This document shows positions 1 to 44,546 of a stretch of 44,546 nt of DNA, piece by piece (the first letter of the stretch is position 1; each line of letters begins with the position of its first letter). Both the position numbers and the translations under genes were made by a program. Under the pieces are notes generated by a model. That model saw only the letters and a program-made list of their open reading frames with translations. It was not told the origin of the DNA and did not search any database. Source of the DNA: Flavobacteriales bacterium. GTDB taxonomy: Bacteria > Bacteroidota > Bacteroidia > Flavobacteriales > Flavobacteriaceae. Where the stretch lies: NCBI GenBank assembly GCA_027039975.1, contig JALWFE010000043.1, forward strand, positions 1 to 44,546, read 5' to 3'.

Positions 1-860
1 TAACGGTAAGCAATAATCCGGTGCGTATATTGTCCGAATTCATAATCAAAGCTTGTTACCTCAAAGTTTTGATGATTAATCGTGCAAGATTTCCAATTAT
101 CAGCGGTGGAAGCTTCAAAAAGAAGGGTTTCGGATTGATTGGCGCGGATGAAAAATTTGGCGCCTTGCTCGTGATAAAAATCCGTCACTTCCTTAATGTA
201 AGAACCGGCATCCATACGCACGCTTGCAGGAGTAATTTTATGTGCTTGAAGCGAGTCCCATATGCGTTTATGCGTAGAAAGTTGTTCGGTTTTGACACTG
301 CAATTTCCGTTTCTTCCTTCTATATAAACCGGAATATTGTTGATGGACGCCACAGCCGGAAAATAGCCTTTTTTGTGTTTATAACTATATGTGGCATCGT
401 ATTTTTCGGTAGGGATAAATACGTGGTCAAAATCCAGTGTCAGATTTTCATGCCCGGGTTTCAATTGTTCGAAATAAACGGCCGAACGGATTAAAAACCG
501 GTTTAACTTCTCATTGATGTTGATTTTATTTTTCTTGCCATCGGTTATTCCGATAAATTCGGATGCGGTGGACAATTCTTTATCGGCACGAAGAATCGTG
601 TCGGGCGATGGAATGTTGATTTTTTTGAGATGTTGGAGCGTATTTTCGGTGATGTATTTGACATCTTCGGCAGCACTTCCTCCGCTCAAAACGGTGTAGA
701 GCCGTGTCAAGACAATATCAGCATAGCTGTATGTCGCATTATTTTTCCGCTTACCCAATTCATTTTCAATGAATTGAACTGCACCTTTTGAAATTAATTG
801 CTTGTGGATTATTGTTATTCCGCCAAAAGGTGTTACCTTTGAATTAAATTGTGTAATCAT
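1..860 (-). CDS. IS1380-family transposase, 5' part (runs off left edge)
   Basis: Open reading frame on the minus strand from the ATG at 860-858 to the window edge without a stop, 286 codons visible. It begins MITQFNSKVTPFGGIT. A DDE-transposase block resembling the IS1380 group is visible: TLDFDHVFIP followed by a YSYKHKKGYFP stretch, and later SVRMDAGSYIKEV, which carry the likely first and second catalytic aspartates. The family is called from these motifs only; the third acidic residue lies beyond the edge. The protein would catalyse cut-and-paste transposition of its own element. Only the promoter-side end of the element is in the window, so the inverted repeats cannot be matched. A 5-bp inverted repeat (TCACC/GGTGA, 861-876) abuts the start codon. 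Confidence 0.85.
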   Translation of the reverse strand, partial: MITQFNSKVTPFGGITIIHKQLISKGAVQFIENELGKRKNNATYSYADIVLTRLYTVLSGGSAAEDVKYITENTLQHLKKINIPSPDTILRADKELSTASEFIGITDGKKNKININEKLNRFLIRSAVYFEQLKPGHENLTLDFDHVFIPTEKYDATYSYKHKKGYFPAVASINNIPVYIEGRNGNCSVKTEQLSTHKRIWDSLQAHKITPASVRMDAGSYIKEVTDFYHEQGAKFFIRANQSETLLFEASTADNWKSCTINHQNFEVTSFDYEFGQYTHRIIAYR

Positions 861-885
861 TCACCTAAATTGGTGAAAATTTTTG

Positions 886-915
886 AGACCTGCAAATACT
901 TGCAGGTCTTTTTTT
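886..915 (+). terminator. Hairpin with U-run between transposase and T9SS lipoprotein gene; possible IS end
   Basis: A 9-bp perfect stem, AGACCTGCA (886-894) with TGCAGGTCT (901-909), has a 6-nt loop and is followed by a run of T to 915. It reads as an intrinsic terminator on the plus strand. It lies upstream of the transposase start, so it could insulate transcription into or out of the insertion sequence, or form part of the element's end. Confidence 0.55.
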
Positions 916-1000
916 ATCAATCATTTAGAATTGTTTTACCGAATTATACTTGCGGATTTAAGGTGTTATTCAATTAACAATTATAGTTCCATTAATTTTT

Positions 1001-1008
1001 TATATTTG
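1001..1008 (+). promoter_or_regulatory. Bacteroidota -7 promoter element TATATTTG
   Basis: TATATTTG matches the TAnnTTTG consensus of the Bacteroidota housekeeping sigma factor and sits 24 nt before the ATG at 1033. I see no clear TTTG element 19-21 nt further upstream. Confidence 0.45.
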
Positions 1009-1032
1009 CTTTTTTTACATAAAGTATTAAGT

Positions 1033-4000
1033 ATGAAATATAAAAATTCCATTTTATTATTGATGATAGCCGGATTGTTATTGTCCGGTTGTTCACAAGT
1101 TGATACCGGTAAAAATGATATCAACCGTCTCAGGAAAAAACACGAGACTTTTTTAGCTAATTCTCCTTTTAAATATACCAAAACTTTATCCAAAATCGAA
1201 AGGAAAAAGTTGGGATTACCGCCAAGCCCATATTTGGAAAGACAATGGGAATTAACGATGAATCCCCGTTTGGGATATCCGACGCCTGAAAAAATTTACG
1301 AGATACAAAAACGTATTAGAGCCGGCGAATACCAAACCCGTAGTGTTCCGGGATTATATACCAACCCTTGGATTGAAAGAGGTCCCGGGAATGTCGGCGG
1401 ACGTACCAAAGCGGTGATGTTCGACCCTAACGATCCAACACACAAACGTGTGTTTGCCGGTGGCGTCAGTGGCGGTTTATGGATAAATTTTGATATTTCA
1501 AGCTCTTCGTCACGTTGGTATAATGTAAGTTTGCCTCATAATTTGGCTGTAAGTTCCATAACTTATGATCCGAACAATCCTCAAAATATGTTTATCGGTA
1601 CCGGCGAATCTTATACCGGTGGTGCTGTCAATGGAAACGGTATTTGGCGGTCAACCGATGGCGGATTTACTTGGGAACACGTTTTCGGAGGACAAGACGG
1701 TCAAGCACAATTTGTTTCCAATGCAACGTTAACTATCAATTCACCTGCCGGTTTGCAAGGCGATTATTTTGCCGTTAAATCCGCTTTCGGTGATACGGAT
1801 TTTACCAGTTTTTCAGGCAATTTGGTATTGGTAGATGACGGTTCTTCCGATCCGACTCTTGGTTGTAATGCTTTAACCAATGCCGCCGCTATCAATGGTA
1901 ATATTGCCGTTATAGAACGCGGTACCTGTTATTTTGTCGATAAAGTCAAAAACGCTCAAAATGCCGGAGCAATCGGTGTTTTAATGATCAATAATGTCGG
2001 TGGAAATCCTATCATTATGGGCGGAACGGATAATACCATAACCATCCCGGCGGTTATGATTTCAAAAAATGACGGGCAAGCCATATTAAACGCTTTGAAT
2101 AACTCCACTTCTATAATGGCAACGATTACCAACAATAATACCCCCATATCTATCGGATATATAGTGCCCGGCACTATGCATATTAATGATATTGTTGCAA
2201 GAGATAATAACGGCACAACTGAAATTTATGCTACTGCCGGAGATAGTTATTATGGAAACGCTTCTTCATTTACGGTATTAGGTGAAGGGTATCAAGGATT
2301 GTACAAATCAACCGACAACGGAGCTACTTGGCAACAAGTAACACTACCAACTGCACCGGACGGCTCAACAATGACACCGTTTGATTTGGAAATAGCCGCC
2401 GACAATAAAATTTGGTTGACAACAACCCGGAATACAATTAACGGAAACGCCAACGGAGCTATTATGTCTTCGGACGACGGCAATAATTTTAATGTGGTTT
2501 TGCCATTGACCAATGTCGGACGAACAGAATTGGCCGTTTCAAAAACAGCACCGGGAAAAATGTATTTGATTTACGTTCAAGACGGTATTCCGAAAGGTTT
2601 AAAAACTACCGATGGATTTACAACCTTTAATATTTTTAATCTGCCGGTTGATAATGATTTGAATAGCAACGATTTTACTAACGGACAAGCTTTTTATGAT
2701 TTATTTTTGGAAACAGATCCGGTTAATGATGATATTGTTTATGCCGGTGGTATCGATATATTCAAATCTTTTAACGGTGGTAATACTTGGTCCCAGCGTT
2801 CTTCATATTACGGAACTACCTCGACCAATATCATTCATCCCGACCAGCACGGTATAGCCTTTGCCGATTCTCAACATATTTTGTTCGGAAATGACGGTGG
2901 TGTCGCTTATACTGCCAATGCCGGTGCTACTATTGTGCATCGTAATAATAAATATAACGTTACCCAATTTTATCACATGGCAGTAGCACCTACATCTGCT
3001 TTTAACGGGGATTATTTTATGGGTGGCACCCAAGATAACGGTACCCAATTGTTTGAAAATGCCCCGCAAGATGTAGCTAATTCCATAGAAGCCCAAGGCG
3101 GTGACGGTGCGTATTGTTTCTTTGACCAGGATGGTTCCGACCATTACAGGATTTCCAATTATGTATTTAACGGAAATATCCGTTTGTATAATTACGATAC
3201 GCAAAGTTGGAATACCATCAATTATGAAAACACCTCGCACGGTGATTTTATCAACCAGGAAGCATTGGATTCAAATTTGAATATTTTATACGCCAATTAC
3301 AGTTCCGCAGGGTCAAACGGATATAATTATGTTATACGAAGGTACAGTAATATTTTGGGAGCGGTTCAAAAGCAAAATATTGAAGATCCGTTGTTTCACA
3401 GTTTACCTACGGCATTAAAAGTTTCGCCTTTCACAACAAATTCTTCCAAATTGTTTTTAGGCTTGCAAAACGGCAATTTGTTAAAAATAGAAAATGCCGA
3501 TACGAACCCCGTATTTAGTGATATTACCGGTGATGATTTTGTAGGAAGTATTTCGGATATCGAATTCGGACAAAATGAAGATGAAATATATGTAACGATT
3601 TTTAATTACGGTGTTACCAACATATTTTATACCGATGATGGCGGTATGACTTGGGTCAGTAAAGAAGGTGATTTACCCGATATGCCTGTCAATTGTATTA
3701 TGCCTAATCCTCTTAACGCAGAAGAAGTTATCATCGGTACCGATTTGGGTATTTGGGCAACTCCCAACTTCGGTGATGCTTCTCCCGATTGGTATCCGAC
3801 TTATAACGGTATGAGTGATGTTAAAGTTACCGATATCGAATTGCGTAATGATAACAAAGTATTTGCTTCTACTTATGGACGCGGAATTTTTTCCGGTGAA
3901 TTTTTCGGAACACCTAATGCTATGGACAATGAAAAGATAATTACCGTAAAAGCTTATCCTAATCCTGCAACGGATTTTATTACGGTCTCTTTACCGGAAG

Positions 4001-4173
4001 TTTTTAATGCGACTGCTTCTGTTTATGATTTAAATGGCAAAGAAGTCTTGCACAAAACGATTGACAATACGGCTCTTGTCAAGTTGGATATTTCAGGGCT
4101 TTCGACCGGTTACTATGTCATAAAACTTCATAACGGTTATAAGCGTTATATCGCCAAATTCGTTAAAAAATAA
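1033..4173 (+). CDS. T9SS-sorted lipoprotein with PA domain and BNR/sortilin-like repeats
   Basis: 1046 aa from the ATG at 1033. I chose this start because it gives a lipoprotein signal (MKYKNSILLLMIAGLLLSGC, lipobox Cys20) and a -7 box lies just upstream; the frame stays open further upstream but nothing there looks coding. WxSTDGGxTW-type Asp-box repeats occur in several places (for example KSTDNGATWQQV and YTDDGGMTWVSK), typical of sortilin/BNR propellers. A protease-associated (PA) domain is inserted between two of them, around residues 230-370 (VIERGTCYFVDKVKNAQ). The C-terminus (KAYPNPATDF to the end) is a type A T9SS sorting domain. The protein is therefore probably exported and surface-bound or secreted; its ligand or substrate is unknown. 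A catalytic motif is not visible. The combination of lipobox and T9SS domain is unusual. Confidence 0.88.
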   Translation: MKYKNSILLLMIAGLLLSGCSQVDTGKNDINRLRKKHETFLANSPFKYTKTLSKIERKKLGLPPSPYLERQWELTMNPRLGYPTPEKIYEIQKRIRAGEYQTRSVPGLYTNPWIERGPGNVGGRTKAVMFDPNDPTHKRVFAGGVSGGLWINFDISSSSSRWYNVSLPHNLAVSSITYDPNNPQNMFIGTGESYTGGAVNGNGIWRSTDGGFTWEHVFGGQDGQAQFVSNATLTINSPAGLQGDYFAVKSAFGDTDFTSFSGNLVLVDDGSSDPTLGCNALTNAAAINGNIAVIERGTCYFVDKVKNAQNAGAIGVLMINNVGGNPIIMGGTDNTITIPAVMISKNDGQAILNALNNSTSIMATITNNNTPISIGYIVPGTMHINDIVARDNNGTTEIYATAGDSYYGNASSFTVLGEGYQGLYKSTDNGATWQQVTLPTAPDGSTMTPFDLEIAADNKIWLTTTRNTINGNANGAIMSSDDGNNFNVVLPLTNVGRTELAVSKTAPGKMYLIYVQDGIPKGLKTTDGFTTFNIFNLPVDNDLNSNDFTNGQAFYDLFLETDPVNDDIVYAGGIDIFKSFNGGNTWSQRSSYYGTTSTNIIHPDQHGIAFADSQHILFGNDGGVAYTANAGATIVHRNNKYNVTQFYHMAVAPTSAFNGDYFMGGTQDNGTQLFENAPQDVANSIEAQGGDGAYCFFDQDGSDHYRISNYVFNGNIRLYNYDTQSWNTINYENTSHGDFINQEALDSNLNILYANYSSAGSNGYNYVIRRYSNILGAVQKQNIEDPLFHSLPTALKVSPFTTNSSKLFLGLQNGNLLKIENADTNPVFSDITGDDFVGSISDIEFGQNEDEIYVTIFNYGVTNIFYTDDGGMTWVSKEGDLPDMPVNCIMPNPLNAEEVIIGTDLGIWATPNFGDASPDWYPTYNGMSDVKVTDIELRNDNKVFASTYGRGIFSGEFFGTPNAMDNEKIITVKAYPNPATDFITVSLPEVFNATASVYDLNGKEVLHKTIDNTALVKLDISGLSTGYYVIKLHNGYKRYIAKFVKK

Positions 4174-4186
4174 TGACTTCCAATCA

Positions 4187-4215
4187 AAAAAGCCGCCCGT
4201 CCGGGCGGCTTTTCG
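4187..4215. terminator. Bidirectional intrinsic terminator
   Basis: Perfect stem AGCCGCCCG (4191-4199) / CGGGCGGCT (4202-4210), flanked by A-run and T-run on both sides. It separates the convergent T9SS lipoprotein gene (ending 4173) and the SPFH gene (ending 4243) and can terminate both. Confidence 0.9.
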
Positions 4216-4242
4216 GTATAAATTTATCAGTAAACGCAAATT

Positions 4243-5181
4243 TTATTCAGCTTTATCATTTTCTTTTTCAGCATCTTTGATTTTATTAGCGGCTACCAAA
4301 GACACCACCATATCGTTTAACATTTCACTGGCGGCATTCGGATTGTTAGGTAACAAAATCAAATTCGATTTGGTATCTTGTCCGATGGCTTGCAAAGTAT
4401 CATAATGCTGTGTAATGACAATCAAAGCCGATGCTTCTTGCGGATTGATACCGGCTCGGTTCAACACATCAACGGATTCTTCGAGACCACGAGCTATTTC
4501 ACGGCGTTGGTCGGCGATACCTTTACCTTGCAGGCGTTTACTTTCGGCTTCGGCTTTGGCGCGTTCCACGATTAAAATCCGTTGGGCATCTCCTTCGTAT
4601 TGTGCCGCTACTTTTTCACGTTCGGCTGCATTGATACGGTTCATAGCCGCTTTGACTTGGGCATCGGGGTCGATATCCGTTACCAAAGTTTTGATGATGT
4701 TATACCCGTATTCTATCATCGAATCGTTCAATTCGCTTTTGATGGCAATAGCGATGTCGTCTTTACGTTCAAATACGTCGTCCAAGCGCATTTTGGGTAC
4801 TTCCGCTCTGACTACATCAAAAATATATGATGTAATCTGTGCTGCCGGATCTTCTAGCTTGTAATAAGCATCTTTGACACGATCTTTCGGAATTTGAAAC
4901 TGTGTCGAAACTTTTAGATGAACAAATACATCATCTTTGGTTTTGGTTTCTACGATGACATCCAATTGTTGGATACGCAGGTTAATCGGACGTGATTTGG
5001 TATCTATTATGGGAACTTTAAAATTTAATCCGGCAAACCGTACCGAATGAAATTTTCCCAAACGTTCAACGACCACAGCGGTTTGTTGTTTGACGATAAA
5101 CAAACCGGAAGCTAAAATGATGATAGCTAAAAAAATAATAATAGGTGTTGCAATCATAGTAATAATTTTAGAATTAGTCAT
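4243..5181 (-). CDS. SPFH/band-7 membrane protein (stomatin/prohibitin-like)
   Basis: 312 aa. A single N-terminal membrane segment (residues 8-28, rich in Ile/Leu/Ala) is followed by the SPFH core (VKQQTAVVVERLGKF ... GLNFKVPIIDTKS ... IRIQQLDV-like strand). A helical coiled-coil arm rich in Glu/Ala/Arg (NRINAAEREKVAAQYEGDAQRI) spans about residues 185-230. Length and order match bacterial stomatin-like proteins (paraslipin/QmcA type), which form ring-shaped membrane microdomain scaffolds and modulate membrane proteases. No NfeD-type partner gene is next to it. It is a single-gene unit bounded by terminators on both sides. Confidence 0.9.
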   Translation of the reverse strand: MTNSKIITMIATPIIIFLAIIILASGLFIVKQQTAVVVERLGKFHSVRFAGLNFKVPIIDTKSRPINLRIQQLDVIVETKTKDDVFVHLKVSTQFQIPKDRVKDAYYKLEDPAAQITSYIFDVVRAEVPKMRLDDVFERKDDIAIAIKSELNDSMIEYGYNIIKTLVTDIDPDAQVKAAMNRINAAEREKVAAQYEGDAQRILIVERAKAEAESKRLQGKGIADQRREIARGLEESVDVLNRAGINPQEASALIVITQHYDTLQAIGQDTKSNLILLPNNPNAASEMLNDMVVSLVAANKIKDAEKENDKAE

Positions 5182-5235
5182 TAAAAATACGAAAAATTAG
5201 GAAAAATGTTACAAAAATTTTTATAATTCTTTTCA

Positions 5236-5270
5236 AAAAAAAACCGGACAACTTTGCTGTCCGGCTTTTT
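5236..5270 (-). terminator. Intrinsic terminator of the T9SS/GEVED protein gene
   Basis: Stem CCGGACA (5244-5250) / TGTCCGG (5258-5264). Read on the minus strand it is followed by a long T-run (A-run at 5236-5243). It lies just after the stop of the leftward gene ending at 5289. Confidence 0.85.
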
Positions 5271-5288
5271 ATATGGATTTGGTAAAAA

Positions 5289-8213
5289 TTATTTTACAAT
5301 AATCCTTTTAATTCGTCCGCCTTCATCGTTACCGATACGCAAGAGATAAACACCTTTGGCAACATATTGCATATTCAAATCGTAAGTATATTTTCCGTTT
5401 TGGTTTTTCAGATTGTGATACACGATTTGTTTACCGGCAACAGTATAAACCGTGAGTGTTACGTCTTTACGGTAATTAGGGCTGTCCAGTGTGATGAGGA
5501 AATGATTGTTTTCCAAAGTTTGTAAGGTGATTTGATTGTTTTCAAACACATCAACCGCATCGACACCACCTGTTATATTAACTTTATAATCTTCGGTTTC
5601 ACCATAACTGACATTTGTACAAGGATCGGGAACCGCATGTTGCCAACGGGTTCTCAAACGCATCAAATGTTCTCCGTTAACGGCACTGGAAGGAATGGCA
5701 ACTTGGAAAGTATGCGTATATGTTCCGGCTGTTGTACCGTTAGGTCCGAATTCATAATCATTAACTATTTTTTCCGAGCTTTCAAACACATTATTACCGT
5801 TAAAGTCAATCCAAGCTGTAAAATGTTCTTGCGAATATTCAACGGTAATTGTCATATCATAGGTATTTCCGGCAGTCAAATTGGTCGATAGATTGGTAAA
5901 ATCCGAATAGCCGCTGGTATTGCAAATAGAAGTATTGTCGATTGTTCCGAATTGTAAATGACTGATTTCATCACCGTAAGAACAATCTGATGTCGGTTGA
6001 CAGATATTATGCGAAATTATCGTGTTGAATTCGTCATTAGAAGGATCCGCATCACCGGATAAATTGGTTCTGGCGGAAATCACATGATCGCCCATAGCTG
6101 AGAAATCACCGGTTTGAGTAAAGGTATAAGTTCCGGTAGTGTTACCTGCAATGGGACCGGGAGCTGTTTCATTAACCGTTTGGCCGTCCAACATATAACT
6201 TACGGGTATATTTGATTGTGCTACACCGCCGAAATTAGTAATTTCAATACGTACTTCTTCATTACTACCCAGTCCGGTTCCCGATTGCGGGCTGAGAATA
6301 GCCGTTACACCAACATCGTTAGGAACCAAATTGGATACTTGTACTGTTGCAGAATCATTGGTATTGTCTTGGTCATTGCTTAAAGCCGTGCTTGCCGTGA
6401 TAGTATAAGTATGTCCAACGTTTGACATATCGGCAGTTGTAGCAAATGTAAAGGTAGCAGTTGCTCCCGGTGCAATCGTACCTGTATAGTTTTCGGTAAC
6501 AACGGAACCGTTGTCTATCTGATATTGAACCGGGAAGTTGCTAACAGATTGTAAACCGTAATTAGTGATTTCAACGGTAATTTGTTCACTGTTTGTCAAG
6601 GTCCCTGACACAGGAGCCGTAATATTGGAAATTCCGATATCATAATCAAAATCGGAAGCAAATTTAAAGACGGCTACTTGGTCGGCACGGCCTTGATAGG
6701 TAAAATATTCGCTTATAAACCAAAAAGTTTTGTCGTCGGAAGGATCAACGGTTAGTTGAGCGTAATCTCCGTAACGACTGGTTGTACTGGAAGTTAATCC
6801 CGGTGTTACAATGTCAGGTGTAATAGTCATTTGATTGAGTGGGTCGGAAGCCATTCTACCCGTATAGTGCAGTTCGGGAACTTGGTTCGTATCAACAATA
6901 GTATAACCCAAACCTATGTTGCCCAATCTGTCCATATTGATTGAACCGGCAAATGTATTGTGGTTGCTGGGGTCTATAAAAGTGCCTTCTTGATAGATGT
7001 ACCAAGGGTCGCTATCATTGTCTTGACGCAATTCAAACCAACGGATACCGGCTTTACCTTGATTATTGGTATTGACAACAAAATTTAATACAACCGAATT
7101 GTGGTCGGTAAAACGCCGGTAATTGGTCATAAACATAATGGTTGCTTGAAGTGCGTCGATATCGATACCGTTAGGTTGGGGTAGATTTTGAAAACTTCCG
7201 TTATTAAATACACTGTTAAATGCCGTAGTAGGTAGCACTTGTGGATTTGAAATGGTAGAAGCATTGGGAGTAGTCCAGTTGACATTGATGTTCCAGATTT
7301 TCAAATGATCTTGATTGATGCCGTACCAAGAATCATCTTGCATATAGATGATAGGTGCATTACCGGCCGGTGGCATTTGGTTGCCCATAACATTAAAACC
7401 CGCAGGTGAATAAAACCCGTTGGTTCTGATGCTAGGAAGTGAAAATCCTATCATTTGAGCCGTTTGGTCACCGTTTATCATTTTGTCTCTTTCCAAAGCA
7501 AAAACAACATTACTTGTACTGGCTGAATTGGAATTCATATTTGTGGTTACATAATAGCCATCGCTCCAAATTGAAAATTTAGGATAATCGGGCATACCTC
7601 CGGGAATATCAAAAGCATACATATACCAACCGTCATTAACCGGGTCGGGGCCTTGACTGACGGCTATCAATAATTTGTTAGGGTTAGAAGTTACATCAAA
7701 ATTGGTAATTAAAAATTTATCTGCAAATTGGTCGTATAATACAATCGGATCACCGTCACTGTGATAACCGGGAAATAAAGCGCTTAAATTGGTTTCAGGA
7801 ATCAAAACAGTCCCGTTTTTATCAAATATTTTGAAACCGATATTGTATGCCATAACATAATGATTAGGACCTGCCGCACCGGTCGGATCTGAAGGAGCAT
7901 AACCGTAATGTGTAGCTTCGAATGTCAGTATGGGAGTTCGGACAGGGTGAGACAAGCTGCGTCCCGGTATCTGCAAAAGCGGGTCCGGTCCTTTTGGAAA
8001 ACCTTTTCCGGGTACGATGATATTCTGTCCTGAACGGCGTTTTGGATTTATTTCTCCATTTTTTACTTCCGGCTTGGGCAATGTTTTCCTTGAACTTAAT
8101 GCCGGTACGATTTGAACCGGATCAGACTGAATAACAAAATCCGGCTTTTTTTGTGCTGTAAGATTAATGCCGGTAAATATAACCAGCAATAAAGTTAATA
8201 GTGATATTCTCAT
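5289..8213 (-). CDS. Secreted T9SS protein with CARDB-like and GEVED domains
   Basis: 974 aa with a signal peptide ending about residue 20 (LLLVIFTGINLTAQ). The region to about residue 520 is a large extracellular domain of unknown fold (GFKIFDKNG, WSDGYYVTTN). Two CARDB-like beta-sandwich repeats follow (about 530-750; ITVEITNYGLQSV and VRIEITNFGGVAQ are matching strands). A GEVED domain comes next (AWIDFNGNNVFESSEK ... YGETEDYKVNI, about 800-885). The C-terminus, ending GGRIKRIIVK, is a T9SS type A sorting domain. Proteins of this plan are exported by T9SS and often attached to the cell surface as adhesins or accessory parts of secreted enzymes; no catalytic motif is visible. It has its own terminator and probably its own promoter. 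Confidence 0.88.
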   Translation of the reverse strand: MRISLLTLLLVIFTGINLTAQKKPDFVIQSDPVQIVPALSSRKTLPKPEVKNGEINPKRRSGQNIIVPGKGFPKGPDPLLQIPGRSLSHPVRTPILTFEATHYGYAPSDPTGAAGPNHYVMAYNIGFKIFDKNGTVLIPETNLSALFPGYHSDGDPIVLYDQFADKFLITNFDVTSNPNKLLIAVSQGPDPVNDGWYMYAFDIPGGMPDYPKFSIWSDGYYVTTNMNSNSASTSNVVFALERDKMINGDQTAQMIGFSLPSIRTNGFYSPAGFNVMGNQMPPAGNAPIIYMQDDSWYGINQDHLKIWNINVNWTTPNASTISNPQVLPTTAFNSVFNNGSFQNLPQPNGIDIDALQATIMFMTNYRRFTDHNSVVLNFVVNTNNQGKAGIRWFELRQDNDSDPWYIYQEGTFIDPSNHNTFAGSINMDRLGNIGLGYTIVDTNQVPELHYTGRMASDPLNQMTITPDIVTPGLTSSTTSRYGDYAQLTVDPSDDKTFWFISEYFTYQGRADQVAVFKFASDFDYDIGISNITAPVSGTLTNSEQITVEITNYGLQSVSNFPVQYQIDNGSVVTENYTGTIAPGATATFTFATTADMSNVGHTYTITASTALSNDQDNTNDSATVQVSNLVPNDVGVTAILSPQSGTGLGSNEEVRIEITNFGGVAQSNIPVSYMLDGQTVNETAPGPIAGNTTGTYTFTQTGDFSAMGDHVISARTNLSGDADPSNDEFNTIISHNICQPTSDCSYGDEISHLQFGTIDNTSICNTSGYSDFTNLSTNLTAGNTYDMTITVEYSQEHFTAWIDFNGNNVFESSEKIVNDYEFGPNGTTAGTYTHTFQVAIPSSAVNGEHLMRLRTRWQHAVPDPCTNVSYGETEDYKVNITGGVDAVDVFENNQITLQTLENNHFLITLDSPNYRKDVTLTVYTVAGKQIVYHNLKNQNGKYTYDLNMQYVAKGVYLLRIGNDEGGRIKRIIVK

Positions 8214-8255
8214 AGTATTTGTTTTAAATTAAATCTTTAAATTTACGGTTAAGTG

Positions 8256-8263
8256 CAAATTTA
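8256..8263 (-). promoter_or_regulatory. -7 promoter element (TAAATTTG) for the T9SS/GEVED gene
   Basis: Read on the minus strand this is TAAATTTG, matching TAnnTTTG, 43 nt upstream of the ATG at 8213. No clear -33 TTTG is seen at the usual spacing. Confidence 0.4.
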
Positions 8264-8415
8264 TACATTTTTATTAAATAAAATTTATTTATGATACAAA
8301 AATCATCAAATGTAAGGCAACTTAGATATTTATTATCACGAAACCTTTTTTTTGTCAGTAAAAAATTTACCGGTTAACAGTTAATAAAAACCACAATAAT
8401 TATAAACAAACCCAG

Positions 8416-8423
8416 TATATTTG
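8416..8423 (+). promoter_or_regulatory. -7 promoter element TATATTTG
   Basis: TATATTTG matches TAnnTTTG and ends 18 nt before the ATG at 8442. Transcription would start near 8430, after the possible TTG start at 8427, which is why the ATG at 8442 is preferred for the next gene. Confidence 0.45.
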
Positions 8424-8441
8424 TAATTGAAAAAACAAACT

Positions 8442-9308
8442 ATGAACCAACCGGTTATTTCTCCTTTATCAAAACAAATATTAACGAAAAAAATGAGCGT
8501 TAAAGACCACTTGGTTTCCGGTCAAATGTTTGATTTGTATCACGATGAATCTTGGGATATGCTTTTAACACGTCCGGTTCCGGAAGACCTATCAAAATAT
8601 TACAAATCAACAAATTACAAGCCACACTATCATCGAAATACTTCTTTAACCGATCGTTTGTACAACTGGGTGCGCAACCGTAATTATGCCTATAAATACC
8701 GGTTAATGAAACGGTATTGCCCGGAGATGCAATCGGTGTTGGATTACGGTACGGCTACCGGGGAATTTTTAGAATATTTGTCAAAAAAAAATTTGAATAT
8801 CGCCGGTGTTGAACCTAACGAAAAAGCCGGAAATATTGCAAATATAATAACCGGCAACAAAGTAAAAGCTTCTATCGACGAGATTACCGGAACATTTGAT
8901 GTCATTACTTTATGGCACGTTTTGGAACACGTAAAAGATTTGGATATTCTCATCGAAAAACTCAAAGAACGGTTAAATGAAAAAGGCATACTGGTGATTG
9001 CCGTTCCCAATTTTAAATCTTATGATGCCCGACATTACGGAGAATATTGGGCGGCTTACGATGTACCGCGCCATCTTTGGCATTTTTCACCACTTGCTAT
9101 TTGGAAATTGTTTGACAAACACCAAATGACAGTTATCACTCAAAAACCGTTGTATTTTGACAGTTTTTATGTCAGTTTGCTGTCCGAATGGTATAAAACC
9201 GGCAAAAAAAAACCGGTAAAAGCTTTTTTTACCGGATTGAAGTCCAATTGGCTTGCCCGGAAAACGGGAAATTATTCTTCTTTGATATATATTTTGCAAA
9301 CAAGTTAA
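8442..9308 (+). CDS. Class I SAM-dependent methyltransferase (Methyltransf_23-like)
   Basis: 288 aa from the ATG at 8442; a TTG five codons upstream is less likely because it would precede the predicted transcript start. SAM-binding motif I is seen as VLDYGTATGEFLEY at about residues 99-112. The acidic end of strand 2 is in IAGVEPNEKA, and motif IV is FDVITLWHVLEHVKD. The N-terminal part (VKDHLVSGQMFDLYHDESWDM) has the layout of Bacteroidota methyltransferases whose zinc-ribbon-like N-terminus has lost its cysteines. The substrate cannot be told from sequence; neighbours give no pathway clue. It converges on the barrel-protein gene that ends at 9326, with 17 bp between them. Confidence 0.88.
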   Translation: MNQPVISPLSKQILTKKMSVKDHLVSGQMFDLYHDESWDMLLTRPVPEDLSKYYKSTNYKPHYHRNTSLTDRLYNWVRNRNYAYKYRLMKRYCPEMQSVLDYGTATGEFLEYLSKKNLNIAGVEPNEKAGNIANIITGNKVKASIDEITGTFDVITLWHVLEHVKDLDILIEKLKERLNEKGILVIAVPNFKSYDARHYGEYWAAYDVPRHLWHFSPLAIWKLFDKHQMTVITQKPLYFDSFYVSLLSEWYKTGKKKPVKAFFTGLKSNWLARKTGNYSSLIYILQTS

Positions 9309-9325
9309 TTTCGTACTAATGCCAG

Positions 9326-10330
9326 TTACAAACGCCATTTAATGCCTAAATCGATTAAATGTTTTTGACTATTTTTGAATACCGGTGTTAAATCATAATC
9401 GGCATATATAATCCAACTGGTGCCACCTATAGCTCCGGTTAATCCGTAAGCAAAACCGGGCATAGTATAATCGTTTTTAATCACTTCATCGTGTTCGTCA
9501 CCATTGACGGAATAGGTCAGTTTTTGTTTGGTTGTCAAACGGAATTTTCCGTAAACACCGGCAGCGATGCTCAAATGACGTTTATTGCCGCGGGGCAAGT
9601 TTATTTCCAGACCTAACGGTACTTTAAACCAAATATGTCTTAATTTGCTCTTTTTCAAATCATTTGGATGCGTTACAATTTTTACGGTATCATTGTTCAC
9701 AATATGATAACGGTTGCCGGTAGGTTTCAAAGTGTTCCAAACAAAAGAAAAACCGTAAACCAAAAAAGTTTTATTACGGGATAAATTTGTCTTCCAATCG
9801 ATGCCCGTTTCAAAAAATCTGGATTGCATATAACCGTAAGGACTAAATTCAATACTACTGATATTATTATTCGAAATATTGTTTAAACCAACGGATAGAA
9901 AAAGGTATGCGTGTGTATGTATCGAAACTTTTGAATGTGAATCGTAATAAGATTTCTTGTAAAGTTTAACTTTTCTGATGTTATAAGCCGTCCGGTTGTT
10001 GATAATACTATCCGTGATATAAGCCCCTTTACCTACTCTTTTTAAATCACCGGTTAGTTTGTAAACGGTATAATCCAAATCTTCGGCATATTGTTTTGCC
10101 AAACGTTTTTTCTTGATTACAGCTTCCTCACTGCTAATGGTTTTGTTTTGCAATTGTTGATCTATATGCTGTAATTCCGCTTCAAATTGCTGTACCTTTA
10201 AACGGACGATACTATCAATTTTCTTGTTAATTTTCAACAAATTAACGTTCAAATCTTCTTGTGCCGAAAGCTGTCCGGCTATCAACAAAATCCATATAAG
10301 AAAAATATTCCAGATTGTTTTCATATTCAT
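9326..10330 (-). CDS. Outer-membrane beta-barrel protein (PorT-like barrel) with N-terminal coiled coil
   Basis: 334 aa. A signal peptide (ILLIAGQLSAQ) is followed by a charged helical stretch at about residues 25-90 (LQHIDQQLQNKTISSEEAVIKKK), likely coiled coil in the periplasm. The rest alternates hydrophobic and polar residues with aromatic-ended strands (YAYLFLSVGLNNIS-like, IWFKVPLGLEINLP, PGFAYGLTGAIGGTSWIIYADYDL) and ends in IKWRL, as small outer-membrane barrels do. Function not known. Gene order with the DUF2807 gene upstream (19 bp apart) suggests co-transcription. Confidence 0.72.
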   Translation of the reverse strand: MNMKTIWNIFLIWILLIAGQLSAQEDLNVNLLKINKKIDSIVRLKVQQFEAELQHIDQQLQNKTISSEEAVIKKKRLAKQYAEDLDYTVYKLTGDLKRVGKGAYITDSIINNRTAYNIRKVKLYKKSYYDSHSKVSIHTHAYLFLSVGLNNISNNNISSIEFSPYGYMQSRFFETGIDWKTNLSRNKTFLVYGFSFVWNTLKPTGNRYHIVNNDTVKIVTHPNDLKKSKLRHIWFKVPLGLEINLPRGNKRHLSIAAGVYGKFRLTTKQKLTYSVNGDEHDEVIKNDYTMPGFAYGLTGAIGGTSWIIYADYDLTPVFKNSQKHLIDLGIKWRL

Positions 10331-10349
10331 ATTTTTTTAATGTATTACC

Positions 10350-11075
10350 TTACAACTTTTTAAAAATAACATCACCCGTGCCAAGTGTTTTGATTTTTAA
10401 CACATCCGGTTCACCGTAATAATATATATTGCCGTTTCCCATAACATCGGCAGTTAATTTGTTTACGGCTTGCAAACGAATTTCTCCCGAACCCGTCAAA
10501 GTGGCTTTCACTTCTTGTGCTTTCAATTCTTTGGCACTGATGAGGCCGGAACCCGTCAAAATGTATTTGGATGTCACGGCTGTTCCGGTTAAAACGATAT
10601 CTCCGGAACCGACAAGTGTTGCAGTTATATGCTTGACTTTCGTCCGGACGTCTATTTTTCCGGTACCGGTTAAATTCAATTTTAAATTTTTCCAGTCAAA
10701 TATTTGTGTATTGAAAATCTCTCCCGAGCCGGTCAAAGTGATTTTTGACAAATAATCCGCCGGGACTTTTACATCCATTTTGGTATAGTCAATAATGGTA
10801 AATTTCGGATTGATACGTATTACCAATTTATTTCCTTTGGTGTAAGTTTCAATATATTGCAACAAATTTTCATCGGCTTTTATCTCCAAATTTCCCGGTG
10901 CGCCCCGGATAATTTCCACTTTAAAAGGCCCCGTCACACTAAGTTTGTCGTAATCACCGATATGTCTATTTTCGGTTGTAATACGTCTGTTTCCGGATAC
11001 TTTTTTTGTCCAAAACTGAGCTTGGATATGTGTTATACCGGTGAATAATAAAATGAAAAATATTGTCGGTTTCAT
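10350..11075 (-). CDS. Head GIN / DUF2807 beta-helix protein
   Basis: 241 aa with signal peptide (IFFILLFTGITHIQA). After about residue 30 it has the DUF2807 putative auto-transporter adhesin pattern: YDKLSVTGPFKVEIIRG at the start, then a ladder of repeated TGSGEI/TGSGLI/TGTGKI turns about every 20 residues, consistent with a right-handed beta-helix. Probably periplasmic or surface-exposed. Such genes in Bacteroidota commonly accompany ECF sigma loci, as here: an ECF sigma operon lies upstream. A 162-bp gap with repeat sequence separates it from that operon, so it may have its own promoter. Confidence 0.85.
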   Translation of the reverse strand: MKPTIFFILLFTGITHIQAQFWTKKVSGNRRITTENRHIGDYDKLSVTGPFKVEIIRGAPGNLEIKADENLLQYIETYTKGNKLVIRINPKFTIIDYTKMDVKVPADYLSKITLTGSGEIFNTQIFDWKNLKLNLTGTGKIDVRTKVKHITATLVGSGDIVLTGTAVTSKYILTGSGLISAKELKAQEVKATLTGSGEIRLQAVNKLTADVMGNGNIYYYGEPDVLKIKTLGTGDVIFKKL

Positions 11076-11185
11076 AAAGCTTGAAAATTTTGATTGTTTT
11101 TAGAAACTATTTTTTATTAAATCCTCTAAAATGCTACTTCTTATACACTATTCCATTCCACAAACTTATGCCGGGGATACGGAAC

Positions 11186-11231
11186 GTCTCTACATTCTAC
11201 TTACCACTTGCTACTTGTTACTTGCTACTAA
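11186..11231. repeat. Low-complexity ACTTGCTACTTGTTACTT repeat with GTCTCTAC motif
   Basis: The intergenic stretch has GTCTCTAC (about 11190) followed by variants of ACTTGCTACTTGTT repeated about three times. The GTAGAGACG motif recurs at 40456 and 44084, and a short TACTTGTTACTT segment recurs near 42004. No gene is visible in 11076-11237. Confidence 0.6.
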
Positions 11232-11237
11232 ATAAAC

Positions 11238-12317
11238 TTACTCTATTTTGACACAACCGTATTCCATACCGATTTTTATCAACGAAGTGGTATTTTGGTC
11301 TTTATAGTAAGCTTTGATCGTTTTATTGCGGTTACGGTCTATTTCTTTGACGATTGTCATATCACCGGCTTTGAAACATCCGTAAGTTTGATTCATCTCA
11401 AACCGGAAAGCCACATTTTTACGGTTGATTATTTTTACGGTTGTATATTCACAAGACACATCCACCACATCAAAACCGGGAAGCAAACCGTCGATTTTTA
11501 AGGTACCGTAATCTCCCGAAAATTTAACAGTATCCACATTTCCGAACACACGGGTTTGATAATCTCCCGAACCATTTACCTTTTTGACATTTTTGACGTT
11601 AATACTACCGTAATCATTATTAAAATTCAATTCCCTTACATCATCGATTTTAAATGTCGTGTAATCGCAATTTAAGGTCAACTGGTAGGCGGATGTAATA
11701 TTTATACGGCTGTAATCGGCTTTGATTTCGGCATTTTTGACAAAGTCAATATTTGAATTGGAAAAATAATCGGTCGAAATGTAATTGTCGTCTCCCGACA
11801 ACGCTCCGATATCAAAACTGCCGTAATCGGCTTTCAGGTCGAGATTTCCGGTTAATTCATTGAGATAGATGTGTCCGTAATCATTATCGATTTTTAAATT
11901 CCATTGCCGGGGCATACTGACTTCGTAATTGATTTTGAAATTGGTTTGTTTTGAACTTCCGCCAAAAATCCACGACCACCAACTGCTGTCGCCTTCCGAA
12001 ATGTTTTCAACAATTGTTTTTGCGGTTATTTGAGAATCTTTTTTGTCAATCCGGATTTTGATTGTCTCAAAACGTTCTTCAACGGCATCCAAATCGTTAC
12101 CGTCCACTTTTACGGTGGCTTTTATTACCACTTCTGGTTGATCGCCGGTTATTACATTAACATTGCCATAAATGTTATCGATAAAAACCGTTCCGTTGTT
12201 TCCGGCATCAAACCGGCGTTCTACGGTTTTTGTTTTTTTAAATTTACCTTCCGGTAGATTGGCAAAAACCAGTAATGGCAAAAGAACTATTATTATTTTA
12301 AGCCTTGTGTATTTCAT
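11238..12317 (-). CDS. DUF4097-like putative adhesin, exported
   Basis: 359 aa from the ATG at 12317. I prefer it to a start 84 nt further upstream because it yields a signal peptide (LKIIIVLLPLLVFANLPEG) and leaves only a 20-bp overlap with the preceding gene. The mature part is a repetitive beta-helix-like protein, with recurring DYG/DYS/DYT turns (LDLKADYGSFDIGALSG, KFSGDYGTLKIDGL) spaced about 20 residues. This matches the DUF4097 family. It is the third gene of the sigma/anti-sigma operon, so it is probably an envelope target or sensor of that system. The ligand is unknown. Confidence 0.8.
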   Translation of the reverse strand: MKYTRLKIIIVLLPLLVFANLPEGKFKKTKTVERRFDAGNNGTVFIDNIYGNVNVITGDQPEVVIKATVKVDGNDLDAVEERFETIKIRIDKKDSQITAKTIVENISEGDSSWWSWIFGGSSKQTNFKINYEVSMPRQWNLKIDNDYGHIYLNELTGNLDLKADYGSFDIGALSGDDNYISTDYFSNSNIDFVKNAEIKADYSRINITSAYQLTLNCDYTTFKIDDVRELNFNNDYGSINVKNVKKVNGSGDYQTRVFGNVDTVKFSGDYGTLKIDGLLPGFDVVDVSCEYTTVKIINRKNVAFRFEMNQTYGCFKAGDMTIVKEIDRNRNKTIKAYYKDQNTTSLIKIGMEYGCVKIE

Positions 12318-12831
12318 TTTTGCGGTTTTTGGTTTTTTTAATTTTATTGATTTCCTGTTTGACAAATTGTAAGATTTCAATGCGTTGTTGAAAATTTTCA
12401 ATCATAGCATTCAGAATATATTTATCGTGATTAAGCCGGTAGTCTTTTACCAGCTTTTTATAATCATTTTCCAAGCGGGTGATTTGTTGCATAGCGTTTT
12501 CAAAAACTTCTCTGGTTTCCGGCGTTTCCTCTGTTTTTATACGAGACAATTCTTCTTTGATAATTTCTGAGAAATACCGTTCATTTTGTTGAATTTCAGT
12601 GTCTTGAAAACGGTTTTGTTTGGAATTTATATAAAAACGGGCACCTGTAAAAATCAATAAAATAAATGAAGCGGCTATCAAAAGTTTCTTGTAGTGTCTT
12701 TTGACAAAATCATTCTTTTGTTGACGGTTTTGTTGTTTTAATTTGACCAAAAAACGTTTTTCATGGCCGGGTTTGAGGTCATATATTTCCAAATTTTCGC
12801 GGTTTTGGTCAAAAAATTCTTTTAAATTCAT
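12298..12831 (-). CDS. Membrane-anchored putative anti-sigma factor
   Basis: 177 aa. The cytoplasmic N-terminus (about 45 residues, Lys/Arg/Gln rich) is followed by one membrane helix (LLIAASFILLIFTGARFYI, about 50-68). The rest is a periplasmic helical part with heptad-like charge pattern (FENAMQQITRLENDYKKLVKDYR). It starts 3 bp after the ECF sigma gene stop and overlaps the adhesin gene by 20 bp, implying translational coupling. Position, topology and size fit a Bacteroidota anti-sigma factor. There is no ZAS zinc motif (HxxxCxxC) or FecR domain, so the assignment rests on context and topology. Confidence 0.72.
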   Translation of the reverse strand: MNLKEFFDQNRENLEIYDLKPGHEKRFLVKLKQQNRQQKNDFVKRHYKKLLIAASFILLIFTGARFYINSKQNRFQDTEIQQNERYFSEIIKEELSRIKTEETPETREVFENAMQQITRLENDYKKLVKDYRLNHDKYILNAMIENFQQRIEILQFVKQEINKIKKTKNRKNEIHKA

Positions 12832-12834
12832 TTT

Positions 12835-13395
12835 TTAATAATTTTTCAAAATTCCTTTAAAGTCCTTTTCCAAAATTTGCTTTAATTTCCGTTTGGCACG
12901 TGACACCAAAGTCCTTGCGTTGGCATAAGACATATTTAAAATTTGTGTCATTTCTTCATAATCATAACCTTCGATAAAATATAAGTTAATAGCGACTCTG
13001 TAATTGTCTTTCAATCTGTTAATAGCTTCCATTAAGGCATCTATTTTAATATTATTATCATTTAACTCAATGATCGGTTCCGGTTCTATCACAAAATTTT
13101 GGTTTTCTATTTCTTCAAATTTTCTTTGTTTGCGTAAATAAGACAATGCTTCATTGATAACAATCCGTTTGAGCCAAGCACCAAAACCGGCTGTTGCTTT
13201 GAAAGTATCCAATTTGTCAAAAGCTTTGATAAAAGCTTCTTGCATTACATCTTCGGCATCACCGGTATCGCCCGTTATCCGCACAGCAATTTGATACATA
13301 GCTTTGGCATAACGTTGATACACTTGCATTTGGGCTTTTTGATCACCACGTTTGCAAGCGGCCAACAGCTTTGTTATGTTGTCAGTTTTGTCCAA
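12835..13395 (-). CDS. ECF RNA polymerase sigma factor
   Basis: 186 aa. Sigma region 2 is AEDVMQEAFIKAFDKLD followed by GFGAWLKRIVINEALSYLRK. Region 4 is LKDNYRVAINLYFIEGYDYEEM followed by the recognition helix around NARTLVSRAKRKLKQIL. The only plausible start is TTG at 13395: an in-frame stop lies four codons upstream and the next internal Met would remove the start of region 2. An ATG is directly followed by that stop (ATGTAA, 13411-13406 region), an odd minimal start-stop just before the gene. First gene of the sigma/anti-sigma/adhesin operon; such systems usually answer to envelope signals. Confidence 0.9.
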   Translation of the reverse strand: MDKTDNITKLLAACKRGDQKAQMQVYQRYAKAMYQIAVRITGDTGDAEDVMQEAFIKAFDKLDTFKATAGFGAWLKRIVINEALSYLRKQRKFEEIENQNFVIEPEPIIELNDNNIKIDALMEAINRLKDNYRVAINLYFIEGYDYEEMTQILNMSYANARTLVSRAKRKLKQILEKDFKGILKNY

Positions 13396-13436
13396 CCGGT
13401 TTTGTCTTTACATTTTAAAGATATAAATATTTTGTT

Positions 13437-13469
13437 TTTGTTACAGTTTTAGAAAAAAAATTAATTTTG
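13437..13469 (+). promoter_or_regulatory. Consensus Bacteroidota promoter (TTTG-N21-TAATTTTG)
   Basis: TTTG at 13437-13440 and TAATTTTG at 13462-13469 with a 21-nt spacer match the Bacteroidota consensus. It is divergent from the sigma-factor gene and reads into a pseudogene. Confidence 0.6.
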
Positions 13470-13471
13470 TA

Positions 13472-13934
13472 ACGAATAACTCAAAAAGAACAAAAATTAT
13501 ACTAAAAAGTTTACTCTTTGTATTTTTACTATCTATGTTTGGCTTTGATGCAGCGGTACAAGCCGTTTACGAATACAAAATCATTACAACGGTCGAATCA
13601 ATTGTTCCTATGGGTGCCGGTCGTTAGCGTATCGTAGAATTTAATGTCCCGATGGATTATAAAAAAGCTATAACTACCCGTAACAAAGCCGATAAATTCA
13701 AACAAAACAAAGCGTAAAGATTTGAAAATTAGCAGTTTTAATAAAACAAAATTGTTAAACTTCTATTCGATGGTAGGTATTAATTTTCAAAATATCGCTT
13801 CAAATGATGTTTTGGTATCGTCCAAGCTGACTGAAATGAGTAAAGACGGCTGGGAATTATTTGCCGTTACCAGCGGTGTGGAAAGTGATGCCGGAAAAGA
13901 TGCCGGAAAAGTAATTTTCATAAAAAGATATTGA
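13472..13934 (+). pseudogene. Decayed small exported protein gene (DUF4177-like C-terminus)
   Basis: The reading frame has hydrophobic signal-like residues (LLFVFLLSMFGFDAAVQA), then YEYKIITTVESIVPMGAGR. It is broken by TAG at 13625-13627, continues RIVEFNVPMDYKKAITTRNK, meets TAA at 13714-13716, and resumes in another frame from about 13717 with FNKTKLLNFYSMVGINFQN ... KDGWELFAVTSGVESDAG to the stop at 13934. No ATG precedes the signal-like segment. The intact parent would be about 150 aa with a KDGWEL-type C-terminus common in Bacteroidota small proteins. One nonsense codon, one frameshift and a missing start argue for a pseudogene rather than sequencing error, though the promoter is still good. 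Confidence 0.75.
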
Positions 13935-14102
13935 ACAGCTACCAAAAAAAGAAAGTGGAAACTTAAAGAAAAACGAGTATTATGAGATAAGCCCCGAGCT
14001 TTCACAAAAAAAATAGAAGAACTGCTCTCAGAGGATCAAAATTAATCATAAAACCGGAAATAGGACAATAAATTTACGTTTTGAACCGGATTTTGATATA
14101 TT
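13935..14102 (+). other. Gene debris between pseudogene and dusB
   Basis: No intact gene. One frame from about 13939 reads SGNLKKNEYYEISPELSQKK then IEELLSEDQN and stops at about 14044, which looks like the 3' remnant of another coding sequence without a start. Confidence 0.35.
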
Positions 14103-15080
14103 TTAACCGTAATAACGTTCGATTTCATCAAAAATCCTGTAAATTTCATCCAAATTATTTTCGGTAACCAGACGGATACGGAATTGTTTAAAGTCAGGGA
14201 TACCTTTAAAATAATTGGAATAATGCGGGCGGGTTTCCAGAATACCTAAACGTTCTCCTTTCCATTCTATTGCCAGTTTGAGATGTTTTTTGACCATTGA
14301 CAAGCGTTCGGAAACTTTTGGCATTTCCAAAATTTTCCCCGTAGCGAAGTAATGTTTTATTTGTTTAAAAATCCAAGGATTGCCGATTGCCGCCCGGCCG
14401 ATCATAGCGCCGTCCAAGCCGAATTGGTCTCTGATACGTTCAGCGTCTTGTGGTGTTTTTATGTCACCATTGGCAAAAACCGGTATTTTGATACGCGGAT
14501 TATGTTTGACCTCTGCTATTTTGTGCCAATCCGCCTTACCGCTGTACATTTGTTTACGCGTACGACCGTGTATGGAAATGGCTTTGATGCCGACATCTTG
14601 CAGACGTTCCGCTACTTCGTTTATAACAATACTGTTTTCGTCCCAACCCAAACGCGTTTTGACTGTTACAGGCAAATTGGTATGTTTGACCACCGCTTCT
14701 GTCATTTTTTGCATTAAATCCAAATCCCGTAAAATGCCGGCACCGGCACCTTTACGTACCACTTTTTTGACCGGACAGCCGTAATTGATATCTATCAAGT
14801 CCGGCTCCACCCGTTCTATTCGTTCCACGGCTTTGAGCATCGAATCAATATTATGTCCGAAAATTTGTACACCGATTGGACGTTCGGCTTCAAAAATATC
14901 CAATTTTTTAGCGGATTTTACGGCATCGCGAATCAAACCTTCTGACGACACAAATTCAGTAAACATCAAATCCACCCCGTATTCCTTGCACAATGCCCGG
15001 AACGGCGGATCACTGATGTCTTCCATTGGCGCCAATATCAACGGAAAATCCGGTAATATAACGGAACCTATTTTGAGCAT
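14103..15080 (-). CDS. dusB: tRNA-dihydrouridine synthase DusB
   Basis: 325 aa, full length for the family. FMN TIM-barrel features: LAPMEDISDPPFR at the N-terminus (family form APMAGVTDxPFR), the catalytic NYGCPVKKV with Cys102, GAGAGILRDL, TVKTRLGWD, ISIHGRTRKQMYSG, FANGDI and MIGRAAIGNPWIF. It reduces uridines in the D-loop of tRNA using NADPH. The start codon directly follows the stop of the acyl-CoA dehydrogenase gene with no spacing, so the two are co-transcribed and probably translationally coupled. Confidence 0.97.
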   Translation of the reverse strand: MLKIGSVILPDFPLILAPMEDISDPPFRALCKEYGVDLMFTEFVSSEGLIRDAVKSAKKLDIFEAERPIGVQIFGHNIDSMLKAVERIERVEPDLIDINYGCPVKKVVRKGAGAGILRDLDLMQKMTEAVVKHTNLPVTVKTRLGWDENSIVINEVAERLQDVGIKAISIHGRTRKQMYSGKADWHKIAEVKHNPRIKIPVFANGDIKTPQDAERIRDQFGLDGAMIGRAAIGNPWIFKQIKHYFATGKILEMPKVSERLSMVKKHLKLAIEWKGERLGILETRPHYSNYFKGIPDFKQFRIRLVTENNLDEIYRIFDEIERYYG

Positions 15081-16223
15081 TTATTTCAATATTTGTCTGG
15101 AAATGACTAATTTTTGGATTTCGGTAGTACCTTCTCCTATGGTGGTCAGTTTGCTGTCTCGATAAAATTTTTCGACCGGAAAATCCTTGGTATAGCCGTA
15201 ACCACCGTGGATTTGCACCGCTTCGGTAGATACTTTGACACTGACTTCGGATGCATACATTTTGGCCATAGCACCGAGTTTGGTCAGATTTTGTTTGGTA
15301 TCTTTCAAGTAAGCGGCTTTTCTGATAAGCAATTCCGATGCTTCAATTTCGGTTGCCATATCGGCGAGTTTAAAAGCAATAGCTTGAAATTTACTGATAG
15401 GTTTTCCGAATTGTTCTCTTTCTTTGGAATATTTTAAAGCGGCTTTGTAGGCACCTTTGGCTATACCAAGAGCATTGGCTCCGATAGAAATCCGTCCACC
15501 GTCCAAAACTTTGAGAGCCTGGACAAAACCGTCCCCTACTTCTCCCAAAATATTTTCTTTCGGTACACGGCAATTGTCAAAAATCATTTCCGCCGTTTCG
15601 CTGGCACGCATTCCTAATTTGTTTTCTTTTTTCCCTGCATAAAATCCCGGGGTTCCACGCTCTACAACAAAAGCCGTGGCATTGCGACGGGTACCTTTTT
15701 TACCGGTACGTGCCAATACAACTGCTACCTGTGCGCTGATACCGTGCGTGATAAAATTTTTAGCACCGTTTAACACATAATAATCACCGTCTTGAACGGC
15801 GGTTGTGCTCATACTGCCGGCATCCGAACCGGTATTGTGTTCGGTTAAGCCCCAAGCACCTATCCATTCACCCGAGGTTAATTTTGGTAACCAACGCATC
15901 CGCTGTTCTTCGTTGCCAAATTCGTAAATATGATTGGTACACAACGAATTATGCGCCGCAACAGATAACCCGATAGACGGGTCTAATTGTGACAATTCGT
16001 CGATAATCGTTACATAATCCTGGTATGACAGCCCTGCACCGCCGTATTGTTCAGGGATGACAATGCCCATAAATCCCATTTTCCCGAGTTTGTGGAACAA
16101 TTCGACAGGAAAAATCTGTTTTTCGTCCCATTCCATATAATAAGGAGCAATGTGCTGCTTGTTAAAATCCCTGACTGCTTGTGCAATGTGTTTTTGTTCT
16201 TCCGTTAATTCAAAGTTCATCAT
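15081..16223 (-). CDS. Acyl-CoA dehydrogenase (short/branched-chain type)
   Basis: 380 aa, full length. It has the three-domain acyl-CoA dehydrogenase layout. The FAD/substrate signature is [15 protein letters not shown], and [18 protein letters not shown] and [17 protein letters not shown] are in the C-terminal helical domain. The catalytic glutamate is in [14 protein letters not shown] near residue 365. It oxidises an acyl-CoA to the 2-enoyl-CoA and passes electrons to ETF; chain specificity is not decidable by eye. It lies 4 bp after the HhH gene and directly abuts dusB in one operon. Confidence 0.95.
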
Positions 16224-16227
16224 TTTT

Positions 16228-17301
16228 TTATAATTTTAAGTAAAGGCAAATTTTTTTGTGTTTGTCAGCCGGATAATCCGGCACTTTCAACAAATCGTCA
16301 AAATTATGAAAAGCACCGTTTAAAGTCCTATACGAAACGATTTTTTTCGCCAATTGGTATGTAATATACGGATTTTTTGCCAATTCTTTGATATTGGCGT
16401 CATTCAAATTAATTTTTTGGCTAATTTTTGCAGGATTTTTAATCTCAAAACGTTCCCAAAGCCGTTCAATGGTCTCAGGTTTCAGTCCGTAAACGTCATT
16501 TAATTGTTCTTTAACGGTAAAACCGCCGAGTGACTGCCGGTATTTGACAATACGCCGGGCTAATTTGTCGCCTATTCCGTACACTTGTTTCAAATCCGCT
16601 TCGGTAGCTGTATTTATAGGTTTTTTGGCTACGGCAACCGGTTGGGTTTGTGGAATGGTTTTGACAACAAACTTTTTTTTAATTCTTGCCACCACCTTCG
16701 GATACAAGCCGTAAACTTTTTCTAATTGTGACATATCTTTAAAGCCACCGATAAGGTTACGGTATTTGACAATACGCTTGGATAAAACCGGTCCTACGCC
16801 GTAAACACTTTGCAAATCTTCCGCCGTAGCTTTGTTTATGTCGTTGGTTGTTAGTGGTTTATGAATACCGAAGGAAGATGATTTTTCCGTCTTAAAAACA
16901 GAAATTTTAATATAAGGTTCCAGTTTTGCAAACAGTGAATCGGATAATCCGGCTATTTCCTTAAATTCTTGTTTTGATTGAAAATATTTTCCGGTTTTTC
17001 TGTATGCCGTTATCTTATCTATTTGTTCCGGAGACAACCCCAATACATAGCCTTTATAATCAGATAAATAATTAGGATTGAATGGATACATTTCCGGTTT
17101 TTGCCGTTGCAAGGCAATGTTTTTTAACGAATCATATTGCCGTTGCAAGTCATCGGGAATATTTACATTGTATTCTGACGGGGGAAAAAACAGGTAAAAA
17201 TTTGATACAAACATCAAACCGGTAAAAATGAGAAGTAACAAAATAAAAATACCCCTGCGTTGCGAACGGTTAAAATCCGGCAAGAGGGGTGTTGGTTTCA
17301 T
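16228..17301 (-). CDS. Membrane-anchored protein with four helix-hairpin-helix repeats (ComEA-like)
   Basis: 357 aa. An N-terminal membrane helix ([23 protein letters not shown]) is followed by four HhH units at about residues 80-135, 150-215, 225-290 and 295-357. The clearest are [19 protein letters not shown] and [19 protein letters not shown], each followed by a second hairpin ([24 protein letters not shown]). HhH repeats bind the DNA backbone non-specifically; ComEA-type proteins pull DNA in during natural transformation, but most relatives have one or two units. The role here is inferred, not shown. First gene of the operon with acyl-CoA dehydrogenase and dusB. Confidence 0.85.
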
Positions 17302-17336
17302 TTTATTGATTGTTTACTAAGGTTTTAATTTTAATG

Positions 17337-17344
17337 CAAATTTA
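17337..17344 (-). promoter_or_regulatory. -7 promoter element (TAAATTTG) for the HhH/acdh/dusB operon
   Basis: On the minus strand TAAATTTG matches TAnnTTTG, 36 nt before the ATG at 17301. The composite repeat at 17355 begins just upstream of it, where a -33 element would be. Confidence 0.4.
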
Positions 17345-17354
17345 GTTATTTTTT

Positions 17355-17450
17355 TTAGTGGAAAGTGCCTAGTGGAAAATGCGGGGAGGTTTGTCGGATG
17401 TCGAATGTTTTTGATGAATTGATGAGTAGATTCCTGAGTGACCCCGCCGT
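17355..17450. repeat. Composite dispersed repeat, copy 1
   Basis: Starts after a T-run with AGTGGAAAGTGCCTAGTG, then GGAAAATGCGGGGAGG, then TGTCGGATGTCGAATGT, then GATGAATTGATGAG. The same modules in the same order occur at 36716-36850. Nothing protein-coding is visible in 17345-17549. Confidence 0.65.
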
Positions 17451-17549
17451 ACTAATCATCCATTATCATAGCCTTTCTCGTCAATACAGTCAAAGTATTA
17501 GCAGTTATTCCTCTTTGAAAAGGACAATTATTTCATACATAATACTTTT

Positions 17550-19178
17550 TCACTTTCCGTTATTGCTTTTGTTTCTTTTCTTTTCTTTAATTGCTTTCAA
17601 ATATCTGCGCAGTTCCTCTCGGACTTTCGGCGCTAAAAAGACCAAACCAATCACATTAGGAAAGACCATAGCAAAAATCATCGCATCGGAGAAATCCAAT
17701 ACCGAACCCAGTTTAACCGAAGCACCCACTACCACAAAAAACAGGAATAGCACTTTATAGGTCATATCCGATACTTTGCTTCGTCCGAACAGAAATTTCC
17801 AACCTTGCAAACCGTAGTATGACCACGAAAGCATCGTGGAAAAAGCGAACAAAATCACCGCGATGGTCAATATCACCGAAAAATGCGGTAGTACCTGATC
17901 AAAGGCTTGTGACGTAAGTTCCACGCCTTGAACCTCCTTGCCATATTCAAACAAACCGTATTTTACATTGGTAATAATCAACACCAAGGCGGTCATCGTG
18001 CAAATCACCACCGTGTCGATAAAAGGTTCCAACAAGGCCACAATACCTTCACTTGCCGGGAATTTGGTTTTTACGGCTGAATGCGCAATAGCTGCCGAAC
18101 CCACACCCGCTTCATTAGAGAAAGCCGCGCGGCGGAAGCCCATAATCAACACGCCCACAAAACCGCCCAAACCGGCTCGTGGCGTAAAGGCCTCACTAAA
18201 AATGAGTCCGAAAGCGTGCGGAATAACATCATAGTTTATTACCAATATCACAATAGCCGCACCCACATACAGTATGGCCATAAACGGAACTATTTTTTCC
18301 GCCACCTTACCGATGCGCTTAATTCCCCCGATGATGACAATACCCACCATCAAAGCCAGGAAAAGCCCGAACCAAACCTTGGCATCATTGTTTTGTAAAC
18401 CCAGCAATTTGATAAACTGTGCCGTGGATTGGTTGGCTTGGAACATATTGCCCCCGCCAAACGAACCACCAACCACCATCAAGGCAAAAAAAACCGCCAA
18501 AAATTGACCCAAATATTTGCTCCAAGGATGACTGCTTAATCCGGCCAATCCTTTTTTTAAATAATACATCGGACCGCCGTAAACCGTGCCATCCGGACCT
18601 ATGTCGCGGTACTTAACCCCCAAGGTACATTCGGTAAATTTGGACGCCATTCCCAATAATCCACCTATAATCATCCAAAAAGTGGCTCCCGGACCACCCA
18701 TAGCAATAGCCACAGCCACCCCGGCAATATTTCCCAAGCCCACCGTTGCCGAAAGCGCTGCCGACAGTGCTTGGAAATGTGACACTTCGCCGTGATGTTC
18801 GCCTTCCACTTTGATGGTTTCGGGAATATCTTCACCCGGTTCTACCAACGGATCGTCAGCAGGTTTATAACTGTCGTGTTCATCTATGTCATCGTATTTG
18901 CCCGCAACCACACGAATGGCGGTTTTGAAAAGCTTGAATTGCGGAACACCAAAATATATGGTAAAATACAGCGCACCCAAAATCAACAACACCAGTACAA
19001 TGGGAACTTCCATACCCCCGCCGATAGGCACAGGATAAAAAACATAATGCGCCCACCAATCCGAAATGGGCTTAAAAGCTTTTTCAATACGGTCGGCAAT
19101 ACCCTGTTTGGCATTTTCCTGTGCAAAATTCATTACCGGAAGCAACAATGCCACTAATGTTAAAAGTTTTTGTTTCAT
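17550..19178 (-). CDS. Alanine/glycine:cation symporter, AGCS family
   Basis: 542 aa from the ATG at 19178; an earlier ATG at 19226 would lie in a GTTGAAAGTT repeat and add an unlikely N-terminus. About 10-11 membrane segments. AGCS signatures are FWMIIGGLLGMASKFTECTLG, YGGPMYYLKKGLAGL and FRRAAFSNEAGVGSAAIAH. The N-terminus has an extra signal-like segment (LTLVALLLPVMNFAQ) before the first core helix, and the first cytoplasmic loop carries an acidic insert (YDDIDEHDSYKPADDPLVEPG). It takes up alanine or glycine with Na+ or H+. The base composition looks richer in G/C than the neighbours (visual impression, not measured). Single-gene unit. Confidence 0.95.
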   Translation of the reverse strand: MKQKLLTLVALLLPVMNFAQENAKQGIADRIEKAFKPISDWWAHYVFYPVPIGGGMEVPIVLVLLILGALYFTIYFGVPQFKLFKTAIRVVAGKYDDIDEHDSYKPADDPLVEPGEDIPETIKVEGEHHGEVSHFQALSAALSATVGLGNIAGVAVAIAMGGPGATFWMIIGGLLGMASKFTECTLGVKYRDIGPDGTVYGGPMYYLKKGLAGLSSHPWSKYLGQFLAVFFALMVVGGSFGGGNMFQANQSTAQFIKLLGLQNNDAKVWFGLFLALMVGIVIIGGIKRIGKVAEKIVPFMAILYVGAAIVILVINYDVIPHAFGLIFSEAFTPRAGLGGFVGVLIMGFRRAAFSNEAGVGSAAIAHSAVKTKFPASEGIVALLEPFIDTVVICTMTALVLIITNVKYGLFEYGKEVQGVELTSQAFDQVLPHFSVILTIAVILFAFSTMLSWSYYGLQGWKFLFGRSKVSDMTYKVLFLFFVVVGASVKLGSVLDFSDAMIFAMVFPNVIGLVFLAPKVREELRRYLKAIKEKKRNKSNNGK

Positions 19179-19183
19179 ATTCT

Positions 19184-19216
19184 TATGTTGAAAGTTGAAA
19201 GTTAAAAATTGAAAGT
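19184..19216. repeat. GTTGAAAGTT-type repeat next to the symporter start
   Basis: GTTGAAAGTTGAAAGTTAAA and AATTGAAAGTT lie within 40 bp upstream of the ATG at 19178. On the other strand this is AACTTTCAAC, which also occurs just before trpE (39010-39064); a looser version precedes hemW (44206-44220). Confidence 0.55.
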
Positions 19217-19226
19217 TCATTTTCAT

Positions 19227-19502
19227 AAAATATCTTGGTTATTGTGATTGTTTAATACTTTAAATTTATTAATATGCATCGGTTAAATTAAATGCTAATA
19301 TATAAGTTTTTACCGAAAACTTTTTTTTAATTTCGAATAAATTATTTTAATAGTCGTTACATTTTGATTTTATAAAAAAAACAAAATTTTTTGAAGTGAT
19401 TTTTGAAAATTTTTTAAAAGAACAAATTCGACAAAACGAAAGAATTTTTTATTTTAAATGCTACAAGAAGCCGTTTAATTGAAATCCTTTGCTTTTATTT
19501 AT
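19227..19502. other. AT-rich intergenic region, no gene seen
   Basis: Very AT-rich with many A/T homopolymers. No reading frame or clear hairpin is recognisable. It must hold the symporter promoter and the 3' end of the queE transcript. Confidence 0.6.
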
Positions 19503-20129
19503 TTAAGGTATTTTCAAAAATTTATGAGTTTGCAATGAAATTTTCCATTGCGGATGAGCTAGCACATAATCGATAATCAGAGGTGTCATTTTATCTCTTT
19601 GAGACCATTCGGGTTGTAAATACAACTTACAAGTGTTATTTTTGACAAGTTTAGCTTGTTTTTCGGCAAAATCAAAGTCGGTTTTGTTTTGAATAATCAC
19701 TTTCAATTCCCCGGCTTTTCGGTAATATTCCGGCAGGGGTAATTCGTTTTTTTTAGGTGACAAGCATACCCAGTCAAAAACGCCAGAAACCGTTCCGGTA
19801 CCGGAAGTTTCCAGATGGATTATTTTTTCCATTTCTTTAAGTCTGCTTGTCAGGTAATCCAAATTGTATAAAGTAGGTTCGCCTCCTGTAATTACAACCG
19901 TTTCGATATGTTGCGGTATGAACACTAACAAATCATCCACAGCAGTCAAAGGATGCCGCTGCGGGTCCCAGCTTTCTTTGACATCACACCAATGACAACC
20001 GACATCGCAACCACCGATACGAATAAAATATGATGCTAATCCCGTATGGTAACCTTCACCTTGAATGGAAAGAAAATGTTCCATTACCGGTAATTGTTTG
20101 CCGTCATTTTCAAAAATGTTATTTTTCAT
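19503..20129 (-). CDS. queE: 7-carboxy-7-deazaguanine synthase
   Basis: 208 aa. Radical-SAM cluster motif CX3CX2C at Cys41, Cys45 and Cys48 (GGCDVGCHWCDVKESW), preceded by SIQGEGYHTG as in QueE. The GGEPT motif is in VVITGGEPTLYN. It converts 6-carboxytetrahydropterin to 7-carboxy-7-deazaguanine in queuosine/7-deazapurine synthesis. No queC, queD or queF is beside it. An upstream TAATTTTG (minus strand of 20149-20156) is a likely -7 box. Confidence 0.95.
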   Translation of the reverse strand: MKNNIFENDGKQLPVMEHFLSIQGEGYHTGLASYFIRIGGCDVGCHWCDVKESWDPQRHPLTAVDDLLVFIPQHIETVVITGGEPTLYNLDYLTSRLKEMEKIIHLETSGTGTVSGVFDWVCLSPKKNELPLPEYYRKAGELKVIIQNKTDFDFAEKQAKLVKNNTCKLYLQPEWSQRDKMTPLIIDYVLAHPQWKISLQTHKFLKIP

Positions 20130-20230
20130 CGCGATGCGGATAATGATTGCAAAATTACAATTTATTGAAATACAAAAATATGCGGAAATGATTTTAATTT
20201 TTTTCCGTTAAAAAATTACGATTATTGAAT

Positions 20231-20259
20231 AAAAAAATCACCGCATTGAGCAGTGATTT
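20231..20259 (-). terminator. Intrinsic terminator of the glutaryl-CoA-dehydrogenase-like gene
   Basis: On the minus strand, stem AAATCAC/GTGATTT (arms 20253-20259 and 20235-20241) with an inner GC/GC pair is followed by seven T. It lies 22 bp after the stop at 20282. Confidence 0.8.
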
Positions 20260-20281
20260 AATTTATAAATTTTGAAAAAAA

Positions 20282-21460
20282 TTATTTGAATGCCGGAATT
20301 CCCGTTATATCATAACCGGTAATCAACAAGTGTATATCGTGTGTGCCTTCGTAAGTAATAACGGATTCCAAATTCATCATGTGACGCATAATAGGATATT
20401 CTCCGGTGATTCCCATGGCCCCTAAGATTTGCCGGGCTTCACGTACAACATTCAGTGCCATAGCCACATTATTCCGTTTAGCCATAGAGATTTGAGCGGG
20501 AGTTGCCCTTCCTTCGTTGCGTAAAGTTCCCAATCGCCAAGCTAAAAGCTGGGCTTTGGTAATCTCGGTAATCATTTCAGCTAATTTCTTTTGTTGCAAC
20601 TGGAAACTTGCAATAGGTTTACCGAATTGGGTACGTTCCTTGGCGTACCTCAAAGCCGTATCGTAAGCATCCATAGCCGCCCCGACTGCGCCCCAGGCGA
20701 TACCGTAACGGGCGGAATCCAAACAAGTCAAAGGACCGCGTAATCCGTCCGCTCCGGGCAGAAGATTTTCTTTGGGTACTTTGACATCTTGGAAAATCAA
20801 TTCTCCGGTAGCCGAAGTCCGCAAAGACCATTTGTTGTGAGTTTCGGGCGTCGAAAAACCTTCCATACCACGTTCTACAATCAAACCTTTGATACGTCCC
20901 GCTTCATTTTTGGCCCAAACAATGGCGATATCGGCAAAAGGTGCATTGGAAATCCACATTTTCGCACCATTGAGCAGATAATAATCACCTTTATCGACAA
21001 ATTTGGTTTCCATACCGGCGGGATTGGAGCCGTGATTGGGTTCGGTCAACCCGAAACAACCTATCAATTCACCGGTAGCCAATTTCGGTAAATATTTTTG
21101 TTTTTGTTCTTCACTTCCGAATTTCCATATCGGAAACATCACCAACGACGATTGCACGGATGAAGTGGAACGGATACCGGAATCACCGCGCTCCAACTCT
21201 TGCATCATCACGCCGTAAGATATATAATCCAATCCGGGACCGCCGTATTCTTCGGGAATAAACGGACCGAAGGCTCCGATTTCGGCCAAACCTTTGAGAA
21301 TATGCATCGGAAATTCGGCTTTTTGAGCGACCTCCTCAATAATAGGGCTAACTTCCCGCTTAACCCACTCACGGGTAGCATCTCTAACCAGTTTATGTTC
21401 GTCGGATAACAATTCATCTACCAGATAATAATCGGGATGTTTAAATAAATCTTGTGCCAT
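20282..21460 (-). CDS. Acyl-CoA dehydrogenase, probable glutaryl-CoA dehydrogenase
   Basis: 392 aa. It shares long stretches with glutaryl-CoA dehydrogenases: IRSTSSVQSSLVMFPIWKFG (containing the Arg that binds the distal carboxylate in GCDH), GCFGLTEPNHGSNP, KMWISNAPFADIAIVWA, ARYGIAWGAVGA and MNLESVITYEGTHDIHLLI with the catalytic Glu. Those enzymes oxidise and decarboxylate glutaryl-CoA to crotonyl-CoA in lysine/tryptophan breakdown. In Bacteroidota, close relatives are usually annotated only as acyl-CoA dehydrogenase, so the substrate is inferred from the Arg and Glu motifs. Single-gene unit with its own terminator. Confidence 0.85.
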   Translation of the reverse strand: MAQDLFKHPDYYLVDELLSDEHKLVRDATREWVKREVSPIIEEVAQKAEFPMHILKGLAEIGAFGPFIPEEYGGPGLDYISYGVMMQELERGDSGIRSTSSVQSSLVMFPIWKFGSEEQKQKYLPKLATGELIGCFGLTEPNHGSNPAGMETKFVDKGDYYLLNGAKMWISNAPFADIAIVWAKNEAGRIKGLIVERGMEGFSTPETHNKWSLRTSATGELIFQDVKVPKENLLPGADGLRGPLTCLDSARYGIAWGAVGAAMDAYDTALRYAKERTQFGKPIASFQLQQKKLAEMITEITKAQLLAWRLGTLRNEGRATPAQISMAKRNNVAMALNVVREARQILGAMGITGEYPIMRHMMNLESVITYEGTHDIHLLITGYDITGIPAFK

Positions 21461-21538
21461 AATTATTCAGATTGTTTTAATAGTCAGGCAAACATAATAA
21501 TTTAAAGCCAAATTTTTATTGAAATTCAGCATTTTTTA

Positions 21539-21546
21539 TATTTTTG
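21539..21546 (+). promoter_or_regulatory. -7 promoter element TATTTTTG of the CDGSH gene
   Basis: Matches TAnnTTTG, 16 nt before the ATG at 21563, with a TTG 17 nt upstream (21519-21521). Confidence 0.4.
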
Positions 21547-21562
21547 TCACAAAAATAACATT

Positions 21563-21775
21563 ATGAATAAACCAGTAAAAGTAAAATTGGAAGCCGGTAA
21601 AAACTACGCTTGGTGTACGTGCGGCTTGTCAAAAAAGTTACCTTTTTGCGACGGAAGACACTCCGACACGGGAAAATTTCCTTTGATTTTTAGTGTCGAT
21701 GAAACCAAAGAATACTGGCTGTGTACTTGTCAGCGCACGGCAAAATCACCTTTTTGTGACGGTAGTCATAAATAA
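21563..21775 (+). CDS. CDGSH iron-sulfur domain protein, two-motif type
   Basis: 70 aa holding two CDGSH motifs. The first has Cys18, Cys20, Cys29 and His33 (WCTCGLSKKLPFCDGRH). The second has Cys54, Cys56, Cys65 and His69 (LCTCQRTAKSPFCDGSH). Each 3Cys-1His set binds a [2Fe-2S] cluster, so two clusters in one small soluble chain are expected, as in mitoNEET-related type-3 proteins. The physiological role in bacteria is not established. Monocistronic, 99 bp before the AddA-like gene on the same strand, with separate promoter elements. Confidence 0.93.
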   Translation: MNKPVKVKLEAGKNYAWCTCGLSKKLPFCDGRHSDTGKFPLIFSVDETKEYWLCTCQRTAKSPFCDGSHK

Positions 21776-21792
21776 GTTGTTTCCGGTATTGG

Positions 21793-21823
21793 TTTCCACC
21801 CACACAAATATATCGTATCTTTG
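21793..21823 (+). promoter_or_regulatory. Promoter of the AddA-like gene
   Basis: TTTC (21793-21796), 19-nt spacer and TATCTTTG (21816-21823) match the Bacteroidota consensus with one mismatch. The leader then holds a short hairpin AAGGC/GCCTT (21834-21847) followed by T-rich sequence, 28 nt before the ATG. Confidence 0.5.
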
Positions 21824-21874
21824 GACTTATAAAAAGGCATAAGCCTTCATTTTTTCCAACAATATTAATTTGTA

Positions 21875-24800
21875 ATGAATACGAATAGATTTACCGTTTA
21901 TAAAGCCGGTGCCGGTTCCGGCAAAACTTTTCAGATAGCCAAACGCTATTTAAAGCGCTTGATATTACATCAAAATCCGCAAATAATATTCCGGCTTATA
22001 GGTATAACTTTTACCAATAAAGCCGCCGGGGAAATGAAAAAACGGATAATTGAAAATTTGATTAAAGCTTCCAAAGGTGAAATTTCCGATGTTATGACGG
22101 TGGTTTCCAAAGAACTTGAAAAAGAAATAAGAAAACAAACCGGTATCACAAAAAGCACTGATTATCAACGAGAAATAATCAAAAGAAGTCAACAGCGTTT
22201 GCAAGAAATTTTACATTATTACGACGAATTTCAACTGACGACGATTGATAAATTGATGTATAAAATCATTCGGACCTTTGCCCGGGATATGCACTTGTCC
22301 ACGGATGTGGAAGTGGAAATGGATGTCAAAGAAGTTATCAGCCGGTTGATTGATAACTTGATAAACAAAGCGGAACCCGGTTCGTTGTTATCCCGGTTTT
22401 TTATCCAACTGGCTTCGGAAAAAATTGAAGATGAAAATCATTGGGATATCAAAAAAGATTTGCTCAATATCGAAAAAATTATTTTCGACGACAATCATTT
22501 TGAAGATTTAAAAACGTTGGAAGACAAAACCTTGGACGATTTTATCAAACTGCAAAACTATTTGAATGGTGAAATAAAAAAAATATCAAAACAATTTATT
22601 GCTTTTGGAAACGAATTGGAACAGACAGCCGGAAAGTTTATCGTCAATATGGATCGTTCTTTTGGTCCGCTAATCAGAAAACTCCGGTTTGAACACTCTA
22701 AAATAGAAATTACAGCTACTTACAGAATGTATGTGGAAGGCCAAAAAGATTATTGTTATTATACCGCAAGCAAACTGAAACAATTATCTCCCATTGAACA
22801 AGATTTTTTATCCGGTCAAATAAATGATAATATTCACAGTATAATGATAAAAATCGTTGATTTTATCGACGAAAATCTCGAATATTATAATTTACTAAAA
22901 GCCATTCGCAACGAAGTGAATGCATTGAGTATCGAAAACGAATTGCAAAAAGAAATATCGGATTTTAAAGAAACGAACAACCGGATTTTTATCAGTGATT
23001 TCAACAAACTGATTTTGGAGCAGATTTTAAAAGATTTGTCGGGAGATACGCCTTACATCTATATGCGATTGGGCGAAAAATATGCATATTATTTTATAGA
23101 CGAGTTTCAAGACACTTCGGCCTTGCAATGGCACAATTTGATTCCTCTGGTGAGAGAAGCACTGTCCAAAGAATTTGCCGGCGGTTATAAAGGTGATGCG
23201 ATGATTGTAGGCGATGCCAAACAATCCATTTACCGGTTTAGAGGCGGAAAACCGGAGCAATTTATCGCATTAAGTGATCCGCAGCAACAATCGGGTGCAG
23301 GAAATCCTTTTGCCAGTATAACCGGCAAAACCGTTGAAAATCTGTCGTTTAATTGGCGAAGCAAAGAAAACATCATTAAATTTAACAACGATTTTTTTAA
23401 AAATTTTGTCAATTATTTAACCGGACCATACCGGCAAGTCTATACCGACCCTTCTCAAAAGGTCCCCGCCGGCAAAACAACCGGTGAAGGTTATGTAAAT
23501 TTCAGATTTTTGACACGCGGGGGAAAAAATTCTGAAAAAAAACCGTATGAAGAAGCTGTTTATGAAGCGGTTATACAGGCACAAGAAAACGGTTTTCGTA
23601 AAGAAGAAATCTGTATTTTGATAAACACTAATGACGAAGGAAAAAATATTGCGGAATTTTTAAACCGGAAACATATCGACGTGGTTTCGGCGGAAACCTT
23701 AATTGTTGCTAATGCCGGCAAAGTACGTTTTTTGATGAGCTGGTTAAATTATTTGCAATCGGGCAATCCTTACGATTTGTATAATGCCGTGCGGTATTTG
23801 GCCGAACGGGACGGAAAAAACAAAGCGGAATGGTATGAAAGTTTGATAAATGACAAAAAAATATCAAAAAGAGAGCAGATAAAACGTTTTGGAAAAATTG
23901 GATATATTGTTGATTACGAAAAACTTATAAGTTTTAATTTGTATGATATGCTTGTTTATTTAATCGATGTTTTCGGGTTATCGGATACTACGGAACAAGC
24001 TTATCTGCAAGCATTTTTAGAGAAAGTTCATCAATTTATTCAAAGGGATACTCCTACGCTCAAAGCTTTTTTAAACGATTGGGATGTCATTTCCGAGAAA
24101 TTCAGTATTACAGCGCCGGATAAAAAAGGAGCCGTCAAAATAATGACTGTTCATAAAGCCAAAGGTCTGGAATTTCCTGTCGTTATTTATTACAATAACA
24201 GGGAAGTTTTCGGTAGTAAAGATAAAGAAACCAAAGTTTGGATTCCCGTTAATCCGAAAAAATTTCAAGGATTTGAAAAATTGCCGGTAAAATTAGGTGT
24301 TTTAGAGCAAACAAAGATAGCAAAATATCAAGATATTTACAGGCAAACGGTGGCTGAAAAGACGTTTGACAATTTAAACCGTATTTACGTGGCGTTTACC
24401 CGGGCTATTGAACAATTGTTTGTGATTACTTATCAACCGCCCGCCAATCCTTCCAATTTGTGGGTCAGTCAAGTATTTAAAGCGTATTTAAACACGTATT
24501 TTGCCACATTTGACGGGGAAAATTTCGAATACGGCATTGCCAAACGAAAAAAAGAAGACGTTATCGCAGATAAAAAAACAGCTGAATATTATCCTTTACA
24601 TTATACCAACTGGCAATTAAAGCAACAAAAACAATTTTTAAAAATCAATACCTTTTCATTTGAGCGTTGGTCGGCCAATAAAAAAGCCGCTATTGTTTAC
24701 GGGATGCAATTACACGACGTTTTGAGCCGGATTACGACTGTCAAACAATGGCAACAACAAAAAGACAAGCTTTTATCCGGTTTGGAAACCGGTTTGAAAA

Positions 24801-25123
24801 CAAAAGTTGAAAGCCTGATTGAAAAAATTATCCGTCATCCGGAATTGGAGACTTATTTTTCAGAAGAATATAAAGTCCTCAATGAAAGAGACATACTCAT
24901 ACCTTCAAACGAGGGTGTTTTTCATCAAAAACGTCCCGACCGTTTATTGTTAAAAGACGGAGTTATCACTATTATAGATTATAAAACAGGAGCGGAACTA
25001 AGCAGTCATATTAAGCAATTGCAAACCTATGCCGGTTTTTTGCGGGATGCCGGTTTTAAGATTGCAGACAGCTTATTGGTTTATATAGGTGAAAACGATG
25101 TCAGGGTTAAAACCCTATCATAA
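21875..25123 (+). CDS. AddA-type helicase-nuclease (UvrD/RecB family with PD-(D/E)XK nuclease)
   Basis: 1082 aa. SF1A helicase motifs in order: Walker A GAGSGKT (Lys about 17), motif Ia ITFTNKAAGEMKKRI, motif II IDEFQDTSALQW (about 409), motif III VGDAKQSIYRFRGG (about 445), motif IV NLSFNWRSKENI, motif V TVHKAKGLEFPVVIYY (about 757) and motif VI IYVAFTRA (about 836). The C-terminal nuclease has the D...DYK signature in RPDRLLLKDG and IIDYKTG (about 1020-1040). It is the AddA-like subunit of a double-strand-break end-resection enzyme. The expected AddB partner is not beside it: the upstream gene is the CDGSH protein and downstream is a terminator. Confidence 0.9.
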   Translation: MNTNRFTVYKAGAGSGKTFQIAKRYLKRLILHQNPQIIFRLIGITFTNKAAGEMKKRIIENLIKASKGEISDVMTVVSKELEKEIRKQTGITKSTDYQREIIKRSQQRLQEILHYYDEFQLTTIDKLMYKIIRTFARDMHLSTDVEVEMDVKEVISRLIDNLINKAEPGSLLSRFFIQLASEKIEDENHWDIKKDLLNIEKIIFDDNHFEDLKTLEDKTLDDFIKLQNYLNGEIKKISKQFIAFGNELEQTAGKFIVNMDRSFGPLIRKLRFEHSKIEITATYRMYVEGQKDYCYYTASKLKQLSPIEQDFLSGQINDNIHSIMIKIVDFIDENLEYYNLLKAIRNEVNALSIENELQKEISDFKETNNRIFISDFNKLILEQILKDLSGDTPYIYMRLGEKYAYYFIDEFQDTSALQWHNLIPLVREALSKEFAGGYKGDAMIVGDAKQSIYRFRGGKPEQFIALSDPQQQSGAGNPFASITGKTVENLSFNWRSKENIIKFNNDFFKNFVNYLTGPYRQVYTDPSQKVPAGKTTGEGYVNFRFLTRGGKNSEKKPYEEAVYEAVIQAQENGFRKEEICILINTNDEGKNIAEFLNRKHIDVVSAETLIVANAGKVRFLMSWLNYLQSGNPYDLYNAVRYLAERDGKNKAEWYESLINDKKISKREQIKRFGKIGYIVDYEKLISFNLYDMLVYLIDVFGLSDTTEQAYLQAFLEKVHQFIQRDTPTLKAFLNDWDVISEKFSITAPDKKGAVKIMTVHKAKGLEFPVVIYYNNREVFGSKDKETKVWIPVNPKKFQGFEKLPVKLGVLEQTKIAKYQDIYRQTVAEKTFDNLNRIYVAFTRAIEQLFVITYQPPANPSNLWVSQVFKAYLNTYFATFDGENFEYGIAKRKKEDVIADKKTAEYYPLHYTNWQLKQQKQFLKINTFSFERWSANKKAAIVYGMQLHDVLSRITTVKQWQQQKDKLLSGLETGLKTKVESLIEKIIRHPELETYFSEEYKVLNERDILIPSNEGVFHQKRPDRLLLKDGVITIIDYKTGAELSSHIKQLQTYAGFLRDAGFKIADSLLVYIGENDVRVKTLS

Positions 25124-25155
25124 AAAAACACCTGAAAAAATCAGGCGTTTTTTAA
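25124..25155 (+). terminator. Intrinsic terminator of the AddA-like gene
   Basis: Stem CCTGA (25131-25135) / TCAGG (25141-25145), extended by two outer pairs with one mismatch, followed by six T. Confidence 0.8.
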
Positions 25156-25200
25156 GTAGAACTATGACAAACAAACCAAAAAACTAAAAACTATGAAAAC

Positions 25201-25344
25201 TCAGTTTAAGTAACCTAATGTCATCAAGTGATTTTCAATACGTGACAGTTTTACCAGAATATCAAAGTATTCATCAAGCATACCTTTGGACAGCAAAGCC
25301 AGTGATTTCTTTTTCAAATGTTGATATATGGCAAACAGTTTCAT
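25201..25344 (-). CDS. Small protein of 47 residues, unknown function
   Basis: ATG at 25344-25342 to TGA at 25201. The product is MKLFAIYQHLKKKSLALLSK followed by GMLDEYFDILVKLSRIENHL and MTLGYLN. It would be two amphipathic helices (Lys-rich, then Leu/Ile heptads) with no signal or membrane segment. It is too short for routine ORF calling, but its size, ATG, helix-forming composition and a sigma-54-type promoter 28 nt upstream support a real gene. I do not recognise a named family. It is isolated by terminators or opposite-strand genes on both sides. Confidence 0.55.
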   Translation of the reverse strand: MKLFAIYQHLKKKSLALLSKGMLDEYFDILVKLSRIENHLMTLGYLN

Positions 25345-25371
25345 AATAACAAGTTTTTGTAATTATTGAAA

Positions 25372-25388
25372 TGCAAGTATTGTGCCAA
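25372..25388 (-). promoter_or_regulatory. Near-perfect sigma-54 (-24/-12) promoter
   Basis: The minus strand reads TTGGCACAATACTTGCA. This matches the RpoN consensus TGGCAC-N5-TTGCW with the invariant GG and GC at the correct spacing. It points at the 47-residue ORF with a predicted start near 25362. No enhancer-binding regulator gene is close by. Confidence 0.6.
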
Positions 25389-25423
25389 AATCGTAAATTA
25401 TTAATAATCAAGTTTTTATATAA

Positions 25424-25449
25424 AAAAGTCCGTTAAAAAACGGACTTTT
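25424..25449 (-). terminator. Intrinsic terminator of the Omp28-like lipoprotein gene
   Basis: Perfect 11-bp stem AAAAGTCCGTT (25424-25434) / AACGGACTTTT (25439-25449) with a 4-nt loop and T-run on the minus strand. Confidence 0.88.
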
Positions 25450-25488
25450 AATATATTGTTTTTAATATATTGTTTTACTTTCGAAATA

Positions 25489-26289
25489 TTAATTTTTTCT
25501 TTTCAAAGCATTTACATATTTATAATAAGGTCTTCCGTTTGAAATATCTTTTCGCCAAACGATACAAACGGCATAAACATCATTCCAGCTACCATCCAAA
25601 TCGATAGTATAATCGCCGTCAATAACATCACCGGATGAAGGGTCGGTAGCTATTACATGCCCGTAAGCACGATTTTGATCTGCGGAAGCTCTCAATACGA
25701 AGTCGTGAGTAAAATTAGGATCATTAGTTCCATTTTGTTGATAATTACTAGGAGCTGAACTACCTCCCGGAATGCCGTCTTCCAAGACTAAAACACTTAA
25801 ATAATATTCGCCTTGTCCGTCATCAAAAAATTTTACTTTGGTTTTGACAGTCATTTTACCATTTTTAATTTCGTAAGAATAATCAACACCACACTCCGGG
25901 ACCGGTTGATTTAATAGTGAAGTCATTGCTGAATTTGAATTGTCATTAACATCTCCTATCCAAAATGAAGGAACGTATCCTCCTGTGGTCCTATCAATTT
26001 CAAATGATTGTGACAGAGCACTATTTTCCATTGGATCAGACGTATAGCTAGAAAGGTGAACACATATCACTGCACCATTGGGAGCATCCTCAGCATATTG
26101 ATGAATCAAAGGCGCACCCCAACTACCACAAGCTCCACACCAAGTGCCCGTATAATTTATAGCAAAACCTTTTTGCTCTTGTGTAGGTTTTAATTGTTTT
26201 TCATCATCTTCGTCTTTCTTTTTTTTACAAGAAACGGTTGTCAGTAAAAAAACACTGGACAGTAATAGTAATAAACTTTTCGTTTTCAT
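25489..26289 (-). CDS. Omp28-like lipoprotein with thioredoxin-like CxxC
   Basis: 266 aa. Lipoprotein signal with Cys21 (LLTTVSCKKKKDED), then a charged linker. A thioredoxin-like domain begins NYTGTWCGACGSWGAP with Cys51 and Cys54. Then comes a beta-rich part (YYLSVLVLEDGIPG, NDPNFTHDFVLRAS) typical of the Omp28-related family of Bacteroidota. Probably a periplasmic-facing or surface lipoprotein; redox activity is possible from WCGAC but not shown. Single-gene unit ended by a strong terminator. Confidence 0.82.
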   Translation of the reverse strand: MKTKSLLLLLSSVFLLTTVSCKKKKDEDDEKQLKPTQEQKGFAINYTGTWCGACGSWGAPLIHQYAEDAPNGAVICVHLSSYTSDPMENSALSQSFEIDRTTGGYVPSFWIGDVNDNSNSAMTSLLNQPVPECGVDYSYEIKNGKMTVKTKVKFFDDGQGEYYLSVLVLEDGIPGGSSAPSNYQQNGTNDPNFTHDFVLRASADQNRAYGHVIATDPSSGDVIDGDYTIDLDGSWNDVYAVCIVWRKDISNGRPYYKYVNALKRKN

Positions 26290-26374
26290 TTAATTTTAGT
26301 ATTAAAGGTTAAAAATATTTTACTTTCATATATGCAACAAAAATAACAAAAAATATTTTTGTTAGTGTAAAAAG

Positions 26375-28762
26375 TCATTTTTTTGAAAAAATCATCACAA
26401 ATTTTGCCGTTTTTTTCACTTTTTCCAAACTGAAAATATCAGGATAAATATTGCCGTTTACATAATCTTTTGTTTGATTGCAATAAAACGGACTTGCCGG
26501 ATTGCCACTGACCCCTGTCGGTAAGATACTATACGATTTATTCCAGTCAATCGTATTAAAGATATGTTTTTCAGATGCTCCGAAATCGGCATCAAAACCG
26601 GTATATGAAGGATAAGTAAAAGGATTGACCGTATTAGGATTACCCGGTGCTTTGTAATCACGGTTCAAATCAAATGCCCAATCCAGTATCTTAACTTTGC
26701 CCAGTGGATGCATAAGTTTCAAGCGGTGGATTTCACCCCAGTGTATTTGTGAAATTTTTCCGTATTTTGAAGTCAAATCTTTAACGGCATCTTTAAACGA
26801 CCGGACAACTATTTGGTGAAAATCTTCTTTGTGTTCTGTATTGGTATTGTCTGCCCAAGCGGAATTATTTTTGGCAAAAACGTTCGCTATCAAGTATTTG
26901 GAAGCCAACATTGATTTGCTGTACATCATAAAAACCGGTTCGGTTATTTCGTCAGAAACCAGATTTTTGGTCAATTGTCGCAGTGTTTCATCAAAAATTG
27001 CCGGAGCGGATTGTTCCAAGTTATATACATTGTTCCAGTCTTTTAAAGCTTCAAATGCCGCTTGTTCCGCTTCGCTAAAATCTTGAACTTTTTTCAGATG
27101 TTTCAATAAAACCGGCTTTATTTCATCTGCTTGAACGGAATGATGATCGTTGAGCATTTGTTTGAAATCGTCCACAGATAATTTATCTTTGGTTGTCAGC
27201 ATTTGGCGTATTCTTTTGATACGGTATGGCAAGTCATACCACTCACTGATATAATACGGATAAGTATCGTCCACGGATTTGTTATTGGCAGAAGATACAA
27301 AACCACGGGCGGGATTGTATTCGTAAGGAAGACTGTCAAACGGTACAAATCCTTTCCAGTCATACCGGTCGGTATCGCCCGGAATAAACAGATAGCCCGG
27401 TGCCGTGCGTTTGACCAAGCGTCCGGTCAGTTGAATACCGATATTGCCATTGACGTCGGCATAGGCGATATTTTGACTGACAGATTTAAAACATTTAACA
27501 GCCTTGCGGAATTCTTCCCAGTTTTTAGCCGTTGACAAACCGAGAAGGGCTTCTATTTCATAAGACGGTTCGTTACCAATCCAACGCATGGAAACCGGCA
27601 TCACACTCACATCGTCAAAAGAGGTAAAAATGGGACCGCGATGTGTAAAATACAAGGTTTTTTCTACCGGTTCTTTTTCGCCTTTGATATAAATTTTTAT
27701 TTTTTTGACAATCATATCCCGCCATTGCCCGTTAAATTTGTATTGATTTTTATTTTCCGGATTAATTGTTTCCACATAAAAATCAGCGCCGTCGAGCATG
27801 ACATTGGTCATACCCCAAGCGATATGTTCGTTATGTCCGGCTACTACAAACGGCTCGCCGGGTAAAACAACACCCGTTACATTGAGTTTGTCCGGAATCA
27901 TAAAGTGCATGCGTGTCCATATACCCGGAATATCCAAATGCAAGTGCATATCATTGGAAAAAATGGGTTTACCGGTCGCACTTTTTTGTCCGCTGACCAC
28001 CCAGTTGTTACTTCCGTTAAAAATATCCGGTGCCAATCTTCCAACGTTATCCAAAGCGGCAACCAAAGTCGTATCGGTTTCAATCTTAACCGGAAATTTG
28101 TATGACGGATATACATATTGCTTTTTTACGTTGTAATCCGGTAATAGCTCGGCAAATTGTTCCGGAGACACCTTGTCTTTAATGCTTTGTAACATAATTT
28201 CCATTTTGTAACCCAGTTCCAGATTCCAAGACATAAACCCGACTAAATACAAAGATTGAACAGGTTGCCAATTTTCAGGTTCGTAACCGAGCACTTTAAA
28301 TTCGAAAGGTAAATCGTCTTTGTGGTCTTTGATATAAGCATTTATCCCTTTGGCGTAAGCCGTTAAAATCCGCTTGGTTTTATCGTCAATACTGAAGTAA
28401 ACTATTTGAGAAGTACCCGGAATTTGTAATTTGCGAAGCAATACATCGGTATCTACCAAGTCTTTACCGAAAATTTCGGACAGACGCCCTTGTGTTACGC
28501 GGCGTAACAAATCCATTTGCCATAGACGGTCTTGTGCCGATAAATAACCGACAACGGTATATAAATCCTGCTCGTTTTGAGCTAAGATATGCGGTACACC
28601 GTGTCTATCCCTGTACACTTTGACATCAGCGGTCAGACCGGGTATTTTGATATTTTGGTTATAATCCGGTAAAGCCGATTTTTTGAGGTTTTGGACGTAA
28701 AAATATCCGGCAACGCCTAAAATTATCAGCAATAAGACCAAATATTTGAGGAATTTTTTCAT
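26375..28762 (-). CDS. Penicillin acylase family N-terminal-nucleophile hydrolase
   Basis: 795 aa from the ATG at 28762, chosen because it starts a clean N-terminal hydrophobic segment (KYLVLLLIILGVAGYFYVQ). The A-chain has VKVYRDRHGVPHILAQNEQDLY and GYLSAQDRLWQMDLLRR. The autocatalytic nucleophile is Ser251 in NGSNNWVVSG, followed by PIFSNDMHLHLDIPG. The B-chain includes GVVLPGEPFVVAGHNEHIAWGMTN and the oxyanion-side Asn region. The family cleaves amide bonds of acylated compounds (beta-lactams, N-acyl homoserine lactones and others); the natural substrate is not predictable. Periplasmic or membrane-anchored. Confidence 0.93.
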   Translation of the reverse strand: MKKFLKYLVLLLIILGVAGYFYVQNLKKSALPDYNQNIKIPGLTADVKVYRDRHGVPHILAQNEQDLYTVVGYLSAQDRLWQMDLLRRVTQGRLSEIFGKDLVDTDVLLRKLQIPGTSQIVYFSIDDKTKRILTAYAKGINAYIKDHKDDLPFEFKVLGYEPENWQPVQSLYLVGFMSWNLELGYKMEIMLQSIKDKVSPEQFAELLPDYNVKKQYVYPSYKFPVKIETDTTLVAALDNVGRLAPDIFNGSNNWVVSGQKSATGKPIFSNDMHLHLDIPGIWTRMHFMIPDKLNVTGVVLPGEPFVVAGHNEHIAWGMTNVMLDGADFYVETINPENKNQYKFNGQWRDMIVKKIKIYIKGEKEPVEKTLYFTHRGPIFTSFDDVSVMPVSMRWIGNEPSYEIEALLGLSTAKNWEEFRKAVKCFKSVSQNIAYADVNGNIGIQLTGRLVKRTAPGYLFIPGDTDRYDWKGFVPFDSLPYEYNPARGFVSSANNKSVDDTYPYYISEWYDLPYRIKRIRQMLTTKDKLSVDDFKQMLNDHHSVQADEIKPVLLKHLKKVQDFSEAEQAAFEALKDWNNVYNLEQSAPAIFDETLRQLTKNLVSDEITEPVFMMYSKSMLASKYLIANVFAKNNSAWADNTNTEHKEDFHQIVVRSFKDAVKDLTSKYGKISQIHWGEIHRLKLMHPLGKVKILDWAFDLNRDYKAPGNPNTVNPFTYPSYTGFDADFGASEKHIFNTIDWNKSYSILPTGVSGNPASPFYCNQTKDYVNGNIYPDIFSLEKVKKTAKFVMIFSKK

Positions 28763-28813
28763 GGAAACTTTATTTATTGATACACAACACAATATGTGTA
28801 AAATATATTTTCA

Positions 28814-28821
28814 CAAATATA
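28814..28821 (-). promoter_or_regulatory. -7 promoter element (TATATTTG) of the penicillin acylase gene
   Basis: On the minus strand TATATTTG matches TAnnTTTG, 51 nt before the ATG at 28762. Confidence 0.45.
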
Positions 28822-28905
28822 ACTAAAAAAGATAGAAATGATATTTGCCAGTCGCCGTTATAAGGGATATAATTCATTACAAAAAACTTTCGTTGTCATT
28901 TCAAT

Positions 28906-29080
28906 AAGTCGCTCCGGGGCGCCCTGTTAGTAGCAAATCATATCACACAAAATAAAAAGCTCCGTAGGAGTGACCAGTAATGACACGATGTTTTTATTCA
29001 GGTTATATAGCTGACGGTATCGGGAGACAAGTGACGAAGCAAAAACCTACTGGGTTTTGGAAACCTATTAGGTCTGAAAT
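28906..29080. repeat. Intergenic repeat-like element with long inverted arms
   Basis: GTCGCTCC (28908-28915) can pair with GGAGTGAC (28967-28974), with one G-T pair, across a 51-nt loop. An inner GCTCCGTAGGAG palindrome overlaps the right arm. Downstream, AAACCTA/TAGG-type segments (29043-29074) form further short inverted repeats. It looks like non-coding interspersed repeat sequence of the kind common in Bacteroidota. Confidence 0.5.
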
Positions 29081-29314
29081 TTGTGAAAATGCCGTCGGTT
29101 TCAGGAGATACAAGACGGAGCGAAAAGATCAACTAGGTTCACAAAACCTTATAAAAGTTGCCTTAGAGCCTCAATCATTTGTTTATGATGAAAGCACAAG
29201 GTCACCTAAAAATAGCTCTTTACAAATTTAATAATAAATTTGAGTTTTGTTTGAAAATTAACGGTATATCTAGTAGGTCTATATTTTTTCAATAATAAAT
29301 ATTAACAGCTAACA
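29081..29314. other. Intergenic region without a supported gene
   Basis: A plus-strand frame runs 28980-29231, but it starts inside the repeat element and its residues show no signal, domain or helix pattern. Nothing else is recognisable. Confidence 0.5.
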
Positions 29315-30220
29315 TTATTTGTTTTTGTAAAGTTTCATCATTTGTTTCATCATATCGTATTGTTGACGAAGTTCTTCATCAGATATGTTTTTGGCATCCG
29401 GATCTTCTGCTTGCACCATTTTTTTCCAGTCTTCAAAAGATAAATTTTGCATTTTTTTCATATATTCTACACCTCTTTTTTTCTTAACATCATCAGGAAT
29501 ATCATTATCCATATCATCTTTCATTTGTCCGCCGTTCATCATTTCATTCATTTTTTTCACGGGAAAATCCGGTAATTTGAATTTACTGTCCGGAACGGAA
29601 ACATTAAATTTGGCACTGGTTGCTTCTTGAATAGTTCTGACGCCCATTACATTCATGTCTATTTTTAGCACAACACCTTTATATAGCCATTCTTTACCTC
29701 CGGGTATGCTCCATACTTCACAGTTGTAACCAAGCACTTTTTCATTACCGGTTCTTTTACCGCCCATAGATTTGAGCATGTCTTTTCCGGCTTTTCCGGC
29801 ATCGGTACCGGATTGTTTCATCATAGTTATGGCCATATCATCGCCTTCATATATTACTTTTTCTTTAAAATCAACCGAATAACTTTTGCCGTTATCCAAT
29901 TTGTCCATAGTATGAGTTTCGTCGGTTTGGGTTTGTTTCATGCCAAAGACATTGACATTTGTAGTTTGCTTTGATTTTTTTTCTCTCAACTCAATCGCTC
30001 CCCAGTCTTTGAAATACAAACTTTCGGTTCCGGAACCTTTGACCGTTCCACCCATAACTTTTCCGGAAATTGTAGTTTTATAATGTACTATTCCGGATTT
30101 GACATCATAGCGTTTTAGTTTGTTGTCGCTACGGTTATTTTCACCGGTTTTACTTTGACTGTTGCCACTGCAACTTGCCAGTGTTATAATTAATAAAAGT
30201 AGTAAATTTAATTTTTTCAT
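29315..30220 (-). CDS. Lipoprotein of unknown function (DUF4412-like)
   Basis: 301 aa. Lipoprotein signal with lipobox LASC (KLNLLLLLIITLASCSGN), then a low-complexity linker. A beta-rich domain holds VHYKTTISGKVMGGTVKGSG and YFKDWGAIELREKKSK; a Lys/Met-rich helical tail follows (SDEELRQQYDMMKQMMKLYKN). VLGYNCEVWSIPGG-type sequence is found in periplasmic proteins annotated DUF4412. No catalytic residues are apparent. It follows another lipoprotein gene on the same strand; a strong hairpin (30256-30294) stands between them. Confidence 0.75.
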   Translation of the reverse strand: MKKLNLLLLLIITLASCSGNSQSKTGENNRSDNKLKRYDVKSGIVHYKTTISGKVMGGTVKGSGTESLYFKDWGAIELREKKSKQTTNVNVFGMKQTQTDETHTMDKLDNGKSYSVDFKEKVIYEGDDMAITMMKQSGTDAGKAGKDMLKSMGGKRTGNEKVLGYNCEVWSIPGGKEWLYKGVVLKIDMNVMGVRTIQEATSAKFNVSVPDSKFKLPDFPVKKMNEMMNGGQMKDDMDNDIPDDVKKKRGVEYMKKMQNLSFEDWKKMVQAEDPDAKNISDEELRQQYDMMKQMMKLYKNK

Positions 30221-30250
30221 AATTGTATAGTTATAAAGTTCAGGTTTTTT

Positions 30251-30294
30251 ACAATACAGAGAACGCTTAACCTGTATTGTTAAGCGTTCTCTGT
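30251..30294. other. Two mutually exclusive hairpins between lipoprotein genes
   Basis: A perfect 15-bp stem joins 30256-30270 and 30280-30294 (ACAGAGAACGCTTAA and complement). Its 9-nt loop plus one arm base (30272-30280, CTGTATTGT) is also perfectly complementary to 30251-30259 (ACAATACAG), giving an alternative 9-bp stem that overlaps the first. Neither strand has a clean T-run after the stem, so it is not a standard terminator. It could end the 30309 transcript, stabilise it, or switch between structures. Confidence 0.6.
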
Positions 30295-30308
30295 TGTAAA
30301 TTTAGTAT

Positions 30309-30782
30309 TTATCTGTATTTTACATCAAATGTTCCGGTAGCTGTATGGGTTACGTTAACATTTTGATTATCATTGTATTCAAGAGAAAACGTTCCTTTTA
30401 TGTGCTTACCGGCTATGTTATGAGTTGTTACTACAAAAGAAATGGAAGTCACATTCGTAGCAGTTGTAAAAACAGCTTGCGAATTTACACCATGAGACAT
30501 AAGAACCTGATTTGCAGAAGTATAAGTTCCTTCACTGATGTCAGCGTTAACGATAATTTGAATATCACCATTTGAATTGCTACCTCCCATAACCAATTGG
30601 CCGGATAAGGCACTACCGGTAACGTTTGAAAAGGTAATTTCCGGTTCGTTATCTATTTTTAAAGTAATTTTATTTCCTGTTGAATCATCTTGTGTATCAT
30701 CATCGCTTTTTTTATGACAAGATGTTAATGTAAACAGGGTTACAAATAAAAATAATCCTAAGATTTTTGTGGTTGATTTCAT
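30309..30782 (-). CDS. Small lipoprotein of unknown function
   Basis: 157 aa. Lipoprotein signal with lipobox LTSC (LGLFLFVTLFTLTSCHKK), then Asp/Ser-rich linker (KSDDDTQDDSTGN). The remaining about 110 residues are strand-rich (ITLKIDNEPEITFSNVTG, KGTFSLEYNDNQNVNVTH), suggesting a small beta-sandwich exposed in the periplasm or at the surface. I do not recognise a family. Neighbours on the same strand are an OmpA-family gene upstream and another lipoprotein downstream. Confidence 0.75.
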   Translation of the reverse strand: MKSTTKILGLFLFVTLFTLTSCHKKSDDDTQDDSTGNKITLKIDNEPEITFSNVTGSALSGQLVMGGSNSNGDIQIIVNADISEGTYTSANQVLMSHGVNSQAVFTTATNVTSISFVVTTHNIAGKHIKGTFSLEYNDNQNVNVTHTATGTFDVKYR

Positions 30783-30821
30783 AATGTTAGGTTTTATTAT
30801 TATACAGATGATTTTATAAAA

Positions 30822-30859
30822 TACCTTTAATAGCTCATTCGTTTTTGCTATTAAAGGTA
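30822..30859 (-). terminator. Terminator of the OmpA-family gene
   Basis: Perfect 13-bp stem TACCTTTAATAGC (30822-30834) / GCTATTAAAGGTA (30847-30859), 12-nt loop. On the minus strand it is followed by a TTTTAT stretch. It separates the OmpA-family gene from the 157-aa lipoprotein gene. Confidence 0.7.
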
Positions 30860-30874
30860 ATAGATTGGTTAATA

Positions 30875-32152
30875 TTAAAATTTGACAAACTCAACTCTGC
30901 GGTTATTGGCTTTGCCTTCAGGTGTGGCGTTGGTATCAATGGGTTTACTTTCGCCCCAACCGGTATATTTCAGTCTGGACTTGTCAATACCCATAGAAAT
31001 TAACTTGTCCATTACGGTTTTGGCGCGTGCTTTTGAAAGTTTCATATTAAACGCTTCGTCGCCGTCGCTGTCGGTGTGTCCTTCTACGCTGAATTTAAGG
31101 TCGGGTTGTTTTTTCATCAATTTATAAATACGATTGATGGGACCCATACTTTCGGGTTTGAGTGTGGCTTTGTTTACATCGAACTTGATACCGTTGACGA
31201 TGATTTTTCCATCAGATAAAACCCGTTTGTAATATTTAACGCCACCTTTGGCTATACGGAAGTTTTTAAGTAGCATGCCTTCTCTTCCAGCATTAATGGT
31301 TATTCCTGTTGGATTTTTATCTAAATGCGGAATATTAATCAAACGCACATCATTAAAATAGGCTTTGAATTTTCCTCTGGTGTAAGCAATAGAGATATGT
31401 TTCCAAGAACCGTCTTTTTCTATCGCCCAACCTATGTTTTCCGTTCCGGGATAATCTTTTTCGGAATTTCCGGATTCTAAACCATGTGGCATAACCGTTA
31501 AGCTTGACGATGTACTTCCTTGATTTTTAACATCTGCAAGGGTAAGATAAAACCTGTTTGAAGTAGTATTTCCTTTTGGAAACCATACATCAAATTCTAT
31601 GGTAAAGACATCCGGTAGATAATCTTCTTTTGAATTTTTTAAATAGGGGACTATGGAAGAACTCCCTGTAAGAAATCCAATAACTTTTTCTCCGTCAAAT
31701 TCTACAATCTCCACGTTACCTTCCTTCAAATCCCAACGGCTGGGAAATTCACCGTTTTCTTCATCGGCATCGGGTACGTCTTCAAAGATTACCGTATCAC
31801 CGGGAACGAAATCATAATTACTCCAAACCAAATTGTGTTTTTTGGCTTTGGATGATTTGCCGGAAGTTGAACTGTCGTTTCCGGTATCTTCACTATCACT
31901 TGATTGGTTTGACTTAGATTTTCTTGACGACTTAATTTTTTTAGATTTTTTGTGTTTACCGTCTATTTCTTCTTCGGCTTTATCGTAAACTTTATCTATA
32001 CCTCTATCCACACGGCGTTCTGAACGGCGTTCGGCTTCTTGTTTTATTTTTTCTTGTGCATGTTTAGCCAACTTTTTTAAAAATTGAGCTTCGGACTGTT
32101 GGGTAACAAAGACAAAAAGTAGTCCTACCATTATAAATTTAAAAAATTTCAT
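30875..32152 (-). CDS. OmpA-family protein with LamG-like middle domain
   Basis: 425 aa. A signal peptide (FIMVGLLFVFVTQQSEAQ) is followed by a very basic and Ser-rich stretch to about residue 105 (KHKKSKKIKSSRKSKSNQSS). The middle about 110-300 resembles a concanavalin/laminin-G sandwich (DVFTIEFDVWFPKG, WKHISIAYTRGKFKAYFNDV). The C-terminal OmpA domain (about 310-425) has the peptidoglycan-binding motif SVEGHTDSDGDEAFNMKLSK and RAKTVMDKL, ending NRRVEFVKF. The order fits a cell-wall-anchored periplasmic or outer-membrane protein that also binds a ligand. The next upstream gene (lipoprotein, 36 bp away) is likely in the same operon. Confidence 0.88.
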   Translation of the reverse strand: MKFFKFIMVGLLFVFVTQQSEAQFLKKLAKHAQEKIKQEAERRSERRVDRGIDKVYDKAEEEIDGKHKKSKKIKSSRKSKSNQSSDSEDTGNDSSTSGKSSKAKKHNLVWSNYDFVPGDTVIFEDVPDADEENGEFPSRWDLKEGNVEIVEFDGEKVIGFLTGSSSIVPYLKNSKEDYLPDVFTIEFDVWFPKGNTTSNRFYLTLADVKNQGSTSSSLTVMPHGLESGNSEKDYPGTENIGWAIEKDGSWKHISIAYTRGKFKAYFNDVRLINIPHLDKNPTGITINAGREGMLLKNFRIAKGGVKYYKRVLSDGKIIVNGIKFDVNKATLKPESMGPINRIYKLMKKQPDLKFSVEGHTDSDGDEAFNMKLSKARAKTVMDKLISMGIDKSRLKYTGWGESKPIDTNATPEGKANNRRVEFVKF

Positions 32153-32188
32153 ATGACGCTGTTTTTTAACTGAAAGTTGATGTTAATA

Positions 32189-32734
32189 TTAAAGTGCGCT
32201 GGCTTTAATATCTGCTTTTGCACTAAAAGTGATATAAAAATAGAATGTATCGCCAGAAGGGATACTGCCGGAGACAGTTATGTCAATCTTTTTATTGGCT
32301 AACAACCTGTCGGCAATTTGTTCTATTTTTTGCATATTTGTTATTGCAAATGGTTCACCTTGGGCTACCATATCATAGTTAAAATCCGGAATAGTAATAA
32401 TAATATCATTATCTATGGTAATGGTAAGGTCAACAACAGTATTGTTACCGGCTAAATTTTCCAAACCTTCAAAACTTATATTAACGTTTGATAGATCAAG
32501 TGATTTCAATTGGTCAAGGTAATCGTGAGTGTCGCTGTTGTCTAGATCCAAAACAAATGTAGTGGAATAATCTTGCCCTGTCATAACGTTTCTTTGTGTT
32601 TCATTAACAACTATTTCATCGGAAGTTGCAGAAAGATCGGTACTGAAATTAACATCCAAAGCATCTTTTTTGCAAGATGTTAAACCTGTAAATGTTAATA
32701 ATAATAATAATAATAACAATAGTGTTTTTTTCAT
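32189..32734 (-). CDS. Lipoprotein of unknown function with a leucine-codon microsatellite in its signal peptide
   Basis: 181 aa. The signal peptide contains nine consecutive Leu, seven of them encoded by TTA repeats, and ends in a lipobox at Cys21 (GLTSCKKD). The mature part looks beta-rich with repeated Asp/Asn turns (LDLSNVNISFEGLENLAGN). No domain recognised. It is divergent from the LytTR regulator gene (253 bp between starts) and likely co-transcribed with the OmpA-family gene 36 bp downstream. A minus-strand TAACTTCG (32764-32771) is a possible -7 element. Confidence 0.75.
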   Translation of the reverse strand: MKKTLLLLLLLLLTFTGLTSCKKDALDVNFSTDLSATSDEIVVNETQRNVMTGQDYSTTFVLDLDNSDTHDYLDQLKSLDLSNVNISFEGLENLAGNNTVVDLTITIDNDIIITIPDFNYDMVAQGEPFAITNMQKIEQIADRLLANKKIDITVSGSIPSGDTFYFYITFSAKADIKASAL

Positions 32735-32806
32735 TTTTTCATTTTTTAGGGTAATTACTTGTGCGAAGTTAAAAATTAATTATTAATGTTTTTTTAAAAA
32801 TTTATT

Positions 32807-32906
32807 AACGACATAATTTTGTGGATAAAAGGACAAAAATGCCAATGAACGACATAATAACCATAAAATATTCTTTTTTGCTTTTTATCGTGAAAATCGT
32901 GTCGTT
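32807..32906. promoter_or_regulatory. Three copies of AACGACATAAT-like motif, possible operator
   Basis: AACGACATAAT occurs at 32807-32817 and again at 32848-32858, and a two-mismatch copy in inverse orientation (AACGACACGAT) at 32896-32906. The two identical copies start 41 bp apart, about four helical turns. The set lies between the divergent lipoprotein and LytTR regulator genes. Confidence 0.4.
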
Positions 32907-32940
32907 TATGAAAAAAAAACAGTTGTTTATAAATTTATTC

Positions 32941-32971
32941 TTTGCTTTCGAAGGGGAATTTTGTAAATTTA
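32941..32971 (+). promoter_or_regulatory. Promoter of the LytTR two-component operon
   Basis: TTTG (32941-32944), 19-nt spacer and TAAATTTA (32964-32971) match the Bacteroidota consensus with one mismatch. The start codon follows at 32988. Confidence 0.55.
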
Positions 32972-32987
32972 AGGACTAAAAAAATAT

Positions 32988-33743
32988 ATGATGATTAAAG
33001 CTGTAATAGTTGACGACGAACAATTGGCTATAGAAAGTTTACGTTGGGAGATAGAAAATTTCAGTCAAGATGTAAAAGTGATTGAAACTTTTACCAATCC
33101 CAAAGAAGCTGTCAGTGGCATCAATTATCTTAAACCGGATTTGGTCTTTTTAGATATTGAAATGCCCGAACTTGATGGTTTTCAACTATTAAAGTTATTA
33201 GATTATAAGAATTTCGATTTGATTATCACTACGGCTTATAATCAATATGCCATACAGGCTTTTAAAGCCAATGCCATTGATTATTTACTTAAACCTGTTG
33301 ATCCGGATGATTTAATACAAGCCGTTGAAAAGGTAAAAAGGCGTTATGGTAGTAATTTTGTTACTAAAAATTTGGAAATGGTTTTGGATAAATTTGTTAA
33401 CAATAATATAAAACAATCCAAAAAGGTTCCTTTACCATTAAATCAAAAAATAATTTTTGTTGAGCCGGGGGAAATTTTATATTGTAAATCCGACGGTAGT
33501 TACACCGTTGTGCATATGGTAAACAATAAAGAATATGTCGTATCAAAAAGTATCGGTTATATTGAAAGTTTTTTGCCTAAGAATTTTTTTGTGCGTATTC
33601 ACAAATCTTACATAGTCAATATCTATGAAATTAAAGAATTGAAAAGACAGAATCAAGGTGAAATTATGTTATCAAACGGAAAAATTATTCCTATTTCTCG
33701 TAAATACCGCAAACAAGTTTTGGAAATTTTAAATATTTCATGA
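32988..33743 (+). CDS. LytTR-family response regulator
   Basis: 251 aa. Receiver domain at residues 1-120: acidic pocket VDDEQ, phospho-acceptor Asp56 in LVFLDIEMPELDG, then ITTAYNQYAIQAF and the conserved Lys in YLLKPVDPDDL. A LytTR DNA-binding domain follows (about 145-250; ILYCKSDGSYTVVHM, FVRIHKSYIVNIYEIKEL, IPISRKYRKQVLE). It would bind direct-repeat DNA as a dimer after phosphorylation by the sensor encoded 1 bp downstream. ATG at 32988 is followed by a second in-frame ATG at 32991. Confidence 0.95.
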   Translation: MMIKAVIVDDEQLAIESLRWEIENFSQDVKVIETFTNPKEAVSGINYLKPDLVFLDIEMPELDGFQLLKLLDYKNFDLIITTAYNQYAIQAFKANAIDYLLKPVDPDDLIQAVEKVKRRYGSNFVTKNLEMVLDKFVNNNIKQSKKVPLPLNQKIIFVEPGEILYCKSDGSYTVVHMVNNKEYVVSKSIGYIESFLPKNFFVRIHKSYIVNIYEIKELKRQNQGEIMLSNGKIIPISRKYRKQVLEILNIS

Positions 33744-33744
33744 A

Positions 33745-35253
33745 ATGTCAGGAGCAGATTGGTTTCAGGCATTATCACATCCACAGGAAAATGGTATTGT
33801 AATATTTGTATCGGGATTTTTACTGGCATTGGGGTTGTATCATTTATTGTTGTATTTTCAAAATAAAATTTCCAGTTATCTATATTATGCTTTATATGTA
33901 CTGTTGGTATTGATATATACATTTCATAGAGCCAAACATTTTATTTTAGCTGATTTGGTAGCCGGATACCGTACGGAAATAGAATTTTTATATGACCCTA
34001 TCAAGTGGATTTATTCGACGGTTTATATGTTTTTTGCTTTTAGTTTTGTCGATTTGGAAGAATATTATCCTAAATTTACCAAGTCATTAAGATTATTTTT
34101 AAAAACCGGATTGGGTTTTTTAGCTGTATTGATAGTGATTGCTATTATTTTAAAAAACAAACTGATTTTAGACAAAGCTTATAATTTTGTTTTTTTACCG
34201 GTAATCTTTGTGCTTTCTTTATATATTTTGTATCTGATTTTCCGTTCCAAGTCGCCTGTAAAATATTATTTGTTGATAGGAGCCGGTAGTTATTTATTGA
34301 TAACAACCTATTCGCATTATTTAACTTATACCGGCAGGCCTTTCAGGGTATTGTTTTACGGAGCAACGGCATTTGAAATGATTTTGTTTGCTTTGGGACT
34401 GGGTTATAAACAAAAGTTGATTAATGAAGAAAAAAATCTTTGGCAAGAGCTGGTTATCAAAGAATACGAAAAAAATTTGATGATAAAAGAAAATTTGACC
34501 AAAAAATTAGGTGAAGAAGTCACTCATAAAATGAAGCAAATAGATGCTTTAAAACGTGAAAAACATATAGCCGAACAAAAAAAATTGGCTTTGTCATATT
34601 CCAAACAAATTTTAAAATTACGTCTCCAAGCCGTTCAGTCTCAGATGAATCCGCATTTTTTATTTAATGCTTTGAATGCTATAAAAAATTTCATTATTAA
34701 GAATGATCAAAAAAAAGCGGTAATTTATTTGTCCAAATTTGCCAAATTAATCAGGATTGTGCTGGAACAAGCCAAATTGTCGGAAACAACGCTACAAGAA
34801 GAATTGGAATTGATACAATTATATGTTGATGTGGAAAATATCCGCTTTAATAATGACATTGATTTTAAGATTGAAATTGATAGTGACGTTAATTCACACA
34901 AGGTTAAAGTGCCGCCGATGATTTTTCAAGCCTTGATTGAAAATGCGATATGGCATGGTCTGGCACCCAAAAAAGGCGATAAAAAACTCAGAATGAAAAT
35001 ATCCCAAGATTATCCTTATGTTAAAGTTGTTATTGAAGACAATGGTATCGGACGGGAAAAAGCCCATGAAATAAGAGAACAAAAAAATATGACTTTAAAA
35101 AAAGAATCAAGGGGTATCAAAATCACCGAGGAGCGGTTGGCTGTTTATACCCAGGCTTATAAAAACAAATTTAAAATCCATTTTATCGATTTGTATGATA
35201 AACAAAACCGGCCGTCCGGCACGCGGGTCGAAATTTTTATTCCGGTAGCTTAA
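33745..35253 (+). CDS. Sensor histidine kinase of the His_kinase (LytS/AlgZ-like) family with seven membrane helices
   Basis: 502 aa. Residues 15-225 contain seven hydrophobic helices (for example VIFVSGFLLALGLYHLLLYF and FLAVLIVIAIIL). This resembles a 7TMR-DISM membrane module without an external sensor domain. A coiled coil follows (EEVTHKMKQIDALKREK), then the His_kinase domain with phosphorylated His304 in SQMNPHFLFNAL. The ATP-binding part is VPPMIFQALIENAIWHG and VVIEDNGIGREKA. The start follows the regulator stop by one base, so the genes are co-translated. It converges on glutaminase with 14 bp between stops. The signal is unknown. Confidence 0.93.
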   Translation: MSGADWFQALSHPQENGIVIFVSGFLLALGLYHLLLYFQNKISSYLYYALYVLLVLIYTFHRAKHFILADLVAGYRTEIEFLYDPIKWIYSTVYMFFAFSFVDLEEYYPKFTKSLRLFLKTGLGFLAVLIVIAIILKNKLILDKAYNFVFLPVIFVLSLYILYLIFRSKSPVKYYLLIGAGSYLLITTYSHYLTYTGRPFRVLFYGATAFEMILFALGLGYKQKLINEEKNLWQELVIKEYEKNLMIKENLTKKLGEEVTHKMKQIDALKREKHIAEQKKLALSYSKQILKLRLQAVQSQMNPHFLFNALNAIKNFIIKNDQKKAVIYLSKFAKLIRIVLEQAKLSETTLQEELELIQLYVDVENIRFNNDIDFKIEIDSDVNSHKVKVPPMIFQALIENAIWHGLAPKKGDKKLRMKISQDYPYVKVVIEDNGIGREKAHEIREQKNMTLKKESRGIKITEERLAVYTQAYKNKFKIHFIDLYDKQNRPSGTRVEIFIPVA

Positions 35254-35267
35254 ATGCTATTAATTTA

Positions 35268-36179
35268 TCAAAAAATACTCCAACCTGTTTTTGTTGTCAA
35301 TAGTTCCAAGGCTTTTAAACCTTTAACCGAATTGCCTTTCGGATTGAGAAGCGGGCTCCAAACAGCCACAGCATATTCACCGGGATGTAAGGCGGCAATA
35401 CCACCACCGACACCACTTTTGCCGGGCAAACCTACACGGAATGTAAACTCACCGGCTTCATCATAAAAACCGCAAGTTTGCATAATGGCATTCAATCGTT
35501 TGGTTTGACTTTTGCTTAGAATTTGTTCTCCTGTTCCGGGTAATTTGCCGTGATTGGCATACAATAAGAAAGTACGGGACAATTCTTTTACAGTCATTTC
35601 CACCGAACTGAGTTTAAAATACAAATCCAAAACTTTTTCAGTATCATTTTTGATACGTCCGAACGATTTCATCAGATGTATCAAAGCCCTGTTGCGATGT
35701 CCGGTGGTTTTTTCAGATTGATAGACCTTTTGATTATAAGTTACCGTGTCATTTTGTGCGATTTTTCGGATAAAGTCGAATAAGTCTTTTTCGGGATTGT
35801 CCAATTCGTCTATCAATACATCACAAACAGCCAAAGCACCGGCATTAATCAGTGGATTACGAGGCATACCGTGTTCTTGTTCCAATTGTATCAATGAATT
35901 AAAGGGGTCACCGGACGGCTCTACACCAACGTGGTGAAAGATATTGTCATCCAATAATCGATATGCCAATGTAAAAGCAAAAACTTTGGTGATACTTTGT
36001 AAACTGAATTTATCGTCAATATCTCCAACACCATAGCCTTTGCCGTTTAATTCCGTAAGATAAACGGCAAACTTACCGGGTGAAACTTTGGCTAATTCCG
36101 GTATATAATCCGCTTGCTTTCCTTGACAATCCAAACCATTGATTTCGTCAAATATTTCGTTGAGAATTTTTTGATACAT
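35268..36179 (-). CDS. glsA: Glutaminase (serine-dependent, GlsA type)
   Basis: 303 aa, the normal length for bacterial glutaminase. The beta-lactamase-like SxxK motif is in SLQSITKV (Ser62, Lys65). Other family blocks: EPSGDPFNSL, NPLINAGALAV, YQSEKTTGHRNRAL, ANHGKLPGTGEQIL and PGKSGVGGGIAA. It hydrolyses glutamine to glutamate and ammonia in the cytoplasm. No operon partner; the next upstream gene on the strand is 74 bp away. Confidence 0.96.
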   Translation of the reverse strand: MYQKILNEIFDEINGLDCQGKQADYIPELAKVSPGKFAVYLTELNGKGYGVGDIDDKFSLQSITKVFAFTLAYRLLDDNIFHHVGVEPSGDPFNSLIQLEQEHGMPRNPLINAGALAVCDVLIDELDNPEKDLFDFIRKIAQNDTVTYNQKVYQSEKTTGHRNRALIHLMKSFGRIKNDTEKVLDLYFKLSSVEMTVKELSRTFLLYANHGKLPGTGEQILSKSQTKRLNAIMQTCGFYDEAGEFTFRVGLPGKSGVGGGIAALHPGEYAVAVWSPLLNPKGNSVKGLKALELLTTKTGWSIF

Positions 36180-36253
36180 TTTTACGGATTTTAAAAACTG
36201 AAAAAATAATAAAAATGGTGGTAATATTAACTTGATTAAATCATATAATAAAC

Positions 36254-36649
36254 TTAATAAACCCGTTTTACCTTCCAGCTTTTACCAACCCATAAACCTA
36301 CAATTTCATTCACATCAAAGCCCATTTTTTTGACGCGTTTGACAGCTTTTTTCAATTGTTTGAGTTGCACGGATTTTTTTACGGAATTCCCGGCACAATC
36401 GTAATGTGCCACGATAAAAATATGCTTTGAATGGTGTTTATTGACCGAAATGTCCAGTCTATATCTAATGGCTTCTACCAATGCTTTGTTTTTGTTTTCG
36501 GCTAAAATTTTAACCGGTCCGGCTTCTGTAATTATATCGGGGTAATCAATATCATAATGTTCAATGATCCATTCCAGTACCGGTAGTTGCGTCCGCCCGT
36601 CCATGCAGTTGATGACGCTGGCAAATTTGTCTTTATCTAAGTATTTCAT
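36254..36649 (-). CDS. Miniature beta-carbonic-anhydrase-like protein
   Basis: 131 aa. Zinc-site and catalytic-dyad residues of beta-carbonic anhydrases are in place: Cys15, Asp17 and Arg19 in NCMDGR, and His82 and Cys85 in AHYDCAGN. The protein stops soon after, at a basic C-terminus (WKVKRVY). Classical beta-CAs run 170-220 aa and the small archaeal Cab type is about 165-170 aa, so this is an unusually compact version lacking the usual C-terminal helices. Carbonic anhydrase activity is plausible but unproven; it could be a zinc-binding relative with another function. A minus-strand TAAATTCG (36680-36687) is a likely -7 box. Confidence 0.72.
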   Translation of the reverse strand: MKYLDKDKFASVINCMDGRTQLPVLEWIIEHYDIDYPDIITEAGPVKILAENKNKALVEAIRYRLDISVNKHHSKHIFIVAHYDCAGNSVKKSVQLKQLKKAVKRVKKMGFDVNEIVGLWVGKSWKVKRVY

Positions 36650-36715
36650 CTTTTATATGCGGTTTGAATAATATGATAGCGAATTTAGAAATTTTTTTTT
36701 GAAGAGAGTGTTTTT

Positions 36716-36850
36716 TTTAGTGGAAAGTGCCTAGTGCCTAGTGGAAAGCTGTAAAGTGCGGGAAGATTGTCCGATGTCGGATGTCCGATGTGTTGGTGAT
36801 TTGGTTATTTGATGATGTGGTTAGTGGAAAGTGCGGGGGCATGTCACTGA
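36716..36850. repeat. Composite dispersed repeat, copy 2
   Basis: After a T-run: AGTGGAAAGTGCCTAGTG, a duplicated GCCTAGTGG, GTGCGGGAAG, GTCCGATGTCGGATGT, GATTTGGTTATTTGATGATG, then AGTGGAAAGTGCGGGGG again and GTCACTGAGTGGTGACC. The module order is the same as at 17355-17450. It also contains a CACTGAG motif of the other repeat family. Confidence 0.65.
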
Positions 36851-36880
36851 GTGGTGACCGGGTTTATAAAAAAATTGTTG

Positions 36881-36912
36881 TTTGATACTATAAAAAAAAT
36901 TCTTTACTTTTA
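36881..36912 (+). promoter_or_regulatory. Promoter of the DUF456 gene
   Basis: TTTG (36881-36884), 20-nt spacer and TACTTTTA (36905-36912) fit the Bacteroidota consensus with one mismatch. It lies just after the composite repeat and 26 nt before the ATG at 36938. Confidence 0.5.
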
Positions 36913-36937
36913 TACATTCTTAAAAAACAGCGGATTT

Positions 36938-37444
36938 ATGGATATTTTTTTAATTGTTCTCGGTTTGATTTTGATAATTACCGGCTTTATCGGTTGTATT
37001 GTTCCCGGTTTGCCCGGGCCGGGATTGGCATGGGCAGGACTATTGGTAACCACCCTGTCCAATGTCATACCGGATAATTGGTCGCTGATAGGTGTAGGCT
37101 TTGTTATTGTCTTGGTTATTACGGTTTTAGATTATATTATTCCGGCAATAGGTACTAAAAAATTCGGCGGTAGCAAATATGGTACTTACGGTGCCATTAT
37201 CGGCGTGTTAGCCGGGATTTTTTTTCCTATTCCCGGTGGTATTATCGTTGGGGCATTTCTAGGCGCTTTTATAGGTGAGTTATTAAAAAACAGTGATGTT
37301 GCCCTGTCATTAAAAGCCGCTTTCGGAGCATTTATCGGTTTTTTGGCTTCAACCGGACTGCAATTAATCGTCGTCATCATATTTTTAATACAATATATCA
37401 ATATGATTAAAGGTAATTGGGACCAAATTACACAACTTTTTTAA
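36938..37444 (+). CDS. DUF456 family membrane protein
   Basis: 168 aa from the ATG at 36938. The frame is open upstream but those codons lie within the promoter, so they are excluded. Gly-rich membrane helices with DUF456 blocks: GFIGCIVPGLPGPGLAWAGL, DYIIPAIGTKKFGGSKYG and FFPIPGGIIVGAFLGAFIGE. Function unknown in the family; an inner-membrane protein. The RNA methyltransferase gene begins 3 bp after its stop, so the two are co-transcribed. Confidence 0.9.
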   Translation: MDIFLIVLGLILIITGFIGCIVPGLPGPGLAWAGLLVTTLSNVIPDNWSLIGVGFVIVLVITVLDYIIPAIGTKKFGGSKYGTYGAIIGVLAGIFFPIPGGIIVGAFLGAFIGELLKNSDVALSLKAAFGAFIGFLASTGLQLIVVIIFLIQYINMIKGNWDQITQLF

Positions 37445-37447
37445 TTT

Positions 37448-38605
37448 ATGTCCGGATTGAAACTGACCGCTACCACTTTTTTCGGGCTGGAACACGTCCT
37501 TGCCAAAGAATTGCAACAATTAGGAGCACAAAATGTCCAAACAGGTAACCGTGCCGTTTATTTTGAAGGCGATTTGGGTTTTATGTACAAAGCAAATTAC
37601 AATTTGCATACGGCTTTGCGGATTTTACGCCAATTGAAAAGTTTTCATAAAATTTACAAAGCCACTCAATTATATAACGCCATTGTAAGTATCGATTGGT
37701 CCGAATGGTTTTCGCCACAACAAACTTTCAGGATTGACGTTACAGGACAAAGCAAATTTTTTAAACATACCAAATTTGCCGCTTTAAAAGCCAAAGATGC
37801 TATCGTTGACCAATTCCGTTCTTCGCACCATCAACGCCCGGATATCGATTTAAAGCAACCGGATATCAGGATTGTCTTACATTTCAAAGACCAACATCTC
37901 GATGTACTTTTGGACAGCTCGGGCGAGCCTCTGCACAAACGAGGCTACCGTACGCAAACCAACACAGCACCGCTTAACGAAGTTTTAGCCGCCGGCATTG
38001 TCGCTTTATCCGGTTGGGATGCTCGCAAAAGTTTACTAGACCCTATGTGCGGTTCGGGAACTATCCTGATAGAAGCGGCAATGTGGCAAATGCGTATACC
38101 GGCCGCTATTAACCGCCAAAAATTTGCATTTCAAAATTGGCCGGATTATGACGAAACGCTTTTTAATTTGATAAAGAACAAAAGTATTGATAAAATCAGG
38201 GAATTGCCTACCGGTATAAAACTTATTGGTTATGACAAAGCTTTTTCTGCTATAGAAAAAGCCCGGCAAAACATCAAAAATGCCAATTTGGATGCTTTTA
38301 TCAGCGTCAAACAAGCCGACTTTTTCAAAACCGAATCTGTTGATTCCGGATTGTTTCTGCTATTTAACCCGCCTTATGACGAACGCTTGTCCGTAGACAT
38401 CAAAACTTTTTACAAAAACATAGGCGATACACTGAAACAATCATACACCGGCTCGGAAGCTTGGCTGTTGACCGGTAACCTCCAAACCCTCAAATATGTC
38501 GGCTTACGCCCCTCCAAAAAAATAAAACTGTTTAACGGCAAGCTGGAATCCCGTTTAGTGCAGTATTTGTTGTATGCGGGGAGTAGGAGGGGGAGGTTAG
38601 ATTAA
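37448..38605 (+). CDS. THUMP-domain class I RNA methyltransferase (RlmL-N-terminal/TrmN type)
   Basis: 385 aa. The N-terminal ferredoxin-like/THUMP region (about 1-165; LTATTFFGLEHVLAKELQQLGA and FKHTKFAALKAKDAIVDQFR) leads to the UPF0020 methyltransferase domain. The SAM-binding motif is LLDPMCGSGTILIEAA (about 195-210). The catalytic motif is LFNPPYDERL (about 305), the NPPY type for N2-guanine or N6-adenine. In Bacteroidota this gene usually stands for a 23S rRNA m2G or tRNA m2G methyltransferase; exact target not certain. Confidence 0.92.
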   Translation: MSGLKLTATTFFGLEHVLAKELQQLGAQNVQTGNRAVYFEGDLGFMYKANYNLHTALRILRQLKSFHKIYKATQLYNAIVSIDWSEWFSPQQTFRIDVTGQSKFFKHTKFAALKAKDAIVDQFRSSHHQRPDIDLKQPDIRIVLHFKDQHLDVLLDSSGEPLHKRGYRTQTNTAPLNEVLAAGIVALSGWDARKSLLDPMCGSGTILIEAAMWQMRIPAAINRQKFAFQNWPDYDETLFNLIKNKSIDKIRELPTGIKLIGYDKAFSAIEKARQNIKNANLDAFISVKQADFFKTESVDSGLFLLFNPPYDERLSVDIKTFYKNIGDTLKQSYTGSEAWLLTGNLQTLKYVGLRPSKKIKLFNGKLESRLVQYLLYAGSRRGRLD

Positions 38606-38832
38606 TCATTTCCTTCATAATAATACTATCCTTAGATATCTTTTGCAATTTTTTGCCGGTAGTTTCAGTTGGGTAGTGATACTAACCAACTGGATTATGA
38701 GTCTAACCAACAACTTTTCTTTTTACAAATCAACCACTTCAACCGGGTAGTAACACTAACCACTTGAATTTTTTATTTATCTTCAAACTGTCCTTTCTGT
38801 AGGTTTACACCAAATAAAAAATCATTTGTGCA
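38606..38832 (+). other. Upstream region of the trp leader with palindromic repeats
   Basis: No gene. AGTTGGGTAGT-GAT-ACTAACCAACT (38668-38692) is a 25-bp palindrome with one mismatch. A diverged copy, GGGTAGTAACACTAACC (38745-38761), lies 74 bp further on, and TAACCAAC occurs between them. These could be operator sites of a regulator acting on the trp promoter or relics of a repeat. Confidence 0.4.
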
Positions 38833-38865
38833 TTTGTGGCAATTATTAAGAATTTTATATATTTG
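38833..38865 (+). promoter_or_regulatory. Promoter of the trp leader/trpE transcript
   Basis: TTTG (38833-38836), 21-nt spacer and TATATTTG (38858-38865) match both halves of the Bacteroidota consensus. Transcription is expected to begin near 38872, 13 nt before the leader peptide ATG. Confidence 0.65.
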
Positions 38866-38884
38866 CTTTATAAAACATAAGATA

Positions 38885-38941
38885 ATGAACCTGTTTGTTG
38901 CAAAATTGTGGTGGCGTTTTACCTTTTCCCGGTCAGGATAA
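38885..38941 (+). CDS. trp leader peptide (TrpL-like), 18 residues
   Basis: ATG at 38885, TAA at 38939-38941. The product is MNLFVAKLWWRFTFSRSG with tandem Trp codons TGG-TGG at 38909-38914. It lies between a consensus promoter and trpE. The Trp codons sit upstream of a protector hairpin (38922-38943), an antiterminator and a terminator. This is the expected layout of a ribosome-mediated attenuator that senses charged tRNA-Trp. It is too short for ordinary gene calling. The peptide itself is not expected to have another function. Confidence 0.85.
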   Translation: MNLFVAKLWWRFTFSRSG

Positions 38942-39004
38942 GGAAGCTGCTGTTTTGCATATTTACGTAATTCAAAGAGCTTGCCCGATCCGGCAAGTTT
39001 TTTT
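38922..39004 (+). promoter_or_regulatory. trp transcription attenuator (protector, antiterminator, terminator)
   Basis: Region 1:2 pairs 38922-38929 (CCTTTTCC) with 38936-38943 (GGATAAGG), seven of eight pairs. Region 2:3 pairs GGAAGCT (38942-38948) with AGCTTGCC (38978-38985), seven pairs with one bulge. Region 3:4 pairs CTTGCC (38980-38985) with GGCAAG (38992-38997), followed by seven T (38998-39004). The 2:3 stem excludes both others. A ribosome stalled on the Trp codons (38909-38914) would cover region 1 and free region 2, giving readthrough. A ribosome at the stop codon (38939-38941) would cover region 2, giving termination. Confidence 0.82.
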
Positions 39005-39024
39005 ATAACAAAACTTTCAACTCA

Positions 39025-39064
39025 GGTTACTGAGCTTGTCGAAGTATAACATTTAACTTTCAAC
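39025..39064. repeat. CTGAGC/TGTCGAAGT dispersed repeat before trpE
   Basis: GGTTACTGAGCTTGTCGAAGT (39025-39045) is followed by an AACTTTCAAC-type segment ending five bases before the trpE ATG. The same pair of modules stands before hemW (44161-44220). Confidence 0.65.
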
Positions 39065-39068
39065 TAAT

Positions 39069-40448
39069 ATGAAATATCAAGCCAAAACAATCGAAAAATC
39101 CGCCGACTTAATTACACCCGTAGGTGTTTATTTGCGTATCCGAGACCGGTTTCCGGAAAGTTTATTGCTCGAAAGTTCGGATTACAACAGCGATAAAAAC
39201 AGTTTTACGTTTATTGTAGCAGGCCGTTTGGAACAGTTTACTGTTCAAGGAAAATCGTTGATAATCAACGGTAAAGAAAAGAAAATTACTGATAAAAATA
39301 CGGTTAAAGACAATTTGAAATATTTCATCAAACAAATTGAAGTGTCACAACCCGGCAAAACCAAGCAGTTTAACGGCTTATATGGTTTTACCGGTTTTGA
39401 AGCGGTACAGTATTTTGACGATTTTGATTTTGAAATCAAACCTAAAAAAGATGATATTCCGGAAATGTCTTACGGTTTTTACCGTTTTATTGTAGCAATT
39501 AACCATTTTAACGATGATGTCATTGTGTTGGAAAATATTCCCGAAGGCGACTTGTCACAATTAGACGATTTTACCGGCTTGGTTTTTGCGCAAAAAACGC
39601 CGGAATTTAAATTTAAAGCCGGTCACGATGAGACTTCTTTTATCAGTGATGAGGATTTTCTCGATTTGGTACGAAAAGGCAAAAATTATTGTCAGTTAGG
39701 CGAAGTATTTCAAATTGTATTTTCCAGGCGTTTTCAACAAAGTTTCAAAGGCGATGAATTTAATGTGTATCGTGCCTTACGGTCTATCAATCCGTCGCCT
39801 TATTTGTTTTATTTTGATTACGGTAATTTCAAATTATTCGGTTCGTCGCCCGAAAGCCAGTTGGTTATTGCCCGTGGCGAAGCCAAACTCAATCCCATAG
39901 CCGGTACTTACAAAAAAACCGGTGATTTTGAAACTGATAAATTATTAGCCGAACAACTTCGCCAAGACCCAAAAGAAAATGCCGAACATACTATGTTGGT
40001 CGATTTGGCCCGCAACGATTTAGGACGTTTTTGCACACAAGTGGAAGTCAAAAAATACAAGGAAATACAACATTTCAGTCATGTGATTCATATAGTGTCG
40101 GAAGTAACCGGAAAAGTCCGTTCGCAAGATGATGCCATTGATATTTTCGGAGCAACTTTTCCCGCAGGAACTTTGAGCGGTGCCCCTAAATATCGGGCAT
40201 TAGAACTCATTAATAAAGATGAAGCGCACCAACGTAGTTTTTACGGTGGAACAGTAGGTATTATCAGTTTGACCGGCGATATAAATACGGCAATTACCAT
40301 CCGTTCGATATTGAGTCAAAACGGCAAATTGCATTATCAAGCCGGTGCCGGTGTGGTGGTCGATTCCGTACCGGAAAATGAATTGAAAGAAGTTGATAAT
40401 AAGCTGGGCGCTTTGCGAAAAGCCATTTCTTTTGCAGAAAAATTTTAG
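39069..40448 (+). CDS. trpE: Anthranilate synthase component I
   Basis: 459 aa. The N-terminal part has ITPVGVYLRIRDRFPESLLLESSD, with the LLES motif used for tryptophan feedback binding. The chorismate-binding C-terminal domain has GEVFQIVFSRRF, FGSSPESQLV, NPIAGTYKKTGD, HTMLVDLARNDLGRFC, FPAGTLSGAPKYRALE and FYGGTVGIISLTGD. PIAGT, the LLES motif and the Trp attenuator upstream favour TrpE over PabB. With TrpG it makes anthranilate from chorismate and glutamine. The amidotransferase gene follows after 263 bp of repetitive DNA. The other trp genes are not in the window. Confidence 0.94.
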   Translation: MKYQAKTIEKSADLITPVGVYLRIRDRFPESLLLESSDYNSDKNSFTFIVAGRLEQFTVQGKSLIINGKEKKITDKNTVKDNLKYFIKQIEVSQPGKTKQFNGLYGFTGFEAVQYFDDFDFEIKPKKDDIPEMSYGFYRFIVAINHFNDDVIVLENIPEGDLSQLDDFTGLVFAQKTPEFKFKAGHDETSFISDEDFLDLVRKGKNYCQLGEVFQIVFSRRFQQSFKGDEFNVYRALRSINPSPYLFYFDYGNFKLFGSSPESQLVIARGEAKLNPIAGTYKKTGDFETDKLLAEQLRQDPKENAEHTMLVDLARNDLGRFCTQVEVKKYKEIQHFSHVIHIVSEVTGKVRSQDDAIDIFGATFPAGTLSGAPKYRALELINKDEAHQRSFYGGTVGIISLTGDINTAITIRSILSQNGKLHYQAGAGVVVDSVPENELKEVDNKLGALRKAISFAEKF

Positions 40449-40455
40449 TAATTAT

Positions 40456-40478
40456 GTAGAGACGCACGACCATGTGTT
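40456..40478. repeat. GTAGAGACG-type repeat, degenerate copy
   Basis: GTAGAGACGCACGACCATG then TGTTT. The left half matches the element at 44084 and the right half is a decayed complement (CATGTGT for CGTGCGT). It lies 8 bp after the trpE stop. Confidence 0.5.
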
Positions 40479-40547
40479 TGAATTGAGAATTGAAAATGGC
40501 GCTTCGATACAATTTTGCTCATTCTTTGCAAAATCACTCAGCGACCT

Positions 40548-40691
40548 TTCCTCAATTCCTCAATTTAAAAGCAGGATTATAGTATGAAGTAATAAACAAT
40601 CATAAAAACTCAAAGTATTCTCTGAAGCACAACAATTCCTCATTTCCTCAAATTTGAAGTAGTATTTATCTGTGAAGCAATAAGTAATCAT
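40548..40691. repeat. Diverged 56-bp direct repeat between trpE and trpG
   Basis: Unit 40548-40603 and unit 40636-40691 align without gaps over 56 bases, about 42 identical by hand count, 88 bp apart. Both begin TTCCTCA and end AATCAT. The second ends 20 bp before the trpG ATG. No gene is visible in 40449-40711. Confidence 0.6.
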
Positions 40692-40711
40692 CAAAAAAAA
40701 CAAAATAATCT

Positions 40712-41305
40712 ATGAATCAAAAAAAAATCCTCATAATAGACAATTACGATTCTTTTACCTATAACTTAGTGCAATACGTCAAAGAACTGACTGATGCACA
40801 AGTAGATGTTTTTCGCAATGATACTATCGGTTTGGAAGAAATTGAAGCTTATGATACTGTTATTTTTTCTCCGGGTCCCGGAGTACCACAAGATGCCGGT
40901 ATTATGATTGATGCCATCAAACGTTATGCACCGCATAAAAAAATGTTAGGAGTTTGTCTTGGGCATCAAGCCATCGGGGTAGCATTCGGTTCGAAATTAA
41001 GCAATCTTAAAAAAGTGTATCACGGCATACAAACACCGGTAAAAATTGTGGATAAGAAAGACCCTGTTTTTAAGGATGTAGCGAACGAAACAGAAGTAGG
41101 GCGTTATCATTCGTGGGTGATTGATCCGGGAACATTAAGTGGTGAATTACAAGTCACGGCAGTATCGCAAGACGGACAGATAATGGCAGTTAAACATAAA
41201 AAATATCCGGTTTGGGGATTGCAATTTCATCCCGAAAGTATTATGACTAACGAAGGCAAAAAGATGATACGCAATTTTTTGGAAATCGACAGGAGAGAGT
41301 ATTAA
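40712..41305 (+). CDS. trpG: Anthranilate/aminodeoxychorismate synthase glutamine amidotransferase
   Basis: 197 aa, full length. Class I glutamine amidotransferase with nucleophile Cys82 in MLGVCLGHQAIG and the His173/Glu175 pair in FHPESIM. The N-terminus has IIDNYDSFTYNLVQY and the oxyanion region is FSPGPGVPQDAG. It supplies ammonia to TrpE; in many bacteria one such subunit also serves PabB. Same strand as trpE and probably dependent on the same attenuated transcript, though the 263-bp gap could hold a second promoter. The next gene (MarC family) is on the other strand, so the tryptophan gene group ends here. Confidence 0.95.
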   Translation: MNQKKILIIDNYDSFTYNLVQYVKELTDAQVDVFRNDTIGLEEIEAYDTVIFSPGPGVPQDAGIMIDAIKRYAPHKKMLGVCLGHQAIGVAFGSKLSNLKKVYHGIQTPVKIVDKKDPVFKDVANETEVGRYHSWVIDPGTLSGELQVTAVSQDGQIMAVKHKKYPVWGLQFHPESIMTNEGKKMIRNFLEIDRREY

Positions 41306-41328
41306 AAAGAGCGTATTTTTTAAAAGAA

Positions 41329-41913
41329 TTACAACAGTTCTTTGATATTTGTTACAAACAATTTAACCGAAATAGCCAAAAGAATAATACCAAAAACTTT
41401 ACGAATCACTCCAATACCTGCTTTACCGATAATTCTTTCAATACGAGCTGATGATTTTAATACACCGTAAACAAAAATCATATTCAAGATAATTGCTATC
41501 AATATGTTAATCGTATGAAATTCAGCTCTTAACGACAATATTGATGTCAAGCTACCGGCGCCTGCTATCAAGGGAAATGCCAAGGGTACCACAGAAGCAG
41601 ATTCCGGTTCGTCGTCCTTGAATAAGGTAATCCCCAAAATCATTTCAATTGCTAAGAAAAACAACACAAAAGATCCGGCAACGGCAAAAGATCCGACATC
41701 AATACCGACCAAATTCAATATCTCTTTACCGAGATACAAAAATACAATCATAATCACCGCCGAGACTATCGATGCCTTTTCCGATTGAATATGGCCTACT
41801 TTACGACGTAAGTCGATAACGATGGGAATACTACCCAAAATATCTATAACTGCAAACAAAACCATGGTTGCCGTTATTATTTCGTTAAAACTCAAATGTA
41901 AATTCATTGTCAT
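41329..41913 (-). CDS. MarC family integral membrane protein
   Basis: 194 aa with about six membrane helices. MarC/UPF0056 blocks: TMVLFAVIDILGSIPIVIDL near the start, SFVLFFLAIEMILGITLF, and PLAFPLIAGAGSLTSILSL in the middle. The family's function is unknown; the old link to antibiotic resistance has not held up. Start at 41913, with an alternative ATG at 41907. A minus-strand TACTTTTG (41931-41938) is a good -7 box 17 nt upstream, so it has its own promoter apart from ssb-gldE. Confidence 0.9.
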   Translation of the reverse strand: MTMNLHLSFNEIITATMVLFAVIDILGSIPIVIDLRRKVGHIQSEKASIVSAVIMIVFLYLGKEILNLVGIDVGSFAVAGSFVLFFLAIEMILGITLFKDDEPESASVVPLAFPLIAGAGSLTSILSLRAEFHTINILIAIILNMIFVYGVLKSSARIERIIGKAGIGVIRKVFGIILLAISVKLFVTNIKELL

Positions 41914-42010
41914 ATTGATTTTTTAGCCGGCAAAAGTACGATATTTTTAACAAATCATAATTTTTTACGGAAAATTTTTGCTAACCTATCGACTTGATAC
42001 AAGATACTTG

Positions 42011-43300
42011 TTACTTAAGTCTTTCAACTTTGATTTTTTTGATACGTTTACCGTCAAGGGCAGTGGCGGTCAGTTTAAAACCTTTGATATTGATTTGATC
42101 GTTTTTGTCTGGAAAACTACCAGAATATTCCAAGAAAAATCCGGCTAAACTTTCGGCATCACCTTTTTGCCTTTCAAAAAGTTCTTCTTCTTCTTCTTCT
42201 GTCAAATCCATGATTTTGTAAAAATCTTTGAGCGAAATTTTGCCGTCAAATTCATAAATGTTATGGTCTAAGCGGGTAAAATGTTGTTCATCGTGGTCAT
42301 ACTCATCGGTAATTTCACCGACAATTTCTTCAATCACGTCTTCCAATGTGATAATTCCCGATGTGCCGCCGTATTCGTCCACGACAATTGCCAAGTGGGT
42401 TTTTTTCTCTTGAAAATCTTTGAGTAGGTCGTCGAGTTTCATATTTTCCGGCACAAAAAATGGATCCCGCAGCAATTTTGTCCAATCAAAATCCGTTTGG
42501 TCGAGATATGGGAGTAAATCTTTGGCAAATAATATACCGGTAATATTATCCATATTTTCGTGATAGACCGGAATACGTGAAAATCCGTGTTTGCTGACGT
42601 CTTCCAAAACTTGTTTGAAAGGTGTATCGTCTTCAAGTGCAAACACGTCGATACGGGGACGCATAATTTGGCGGGCTTCCGTTTCTCCGAATGAGACGAT
42701 GCCTTCCCATAAATCTTTTTCTTCCTGAGTGGTTTCGCCGTCGTCGGTAAGGTCCAAGACTTGTGATAAATCGTCGATACTGATATGTTCTGAACGTTTT
42801 TTTAACCGTTGTTCGACAAAACCGGTCGATTTTATCAGAAATACGGATACCGGATAAAAGATTTTTTCGAGCAACAACAAAGGCGTTGCCATAAATAGCG
42901 AAAATTTGACCGGATTGCGGTTGGCATATACTTTGGGTAAGATTTCACCGAACAGCAAAATCAAAAAAGTAACCAATACAACTTCAATTACAAATTTTCC
43001 CCAACCTTCTACGTTTTGCAATAAGCCTTTGGTGGCATAGGTCGATAAAATAACTATGGCAATGTTGATAAAATTATTAGCTACGAGTATTGTAGCCAAT
43101 AATTTTTTCGGTTTATGCAACAAACGTTTAATGACTTGTCCTTGTTTGTTTTTTTTCAAGTCTTCCAGATGTGCCGGCGTCAATGAAAAAAAAGCTATTT
43201 CGGAACCTGAAACGAGAGCCGAAAAAATCAACAAGATGACAATGGCGGTTAAATAAGGTAATGATTGTAATAACAAGGATAAATTATCCGGATCGTCCAT
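42011..43300 (-). CDS. gldE: Gliding motility-associated protein GldE (CNNM/CorC-type transporter fold)
   Basis: 429 aa. The N-terminal DUF21/CNNM membrane domain (about 15-200; IFSALVSGSEIAFFSLTPAHLEDL and LLFGEILPKVYANRNPVKFS) is followed by a CBS pair (about 215-345; RPRIDVFALEDDTPFKQVL, LAIVVDEYGGTSGIITLEDVIEE). A C-terminal CorC/HlyC-type transporter-associated domain begins at about 350 (YEFDGKISLKDFYKIMDL). GldE is named from gliding Flavobacteriia, where it supports GldD and the gliding/T9SS apparatus; the fold is of the magnesium/cobalt efflux type. It starts 12 bp after ssb. The usual neighbour gldD is not here. Confidence 0.9.
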   Translation of the reverse strand: MDDPDNLSLLLQSLPYLTAIVILLIFSALVSGSEIAFFSLTPAHLEDLKKNKQGQVIKRLLHKPKKLLATILVANNFINIAIVILSTYATKGLLQNVEGWGKFVIEVVLVTFLILLFGEILPKVYANRNPVKFSLFMATPLLLLEKIFYPVSVFLIKSTGFVEQRLKKRSEHISIDDLSQVLDLTDDGETTQEEKDLWEGIVSFGETEARQIMRPRIDVFALEDDTPFKQVLEDVSKHGFSRIPVYHENMDNITGILFAKDLLPYLDQTDFDWTKLLRDPFFVPENMKLDDLLKDFQEKKTHLAIVVDEYGGTSGIITLEDVIEEIVGEITDEYDHDEQHFTRLDHNIYEFDGKISLKDFYKIMDLTEEEEEELFERQKGDAESLAGFFLEYSGSFPDKNDQINIKGFKLTATALDGKRIKKIKVERLK

Positions 43301-43312
43301 TGTTTATAAGGT

Positions 43313-43801
43313 TTAAAACGGTAGGTCATCGTCCGGTATGCCGGTTTCCGGGGCATCCGCATCCGCATTATTTGCACCGGCTTGATTATCATTGCCGGGA
43401 ACAGTTTGCTGTCCGGATGCCGGTTGATTTGTTTCGTGGTGTTGACCGTTTTGTTGTTCTTTGGCTTTGGGTGTTAAAAAAGTAAATTCGGTAACGTGTA
43501 TTTCGGTGGTATAACGGTCTCTGCCGTCGTCACCGGTCCATTTACGGGTTCGTAAACGGCCTTCCAAATAAACTTTATCACCTTTTTTGGCATAACGCTC
43601 AAAAATTTCGGCCAATTTGTTTCTGACAACAATATTGTGCCATTCGGTCGTCGTAACACGTTCACCGGTTTGTTTATTTACATAACTGTCATTGGTAGCC
43701 AAAGGGAAACGTCCTATCGAATTGCCGCCGTCAAAATAATGCATCTTGACATTGTCTCCCAAATGACCGATTAAAATTACTTTGTTGATTGTTCCATTCA
43801 T
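43313..43801 (-). CDS. ssb: Single-stranded DNA-binding protein
   Basis: 162 aa from the ATG at 43801 (MNGTINKVILIGHLG); upstream codons in frame are discarded. The OB-fold is at about residues 1-107 (NVKMHYFDGGNSIGRFPLAT, EWHNIVVRNKLAEI, GDKVYLEGRLRTRKW). A Gln/Asn/Ala-rich disordered linker follows, then the acidic tip DDDLPF, which recruits replication and repair partners. A minus-strand TACCTTTG (43838-43845) is the likely -7 element. It shares an operon with gldE, as in other Flavobacteriia. Confidence 0.96.
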   Translation of the reverse strand: MNGTINKVILIGHLGDNVKMHYFDGGNSIGRFPLATNDSYVNKQTGERVTTTEWHNIVVRNKLAEIFERYAKKGDKVYLEGRLRTRKWTGDDGRDRYTTEIHVTEFTFLTPKAKEQQNGQHHETNQPASGQQTVPGNDNQAGANNADADAPETGIPDDDLPF

Positions 43802-43845
43802 AACATATAAATTATTAAATGTGCTTAAAATAAAATTCAAAGGTA

Positions 43846-44083
43846 TATTATATAAGCTTATTTTCCAAATAATTTTTAAATTTGAAAGGGAATATAAAAA
43901 ATATTGAATGATATACCCAATTTAATTGCCCGGATTTTAAATAAGTTTTACTTTTGACAAAACATTTATTGCCAAAGAACATTGACGAATCTATCAATCA
44001 AATGCCAAAAGCAGTGTTGCATCTGTACAAGAAGATTTGAAACGGAGCTTTTGCAAAAAATTAGATGAATTTGAAGCAACTGT
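43846..44083. other. Intergenic region upstream of ssb; possible coding remnant
   Basis: No intact gene. One plus-strand frame from about 43993 reads NAKSSVASVQEDLKRSFCKK then LDEFEATV and stops at 44086. It has coding-like composition but no start, so it may be the 3' end of a lost gene. The usual mutY neighbour of ssb is absent. Confidence 0.35.
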
Positions 44084-44108
44084 GTAGAGACGAAATATAT
44101 TTCGTCTC
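44084..44108. repeat. GTAGAGACG palindromic repeat
   Basis: GTA followed by a perfect 22-bp palindrome, 11-bp arm GAGACGAAATA (44087-44097) and its complement. The same GTAGAGACG head is seen at 40456 and, inverted, near 11190. Confidence 0.65.
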
Positions 44109-44160
44109 ATAGTAGAAAGCGATAAACAGAATTTTCAATAAAACACAATTTTCAACATTC

Positions 44161-44220
44161 GTTCACTGAGCTGTCGAAGTGCGGTTACTGAGCCTGTCGA
44201 AGTGCAACTTTTAACTTTTG
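44161..44220. repeat. Tandem CTGAGC/TGTCGAAGTG repeat abutting hemW
   Basis: Two copies in tandem: GTTCACTGAGCTGTCGAAGT (44161-44180) and GGTTACTGAGCCTGTCGAAG (44183-44202). They are followed by AACTTTTAACTTTTG, which runs to 4 bp before the hemW start. Confidence 0.7.
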
Positions 44221-44224
44221 TCTA

Positions 44225-44546
44225 TTGGCTGGTATTTATATACATATTCCTTTCTGTAAGCAAGCATGTAATTATTGCAACTTTCATTTCAGTACATCAC
44301 TGAAACATAAAGATGCGTTAATCAACACGATTATAGAAGAAATCGACAAGCGGGCGCCGGCGTGGCAAAGTTTTCAGTATGATACTGTTTACTTTGGAGG
44401 CGGCACACCTTCGCTGTTGCCGGTGACGGATATTGAAAAAATTTTAAACAAATTACACCAAAAATTTTCAATAAGCCATGATGCGGAAATTACTTTGGAA
44501 GCCAATCCCGATGATTTGAATTTGGACAAACTAACCGCTTTAAAAT
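44225..44546 (+). CDS. hemW: Radical SAM heme chaperone / coproporphyrinogen III oxidase-like HemW, 5' part
   Basis: 107 codons visible, open to the right edge. The likely start is TTG at 44225: the product would be (M)AGIYIHIPFCKQACNYCN, exactly at the usual HemW N-terminus. The nearest upstream in-frame stop is at 44189 and there is no ATG between. The radical-SAM motif is CX3CX2C at Cys11, Cys15 and Cys18. Next come the GGGTPS glycine-rich block (TVYFGGGTPSLLP) and EITLEANPDDL. HemW binds heme and SAM and delivers heme to respiratory enzymes; older annotations call it HemN. The dispersed repeat next to the start may have replaced an original ATG or leader. Confidence 0.88.
   Translation, partial: MAGIYIHIPFCKQACNYCNFHFSTSLKHKDALINTIIEEIDKRAPAWQSFQYDTVYFGGGTPSLLPVTDIEKILNKLHQKFSISHDAEITLEANPDDLNLDKLTALK

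Follow-up and report, generated by a model that had tools for sequence, protein, structure and literature searches.

Trp_leader (RF00513) is the trp attenuator known from Proteobacteria, and in other phyla trp genes are controlled by T-boxes or TRAP. Leader-peptide outputs other than an intrinsic terminator switch also exist. Bacteroidota promoters follow a −33/−7 consensus, and members of this phylum rarely use Shine-Dalgarno sequences. The closest catalogued system is RF01692, Bacteroid-trp, which Rfam describes as the Bacteroidete tryptophan peptide leader RNA and which appears in Weinberg et al. 2010 (PMC2864571, Table 1). Extracts of further papers note Bacteroid-trp ahead of the Flavobacterium psychrophilum trp operon (PMC6414381), report strong clues from transcriptomics of the same species to leader-peptide attenuation at amino-acid operons, trp being unnamed in the extract (PMC9723704), and describe Bacteroides thetaiotaomicron short ORFs reminiscent of leader peptides (PMC7366714); in another extract, Naville and Gautheret (2010; PMC2965389) state that to their knowledge leader-peptide systems were unshown outside Proteobacteria and Actinobacteria. 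A literature search for Bacteroidota trp attenuators, with subscription papers mostly outside its scope, returned nothing beyond the works cited here. This kind of attenuator is already catalogued for Bacteroidota, though thinly described: among the papers searched, only three carry the name Bacteroid-trp, and one of these deals with an unrelated subject. In view of RF01692, PMC6414381 and PMC9723704, the original prediction's remark that it is less described in this phylum is only partly right.

The locus studied here lies before trpE in contig JALWFE010000043.1 of a Flavobacteriales bacterium (Flavobacteriaceae; GCA_027039975.1), all 44,546 nt of which we call the window. Judging from its sequence and from relatives, the element is very probably a ribosome-mediated transcription attenuator of trpE, or of trpE and trpG (Table 1). 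The kind of regulation is known; the form seen here is one that the current RF01692 model misses. The 18-residue leader with two adjacent tryptophans (WW), the promoter box and the three overlapping pairings before trpE, one of them the seven-T terminator, all described in the original prediction, can be seen in the sequence and are kept in congeners, and the ribosome-mediated trp attenuation it proposed appears well supported by comparison. It had placed the Trp codons before region 1, which is wrong: because of the protector pairings they lie inside the protector 5′ arm, as they do in the Rfam alignment.

Table 1. Features of the trpE leader and the adjacent genes, in window coordinates.
Feature	Coordinates	Strand	Details and support
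Candidate −33 element TTG	38834..38836	+	21 nt 5′ of the −7 box; sequence; Bacteroidota consensus
−7 promoter box TATATTTG (TAnnTTTG)	38858..38865	+	TAnnTTTG in 10/10 congeneric leaders
Leader peptide ORF MNLFVAKLWWRFTFSRSG with stop, 18 codons	38885..38941	+	Sequence; shuffle test; WWR in 10/10 congeneric leaders
Tandem Trp codons TGG TGG	38909..38914	+	Invariant, 10/10 congeneric leaders
Protector hairpin 5′ arm (region 1)	38900..38915	+	38900-38905 pairs with 38953-38958, 38910-38915 with 38946-38951; folds, alignment
Protector hairpin 3′ arm (region 2)	38946..38958	+	38946-38951 and 38953-38958; alignment
Antiterminator 5′ strand	38934..38957	+	Three helices: 38934-38939/38988-38993, 38944-38948/38978-38982, 38953-38957/38973-38977; includes last leader codons
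Antiterminator 3′ strand	38973..38993	+	38973-38977, 38978-38982, 38988-38993; folds, alignment
Intrinsic terminator hairpin and seven T	38974..39004	+	Arms 38974-38985/38992-39003, T 38998-39004; folds, hairpin/T-run scoring
trpE, anthranilate synthase component I, regulated gene	39069..40448	+	NCBIfam trpE_most; trpG next
trpG, glutamine amidotransferase component, downstream of trpE	40712..41305	+	TIGR00566 trpG_papA 184 bits, cut-off 121

In the window, the −7 box lies 19 nt 5′ of the leader ATG and, by reading, a Shine-Dalgarno sequence is absent from the leader. The first antiterminator helix draws on the final codons of the leader and extends one base into the stop codon (38939-38941), which may explain the conservation of those bases among congeners. 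The intrinsic terminator stands between the leader and the first gene, its hairpin and T-run beginning 32 nt after the leader stop and trpE starting 127 nt after it. The minimum-energy fold of 38870-39068 contains both protector and terminator, and its energy is better than that of 195 of 200 dinucleotide shuffles (z −1.98). The window antiterminator, at −6.2 kcal/mol with 15 of 16 pairs kept, is the weakest of the congeners; the terminator stands at −14.4 kcal/mol.

In the mechanism that we infer, the start site, translation, ribosome footprint, stalling and tryptophan response are all predicted from these elements: transcription would start just after 38865 and the 18-codon leader would be translated at once. 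With ample Trp-tRNA, the ribosome would reach the stop codon and cover the antiterminator 5′ strand, and the terminator would form. With scarce Trp-tRNA, it would stall at the Trp codons and mask the protector 5′ arm; region 2 and the final leader codons could then pair with the terminator 5′ arm and loop, so that RNA polymerase would continue into trpE. On an untranslated leader the protector would form and the terminator would remain available.

We examined these sequence elements, how well they are conserved and whether the pairings exclude one another in ten full-length congeneric leaders, the window's included, drawn from 40 genomes (again with the window's own) by TrpE search and from 80 public-collection loci. 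These are ten of 12 leaders, the other two (L004, L005) being left out as their contigs start inside the leader. Among the 12 same-genus genomes (G001-G012) nine gave leaders, and G003 and G010 are without a close TrpE; the genome behind one row, G007b, has two contigs with trpE and is 6% contaminated. The original prediction had suggested aligning relatives for the tandem TGG codons and the stems, and this alignment bears it out: TGG TGG, the TAnnTTTG box, the WWR peptide, the antiterminator and the terminator are kept in 10/10 leaders, and a stable protector in nine. In alignment A3, 97.2% of the 250 protector and terminator cells are paired, against 41-56% with the partner slid, and 95.6% of the 160 antiterminator cells, against 14-59%. 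The compensatory changes that were also expected did appear, as five two-sided pair changes (three in protector/terminator, two in the antiterminator), but all in a single row, that of the most distant congener, G012, and so may count as few events; the slid control structures also gave up to two two-sided pairs. One-sided changes that keep a pair occur in the window and in several other congener rows. The mutually exclusive protector, antiterminator and terminator are thus kept in relatives, the standard protector being stable in 9/10, while duplex tests on the window alone were not significant (p 0.14 and 0.075). In G012 the standard protector is unstable (+3.5 kcal/mol) and an alternative protector folds instead.

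Folds of the RNA from 38927, the part beyond a ribosome assumed to be stalled at the Trp codons, depended on where the transcript ended. When it was cut before the terminator 3′ arm was complete, the terminator 5′ arm was sequestered in 10/10 leaders (−16.0 to −18.7 kcal/mol); when the whole terminator was included, the terminator won in 8/10, the exceptions being the window and G004, and antitermination in those eight would therefore have to be kinetic. The remaining genome placed in the window's genus, G006 (L091, G006:C11), differs: its TrpE shares only 51% identity and its leader has WWW instead of WWR, so that the WWR form holds for the congener set and not for every genome placed in the genus.

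The wider comparison used an even sample of 296 Bacteroidota genomes, with counts that cover the 79 having TrpE at E ≤ 1e-90 (among them the window genome; 30 are from the window's family) and say nothing on the other 217. A WW leader was defined as an ORF of 6-45 codons with WW within 550 nt upstream of trpE; for G275, which has no WW leader at 550 nt, 1550 nt were taken since its RF01692 match lay there. In that genome (L166), by reading, a WWR leader, a hairpin and a T-rich tract stand before an apparent trpB, about 1.3 kb ahead of trpE. WW leaders were found in 74 of the 79 trpE genomes and WWW in 65, against 1/79 on the reverse strand and 38/1580 in dinucleotide shuffles, which ignore shared ancestry and gave no WWW. 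The five genomes without WW comprise two with W-L-W and two with W-A-W-F-W leaders with a scored terminator, and one, G312, with no leader. Such leaders with non-adjacent Trp codons before a hairpin (W-L-W or W-A-W-F-W in G118, G176, G162 and G069, W-C-W in locus L034) are likely further variants of the same control. The 80 public-collection loci gave a WW ORF in 73 and WWW in 66; seven lacked it, three of them at contig ends (L004, L005, L053; leader cut or ≤168 nt left), one with W-C-W and, by eye, a hairpin, and three with no leader. Eighteen more relatives from the family or order were examined, two of which are in the phylum sample as well, and a WW ORF was present in 18/18.

The surrounding signals recur with the leaders. 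A TAnnTTTG box stands ≤60 nt before the leader start in 58/74 WW leaders, against 3/74 control stretches and 84/1480 shuffles. A scored hairpin and T-run follows 66/74, against 2/74 control stretches and 0/370 mononucleotide shuffles, which preserve single-base composition only, and the remaining eight have, by eye, a hairpin with a poorer T-run. Across the 66 of 79 genomes used, duplex tests reached p ≤ 0.05 for the antiterminator in 26/66 and for the protector in 19/66.

These terminators bear on the reading in which a Trp-codon leader acts on trpE through another output, by Rho-dependent termination, reinitiation or masking of the trpE start. Reinitiation has been proposed for leader peptides near their gene (PMC4833913, in the extract available). 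However, the hairpin and T-run so close behind the window's leader stop, and behind most WW leaders, argue against any such output, the distance from leader stop to trpE is long for reinitiation, and we consider this reading very improbable. Slightly less probable still is coincidence, a plain terminator of an upstream transcript with a WW ORF arising by chance: shuffles of the window's 200-nt leader do yield a short WW ORF (116/20,000), and the window-only duplex tests leave room for it, but the WWR ORF and box shared by every congeneric leader and the WW leaders found across the phylum sample speak strongly against it. What these data favor is a tandem-Trp ORF that, judged from its position ahead of a trp gene and its conservation in relatives, would serve as the sensor of an attenuator.

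We then compared this attenuator with the RNA family models. RF01692 was the top leader match by bits, at 27.5 against a gathering score of 49, and aligned over its full length (model positions 1-131) with TGGTGG in register; the window also has the hallmark of this family, a hairpin ahead of trp genes that carries the Trp codons in its 5′ arm. By E-value, RF01692 (0.36) came after an opposite-strand Atu_C9 match (0.0088) and a match to STnc370 (0.29); none of the three reaches its cut-off. Formal membership in RF01692 was rejected, the score being under the cut-off, and Atu_C9, STnc370, ncr1015 and the other sub-cut-off matches were taken as chance. The window resembles RF01692 in phylum, in gene context and in where its tandem Trp codons lie, the hairpin 1 5′ arm, and differs in its peptide, WWR where RF01692 has WWW. 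The proteobacterial RF00513 was likewise rejected (14.9 bits, gathering score 41): the window shares its architecture of Trp codons in segment 1, protector, antiterminator and terminator, but has a Bacteroidota-type promoter box and, by reading, no Shine-Dalgarno sequence. WWR occurs in the E. coli TrpL peptide as well, which we treat as a coincidence. Tryptophan sensing by an element that binds tRNA or a ligand (T-box, riboswitch or TRAP-type), as in the other phyla mentioned above, with the ORF incidental, is scarcely credible, since no Rfam family reaches its gathering score anywhere in the window and the conserved features are Trp codons and competing pairings.

Among the eight congener sources searched with RF01692, none reached the cut-off; two matched (35.5 and 31.9 bits) and the rest gave nothing at E ≤ 10. 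Under stricter filters, which lose weak matches, RF01692 matched 29/296 sampled genomes, 27 of them over the cut-off, and every one of the 29 belongs to the 74 WW-leader genomes. The sole Rfam model for Bacteroidota trp leaders thus recovers 29/74 WW leaders in this stricter-filter scan, and a model of wider scope would annotate the others. The comparison points to leader-peptide attenuation as ordinary trpE control in a phylum where it is seldom discussed.

A distance of 4-8 nt separates the end of the TAnnTTTG box from the leader ATG in 20/74 WW leaders (e.g. G028, G133, G314, G013, G168), so that, at the usual spacing from box to start site, a leaderless or almost leaderless leader mRNA is predicted for them. 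These predicted leaderless leaders offer a direct test of ribosome loading for attenuation. Taking these observations together, we tentatively suggest, at somewhat less than even chances, that Trp-leader attenuation is the default trpE control across Bacteroidota, over half of it missed by the RNA family model, and that it operates on transcripts whose 5′ untranslated region is very short or absent: about a quarter of the leaders would be leaderless or nearly so for the sensing ribosome, and the window would be a short-UTR version of Shine-Dalgarno-independent attenuation.

As for the genes controlled, the best NCBIfam match of the window TrpE, trpE_most at 405 bits, falls under its curated cut-off of 517.7 and is ahead of every aminodeoxychorismate synthase model. 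In the window genome trpEG (39069-41305) lies apart from trpDCFBA, which is on contig C91 (L198:7711-12132), with trpD, B, C and A over an NCBIfam cut-off and trpF under; the window attenuator would accordingly govern anthranilate synthase only. The 550 nt before C91 trpD hold no WW ORF and one TATTTTTG box. Congeners G001 and G009 have the leader and all seven genes, trpEGDCFBA, in one contiguous run, and among the eight closest public-collection loci trpD follows trpG within the flank in seven, the eighth ending soon after trpG; an assembly error may lie downstream of trpEG in the window. The upstream junction is supported by G007:C117, in which the leader is immediately preceded by the C-terminal part of the RlmL-like gene that lies upstream in the window (73% over 174 residues). 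Between trpE and trpG the window has a 263-nt gap (40449-40711) with no ORF of at least 100 codons, and in the eight closest loci 22 to 528 nt separate the match ends of the two genes.
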